A stretch of 22,353 nt of DNA, taken from positions 1 through 22,353 of the IMG/VR virus record IMGVR_UViG_3300042465_006048, one strand, 5' to 3'. This document shows positions 1 to 22,353 of the stretch, piece after piece; the stretch's first letter is position 1, and each line of letters starts with the position of its first letter. The notes under the pieces are model-generated. The model saw only the letters and a program-made list of their open reading frames with translations, did no database searches and was not told where the DNA came from. The position numbers and the translations under genes are program-made. The DNA is from a virus.

Positions 1-204
1 GGCACCTTGCGATTCTGGTGGCTCTATCTGCGCAACGACTTGTTCAGGCTCATGGTCGAGGTCGAGGTCGAGGTCGAGGCGTACCAAGTGCAGATCGCCC
101 ATGGCGCGGACTTGCGCTATTGCGCGTGGCAACTGTCCAGCAACTACGGGCTCATCGTCACGGTTGACGAGGCCGCAAAACTTTTAAGGGTTGACCATGG
201 CTGA
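1..204 (+). CDS. 3' end of an unknown phage protein (partial)
   Basis: The frame is open from the first base of the window to a TGA at 202-204, giving about 67 residues of what is probably the C-terminus of a gene starting upstream. There is no good ribosome site before the only in-window candidate start, a TTG at 7. The visible segment has a hydrophobic/aromatic beginning (FWWLYL), then a V-E dipeptide run encoded by four tandem GTCGAG hexamers (55-78), then a short hydrophobic strand (GLIVTV) and a basic end. Its stop lies inside the first codons of the next gene (ATG at 197), so the two are translationally linked. I do not recognise the family. Its position before a lysis cassette fits a phage late gene of unknown role. 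Confidence 0.5.
   Translation, partial: GTLRFWWLYLRNDLFRLMVEVEVEVEAYQVQIAHGADLRYCAWQLSSNYGLIVTVDEAAKLLRVDHG
55..78 (+). repeat. Tandem hexanucleotide repeat (GTCGAG)x4
   Basis: Four perfect copies of GTCGAG lie head to tail inside the partial gene and encode an alternating Val-Glu run. Short in-frame repeats like this can change copy number by replication slippage without breaking the frame. Confidence 0.85.
186..190 (+). promoter_or_regulatory. Ribosome binding site choosing the ATG at 197
   Basis: AAGGG sits six bases before the ATG at 197. A TTG two codons upstream (191) is in frame, but the spacing favours 197 as the start of the first holin-like gene. Confidence 0.6.
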
Positions 205-571
205 ACCAATCCAATCAACCCTGGCCGGCGTGAGCCTGATCACCCTGGCCGTAGCGGTCTTTGGTCCGCAAGCTGGACCCTACATCGTCATTGTGCTGGG
301 CGCACTGGGAGGTGGCTTGTGGGCGCTGAGTAGCGCCACGCTGGAGACGCGGTTGCAAGGTGCTTGGCTCATGCTGCGCTGCCTTGTCACTGCCATTGTG
401 TTGACCGCCATGATCGCGGGTCTACTGGGTCCGTGGCTTGGCATTGACACACTGGAGACTTACGCGGCGGTCGCTTTTTGCATTGGCGCACTGGGCAATA
501 AATGGATCGAAATCATCGACTCGATCAAGCAGCGCGTGCAAAGCGTAATCACCGGGGGCGCGCGACCATGA
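197..571 (+). CDS. Putative holin (three membrane segments)
   Basis: A 124-residue protein starting at the ATG at 197 behind AAGGG. It has three hydrophobic stretches: about residues 10-45 (probably one or two helices, with GLGG-type small residues), about 60-85, and about 90-103. A charged C-terminal tail (KWIEIIDSIKQR) would face the cytoplasm. Size, membrane topology and its place as first gene before an endolysin and spanins make it a holin candidate, forming holes in the inner membrane at lysis time. The ATGA overlap at 568-571 couples it to the next membrane protein. No family-specific motif is visible. It could instead be an antiholin, or a partner of the second membrane protein in a two-component holin. 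Confidence 0.6.
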   Translation: MAEPIQSTLAGVSLITLAVAVFGPQAGPYIVIVLGALGGGLWALSSATLETRLQGAWLMLRCLVTAIVLTAMIAGLLGPWLGIDTLETYAAVAFCIGALGNKWIEIIDSIKQRVQSVITGGARP

Positions 572-882
572 GCGTCAAACTTTTTGTTTGGGAAGCGCTG
601 TGTGTGGCGCTGTTCTGGTCCGTGTTTTGCCGCTCTGTGCGGATGGACAAGACGACCAAGATTGACATCCGTGTGTCGATTTGGCTGCTGGGTTTGGCCT
701 CGCTGCTGGGCTTTGGCGCACCACTTTACGGCTGGGAGCCTGACATCGTGACGCTGGTGATTGTGGGCGCAGGGGTCTTGATGCAAGCCATCATGGCGCA
801 GCACTGGTCCAACGGTGTGCCTGACCGCTTTATTGACAGCCGATTTTTACCCCGACACCGACGCAAAGAGGATCGAATATGA
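568..882 (+). CDS. Small membrane protein, holin or antiholin candidate
   Basis: A 104-residue protein whose ATG overlaps the stop of the previous gene (ATGA). Three hydrophobic segments are visible at about residues 4-20, 32-50 and 53-76, followed by a strongly basic C-terminus (FLPRHRRKEDR) expected to stay in the cytoplasm. The frame extends upstream of 568, but the overlap with the preceding stop and the immediate hydrophobic N-terminus favour 568. Two adjacent small membrane proteins before an endolysin suggest a holin/antiholin or two-component holin pair. Which is which cannot be told from sequence. The stop overlaps the endolysin start (ATGA at 879-882). Confidence 0.55.
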   Translation: MSVKLFVWEALCVALFWSVFCRSVRMDKTTKIDIRVSIWLLGLASLLGFGAPLYGWEPDIVTLVIVGAGVLMQAIMAQHWSNGVPDRFIDSRFLPRHRRKEDRI

Positions 883-1406
883 CCCCCAAACAACTCGCCC
901 TTTCCACGGGCGCCCGCATCGACCGGGCTACCGCCTTCCTCCCGCACATTGAGGCGGCCATGGCGGAATTCGGCATTGACACGATGGAGCGTCAAGCGGC
1001 TTTCCTGGCTCAGATCGGGCACGAAAGTGGCGGACTCAAGTACACCACCGAGATTTGGGGGCCTACCCCCGCGCAGTCTCGCTACGAAGGCCGCAAGGAC
1101 TTGGGCAACGTCAGGCCGGGGGACGGCATCCGGTTCAAAGGACGCGGATTGATCCAGACCACGGGCCGCGACAACTACAACACCACCGGGCGCGCGCTGG
1201 GTGTGGACCTGCTGGCAACCCCCGAGATACTGGCCGAACCGGTGTGGGCGGCACGCAGCGCAGCCTGGTACTGGCAGTCCCGCAAGCTCAACCAGTTCGC
1301 TGACAACGGGGACTTCATCACGCTCACCCGGCGCATCAACGGCGGGCTGAATGGCTTGGAAGATCGCGTAGCCCTGCACGTCGCAGCGCAAGGTGCATTG
1401 GCGTGA
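879..1406 (+). CDS. Endolysin, GH19 chitinase-like (lysozyme-like muramidase)
   Basis: A 175-residue protein with the glycoside hydrolase family 19 fold found in many phage endolysins, which cut the glycan strands of peptidoglycan. The catalytic glutamates should be E49 in GHESGG and E58 in YTTEIW. The substrate-groove signature FKGRGLIQTTGRDNY is at about residues 86-100, and a C-terminal TRRINGG segment is also typical. Length is normal for a single-domain enzyme. No signal peptide or binding domain is visible, so it needs the holin for release. The start has GAGG at 868-871 and overlaps the upstream stop. Its own stop overlaps the GTG start of the inner spanin (GTGA at 1403-1406), so the lysis genes form one coupled run. 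Confidence 0.93.
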   Translation: MTPKQLALSTGARIDRATAFLPHIEAAMAEFGIDTMERQAAFLAQIGHESGGLKYTTEIWGPTPAQSRYEGRKDLGNVRPGDGIRFKGRGLIQTTGRDNYNTTGRALGVDLLATPEILAEPVWAARSAAWYWQSRKLNQFADNGDFITLTRRINGGLNGLEDRVALHVAAQGALA

Positions 1407-1828
1407 ACCCCTACCTACTCGCAGCCCTGATTTCCTCGGGCATTGCTTTTTACGGCGGCTGGTCCGTCAATCAATGGAGACACGACAGTGAACAAAAACA
1501 AGCAATCGAACAGGCAGCATCAGACCAACGCGAACTACATCGTCTTGAGCAAGCTCGCAGTCGCACAACACTGGATGCTCAAGTCGCTGCAAGAAAACAG
1601 GAGGCTCGCCTGCGCGCTGATGCTGCTGCCAGCCAGCATGCTTATGTCGGCCTGCAATCATCTACCGACGCAGCCCTGCGAGCCGCTGCCGCCGACCACG
1701 CGACCTGTACCGCTGTATCAAATACCCTCGGTGAGCTATTCACTGCAAGCGCAGACCGATATCGAAACGTGGCGGCTCAAATTGACCAATGCGGCATCGA
1801 CCTCAAGCTCCAAATTGAAACTCCCTGA
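1403..1828 (+). CDS. Inner-membrane spanin, Rz-like
   Basis: A 141-residue protein starting at GTG 1403, overlapping the endolysin stop. One N-terminal membrane anchor (about residues 4-20) is followed by a long Ala/Gln/Arg/Glu-rich helix (about 25-105) expected to form a periplasmic coiled coil, and a C-terminal part with two cysteines (in HATC and DQCG). This is the layout of Rz-type i-spanins, which bridge the periplasm and fuse inner and outer membranes at the last step of lysis. The partner o-spanin gene is embedded in the +1 frame. Sequence similarity to lambda Rz is not obvious, and the call rests on architecture and position. Confidence 0.8.
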   Translation: MNPYLLAALISSGIAFYGGWSVNQWRHDSEQKQAIEQAASDQRELHRLEQARSRTTLDAQVAARKQEARLRADAAASQHAYVGLQSSTDAALRAAAADHATCTAVSNTLGELFTASADRYRNVAAQIDQCGIDLKLQIETP

Positions 1829-1838
1829 GAGCAAATAA
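1488..1838 (+). CDS. Outer-membrane lipoprotein spanin, Rz1-like, nested in Rz
   Basis: A 116-residue protein, if the GTG at 1488 is used (GGAGA at 1476-1480 is well placed). Most of the gene is nested inside the Rz-like gene in another frame, and it runs ten bases past it. A basic segment, a hydrophobic core and the lipobox LMSAC predict lipid attachment, followed by a Pro-rich stretch (PTQPCEPLPPTTRP), the hallmark of Rz1 proteins. An alternative ATG at 1575 would give a classical 26-residue lipoprotein signal but lacks a clear ribosome site. The start is therefore uncertain and the stop is not. The TAATG at 1836-1840 couples it to the tail protein gene. It should pair with the i-spanin in the periplasm. 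Confidence 0.8.
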   Translation: MNKNKQSNRQHQTNANYIVLSKLAVAQHWMLKSLQENRRLACALMLLPASMLMSACNHLPTQPCEPLPPTTRPVPLYQIPSVSYSLQAQTDIETWRLKLTNAASTSSSKLKLPESK

Positions 1839-4348
1839 TGCCCATCCTTCGCATTGACAACTTCGGCGGCGAGATTCCGCGCGTGCCTGCCCGGTCCCTG
1901 CCCGGTGGGGCGGCTCAGACGAACAGCAACCTGCTGGCTACGGCCGCCGAGTTCCGACCGCTCCTGGCTGACGGTGTGGTGACGACCGCGACCTCGGGCT
2001 CCAAGACGCTGTACCGGCTGTCCCGTGGCTCATCCGGCGCCCTGCGCACGCTGGACTCCGATGGCTGGATCACCGAAGTAGCCGACAAGAACTATGTCAA
2101 GGGTCAGATCAACGACGATGCCACCGAGCGCACCTATGTGACCATCAACGATGGTTCCGCGCCACCCCGGGCCATTGATATCTCGGGCGCTGACCGCCTG
2201 ATGGGGGTGCCCGCGCCTACTTCGGTGACTGCCACACTGGTGCCGGGCGTGTCTTTTACATTGGAGGAAGCGCAGGCTTGGGCGGATGGGACACTGACCC
2301 CGGCGCTGGTGACTGCATTTACCGCGACCCTGCCGGCTACGTCGATTTCAGGGAATCAGCTTACCTCGCGCGTCAGCAGCAGTCTGCCGGTGGCTGGGGC
2401 GTACTCGCTTCACAGCATGACGCAAGTGACCGCAACACCTTGGATGGCTGAATACTCCATGGCACTGGCCACGGGCATTGCTGCCGGGCTCAACGCGCCG
2501 ACGATCAGCCCCGTGCTGACCGAGACGACGCTGGCGATCCGGGTGCATGCGCTCCCCTATTGGGGCGTGGTGGGCGGGACTTCGACGCTCGTTACCACCT
2601 TGCGGGCGCTACTAAATCCCCGGGATGGGACGCTGCTGTTCACGGTGGACCAGGCCGAGGACATTCGGGATGCGCTGAAAAAGCAGTTTGACCCGGCAGA
2701 CGCCAGCATCCAGCCACTGCGCGCCTCGCTGGACAATCAGGTCAAGACGATCAGGAACGCCATCGAGTTCGTGCTGTCCGCGCCAAACACGGCGCCCACC
2801 GCGCCCACGAAGCCGACCGTGCCAGAGTATGTGCTGTCAGGCACTATCTCGGATTCAAGCGACGGGGATTTAACAAGGCAAGCCGAGTGGTTTGCCCACG
2901 ATGCCGCCATGATCGTCTACAACGCTGCCGCCGCTGCATTTGCGGGTGGGCAGTCTGCGCAAAGCAAAGAGATTGCCGCCAAGGTCGCTGCCATTGCTGT
3001 CGCACAAACCGAGGCCGCGAAGCTCACGAAGGAGATTGAGAGCATCTACACGACTCGCTTCAACACCCTGGCAGACTGGATCAAAGCCCTGATTGCCGAG
3101 CGCGGCCTGGCCAAGTCGGACGGCAACCCGGACGGACTGGTGGCGGTGGACCCCAACCGGATCATTGATTCCCGGTTTTACTTTGTCACCCACACAACCG
3201 ACTGGGGAGACGAGTCCGCGCCTTCACCCCTGACCCCCATGCTGGACGTGGACCAGTATTCCAGTGTCACCCTGACATTTGCATCTGTGCCTTCTGGCCG
3301 CAACATCACCACCCGCACGGTGTACCGGAGCAATGTGGGCACCACCAGCGCGGGGTTCCAGTTTGCTGCCGCAATCCCTGTGGCGACGGGCACCTACTCG
3401 GACACGCTCAAGAGCGCTGAACTGGGTGAGATTTGCCCGACGCTGACATGGGCTGAACCCCCTGCGGCTTTGCGCGGCCTGGTGGGTATGCCCAACGGGA
3501 TGATGGCCGGCTTTGTGGACAACTATGTGGCCTTCTGCGACCCGTACCACCCCTACGCCTGGCCGGTGGAGTACCAGATCCCGCTGAAATACGACATCGT
3601 GGGACTGGGCTCTTTCGGGCAATCATTGTTCGTGGGAACCACGGCCAACCCGTCGATCATCAGCGGATCGGATTCGGGCTCGATGTCAGAGCAAATGCTG
3701 GACGACTCCCAAGCCTGCCTCAGTGCGCGGTCGATTGTGAGCATGGGGGGCGGTGTGCTGTACGCCTCTCCAGACGGCATCTGCTTCGCCAGCGGCAACG
3801 GGGTTCAGGTCATCACCACGGCGCTGTTTGCGCGGGAGGACTGGCAGACCCTGCAACCGGCCACCATCCGGGCGGCGGCCCATGAGGGCATCTACTATTT
3901 CTGGTACAGCGGCACTTATGGCGGCGTGACAGGCGGGTGTTTGGCGCTGGATATGGTGGCGAAGAAACTCACCCGGGTTGGGATGCAGGCCAGCGCAGTG
4001 TTCACCGACAACCTGACGGACGCGGTGTTTTATGTGTCCGGGACTCAGGTGCTTCGCGCATTCAGCACGGGACGACGCACAGGCATCTGGAAGTCCGGTA
4101 AAACCGTGCTGCCGTCTTACGGGCCCTTTGCCTGGCTGCAAGTGGACGGGGATCAGTCGCCATCGGTCCCGGCGACGGTGCGCTGGTATGCGGATGGCGT
4201 GCTGCGCCACACGGCGGTACTGACCGGCATGGTTCCGGTGCGCCTGCCTGCCGGCCGATACCTGGAGCATGAGATTGAAATCGAGTCGGCTGCACGGATC
4301 ACGAAGGTGGTGGTGGCCGGCACTACGCAGGAGCTGCAAGCGCAATGA
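1838..4348 (+). CDS. Large virion structural protein, tail nozzle/tubular-protein-B-like
   Basis: An 836-residue protein beginning MPILRIDNFGGEIPR, a beginning I associate with podovirus tail structural proteins. The second half (about residues 540-700) has the aromatic, Gly-rich pattern PNGMMAGF..NYVAFCDPYHPYAWP, then repeated beta-strand blocks such as GVLYASPDGI. These suggest a beta-propeller-like tail-tube/nozzle protein. An Ala-rich helical insert with a Pro-rich hinge (about residues 275-430, bases 2660-3130) interrupts the beta-rich parts. No signal peptide or enzyme motif is seen. Its start overlaps the o-spanin stop, and its stop overlaps the next gene. The exact place in the virion is inferred. 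A stabilisation or head-tail adaptor role is possible. Confidence 0.65.
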   Translation: MPILRIDNFGGEIPRVPARSLPGGAAQTNSNLLATAAEFRPLLADGVVTTATSGSKTLYRLSRGSSGALRTLDSDGWITEVADKNYVKGQINDDATERTYVTINDGSAPPRAIDISGADRLMGVPAPTSVTATLVPGVSFTLEEAQAWADGTLTPALVTAFTATLPATSISGNQLTSRVSSSLPVAGAYSLHSMTQVTATPWMAEYSMALATGIAAGLNAPTISPVLTETTLAIRVHALPYWGVVGGTSTLVTTLRALLNPRDGTLLFTVDQAEDIRDALKKQFDPADASIQPLRASLDNQVKTIRNAIEFVLSAPNTAPTAPTKPTVPEYVLSGTISDSSDGDLTRQAEWFAHDAAMIVYNAAAAAFAGGQSAQSKEIAAKVAAIAVAQTEAAKLTKEIESIYTTRFNTLADWIKALIAERGLAKSDGNPDGLVAVDPNRIIDSRFYFVTHTTDWGDESAPSPLTPMLDVDQYSSVTLTFASVPSGRNITTRTVYRSNVGTTSAGFQFAAAIPVATGTYSDTLKSAELGEICPTLTWAEPPAALRGLVGMPNGMMAGFVDNYVAFCDPYHPYAWPVEYQIPLKYDIVGLGSFGQSLFVGTTANPSIISGSDSGSMSEQMLDDSQACLSARSIVSMGGGVLYASPDGICFASGNGVQVITTALFAREDWQTLQPATIRAAAHEGIYYFWYSGTYGGVTGGCLALDMVAKKLTRVGMQASAVFTDNLTDAVFYVSGTQVLRAFSTGRRTGIWKSGKTVLPSYGPFAWLQVDGDQSPSVPATVRWYADGVLRHTAVLTGMVPVRLPAGRYLEHEIEIESAARITKVVVAGTTQELQAQ

Positions 4349-4680
4349 GTGATACCGGACCCGCCAAATTACCGGGCTTGCCTGCCCTCAAGACCCCGGA
4401 CCAAGCCCTGGCGCGCTGGTCGCAAATCGTGGCCGAGCATCTGGAGGTGCGGGCCGGTGCCCGGGGCAACCCCCTGGAGCGCAGTGTGACCCAGCGAGAA
4501 TTGCTGAACGCCACGCGCGGGCTGGACGCTTTGCGGTCGGATAAGAGCGCTGCCGCACAGTCGGGGGATATGGTCATTGATCTGGGGGGCGGGTTGAATG
4601 CCGTGATCCCCATCGAGACGCTGGCCAAGCGCATTTTTGAGAGTGCGGCTTATAAGGCACTGGTGCAGCGGCAGGGGTGA
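4345..4680 (+). CDS. Small phage protein of unknown function
   Basis: A 111-residue protein starting at ATG 4345, overlapping the preceding stop (ATGA), with AGGAG at 4329-4333. It has a Pro-rich beginning, a helical middle (about residues 18-70, rich in R, E, A and L) and a short glycine patch (DLGGGLNAVIP) before a C-terminal helix. No membrane segment, signal or enzyme motif is visible. The tight coupling to the tail structural gene suggests a small virion or assembly factor. I do not recognise the family. Confidence 0.75.
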   Translation: MSDTGPAKLPGLPALKTPDQALARWSQIVAEHLEVRAGARGNPLERSVTQRELLNATRGLDALRSDKSAAAQSGDMVIDLGGGLNAVIPIETLAKRIFESAAYKALVQRQG

Positions 4681-4758
4681 GTAAGCGGGTACGTTGACTC
4701 CATTAGCGGAGCAGGACGCCACAAACCCACCCTGAAACCCCCGGAAAAATTATCATGC

Positions 4759-4781
4759 GCCCCGATTCAAGGGGCTTTTTT
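4759..4781 (+). terminator. Rho-independent terminator
   Basis: GCCCC (4759-4763), a seven-base loop, GGGGC (4771-4775), then six T (4776-4781). It lies in the only noticeable intergenic gap of the window (4681-4798), after the lysis/tail block and just before the GNAT-like gene. The stem is only five pairs, though all G-C. It may attenuate rather than stop transcription, because no convincing promoter is seen downstream. Confidence 0.65.
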
Positions 4782-4798
4782 ATGGGCGGAACACACTG

Positions 4799-5404
4799 AT
4801 GCGGGTCAAAGTAGCAATCACCCTGGCGGCCCATATCGGCCAGATGCTGACGCCTGAACTGGCGGCCAGCATAGCGCGAGAGATATGCGCAACCCCGGAC
4901 AAATCCCGCAACCCGGCCGATTACCCGCCCACTGAGTACAAGGGATATGTGCTGGCCATGGAGCGATTCAGCGAGGTGCTGCCAGAACTGCATACGCTGC
5001 ACCAGCGCCATTACCTTGAGGTGGACACCTCTGGCACTCCCATGAACCCGGACTATGACGCCGCGCGCGCCAGTGAGCACGATGGCAACCTGATGCAGTT
5101 CACGGCCCGGGTGAAGGCGACCGGCGAGCTGGTGGGCAACATGCGGGTTTACCTTGGCATGAGCCGGCACACCCAAACGATGTTCGCCCACGAAGACACC
5201 TTCTATGTCACCCCTGAGCACCGGGGTGGATTCATGGCGGTGCGGCTCTGGCAGTTTACCGAGGCTTGTGTGATCAAAGCCGGCGTGCGCGAAATCTTCT
5301 TTGACAGCAAGACGCTCAACCACGCGGATTCCATGGCCCGCTACCTGAAATACACGCTAGTCGCCATGAAGTTCTCAAAAACCATCCCCGAATCAAAGGA
5401 ATAA
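4799..5404 (+). CDS. GNAT-like N-acetyltransferase
   Basis: A 201-residue protein with a GNAT-like core. A beta strand (about residues 132-138, TFYVTP) is followed by HRGGFMA (about 141-147), corresponding to the acetyl-CoA pyrophosphate loop (R/Q-x-x-G-x-G/A), a long helix, and a strand with REIFFDS. The substrate is unknown. Such acetyltransferase-like genes often sit beside podovirus virion genes and may modify a host or virion protein, or may be inactive. The ATG at 4799 follows GGCGGA at a rather long spacing. The gene begins 17 bases after the terminator and ends two bases before the next start, with AAAGGA for the next gene lying inside its end. Confidence 0.7.
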   Translation: MRVKVAITLAAHIGQMLTPELAASIAREICATPDKSRNPADYPPTEYKGYVLAMERFSEVLPELHTLHQRHYLEVDTSGTPMNPDYDAARASEHDGNLMQFTARVKATGELVGNMRVYLGMSRHTQTMFAHEDTFYVTPEHRGGFMAVRLWQFTEACVIKAGVREIFFDSKTLNHADSMARYLKYTLVAMKFSKTIPESKE

Positions 5405-5406
5405 CC

Positions 5407-6477
5407 ATGTGTTCAAGTGCACCTGATACCAGCGGAATGAACGCCGCAGCCCTGGCTCAAGCCGATATGTCCAAAGAGCAATTGGCTTGGGCCAAGGAGA
5501 TTTACGCCCAAACAGCCCCAGACCGTGCGAATGCCACTGCCCGCGCCAATGCCGTTTCAGACGCCCAAATGACGGCGCTCAACAAGCAAACGGAGTTGAC
5601 GGACGATTACGCGGCCTACAACAAAGGCACGTTTCGCCCGCTGGAACAAGGCATTGTTAGAGATGCGTCCACCTTTGACTCGCAAGCGAACCAGGACAAG
5701 GCGGCCGGGCTGGCTCTAGCAGATGTCAACCAAGGCTCTTCCAGTGCACGGGACCAGAACACCCGCGCCATGAGTCGCATGGGTGTCAACCCCAGTTCGG
5801 GCCGGTCGATCGCCATGTTCAATCAAACCGCCATTGCACAAGCAGCCGCGCAGGCCGGTGCAGCAACCAAAGCCCGATCCGACACCCAACTCCAAGGCTA
5901 TGCCCGAAAGATGGACGCGGCCAACATGGGACGCGGACTGGCCAGCTCACAAGCCACCAGCGCCGGGGTTGCCTTGAGCCAAGGGAATTCAGCCGTGGCC
6001 AGTGGCATGCAGTCGGGCAACATCAATGCGCAGGGCAACCAGATCATGACGCAGGGGTATGCCGGGGCTCAGAGCGGGATGGCAGGCGCGGGAAGCACTT
6101 ACGGGAATATTTCCAGCATTCAACAGAAGGCCGGGGACAACTCGGGGACCATGGGCGCACTGGGCCAGCTTGGCGGGGCAGCAATCTTTGCCATGTCTGA
6201 CAAAAACGCCAAGAAGAACATCAAACCCCAAAGCGGCAAGGCTTCACTGGCTGCCATGCGCAAGATGCCTGTGTCCAAGTGGGATTACAAAAAAGGCAAG
6301 GGCGATGGCGGCTCCCATGTGGGCCCCATGGCGCAAGACGTGCGCAAAGGACTGGGTGACGCCACAGCACCGGGAGGCAAGGTCATCGACATGATCAGTA
6401 TGGCTGGCCACACCCTGAGCGCCATCAAAGAAATTGACAAGCGCCTGATGACCCTCGAATCAGCGCGCCGCGCATAA
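5407..6477 (+). CDS. Virion protein with C-terminal S74 intramolecular chaperone domain
   Basis: A 356-residue protein. Residues 1-260 are rich in Ala, Gln, Ser, Asn and Gly with few hydrophobics, like helical internal virion proteins, and the MCSS beginning resembles T7 gp14-type starts. From S264-D265 (AMSDKNAKKNI) to the end lies a domain with the pattern of the peptidase S74 / endosialidase chaperone: SD..K.NI, a K/W-Y strand, HVGPMAQDV, then an IKEIDKRL helix. In that family the Ser starts the released chaperone after autocleavage, which trims trimeric fibres once folded. The start has AAAGGA at 5396-5401. Found next to two other internal-virion-type genes, it is probably a virion or ejection component. 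A tail fibre role is the alternative. Confidence 0.75.
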   Translation: MCSSAPDTSGMNAAALAQADMSKEQLAWAKEIYAQTAPDRANATARANAVSDAQMTALNKQTELTDDYAAYNKGTFRPLEQGIVRDASTFDSQANQDKAAGLALADVNQGSSSARDQNTRAMSRMGVNPSSGRSIAMFNQTAIAQAAAQAGAATKARSDTQLQGYARKMDAANMGRGLASSQATSAGVALSQGNSAVASGMQSGNINAQGNQIMTQGYAGAQSGMAGAGSTYGNISSIQQKAGDNSGTMGALGQLGGAAIFAMSDKNAKKNIKPQSGKASLAAMRKMPVSKWDYKKGKGDGGSHVGPMAQDVRKGLGDATAPGGKVIDMISMAGHTLSAIKEIDKRLMTLESARRA

Positions 6478-6498
6478 CCCCACACACAAGGAAGCATC

Positions 6499-8067
6499 AT
6501 GGCAAAAGGATTGGCAGCATTCGCGGTAGGCCTTGGCAGTGGCTACCTCACCGCCCAACAACGTGGACGCGATCAAGAGCGCCAGGACAGGCAAGACGCC
6601 CAAAATTCAGAGCTTCATGGCTTGCGTATGGATGAGGCGAATGCAGCCAAGAGCCTGCGCATGGGGCTGGCGGATGCCGTCAAGCCGGCCACGCTGAATG
6701 AAAGCGCGCCCACGCTGGCCATGGCGGATGGCACCAAAACAGCCTACGACAGCGCCGACACCGCGGGCTCAGACTTCCGGCAACTGCGCCGCAATGATGA
6801 GGCCACCGGGCAGCAGACCCTGGCACGCGCCACGCTGGCGGGTGGGGCGAATCTTCCGGGTGAGACAGTGGCCGCCGCACCCACGCCGGGGATTGCCTTA
6901 AACGGCAAGGCATTTGATGGTGACATCACCCAGGCCCGCGCAGCCCAGACCGCGTACAACACGCCCCAAGCTCAAGCGCAGCGCATTGGTACCGCCTACA
7001 GCGCCAACGGCAAGCCCCTGGAAGCCATGCAGTATCAGAAGTCAGTGGACGACATCGAGCAGGCCCGAAAAGATCGCTTCTCCAAGCTGCAAAGCGAAGG
7101 CGCAGTACGCACCGCGCGGGCCATGCTGTCAGGCAGCGCGGACGATGTATTCAGGACATTCAACGCACAAGGCAAATCCAAGCTGAAGGAGGCGCCCACG
7201 GTCACCACCGAGGATGTGGAGATGCCCGGCATTGGCAAGGTGAAAAACCACATTTTCAGCGGCACCCTCATTGATGAGAGTGGGCAGGAAAAGCCGTTCA
7301 CCATGAGCAGCCACGATGCCAATATGGCCCTGATGAACTACAAGGACATGCTGGAGGTGCAGCGCAAGGGGTTATCCGGCGAGGGTATTGCTGAGCACCG
7401 GGCTGGATTGCTTGATCTCAAGGGCGAGCAAATCAAACTTCAAAACGAATTAGGACTGGCACGCATTGAGGCGGCCAAGAACAAGGCGGGCGCCAGTGGC
7501 CAGCCAACCCGCGAAGAGCGCCTACGTTACACCAGCCTGTTCCAAGATGCGGGACGGCAAGCCACCCAGGCTCAGAAATCTATCAGCGCCCTGTTGAAAG
7601 ACCCGCTGTTTGCGATTGGCCTGAAACAGAATCCCAACGGCCCGGAAGCCCAAGAGATGAACGCGCTCAAAGAAGCATTGAAGCGCCACAACGAAGAGCG
7701 AACGCTTTACCAAGGCATGCTGGTCGAGTCCCAAACAACCGGCGCAGCGTCCGCGCCTGGTAATGCTTCGCCATCCGCTACCAAAGTACCCGCCCAAGTG
7801 CAGCAGGCCCGCGACGGTGACCGCCTTGGCATCCTAAATGCCGAACTCAAAAAAGCGACCGAGCAAGGCAATCAAGGCGACATTGACTCGCTGACCCGTG
7901 AGATTGGCCGGGAGAAACCAGCCAAACCGGGGTTGGCCGACCAAAACACTCCACCAAAGCCGGTTGCCAAGGCGACCGCAAAAACACCATCTACCGGTGA
8001 AGTCCGTGGCGGCTATCGGTTCAAAGGTGGCAATCCAGCAGACAAAAAGAATTGGGAGCAAATCTAA
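6499..8067 (+). CDS. Probable internal virion / DNA-ejection protein
   Basis: A 522-residue protein with AAGGA at 6488-6492 before its ATG. The N-terminus (about residues 1-20) is small-residue rich and mildly hydrophobic. It is followed by a long charged helix (RGRDQERQDRQDAQ), Ala/Gln-rich stretches, a more structured centre (about residues 225-285), another helical block (about 290-420) and a low-complexity Pro/Lys/Ala tail. No enzyme motif is visible. Composition and position between the S74 protein and the giant polyvalent gene resemble T7 gp15-like ejection proteins. Its stop overlaps the giant gene's start (TAATG at 8065-8069), indicating stoichiometric, coupled translation. Its last residues (NWEQI) echo the PWEQY motif near the start of the giant protein. 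Confidence 0.65.
   Translation: MAKGLAAFAVGLGSGYLTAQQRGRDQERQDRQDAQNSELHGLRMDEANAAKSLRMGLADAVKPATLNESAPTLAMADGTKTAYDSADTAGSDFRQLRRNDEATGQQTLARATLAGGANLPGETVAAAPTPGIALNGKAFDGDITQARAAQTAYNTPQAQAQRIGTAYSANGKPLEAMQYQKSVDDIEQARKDRFSKLQSEGAVRTARAMLSGSADDVFRTFNAQGKSKLKEAPTVTTEDVEMPGIGKVKNHIFSGTLIDESGQEKPFTMSSHDANMALMNYKDMLEVQRKGLSGEGIAEHRAGLLDLKGEQIKLQNELGLARIEAAKNKAGASGQPTREERLRYTSLFQDAGRQATQAQKSISALLKDPLFAIGLKQNPNGPEAQEMNALKEALKRHNEERTLYQGMLVESQTTGAASAPGNASPSATKVPAQVQQARDGDRLGILNAELKKATEQGNQGDIDSLTREIGREKPAKPGLADQNTPPKPVAKATAKTPSTGEVRGGYRFKGGNPADKKNWEQI
8054..8058 (+). promoter_or_regulatory. Ribosome binding site of the giant gene
   Basis: GGGAG lies eight bases before the ATG at 8067, inside the end of the previous gene. 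It is part of a ten-base sequence, TTGGGAGCAA (8052-8061), repeated exactly at 8111-8120. Confidence 0.6.
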
Positions 8068-9340
8068 TGGCTAAGCCCTGGGAAGAATTTTCTAGTCAAG
8101 AGCAATCCCCTTGGGAGCAATACGCCGGCACCGAGGCGGACGATGGAAGCCGCGACCTGCCAGACGATATTAAGCCGTCCACAGCAGGAGCAGGGCGAGG
8201 GATTACCCGGCCCGCCATGGGATTGGCAGACGCACGCCCCAGCACAGCACCGGCACCGTCTGCCGCGGCGCCCGCCAAAGTCCGCAGTGGCTCCGTGTTG
8301 GAAAACGTCACTCTGGATGATCCCCAGCTTGACCCGGAGCTAAACCGTCAGGCCATGCTGCAGTCGCGCAGCCCGAATTCGGTGATGTTCACAGCTGGAC
8401 GAGGAAAGCAGGAGGCTGATCAGGCAATCGAACAAGGCGCTAAGCTAGAGGCGCTGGCAAAAAAAGGCCGGTATGACTCCGTGCCCGACATGCTGACGGC
8501 CCAAACTGAATCAGCAAATCGTAAAAAGTTCGCCAAAGAGAATCCAAACATTGGCGCGGTAGCCTCCGGTGCTGCCAATATGCTGAAGGGCTCCATCAAC
8601 GCGCCGAGCGCGATGGCTGGCTTTGTGAATAAGACGGTTGTTGACCCGGTTTTAGGGGCGGTTGGGGCTAACCCCATGCCAAACGCCCCTATTGCTCCGG
8701 GCACAGACGAATTGAGCGCCATGGCTGGCGACTACATGCCAGCGGTTGCCAAGCTGCCAATGGGGAAGGCATGGGACTCGGGCGTTTTTGGTGAATGGCT
8801 GGCTGCCAATGTATCAGCTCAGGTTCCACAAATTGGCGGGCAAATCGTTGGCGTCATGAATCCCGCCATGCGCGGGGCAATTCTCCCAACAATGGGCGCT
8901 CAAGCTGCTGGCGGTAGCTTTGCCGAGGGGGATGACCCGCGCGTGGCGGTTGCAAAAGGCGTGCTTGAAGTGCTCTCCGAAGGGGCTTCGTTTGGTGTGG
9001 CGGACAAGATCAAAGACGCCATCATGAAGCTGCCGCAAAGCGCCCAACAGGCGGTGTTTGCCAATATTGCCAAGCGATCTTTGGCAGTCGGTGGAGCGGT
9101 CACCGGTCAAATGCTTGCTGGAGCCGTAGAGGAAACAACCGCTCAAATTGGCGGGAATGCCTTAGACATTTATGCATCAGGCAAAGACAAGCCCCTGATG
9201 GACAAGGTGGATGAGTCGGCAGTGATTGGTGCGTTTGCATCAGCTGGCATGAGCCTGCCCAACACCGTGACAGCGCTTCAGGACAACTCGCCACAAGCGC
9301 AAGTGGCGCGAGAATTGTCCCGCACACTTGACGGCGGCAG
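8067..9340 (+). other. Giant protein: N-terminal ejection-like region
   Basis: Residues 1-425 begin with two Pro-Trp-Glu motifs (PWEEF at 4-8, PWEQY at 15-19), a style seen at the N-termini of large podovirus ejection proteins. A long stretch follows (about 160-410) rich in Gly, Ala, Val and Met with amphipathic helices and no charged clusters. Examples are the ASGAANML, GGQIVGVMNPAMRGAILP, SLAVGGAVTGQMLAGAVEETTAQ and VIGAFASAGMSLP segments. I infer a membrane-interacting or trans-envelope part that lets the protein leave the virion ahead of, or with, DNA. No lytic transglycosylase motif is seen. Confidence 0.55.
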
Positions 9341-12300
9341 ATTCAAGGCCGCACCCAGCACACCCACCCCGGACCAGGGTACAACCCCTGAGCAACTAGC
9401 CCGCCAAAAAGGCTTCTTGGCCCGCGAGCAGCGCATCAAGACCCTGACCGAAGCCGGCGACACCGCCACGGCCGACCTGTTGCAGAAGAAGCACGACCGC
9501 CAGACCGCGATTGAAGAGGTGGACGGCGAGCTGCAGCGCATGCCCAGCACGCCAGAATTCGCCAACAACTACCGCAACCTGCGCGGCACGGGCATGAAAC
9601 CCGCCGAGGCTGCAGCCCGATCCGCGGTGACCACCACATTCCAAGGCGCAGCCGTTGCGGCCGGCATCCCTGATGCTGCAATGGCGACCGCATTGGAGAA
9701 GGCCAACGGCATGCCGCTGGACGAGGTGCCCGCCTTCTTGCAGAAGTTCACCGCTGCCCTGGAAAAACGTGGACTGGCCCAGCCGGGTGCCGTCAACTTG
9801 GGTGAACAGCTTGAGGCGGCCCGTGATGATGCGATTGAGGCCGCCATGGGCGCGGTGTATCAGCAGGGTGATATTCGCAATGACATGAATGATGTTCTGG
9901 CCATGGAGGGGCGGGGCGCGCCTGAAGCGGTGGATTTGCAGCCTAATCAGCCTCTAGCCGCTGAATCAATTGCACCGGTAGCTACTGAAAATATAGCGCC
10001 TGCACAAGCACCGGATGTGCAAGACGATGTTGAGCGCGCTCGGATGGAAAAGGCATATGGAAAACCAGCGCTGAGAGCCAGATATGAAGCTGACGGTGGT
10101 TTCAACTTCAATGAAAATAATGATGGAAGTATTGAGGCCTCTACGAGTGCAGTCAACGGATTCCCAGAAGGCGATGTGAAAGGGCTGAACGTCCGATTGA
10201 ATTTAACGCCACAAGAAAAGAAAGCTTTGAAGGCTGCCAATGCAGACTTTGAACTTGCGGACACGCCAGAAGAAAAGTCAGAAGCAATGACAGCCAAGCG
10301 AAATGCACTTCGTCCCGCCGTGGAACGGGCGCTGCAAGACGATAACAGCACCCCGTCAGCCGCCACCCAAAGCGCACAGCCAGCCGCACCAGTTACGCAA
10401 CCTGCACAGCCTGTCACGGGTGAAGGGGCCGGGGGTTCCCAGCCGACGCAGGTTGCTCCAAAACCAGCCCCCAAGCCTTTCGCAGAACTGCCCGACCTCG
10501 ACCCTGAGCAGCAGCAGCAACTGGACAGCGACCTTTCCGACGCCAACGAGCGCGAGTACCAGCAAAGCGTCAAAGAGAGCATTCAGGTGCGCCTGGGCCT
10601 GATCAAGCCCACAGAGACGGACCAGAAGAAAACACCCTTCAAAACCTTCCTGCGCCAGTACGGCATTGCGCCTGTGCACACCAGCGACATTGCAGGCAAG
10701 AACCGGTTTAAGGCGAACAACATGCTGCCGGCCACCTTTCGCAAAGGCGGGCTGGACCTGGATTCACTGGTAGAGCGTGCGATTGAACGCGGATTCATGA
10801 CCGAGGCCGACCGGGGCGACCAGGGCAAGCTGATCAGCATGATTCAAAGCGAGATCGCGGGCGATGCTCAAGTGTCCACCGAGTTTGCGGACGATGACGC
10901 AGCCGCGCAGACCGAGCGGGCGCAGCGCATGGAGATCGAGGGCCAAGCCGATAAGCTGGGCCTGCCGTACAGCACCGACACCAGCACCGACCAACTGGCG
11001 AGCATGGTCAACCGTGTGCAGCGGCGCATGGAAAAAGAGGTGGACGTGAGCTACAACGGGCGGGGCTCGCTGAAATCTGAGCGCGTGCTGGCCAATGCGC
11101 GTGAAGTCGCTGCACGGATTGAGCGCAAGCGGTCACAATACCGACGCGATCTGGCTGAGTTTGAGCGGGCAACCATTGCCGAGCAGGATGCAGTCCTTGA
11201 AATTCTGACGGATGATGATGGCTACCCCATGATCGTGCGCGGTGCCGACATCAGTGCGCTGGAGCAATGGCTTCAGGAAAACCAACAATGGGACAACGGA
11301 TATGAAACTGACAGCAGAGCAAATCAGGATTCGGGACAAACTGGCGCACCTGTCGCCGGAGTCTCGCAAGAAGGTGTTGGAAATGGCGCGCAAGCTGGCC
11401 CCCAAGAACAACGACGAGGCAATGAAGCACCGGATGCAGGCCAAGAAGGCAGCGAAGGCTTAACCGCGCCCACCCGCGCCGATGTCCTGGCGCAGCAGGA
11501 GCGCACCGAAAACGCGCAAGCACTGGATGACCGGGCGCAGATTGATGCCGAGGCTTCACGCCAGACCCTGACCCGCCAGAATGCGCCCGAGCAGCGCCGC
11601 GACACCAGTGTCGATATGTTTGGCGAAGAAAAGGCTGTGCTGGAAAGCGCCAAGAAAGACGCAGACGCAGCGGCCAAGAACGAGGCCGCCAAAGACCCGA
11701 ACCAGACGGGCATGTTTGATGAGCCTGCGGAGCCCGAAGCGCAGGCCGAGCCAACCGAGATTAACTACAACGGCACCCGCATTTATCAATCCAAGATCAA
11801 ATTGGCGGATGGTGCAGAACCATCTATTCGATGGACAGTCGAGTCACAAGAAAACAAGGCCCTGAAATCTGATGGCAAGCGCGCCATTGGTGGTGACTCA
11901 TTGCATTCAACATTGCCAGAAGCCAAGAAGGCCGCTGATTTTGAGGCAGCAAAGTACAAGCAAGACCAAGAGCGCAAGGCCAAACTGGACGCCGAAAGCA
12001 ATGCCACACAGGAGGCCGCACAAGCCAAGAAGGACGCCAACAAAGATAAGTCGCTTTCTGAAATAAAGGCTGAGCAGTTCCTTGCTCAAGATGTTCGCAA
12101 TGGCGCGACGGGCGAGGTTACATCAAGGGCCGAATGGGTGCGAGCTAAGATTGAAGCAGGGGAAAAGCCGACTACTCAGATGGTTGACAAGATCAAGCCA
12201 ATGACGCGCACCGCATACAACCGAGCGAGCAACCAAGAGCAATCGGCGCACGAAAAGAAGATCAAAGACGGCGGGAAAGTACCCGAATACTCAATCGGTG

Positions 12301-15300
12301 ATTTTGTTGTTACCAAGACAGAATACGACTACGCGCAGTCATTGAGCGATTCGTTTGCAGCAAAGCCCGCACCAAAAGCAGATCGAATCCCAAAATCCCT
12401 TATTGATCTTGGCTTCGAGTTGCTGCCGGCCACCCGTACAGGTGGAGCGCAGAACGAGGCAACCTGGACAAGCTCAAAAACTGCCCCATACACGCGGATC
12501 AGCGTCGCGCACACGCCAAATCCAAACGCATTCCGGGTGACATTGGGCGGCCGCATGGTTGGCCCATTTGGAGAAAACGCACTGCCGACAAAAGACGTTG
12601 GAACATTCACCACTGAACAGGCTTTGATTGACGCCATCAAGCCGATCATTGGTGAGTCTGCACCCGCCAAGGCAGAGACAGCCCCCGCGTGGCACACCAA
12701 GCTACCAGAAACCGGCGTGGCCTTCAAGCTGGGCGACGAGAAAGTGGACGGCTCACGCAGCGCGATCGGACGCATTGCCCAAGAAGCTGCTGAAGCCATC
12801 ACTCAAATTCAGAACCTGAACGGTGGCAAGATGTACGCCTATGTGCTGCCATCGACGGCAACCGAGCACGGCGCCCTACGCTTGCTGCCAGAAGATCAGA
12901 CGCCGCCTGCACCCTGGAAGATGGCCACGGGCGAGGGGCTGCGAACCGGGTTCATGACCGGGGATCAGTTGACTGCCAAGCTGCGCGAGATTCTGCAAAG
13001 CCAGCCTGTGCTGACCAGTGGTGACAACAAAGCCATGGCCGAGGCCTTGACCAGCCCACCGAAGGCGAGAGCAGTCAAGCCGGCCCAGCCAGCCGCACCA
13101 GCCCAGCCCGCAGCCAAGGCCCCAAGCCCTGAAGAACTGCGCGCCCAGGCTGACCTGATGGCTGCACTGGCCGACCTGGGTGACATCTTTGGCAAAAACA
13201 CCCGCATGAACATGATGCCCGAGCAGGAGGCCAAGATTCTGCCGGTGATGGTGAAGCTGTTTGATGCCGCTTTCCGCATTGGTTACATCAAGTTCAAGGA
13301 TGCCGCCAAGTTCACTTTGGACAAGATTCGCGCCGCATTGGGAAGTGATGTGGCCGATGACATCACCCTGGAGCACCTGCAGGGCGCCTACATTTCCATG
13401 TCAAGCGGGAAAACTGGCGTGGATGGCATTCGTGCCGTGAGCAACATTGAATCAAAATCAGAGGTCGAGGCGCATACTGCCCAGACCGAAAACGAACGCA
13501 CCGGAGAATCAAATGCACCAAGTACCGACAGCCGTGTGGAACGAGATCGCCAAGGCGCAGCCACTGAGTCAACCGTGGGCGACTCTGTTTCGCCTGAGCC
13601 CGGAGGAACTGACCAAGCAGCTGCCAAAACTGGTGGACGATCCAATCGAGGCGCAGGGCGCGGACAACTCGACGGTGTTGGCTTATCGTCTGGTGGCACC
13701 GTTACTGCAGGAAACGGAGGCGATCAGCGCGTACCTGGAAGAGACGCAGAATCTGAACTTGCGAGCGTCACTGCCGGAGATCAATTCAGTGAACGAGGCG
13801 CTTCTATTGGCATCAGCGGAATACCGCCTGAACCCATCCCAGCAAAGTCTGTTGCGAAAGCTGCTCAATCGTTTGATGACGCCCTGACCAAAAGCCGCGC
13901 ACAGAAGGCGGCCGCCAACGTCAAGCCCATCACGGGCGATCTGCAGAACATCAGGGACACACTGCCCCAGCTGCTGCCCAACCAGCAGGAAGATGTGCAC
14001 CTGGCCGAACAGCGCTTTGCCAAGGCAGACGGCTACGGCATGTTGTTCACCAATGGCACGGGCACGGGCAAGACCTTCAGCGGACTGGGCATCATCAAAC
14101 GCCATGAGCTGCAGGGCAAGACAAACACCCTGATTCTGGCGCCAGACACCAAGATTGCATCCGACTGGATCAAGTCGGGCAAGCTGCTGGGCCTGAACAT
14201 CACAGAACTGGCCGACACCAAAGACGCGGGCAAGGGCATTGTCATCACGACCTATGCCAACATTGGGGCCAATGACGCTGTGGCCACGCGCCAATGGGAT
14301 TTGGTGGTGGCCGATGAGGCGCACACGCTGATGCAGGACAAGGACGGCACGCCGACCAGCTACCTATACAACTTGCGCGCGATCACCTATCACCCGAACG
14401 GCGCCGGCATCCGCCACACCATGCTGAACCGCGACAAGTTGGACAAAGCCAAGGCTCTGGGCGATGAGATTGAATCGCTTGAGCGCATGGTGGCCGCTGA
14501 TAGCACCACGGATGCCCAGCGAAACACCTGGGAATCCAAGAGCGAGGCGCTTCAAAAGGAGTTGGCCGACCTGCGTAAAGCCCTGTTTGAATCTCAGAAA
14601 GCCATGACAGCCGAAGTGGCCGCGCGCCAGGGTGCCACACGCCCCCGCCTGGTGGCCTTGTCCGCTACCCCATTCGCCTATGAAAAGACCATCGACTGGG
14701 GGAATGGCTACCTGTTCGATTACAACGAAGGCCGGGGCGACGAGAGCAAGGAATTCCGGGGCTACAACGTGGGGAGCAACCGCGAGCAGTATTTCATGCA
14801 GCACTTTGGCTACTCCATGCGCGTGGGAAAGATGACCACCCCCGACGCCCGGGTGGACAGCGGCCTGATGCAACGCCAGTGGAATGGCAACCTGAAGAAA
14901 TCCGGCTCCCTGTCTGGGCGTATGCTGGACGTGGTGCCTGACTACGATCGGCGCTTTGTAATGGTAGATTCAGCCATTGGTAGCCGAATTGATGAAGCCC
15001 TTGAATGGCTGACCGAGCAGCGGCGGGCAGCCAAAACGGATGATGATGGGTTTTCGGTGTTGTCGGATGCCATCAACGATCAGTTTAAGTACCTGCAAAA
15101 GCGCTATCTGCTGGAGGCCATCAAAGCCACTGAGGTGATCCCAATTGTGAAAGCTCACCTAGCCCTGGGCCGCAAGGTGGTGGTGTTTCACGACTACAAG
15201 AGAGGCGGGGGATTTAACCCCTTCGCCATCACCCCAGGCAGCGCAGTCGCCAATGCCGGGGCAGCGCAGGCCATCAAAGCATCCAACTTCAATGAAGCGC

Positions 15301-18300
15301 TGGCCGCCTTCAATGCCAAGTTTAGCGATCTGGTGAACTCCAATCTTGGCTCAATGGATTTTCCCATTGAGATTTTCAGCCGGGAACTGCCGCAGACGTT
15401 GCTGATCAATGGTGACGAAAAGAAATCGGACCTACTCAAACGCTATGAGTTGTTCCAAGATGACGCCAGCGGCCCTCAGGTCATGCTGGTGCAATCCGCC
15501 AAGAACAAGGGCTGGAGCGGGCACGACACCACGGGCAAACACCAGCGCGTGCTGATCAACCTGGGCCAGCCCACAGCCCCCACCACAGCGATTCAGCAAG
15601 AAGGTCGCATTTACCGCACTGGGCAGGCATCCGACGCGATCATGCGCTACCTGAACACCGGCACAAGCTGGGAGCGCTTGACGTTCGCCCGCGACATTGC
15701 TGGGCGGGCCAGCACGGCCGAGAACCTGGGCATGGGCGAGATGGCGCGCGCGCTGAAGGATTCATTCATCCAGTCGTTTGAGGAATCCGACACCTACGCC
15801 CCCGGCCATGAGGGCGAGGGCAAGGGAGGCAAGGAGCGCGACAAGGCGGCCAACGATGCAGTGACCGAGTACGACCGCGCCAAGTCGATGTACTTTGCCA
15901 CCCAGAAGAAGAACAGTCAGACCAAGGCGAAGGAGGGTGTGGACTACTTCGCCACCCCGGAGCCCGTGGGCCTGAAAATGGTGCAATGGTTGGACGCCCG
16001 GCCAGATGAATCCACCCTGGAGCCCAGCGCGGGCCATGGTGCCATCTCCCGCTGGCTGCCTGATGTGACCAAGCGCACGGTGGTGGAGCCGAGTCTGGCG
16101 CTACGCTCGCGCCTGGCGCTGGCCATGAACCCGAACGAGGACCGCATCATTGCCGGCACGTTTGAGGACTTGGATGTGACCAACAAGTATGACGGGATCG
16201 TGATGAACCCGCCATTTGGCACGGCTGGCCGCACGGCGGTGGATCACATTGCCAAGGCGGCAACCCACTTGCGCGACGGCGGCCGGATTGTCGCGCTGCT
16301 GCCTATGGGATCGGCCACGGCCAAGTTCGACAAGTGGTTTTATGAGTCGAGCGAGAAGCCGGTTAAGCCATTGCTCACACACCCAACGCACGGACCCATC
16401 TACAAAGGCGATACCGTAACGTCGCGGGCCGGGTTCATCCCCAATTCGAGCACCGGAATATCGGTTGATTCAATTCGTGACGGCGTGCTGCAAACCAAGG
16501 TGACGGCCTTCGGACGGTCTTACCTGACCTCGATCACGCCAGAATCCATTACCGGAGTGAAGCCAACCGGCAAGCGCACCGAGTCATTCAAGCCAGCCGA
16601 AGGCCTGCACCTGGTGGCGAGCATCCAGCTGCCCCAAGTCACCTTTGAGCGGGCGGGAACGGCAGTGGCTACCCGGATCGTGGTGATTGAGAAGCAAACG
16701 GACAGCGCAAAGGCGCCCGCCAGTGGCTTGCAAGACCGCGATCTCTCAGGCATCACAGACATCACCGAGTTGTTCAATCGACTGGAGAACATTGAGATGC
16801 CAAGGCGGGACGTTGCCGCTGTGGCTGAACCCGCAGCGCCCGCCAAGGCAGAAAAGCCAGCCCGCGCACCCAAGCCCACGGCAGCACCAGCCGCAGCGGT
16901 AGGTGACCAGATCAGTATGGGCGGCAATCAATACCCGGTTGAGGTCTACACGACCAACGCCGGCAAGGACTTGCGCGGGGTCTGGGTGGGCTCCAAGGCC
17001 GAAGCCCTGAAGTACGGGCCAAGCACGTTCGAGAAGCGCGGAAAAGGCTTCTTTGTGCGGGAGCGGGATTTCCCGGCAGTTGTCAATGAGCCAGCAGCAG
17101 CCTACACTGTGGAGGCACCTCGCAAAAAGTACCCCAATGAAAACCAGTTTGAAATGTTCCTCGGTAGTGAGCCTGACGCAAGCCAGGCAGGACCAGCCGT
17201 TGAGGTATCCAGACGGGACGCTGTTGCCGCCATACAGGACCTACACGCCACCGGCTCCGTACTTGCTCAAGCCCTGTCAAGTGATTACGCTGCCCGCCAA
17301 AGAACCAACCTCATCGGGCAAACCGTAGGGAGTAGCGAGGACCTGGCGGTTCTGGCACAACTGTACCGTGATCCCCGGTTTGAGACGTTCCGGGTGATCT
17401 TCACCGGGATGGGTGGAAAAGTGGTGGCTCAGATTGGATTGACCAGCCGACTGCCAGGCTCAACCAACGCCATTGTCGGGGATGACATCGACATCTACCT
17501 GGATGACCTGTCCCGCACAGCCCGCCAGCGCGGGGCCTCCGGTTACTACCTGCTGCACAACCACCCCAGCGGCAACCCGACACCCAGCCGCGCCGACCAG
17601 ATGGCAACCAAAGAGTTTGATGTCCGCATGCCGGGGCTCAAGTTCAAGGGGCATGTGGTCATCGACACCAACCAGTATTCTGTGATCGCTGGCGATGGGA
17701 CTCACAAAACCTTTGACCACGACTTCGGGCAAGCCGATCCCATGACATCAAGCCAATGGGGAGGCATGACCTTCAGCGGCCCGCAAGATGTGATGGCTGT
17801 CGCCCGTCAAATGCAGGTAGATGAGGATGCCGTGACGCTGATCGTGACCAACAGCCAGTACAAGGTGATGAGTGTGACCACCATCCCGCATGCAGCCATC
17901 ACCACCGACAGCGCTGCAAACAAACTGATGCTGACCAAGGCCGCTTTGCAAGGAAAGGGCTCGCATCTGTTTGCCGTAGGCCGTAACGCGATGCTGTTGA
18001 CTCGATTGAGTGGCAGCGTGATGGATGCCATTTATGTGTCCGACACGGGAACCGTTGCCAGTTTGGGGGCTGTGAGTGCAATCAAAGCGGGTTCGCCTTT
18101 CCCGAATGACCGCCGAACACGCTTGAGCGCCGACACCAGCCCCGAGTTTGATTACCTGCGCCCGCAAACGGTGCAGCAAACCCAAGGGCAAAAGGTGGCT
18201 GAACCCGTGCGGTCGCAGACCGACACGCCCGCTTTCAAGGCGTGGTTTGGTGACAGCAAAGTGGTCAACAAGGACGGCACGCCCCGGGTGATGTATACGG

Positions 18301-21300
18301 GGACCTCTGTGGACAAGGATTTCACACAGTTCAAGATGGCAAAGAATGGTGTCTGGTTCACGATGTGGCCCGATTCAGCCTCTGAATACGCCATAGAGAA
18401 CGACAGTAAGGGTTTGAAATACAACCCGGACACCAGGAAGTATGACCCGGTGAATTCAGCTTCCCGCGTGATTCCTGTCTACCTGAGTATCAAAAACCCT
18501 TACCCCATGACAAGCGCGGACATGCAGCGGGTGAATGTTCAAAATTACAAAGCGGCTCAAGCAAAACTGTTTGAAGAATTGCGCGCCAAGGGGTTTGATG
18601 GTGTCCAGTGGGCGCCGACTGAATGGGTGGCCATCGGGACATCAAACCAGATCAAGAGCGCCATTGGGAACAACGGCGACTTTTCCGAAAAGGGAGACAT
18701 TCGCTACAAGCGCTCGCAGTCCGCACCATCCGGCCAATCCGTAGCCGACACCCAGGCCCAGGTGAACAAGATCACGTCCAAGCAGGCCAACGGCCCGCGC
18801 ACCATCGTGGTGGCTACGCCAGCCGACTTGCCCGTGGACGCACCCGGTGATGCCCGGGGCATGTACCTGCGCGGCACGGTCTATATCGTGGCATCCAACA
18901 ATGTGAACGCCCGTGAGGTGGCCAGCACCCTGGCGCACGAAACCATTGCCCACCATGGACTGCGCAACATGCTGGGCCGTGAGGACTGGCTGAAGCTGAT
19001 GGGCAACATTCAATTGGCGCTGGCATCTGGCAACAAGCCGCTGAACGCCATCCGGGCCGACATTCGCAAGGCCTATGTGGATGAGAACGGCGTCTACAAC
19101 CTGAACAAAAATCAGGAGTCCGACGAGATTACCGCGCGCGCGGTGGAGCTGGCCATTGACGAAAATGGCGAGTTCAAGCCGGGCTTTGGCATGTTCAAGT
19201 TGGTTTACGCCAAGCTGGCCCAGTTCCTGCGGGAGATGGGTTTCACAGTCGCCTTCACCAATGTGGAGCTGCAGGGCATGCTGGTGGGTTCCATGCGCAA
19301 CCTGGAGACAGGCGCCCGGACGATGGGCGGGGGTAGCACGGTGGTTGCTGCGAGTCGCGTCGGGGAGCAAAGCCAGGCCGACATTGCCCAGGACTTGAGC
19401 CGCATTGGCGCCAAGATCGCCAGCATGGGTTACGAGGCGGGTGCGGTTCCAAGATTGCACGCAGCGCAAAAGCTGGCCAGCCTCGTCAAGCGCCTGGAGG
19501 AAGGCAAGATCAGCGAAGCCCACTTCACCCTGGCCGTCAAAGACTTGTCGCTGGATATGGCAAACGTGGTGGATACCAAATCAGCCAACCGCCTTATGTC
19601 AGATCGCCAGCGCGGCGCCGATTTGGTGCGCGAGAAACTGATTCGATCCAGGCGTCAAGGAGATATTGACTCCGAGACAGTTGAGTTTGCGCTTTGGGCG
19701 CTGGATCAGAACCCAAGCCTTGCTGAAAATCTTGGCATCAGCATTCGAGCCCCCAAGGATGGTTCGGCTGCAGCCGATTACAACCCGTCTATTGAGATCA
19801 TGCGTCTATTCAAGGGAAAGGGAAATCCCGATAGTGCCGTGCATGAAATCCTGCACCATGCCGAGCGCATGATGCCGCCTGAGATGCAAACCGCCATCCG
19901 CAAAGAATGGGCTGCCGAACTGGCCAAGGTCATCAAGAACGCCACGCCTGAGCAGCAAACCGCTTTGGGGCACATCCCGGCCGCACTAGCCGGCGACCGG
20001 AAAGCCTACAGTGCATTGGTGAAAGCCATTCAGGAAGGCCCGTTGAACTACGCGGAGCACTACCAACTGGTCAACCCAAGTGAATTTTGGGCGGTGAATG
20101 GCAGCCGAATTCTTGGAAACAAGTTTCTATCCAAAGACTCCATTTGGCTGAAAGTGCGCGACTGGCTGCGCAACATGACGCAGACGGCAAAGGGCTTGCT
20201 TGGACTGCGATCCGATGCGGCCATCATCAAGGCGCTGCGAAATGTGACTGACCCCGATAACTTTGGTGCCGAGCGTGGTGGGCGGTTCATGACCGACGCG
20301 ATGCTGTCAAACACCAAAGAGATGGCTGCTGACGGGGTAATGCAAGATATTCGTTTCGCCCGGGGCCGGTCCCCCCAGGCCAACCTGTTTCAGCCCACCG
20401 GCTGGAGCATGCCCGACCCAACCAGGACAGACCGGATCATTTACGAGCTGCAAGACGGCCGCGTAGACCTCAAGCGCGCTCAGGCCGCCATTGAACAGAC
20501 TGGCCAGCAGATCATTGAAAAGTGGGATGCTCGCCTGGCCGAAACGCTTTACCCGGGCCGGGTCGCCTACCGCAGCAAGGGCTTTCTTGATACCGAGGTC
20601 AAGCCGCTACTGGAAGCCATGGCCCGCCAAAACCTGAGCATGAACGAGCTGGCCGACTACCTGCACGCCCGCGGCGCCGAAGAGCGCAACAAGCAGATTG
20701 CCAAGGTGAACCCGGCCATGCCAGACGGTGGCGCTGGCACCAACACCAAGGGCGATCTGATGACCAACCAGGCCGCACGGGACTATCTGGCCAACATCCG
20801 GCCGGCCCGCCTGCAGGTGCTGGACGCCATGGCCAAGCGAGTGGACGCCATCACCGGGGGCACGCGCGCGCTGCTGGTCACCGAGGGATTGGAGAAGCAG
20901 AGCACCATCGACGCTTGGGAGGGTGCCTATAAGAACTATGTGCCCATGTTCCGAGATGAGGCTGAAGCCGGCGCACCGCACCCGCAGGGCTCAGGCTTTT
21001 CAGTGCGCGGCAGTGCCAGCAAGCGGGCAACCGGCAGCACCAAGGAAGTGACCAACATTCTGGCCCACGTTCTGATGCAGCGCGAGGCGGCCATTACCCG
21101 GGCTGAAAAAAACCGCGTGGGCCTGGCGCTGTATGGCCAAGCCATGAGCCATCCCAACCCCGAGTTCTGGACAACGATCAAGCCCAGCATGAAGCCGGCA
21201 CAGATTGCGGCCGAACTGATGGCGATGGGTGTGGACCCGATGACGGCCCAGGTTGGCATGGAGGGTGCGCCCACCATCCGCACGGTAGACCCGACCACGG

Positions 21301-22353
21301 GAAAAGTCGTGGATCGTCCCAACCCCATGTATAAAAGCCTGCCCGGGGCGATTACGGTACGCATTCATGGGGAAGACCGGGTGCTGATGTTCAATCAGAA
21401 CAATGTGCGGGCGATGCGCTTGGCAGGCAGCTTGAAAAATCTGGATGGGGTGACCAAGTTGGACATCTCCGCAAATATTATGGGGCAGGCCACCCGCTGG
21501 CTGGCGTCGGTGAACACCCAGTACAACCCGGCGTTTGGCTTGGTCAACGTGGTGCGCGACACGCTGGGTGCTGCTGTAAATCTTGGTAGCACGCAACTGC
21601 GGGGTAAATCTTTGGAGGTGCTGGCCAAGACACCCGTAGCGATTGTTGGCATTGCCCGCGAGCTTTACAAAGGCGGGCAGGGCGGCAAGTGGCAGAAGTT
21701 GTACCGCGAGTTTCAGGCAGATGGTGGGCAGACGGGATTCAAGGATAACTTTAGGGACCCCAACGAACGGGCCAAGGCCATCGAGTCCGAGTTGAAGGGT
21801 GTTGGCCGGGCCATCTGGAACCCGGCCCGCATGGCCCACATGATTCTCGACTTGCTGGACGGATTCAACACCACGTTGGAGAACGCTGTTCGCCTGAGCG
21901 CCTACAGTGCGGCACGCGACAACGGCATCAGCCGAGCCAATGCGGCCCGCTTGGGGCGTGAGTTGACGGTGGACTTCAACCGTAAGGGGCGAACCGGGCG
22001 TGAGATAGGTCCGCTGTATGCCTTCTTTAATGCAGCCGTGCAAGGAACTGCCCGAACCATGGAGGCTATCAAGGGGCCAACTGGCGGAAGGATTGTCGCG
22101 GGCGGCCTGACGCTGGGGGCTTTGCAAGTGCTGGCGCTGGCCATGGCCGGATATGAAGACGACGAGGTGCCAGAGTTTGTGAAGACGCGGGTATTTGTGA
22201 TTCCCATGGGCACCAACAAAGATGGCAAGCGCACCTACATCACCATTCCTTACCCGCTGGGGCTGCACGTCATCCCCAACACCGGGCGCGTGCTGACTGA
22301 GTTGGCTTTGAATGGCGGAAAGGATATGGGCAAGCGCACGGGCGAGGCCATTG
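8067..22353 (+). CDS. Giant phage polyvalent protein (DarB-like helicase/methylase, JAB, ART, zincins, LPD38-like), 3' end beyond window
   Basis: One frame is open from ATG 8067 to the window edge with no stop: at least 4,762 codons. I checked frame continuity at the helicase, methylase, JAB, zincin and C-terminal motifs. Order: ejection-like N-terminus (1-425), linkers and helical blocks (426-1950), SNF2-type helicase (1958-2610), N6-adenine methylase (2622-2890), RadC-like JAB (3077-3223), ADP-ribosyltransferase (3389-3551), two zincin-like segments (near 3624 and 3926), and an LPD38-like end (4112 on). This is the polyvalent-protein architecture known from phages and conjugative elements, and P1 DarB is the best understood relative. 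Such proteins are packaged and injected with DNA to block restriction and other defences. The start overlaps the upstream stop. Two small ORFs are nested in its +1 frame. Which activities are live is untested. Confidence 0.93.
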   Translation, partial: MAKPWEEFSSQEQSPWEQYAGTEADDGSRDLPDDIKPSTAGAGRGITRPAMGLADARPSTAPAPSAAAPAKVRSGSVLENVTLDDPQLDPELNRQAMLQSRSPNSVMFTAGRGKQEADQAIEQGAKLEALAKKGRYDSVPDMLTAQTESANRKKFAKENPNIGAVASGAANMLKGSINAPSAMAGFVNKTVVDPVLGAVGANPMPNAPIAPGTDELSAMAGDYMPAVAKLPMGKAWDSGVFGEWLAANVSAQVPQIGGQIVGVMNPAMRGAILPTMGAQAAGGSFAEGDDPRVAVAKGVLEVLSEGASFGVADKIKDAIMKLPQSAQQAVFANIAKRSLAVGGAVTGQMLAGAVEETTAQIGGNALDIYASGKDKPLMDKVDESAVIGAFASAGMSLPNTVTALQDNSPQAQVARELSRTLDGGRFKAAPSTPTPDQGTTPEQLARQKGFLAREQRIKTLTEAGDTATADLLQKKHDRQTAIEEVDGELQRMPSTPEFANNYRNLRGTGMKPAEAAARSAVTTTFQGAAVAAGIPDAAMATALEKANGMPLDEVPAFLQKFTAALEKRGLAQPGAVNLGEQLEAARDDAIEAAMGAVYQQGDIRNDMNDVLAMEGRGAPEAVDLQPNQPLAAESIAPVATENIAPAQAPDVQDDVERARMEKAYGKPALRARYEADGGFNFNENNDGSIEASTSAVNGFPEGDVKGLNVRLNLTPQEKKALKAANADFELADTPEEKSEAMTAKRNALRPAVERALQDDNSTPSAATQSAQPAAPVTQPAQPVTGEGAGGSQPTQVAPKPAPKPFAELPDLDPEQQQQLDSDLSDANEREYQQSVKESIQVRLGLIKPTETDQKKTPFKTFLRQYGIAPVHTSDIAGKNRFKANNMLPATFRKGGLDLDSLVERAIERGFMTEADRGDQGKLISMIQSEIAGDAQVSTEFADDDAAAQTERAQRMEIEGQADKLGLPYSTDTSTDQLASMVNRVQRRMEKEVDVSYNGRGSLKSERVLANAREVAARIERKRSQYRRDLAEFERATIAEQDAVLEILTDDDGYPMIVRGADISALEQWLQENQQWDNGYETDSRANQDSGQTGAPVAGVSQEGVGNGAQAGPQEQRRGNEAPDAGQEGSEGLTAPTRADVLAQQERTENAQALDDRAQIDAEASRQTLTRQNAPEQRRDTSVDMFGEEKAVLESAKKDADAAAKNEAAKDPNQTGMFDEPAEPEAQAEPTEINYNGTRIYQSKIKLADGAEPSIRWTVESQENKALKSDGKRAIGGDSLHSTLPEAKKAADFEAAKYKQDQERKAKLDAESNATQEAAQAKKDANKDKSLSEIKAEQFLAQDVRNGATGEVTSRAEWVRAKIEAGEKPTTQMVDKIKPMTRTAYNRASNQEQSAHEKKIKDGGKVPEYSIGDFVVTKTEYDYAQSLSDSFAAKPAPKADRIPKSLIDLGFELLPATRTGGAQNEATWTSSKTAPYTRISVAHTPNPNAFRVTLGGRMVGPFGENALPTKDVGTFTTEQALIDAIKPIIGESAPAKAETAPAWHTKLPETGVAFKLGDEKVDGSRSAIGRIAQEAAEAITQIQNLNGGKMYAYVLPSTATEHGALRLLPEDQTPPAPWKMATGEGLRTGFMTGDQLTAKLREILQSQPVLTSGDNKAMAEALTSPPKARAVKPAQPAAPAQPAAKAPSPEELRAQADLMAALADLGDIFGKNTRMNMMPEQEAKILPVMVKLFDAAFRIGYIKFKDAAKFTLDKIRAALGSDVADDITLEHLQGAYISMSSGKTGVDGIRAVSNIESKSEVEAHTAQTENERTGESNAPSTDSRVERDRQGAATESTVGDSVSPEPGGTDQAAAKTGGRSNRGAGRGQLDGVGLSSGGTVTAGNGGDQRVPGRDAESELASVTAGDQFSERGASIGISGIPPEPIPAKSVAKAAQSFDDALTKSRAQKAAANVKPITGDLQNIRDTLPQLLPNQQEDVHLAEQRFAKADGYGMLFTNGTGTGKTFSGLGIIKRHELQGKTNTLILAPDTKIASDWIKSGKLLGLNITELADTKDAGKGIVITTYANIGANDAVATRQWDLVVADEAHTLMQDKDGTPTSYLYNLRAITYHPNGAGIRHTMLNRDKLDKAKALGDEIESLERMVAADSTTDAQRNTWESKSEALQKELADLRKALFESQKAMTAEVAARQGATRPRLVALSATPFAYEKTIDWGNGYLFDYNEGRGDESKEFRGYNVGSNREQYFMQHFGYSMRVGKMTTPDARVDSGLMQRQWNGNLKKSGSLSGRMLDVVPDYDRRFVMVDSAIGSRIDEALEWLTEQRRAAKTDDDGFSVLSDAINDQFKYLQKRYLLEAIKATEVIPIVKAHLALGRKVVVFHDYKRGGGFNPFAITPGSAVANAGAAQAIKASNFNEALAAFNAKFSDLVNSNLGSMDFPIEIFSRELPQTLLINGDEKKSDLLKRYELFQDDASGPQVMLVQSAKNKGWSGHDTTGKHQRVLINLGQPTAPTTAIQQEGRIYRTGQASDAIMRYLNTGTSWERLTFARDIAGRASTAENLGMGEMARALKDSFIQSFEESDTYAPGHEGEGKGGKERDKAANDAVTEYDRAKSMYFATQKKNSQTKAKEGVDYFATPEPVGLKMVQWLDARPDESTLEPSAGHGAISRWLPDVTKRTVVEPSLALRSRLALAMNPNEDRIIAGTFEDLDVTNKYDGIVMNPPFGTAGRTAVDHIAKAATHLRDGGRIVALLPMGSATAKFDKWFYESSEKPVKPLLTHPTHGPIYKGDTVTSRAGFIPNSSTGISVDSIRDGVLQTKVTAFGRSYLTSITPESITGVKPTGKRTESFKPAEGLHLVASIQLPQVTFERAGTAVATRIVVIEKQTDSAKAPASGLQDRDLSGITDITELFNRLENIEMPRRDVAAVAEPAAPAKAEKPARAPKPTAAPAAAVGDQISMGGNQYPVEVYTTNAGKDLRGVWVGSKAEALKYGPSTFEKRGKGFFVRERDFPAVVNEPAAAYTVEAPRKKYPNENQFEMFLGSEPDASQAGPAVEVSRRDAVAAIQDLHATGSVLAQALSSDYAARQRTNLIGQTVGSSEDLAVLAQLYRDPRFETFRVIFTGMGGKVVAQIGLTSRLPGSTNAIVGDDIDIYLDDLSRTARQRGASGYYLLHNHPSGNPTPSRADQMATKEFDVRMPGLKFKGHVVIDTNQYSVIAGDGTHKTFDHDFGQADPMTSSQWGGMTFSGPQDVMAVARQMQVDEDAVTLIVTNSQYKVMSVTTIPHAAITTDSAANKLMLTKAALQGKGSHLFAVGRNAMLLTRLSGSVMDAIYVSDTGTVASLGAVSAIKAGSPFPNDRRTRLSADTSPEFDYLRPQTVQQTQGQKVAEPVRSQTDTPAFKAWFGDSKVVNKDGTPRVMYTGTSVDKDFTQFKMAKNGVWFTMWPDSASEYAIENDSKGLKYNPDTRKYDPVNSASRVIPVYLSIKNPYPMTSADMQRVNVQNYKAAQAKLFEELRAKGFDGVQWAPTEWVAIGTSNQIKSAIGNNGDFSEKGDIRYKRSQSAPSGQSVADTQAQVNKITSKQANGPRTIVVATPADLPVDAPGDARGMYLRGTVYIVASNNVNAREVASTLAHETIAHHGLRNMLGREDWLKLMGNIQLALASGNKPLNAIRADIRKAYVDENGVYNLNKNQESDEITARAVELAIDENGEFKPGFGMFKLVYAKLAQFLREMGFTVAFTNVELQGMLVGSMRNLETGARTMGGGSTVVAASRVGEQSQADIAQDLSRIGAKIASMGYEAGAVPRLHAAQKLASLVKRLEEGKISEAHFTLAVKDLSLDMANVVDTKSANRLMSDRQRGADLVREKLIRSRRQGDIDSETVEFALWALDQNPSLAENLGISIRAPKDGSAAADYNPSIEIMRLFKGKGNPDSAVHEILHHAERMMPPEMQTAIRKEWAAELAKVIKNATPEQQTALGHIPAALAGDRKAYSALVKAIQEGPLNYAEHYQLVNPSEFWAVNGSRILGNKFLSKDSIWLKVRDWLRNMTQTAKGLLGLRSDAAIIKALRNVTDPDNFGAERGGRFMTDAMLSNTKEMAADGVMQDIRFARGRSPQANLFQPTGWSMPDPTRTDRIIYELQDGRVDLKRAQAAIEQTGQQIIEKWDARLAETLYPGRVAYRSKGFLDTEVKPLLEAMARQNLSMNELADYLHARGAEERNKQIAKVNPAMPDGGAGTNTKGDLMTNQAARDYLANIRPARLQVLDAMAKRVDAITGGTRALLVTEGLEKQSTIDAWEGAYKNYVPMFRDEAEAGAPHPQGSGFSVRGSASKRATGSTKEVTNILAHVLMQREAAITRAEKNRVGLALYGQAMSHPNPEFWTTIKPSMKPAQIAAELMAMGVDPMTAQVGMEGAPTIRTVDPTTGKVVDRPNPMYKSLPGAITVRIHGEDRVLMFNQNNVRAMRLAGSLKNLDGVTKLDISANIMGQATRWLASVNTQYNPAFGLVNVVRDTLGAAVNLGSTQLRGKSLEVLAKTPVAIVGIARELYKGGQGGKWQKLYREFQADGGQTGFKDNFRDPNERAKAIESELKGVGRAIWNPARMAHMILDLLDGFNTTLENAVRLSAYSAARDNGISRANAARLGRELTVDFNRKGRTGREIGPLYAFFNAAVQGTARTMEAIKGPTGGRIVAGGLTLGALQVLALAMAGYEDDEVPEFVKTRVFVIPMGTNKDGKRTYITIPYPLGLHVIPNTGRVLTELALNGGKDMGKRTGEAI
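10339..11295 (+). other. Giant protein: Pro/Ala/Gln linker and helical LPD-type region
   Basis: A low-complexity linker (about residues 758-806: runs of A, P, Q, T) leads into a charged helical region (807-1077). This contains FLRQYGIA and GLDLDSLVERAIERGFMTEAD, a pattern I associate with polyvalent-protein-associated domains, and a long Arg/Glu helix ending before WDNG. No catalytic motif is visible. It ends where the first nested ORF begins (11302). Confidence 0.45.
11302..11463 (+). CDS. Nested small ORF A in the +1 frame of the giant gene
   Basis: A 53-residue ORF starting at ATG 11302, fully inside the giant gene. GGGA at 11290-11293 is eight bases upstream, a modest ribosome site. The product is basic and helical (MKLTAEQIRIRDKLAHLSPE to QAKKAAKA), with protein-like amphipathic spacing. 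By hand count its third positions are G/C in 42 of 53 codons (79%), while the overlapping giant-frame codons have 19 of 52 (37%). The giant frame here encodes only a Gly/Gln/Glu/Ala-rich linker. This suggests selection acts on the nested frame. It could be a true overprinted gene, or a relic of a once separate gene. Function unknown, with no recognised family. Confidence 0.5.
   Translation: MKLTAEQIRIRDKLAHLSPESRKKVLEMARKLAPKNNDEAMKHRMQAKKAAKA
11600..12860 (+). other. Giant protein: clamp-like motifs, coiled coil and unknown domains
   Basis: Residues about 1180-1600 start with SVDMF (1181-1185) and QTGMF (1213-1217). These are followed by a beta-rich stretch (INYNGTRIYQSKI...), a Lys/Ala/Asp coiled coil (about 1290-1330) and a helical domain (AEQFLAQDVRNGATGEVTSR, RAEWVRAKIEAG). 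The last part (about 1440-1600) contains a small mixed domain with FRVTLGGRMVGPFG. I do not recognise named enzymes here. The arrangement resembles the accessory regions that precede DarB-like helicases in other polyvalent proteins. Confidence 0.4.
13120..13405 (+). other. Giant protein: helical domain before the helicase
   Basis: Residues about 1685-1780 form a compact, predicted all-helical domain (RAQADLMAALADLGDIFG, FDAAFRIGYIKFKDAAKF, ITLEHLQGAYISM) of the kind found just upstream of SNF2 helicase modules in phage DarB-like proteins. A Pro/Ala linker precedes it. A disordered stretch overlying nested ORF B separates it from the helicase. Confidence 0.45.
13503..13506 (+). promoter_or_regulatory. 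Ribosome binding site for nested ORF B
   Basis: GGAG is six bases before the ATG at 13513, close to ideal placement, even though it lies inside the giant gene. It favours independent translation initiation on the nested frame. Confidence 0.5.
13513..13887 (+). CDS. Nested ORF B in the +1 frame of the giant gene
   Basis: A 124-residue ORF with ATG at 13513 behind GGAG. The product is leucine-rich and looks all-helical (LSPEELTKQLPKLVDD, YRLVAPLLQETEAISAYLEE, LLASAEYRLNPSQQSLLRKL), with an ordinary globular composition. Hand-counted GC3 is 88 of 124 codons (71%) in this frame, against 48 of 123 (39%) in the giant frame. The giant frame here yields a Gly/Ser/Arg/Asp linker without apparent fold. 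The ORF stops at the point where the giant protein's helicase module begins. I take it as a probable real overlapping gene of unknown function. A fossil gene overprinted by fusion of its neighbours is the alternative. Confidence 0.62.
   Translation: MHQVPTAVWNEIAKAQPLSQPWATLFRLSPEELTKQLPKLVDDPIEAQGADNSTVLAYRLVAPLLQETEAISAYLEETQNLNLRASLPEINSVNEALLLASAEYRLNPSQQSLLRKLLNRLMTP
13940..15900 (+). other. Giant protein: SNF2/DarB-like superfamily 2 helicase module
   Basis: Residues about 1958-2610. The following are intact: motif I GTGTGKT (1997-2003, Lys2002), motif II DEAH (2083-2086), motif III SATP (2199-2202), and motif VI QQEGRIYRTGQ (2510-2520, Arg2514 and Arg2517). Motif VI in this QxGRxxRxGQ form is typical of SNF2-type translocases. 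An inserted coiled coil (about 2130-2180) lies between motifs II and III. With the methylase that follows, the layout matches P1 DarB, which acts on incoming DNA to protect it from type I restriction. ATP-driven DNA translocation is the expected activity. Confidence 0.88.
15930..16740 (+). other. Giant protein: N6-adenine DNA methylase domain
   Basis: Residues about 2622-2890. FATPEPVG (from 2628) precedes the AdoMet-binding motif EPSAGHG (2652-2658), a second acidic strand (TVVEPS), and the catalytic motif IV NPPF (2714-2717), the signature of N6-adenine methylases. ALLPMG follows as a further core strand. All key residues are present, so activity is plausible. Fused to the helicase, it may modify phage DNA on entry. 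Site specificity cannot be read from the sequence. An Ala/Pro/Lys linker (about 2917-2945) follows. Confidence 0.85.
17295..17735 (+). other. Giant protein: RadC-like JAB/JAMM metallopeptidase domain
   Basis: Residues about 3077-3223. The JAMM zinc signature is complete: Glu3106 in FETFRVIF, then H3163-x-H3165-P-S-G ... P172-S173-x-x-D176 (numbering within 3100s), as in RadC and related JAB domains. The family includes isopeptidases that remove ubiquitin-like proteins, and JAB-type phage tail proteins. In an injected protein it could cleave a host conjugate or process the giant protein itself. That role is inference. Confidence 0.83.
17736..18075 (+). other. Giant protein: post-JAB alpha/beta domain
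   Basis: Residues about 3224-3336, with alternating strands and helices (VTLIVTNSQYKVMSVTTIP, GSHLFAVGRNAMLLTRLSG). The strand pattern recalls a JAB fold, but the HxHP and Ser/Asp metal motifs are missing. It could be a degenerate duplicate or an unrelated domain that accompanies JAB in polyvalent proteins. Confidence 0.35.
18231..18720 (+). other. Giant protein: PolyVal-type ADP-ribosyltransferase domain
   Basis: Residues about 3389-3551. FKAWFGDSKVV and YTGT (3410-3413), GVWFTMWPDSASEYA, PVYLSIKNPYP, GFDGVQW and TEWVAI..SNQIKSAIGNNGDF follow the order of ART domains of phage polyvalent proteins. The likely catalytic Glu is E3519. At the first NAD-binding position many relatives have YHGT and here it is YTGT, so activity is uncertain. 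Such domains may ADP-ribosylate host proteins early in infection. Confidence 0.78.
18780..19330 (+). other. Giant protein: first zincin-like segment (HExxxH)
   Basis: Residues about 3572-3755. After beta strands (GTVYIV) comes LAHETIAHHG, with H3624, E3625, H3629 and H3630. The spacing is HExxxH rather than HExxH, as in dipeptidyl-peptidase III (HELLGH). The SDEITARAVE helix (D3686, E3687) could provide the third zinc ligand. Metallopeptidase-like, with activity unproven. Confidence 0.55.
19650..20300 (+). other. Giant protein: second zincin-like segment (HExxH)
   Basis: Residues about 3862-4078. AVHEILHHAE (H3926, E3927, H3930) is a canonical HExxH. Downstream comes SEFWAVNGSRIL, with a Glu that could complete the site, then an amphipathic block (KVRDWLRNM, AKGLLGLRSDA). 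The pattern matches the second peptidase-like segment seen in long phage polyvalent proteins. It may be an intact zinc protease acting on host or self. Confidence 0.6.
20400..22353 (+). other. Giant protein: LPD38-like C-terminal region (incomplete)
   Basis: Residues 4112 to the window end. A helical lead with many charged residues is followed by QYNPAFGLVNVVRD (near 4484-4497), LDLLDGFNTTLENAVRLSAY, PLYAFFNAAVQGTARTM (Asn4655) and one hydrophobic helix (about 4674-4697) before a beta-rich, Pro-containing stretch (VIPMGTNKDGKRTYITIPYP). The Asn-Pro...Asn...Arg-Asp and Phe-x-Asn-Ala signatures are those I associate with the large polyvalent protein associated domain 38. The end lies beyond the window. 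Confidence 0.6.

Follow-up and report, generated by a model that had tools for sequence, protein, structure and literature searches.

Whether an open reading frame (ORF) lying wholly inside a much longer one encodes a protein, or is merely a by-product of the longer frame's composition, is the question raised by positions 13513-13887 of a viral contig (IMG/VR record IMGVR_UViG_3300042465_006048), analysed here over its whole length of 22,353 bases and referred to as the window. The initial annotation, made from the sequence alone, had proposed that this stretch is a 124-residue gene nested in the +1 frame of a giant ORF, that the small protein is the primary product and that the overlying linker is its passenger. 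The gene itself held, and so did its position immediately before the helicase module, since helicase homology begins just 3' of it; the passenger claim has to be corrected in one respect, as discussed below. The features concerned are collected in Table 1. Within the giant ORF, the presence of an SF2 helicase domain is indicated by ResIII (E 9.2e-9, above the cut-off), and the methylase-like domain rests on two weak matches, namely MTS (22.4 bits against a cut-off of 23) and N6_Mtase (E 0.014). The ORF also matches RadC, ART-PolyVal and LPD38, and its neighbours on the contig comprise lysis genes, an internal virion protein and virion structural genes.

Table 1. Coordinates of the nested ORFs, their enclosing ORF and related features (positions in the window unless a locus is named).
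Feature	Position	Strand	Remarks
Nested gene, ATG to TGA	13513..13887	+	+1 frame of giant ORF; 124-aa protein, predicted all-helical; stop codon 13885-13887
Shine-Dalgarno GGAG	13503-13506	+	6-nt spacer to nested ATG
Enclosing giant polyvalent ORF	8052..22352	+	at least 4767 codons; runs off contig end
Giant-frame codons over nested gene	13512..13886	+	linker rich in Gly/Ala/Asp/Ser, predicted disordered; without stops in any embedded homologue
Helicase module of giant ORF	13971..15737	+	ResIII 13971-14339; Helicase_C_4 15477-15737, the latter below curated cut-off
DNA methyltransferase-like domain of giant ORF	15981..16292	+	Pfam MTS just below cut-off
Second candidate nested ORF	11302..11463	+	basic product of 53 aa; +1 frame; seven further giant ORFs contain relatives
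Relative of second ORF	L002:5191-5343		
Relative of second ORF	L013:5903-6064		
Relative of second ORF	L012:5086-5232		
Relative of second ORF	L034:6143-6328		
Relative of second ORF	L064:2856-2993		
Relative of second ORF	L074:2820-3032		
Relative of second ORF	L110:2730-2855		

The well-placed GGAG noticed by the initial annotation was confirmed, as was its GC3 estimate of 71% in the nested frame against 39% in the giant frame, computed here as 0.71 and 0.40. By codon position, the GC content over the nested gene amounts to 0.63/0.40/0.71 in the nested frame and 0.70/0.63/0.40 in the giant frame; given that the helicase part of the giant ORF displays 0.58/0.42/0.75, it is the nested frame that resembles normal coding sequence, whereas the overlying giant frame does not. 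Besides, resampling of synonymous codons left the nested frame open in only 1.25% of trials when the giant protein was kept, and the giant frame open in 0.25% when the nested protein was kept, so that the nested ORF exceeds what chance would produce. Its reality is settled by the homologues.

By tblastn, the nested protein was detected in eight phage records and one plasmid at 35-54% identity, the carriers being a Comamonas plasmid and phages of Vibrio, Serratia, Klebsiella, Pseudomonas and Ruegeria; Serratia phage Parlo and Pseudomonas phage Skulduggery are among the phages that carry the gene. Each of these copies lies in the +1 frame inside an annotated giant gene (DarB-like, PLxRFG, LPD38 and similar), and in none of the records checked does the nested ORF have a gene annotation of its own, because annotation programs suppress ORFs inside longer ones. 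The same eight records of the phage collection carry both the nested gene and the full helicase-methylase stretch. Scanning of viral contigs with the nested-gene alignment gave 47 loci, and scanning with the downstream helicase gave 225, the best 80 of which were kept; the nested gene was recognised by HMM in 80/80 loci examined. It has to be pointed out that the loci from which the helicase query alignment was made carry the nested gene themselves, and that the two scans partly concern the same contigs. The combined set comprises 139 viral, phage and plasmid loci, with 101 distinct nested sequences forming 86 clusters at 90%. The nested start is ATG in 139/139 loci, all of them in the +1 frame within a longer ORF, and the giant frame has no stop inside the nested gene in any of the 139; the third frame contains up to 19 stops, and the gene is present in AT-rich genomes too. 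A match to AGGAGG precedes the nested start over at least 3 nt in 136/139 loci and over at least 4 nt in 104/139, the 3-nt matches being weak evidence and a recognisable Shine-Dalgarno sequence being missing in three loci.

Bacterial genome contigs scanned with the helicase alignment yielded a further view of the family, with 63 loci down to 31% identity. The nested gene is found in 56 of them, including one partial, decayed copy (L199) and one locus in which a frame shift separates it from the helicase (L202). According to the records, the hosts include Pseudomonadota, Selenomonadales, Bacteroidota and Verrucomicrobiota, but these assignments are uncertain because metagenome bins are among the records; the members from gut Bacteroidota are remote matches (17-30 bits). 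The nested gene is common to phages and prophages of several bacterial phyla, numbering well over a hundred, and is in all likelihood a real gene that annotation pipelines have missed. The block common to distant relatives runs from about the nested gene through the methylase, the upstream giant modules being variable; in Acinetobacter elements, the module is a separate helicase ORF of 1244-1283 codons, with the nested gene still inside. In the 7/63 loci without the nested gene, and in the plasmid L138, the helicase ORF opens 22-64 codons before the helicase match, without any linker. In the helicase tree (119 rows), the nested-gene-free helicases form one side of a single branch, and one gain or one loss therefore suffices to account for the distribution. 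As regards the helicase-only ORFs themselves (L138, L160, L166, L167, L169, L171, L172 and L177), they come mostly from Flavobacteriia, have neither linker nor nested gene, and might represent the ancestral state.

One copy of the nested gene stands free. In a Pseudomonadota genome (L219:6563-6937, + strand), it is intact and adjoins a Sel1-repeat/trypsin-like gene, with no giant ORF around it and no helicase in view, on a contig that ends about 330 nt downstream. Since what was once the giant frame is still free of stops over the nested gene and no farther, this copy is suggested either to have recently left the nested setting or to be a prophage remnant.

Two observations concern the helicase itself. 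In L035 (about 7366-8565), an intein-like sequence interrupts it right after GTGTGK (...GTGTGKAQPLDAGILTPGGWKTMGD...). In L125, L127, L128 and L133, the helicase match starts several hundred bases farther from the nested gene than usual, which could reflect an insertion, perhaps an intein, between the two.

Selection on the two frames can be told apart by codon position. In a +1 overlap, the third position of the nested frame is the first of the giant frame, and the giant wobble position is the second of the nested frame. In 39 disjoint pairs, the substitutions at nested positions 1, 2 and 3 amount to 960, 821 and 1520, an order that gives the nested frame the pattern of an ordinary gene; in the helicase, the corresponding numbers at giant positions 1, 2 and 3 are 1661, 1316 and 3094 (third position, 3094/6071). 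Substitutions are more numerous at the nested third than at the nested second position in 38/39 of these pairs, nested identity exceeds giant identity in 36/39, and the reverse was recorded in merely 5/903 pairs. In a sliding scan along some 2,300 aligned codons, the first giant position has more substitutions than the third over the length of the nested gene, and the usual order returns at both ends of the gene, the same switch being encountered elsewhere only in weakly aligned stretches and at 11280-11477. The nested frame is the better conserved of the two and is under the strongest selection in the region. The initial annotation would have been refuted by homologues with a broken nested frame and a conserved giant frame, or by a lack of excess constraint in the nested frame. 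No such homologue was found (139/139 and 71/71), with L199 as the one partial, decayed copy, and the excess constraint is present in the 36/39 pairs just mentioned.

The linker can be called a passenger in terms of residue identity, which is 0.221 where the nested frame by itself would lead one to expect 0.207. The correction that is needed is that the linker frame is itself selected to stay open and hydrophilic. The giant frame is open over the nested gene in 86/86 cases versus 4.5 expected, and T occurs in 0/1277 of the third positions at which it would put a stop into the giant frame. In addition, T is depleted and purines are enriched also where no stop would form, and this for every fourfold-degenerate amino acid, hence the Gly/Ala/Asp-rich nature of the linker. 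The locus satisfies three criteria of an embedded same-strand overlap: the whole ORF lies inside an ORF of another frame, the embedded frame is under purifying selection, and the enclosing frame is maintained; use of its own start is inferred from the conserved ATG and the usual presence of a Shine-Dalgarno sequence. On this evidence, the ORF at 13513-13887 is very probably a genuine protein-coding overlapping gene, its translation and function being inferred.

The initial annotation had described the nested product as globular and helix-rich and the giant frame as a Gly/Ser/Asp linker without apparent fold, and both descriptions are supported by prediction. AlphaFold2, run with 73 family members, returns a compact eight-helix protein (pLDDT 95.8, pTM 0.89); for the giant-frame product of these bases, which lies between folded flanks, disorder is predicted, with a pLDDT of about 36-47 for most of its length. 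Dual coding is shown at the sequence level, a confidently predicted fold in one frame facing a predicted disordered linker in the other, the folds being those of the model. The nested proteins are mildly acidic and soluble-looking, with a median pI of 5.1. The predicted structure has no known fold, without any Foldseek match in the PDB (best E 2.3) or BFVD (best E 1.1). The database search of the 124-aa product, for which the initial annotation had called, disclosed no known family, no match being significant and consistent across members in Pfam, NCBIfam, PHROGs, PADLOC or PDB sequences, and no similarity to known defence families was found. Isolated weak matches to TY-Chap1 (E 0.09), phrog_34539 (E 0.0083) and HEC-01B (in 1/73) were taken as chance, and the idea of a DNA mimic was rejected with a net charge of merely about -3 per 100 residues. 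Fold and family matches thus give no functional hint.

What the protein does can only be inferred. In the model that we propose, ribosomes would initiate internally at the nested ATG on the giant mRNA, for which no expression data are available, and the small helical protein would probably be made in more copies than the giant one. It may then be a soluble partner dedicated to the DarB-like helicase-methylase next to it, acting as a chaperone, a loading factor or an inhibitor during virion assembly; an inhibitor by which the helicase-methylase is kept inactive in the cell that makes it would fit as well as a chaperone. This partner role is proposed because the nested gene is found together with the module in giant ORFs and shorter helicase-methylase genes alike, and is missing from helicase ORFs without the N-terminal extension. 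It is not proven, because physical overlap alone would yield co-occurrence with the helicase, and the link is not absolute, since the free-standing copy L219 has no helicase in view. The partner role, being inferred and functionally untested, is in our judgement as likely to be wrong as right, and the account as a whole (genuine nested gene, internal initiation, partner of the helicase-methylase) is one towards which we lean only slightly.

The alternative that survives best is that the nested gene is real but independent of the helicase-methylase, for instance a counter-defence or host-takeover protein that came to be encoded in the linker by happenstance and stays there since overlapping genes are hard to separate. 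In favour of it are the intact state of the L219 copy, the fact that overlap explains co-inheritance without any interaction, and the mildly acidic, soluble-looking character of the protein. However, at all other loci the nested gene lies 5' of the same helicase family, even without the rest of the giant ORF, this pairing persists while the neighbouring giant modules change, and known defence families show no similarity to the protein. We therefore hold independence to be the less probable option, without a wide margin. Far less tenable is the view that the giant frame is an artefact, the small gene and a separate helicase gene being the true units and the linker not being translated through. 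It is favoured by the conservation of the linker residues, which hardly exceeds what the nested frame imposes, but no embedded homologue has a stop in the giant frame, none of the stop-making sites carries a T, the giant first codon positions are rich in purines with each of the nested amino acids tested, and the sequences flanking the linker remain in a common frame, which makes this view very unlikely. Finally, that there is no gene at all, the open frame being a by-product of a Gly/Ser/Asp linker in a GC-rich genome, is all but ruled out: the composition of the giant protein alone would leave the nested frame open in 29.7/86 relatives, but this explains neither the substitution pattern, the start-codon conservation and the rarity of pairs in which giant identity is the higher, nor the presence of the gene in AT-rich genomes, the stops of the third frame and the lack of any homologue with a broken nested and an intact giant frame.

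As a kind, embedded phage genes are known, and what is new here is this family, its fold and its setting. Rz/Rz1 spanin genes, whose embedded class has been described (PMC9144972, PMC6139136), and phiX174-type embedded genes likewise consist of a complete gene with its own start in another frame inside a gene. The products of Rz and Rz1 work together. Rz1 is a lipoprotein of the lysis module, whereas the nested protein is soluble-looking, helical and encoded in the linker of an ORF no shorter than 14 kb. For DarB and polyvalent proteins, a DNA methylase-helicase dyad has been described (PMC5512222, in which the word 'overlapping' is absent). The enclosing ORF is DarB-like in its SF2 helicase, RadC, ART-PolyVal and LPD38 matches and in its location among virion genes, to which the weak methylase-like match may be added. 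However, its helicase precedes the methylase-like match, the reverse of the order in that paper, and the DarB-type layout (LPD36, then methylase N-terminal to helicase) is not present, no LPD36 match being found in this ORF. For phage P1, the literature names Ulx and Hdf as helpers of DarB localisation or of Dar incorporation (PMC9024508, PMC12810830). Ulx, DdrA and Hdf belong to the Dar system of P1 and, like the nested product, are small, but they are encoded by separate genes, and neither Ulx nor DdrA was found to be related in sequence to the nested family; the resemblance is no more than an analogy. P1 IddB is likewise an ORF annotated inside a Dar gene (ddrB), but on the opposite strand and without known function; the nested profile has no match in the P1 record with IddB. 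No earlier report of the present overlap was found in the literature searched, most subscription papers lying outside the search.

The position switch at 11280-11477 pointed to a second candidate nested ORF, which is 56% identical to its same-frame counterpart in L002. An iterated profile gathers a family of eight members, all starting with ATG and all in the +1 frame of a long ORF, which are basic, probably helical and 41-70 aa long; a wider search found nothing in viral contigs or phages. With a profile built from few, short sequences, this possible family is to be taken as a lead, not as a finding. Further recurrent alternative-frame ORFs downstream overlie the conserved helicase-methylase, and are likely to be its shadows. 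A bolder reading, which we hold to be somewhat less likely than not, is that the disordered linkers of giant polyvalent phage genes hide a second layer of genes, small and in the +1 frame, with members such as 11302-11463 besides the nested gene discussed here. If true, modules would carry their own helper proteins along when recombining.

The nested gene at 13513-13887 defines a previously unknown protein family, whose fold is predicted with confidence and has no known counterpart. How injected helicase-methylase proteins are assembled into virions is poorly understood, and the nested protein is possibly a factor that they need or that restrains them. Finally, with one frame folded and the other a disordered linker, both by prediction, the locus offers a clean case of dual coding, which helps explain the long stability of overlaps.
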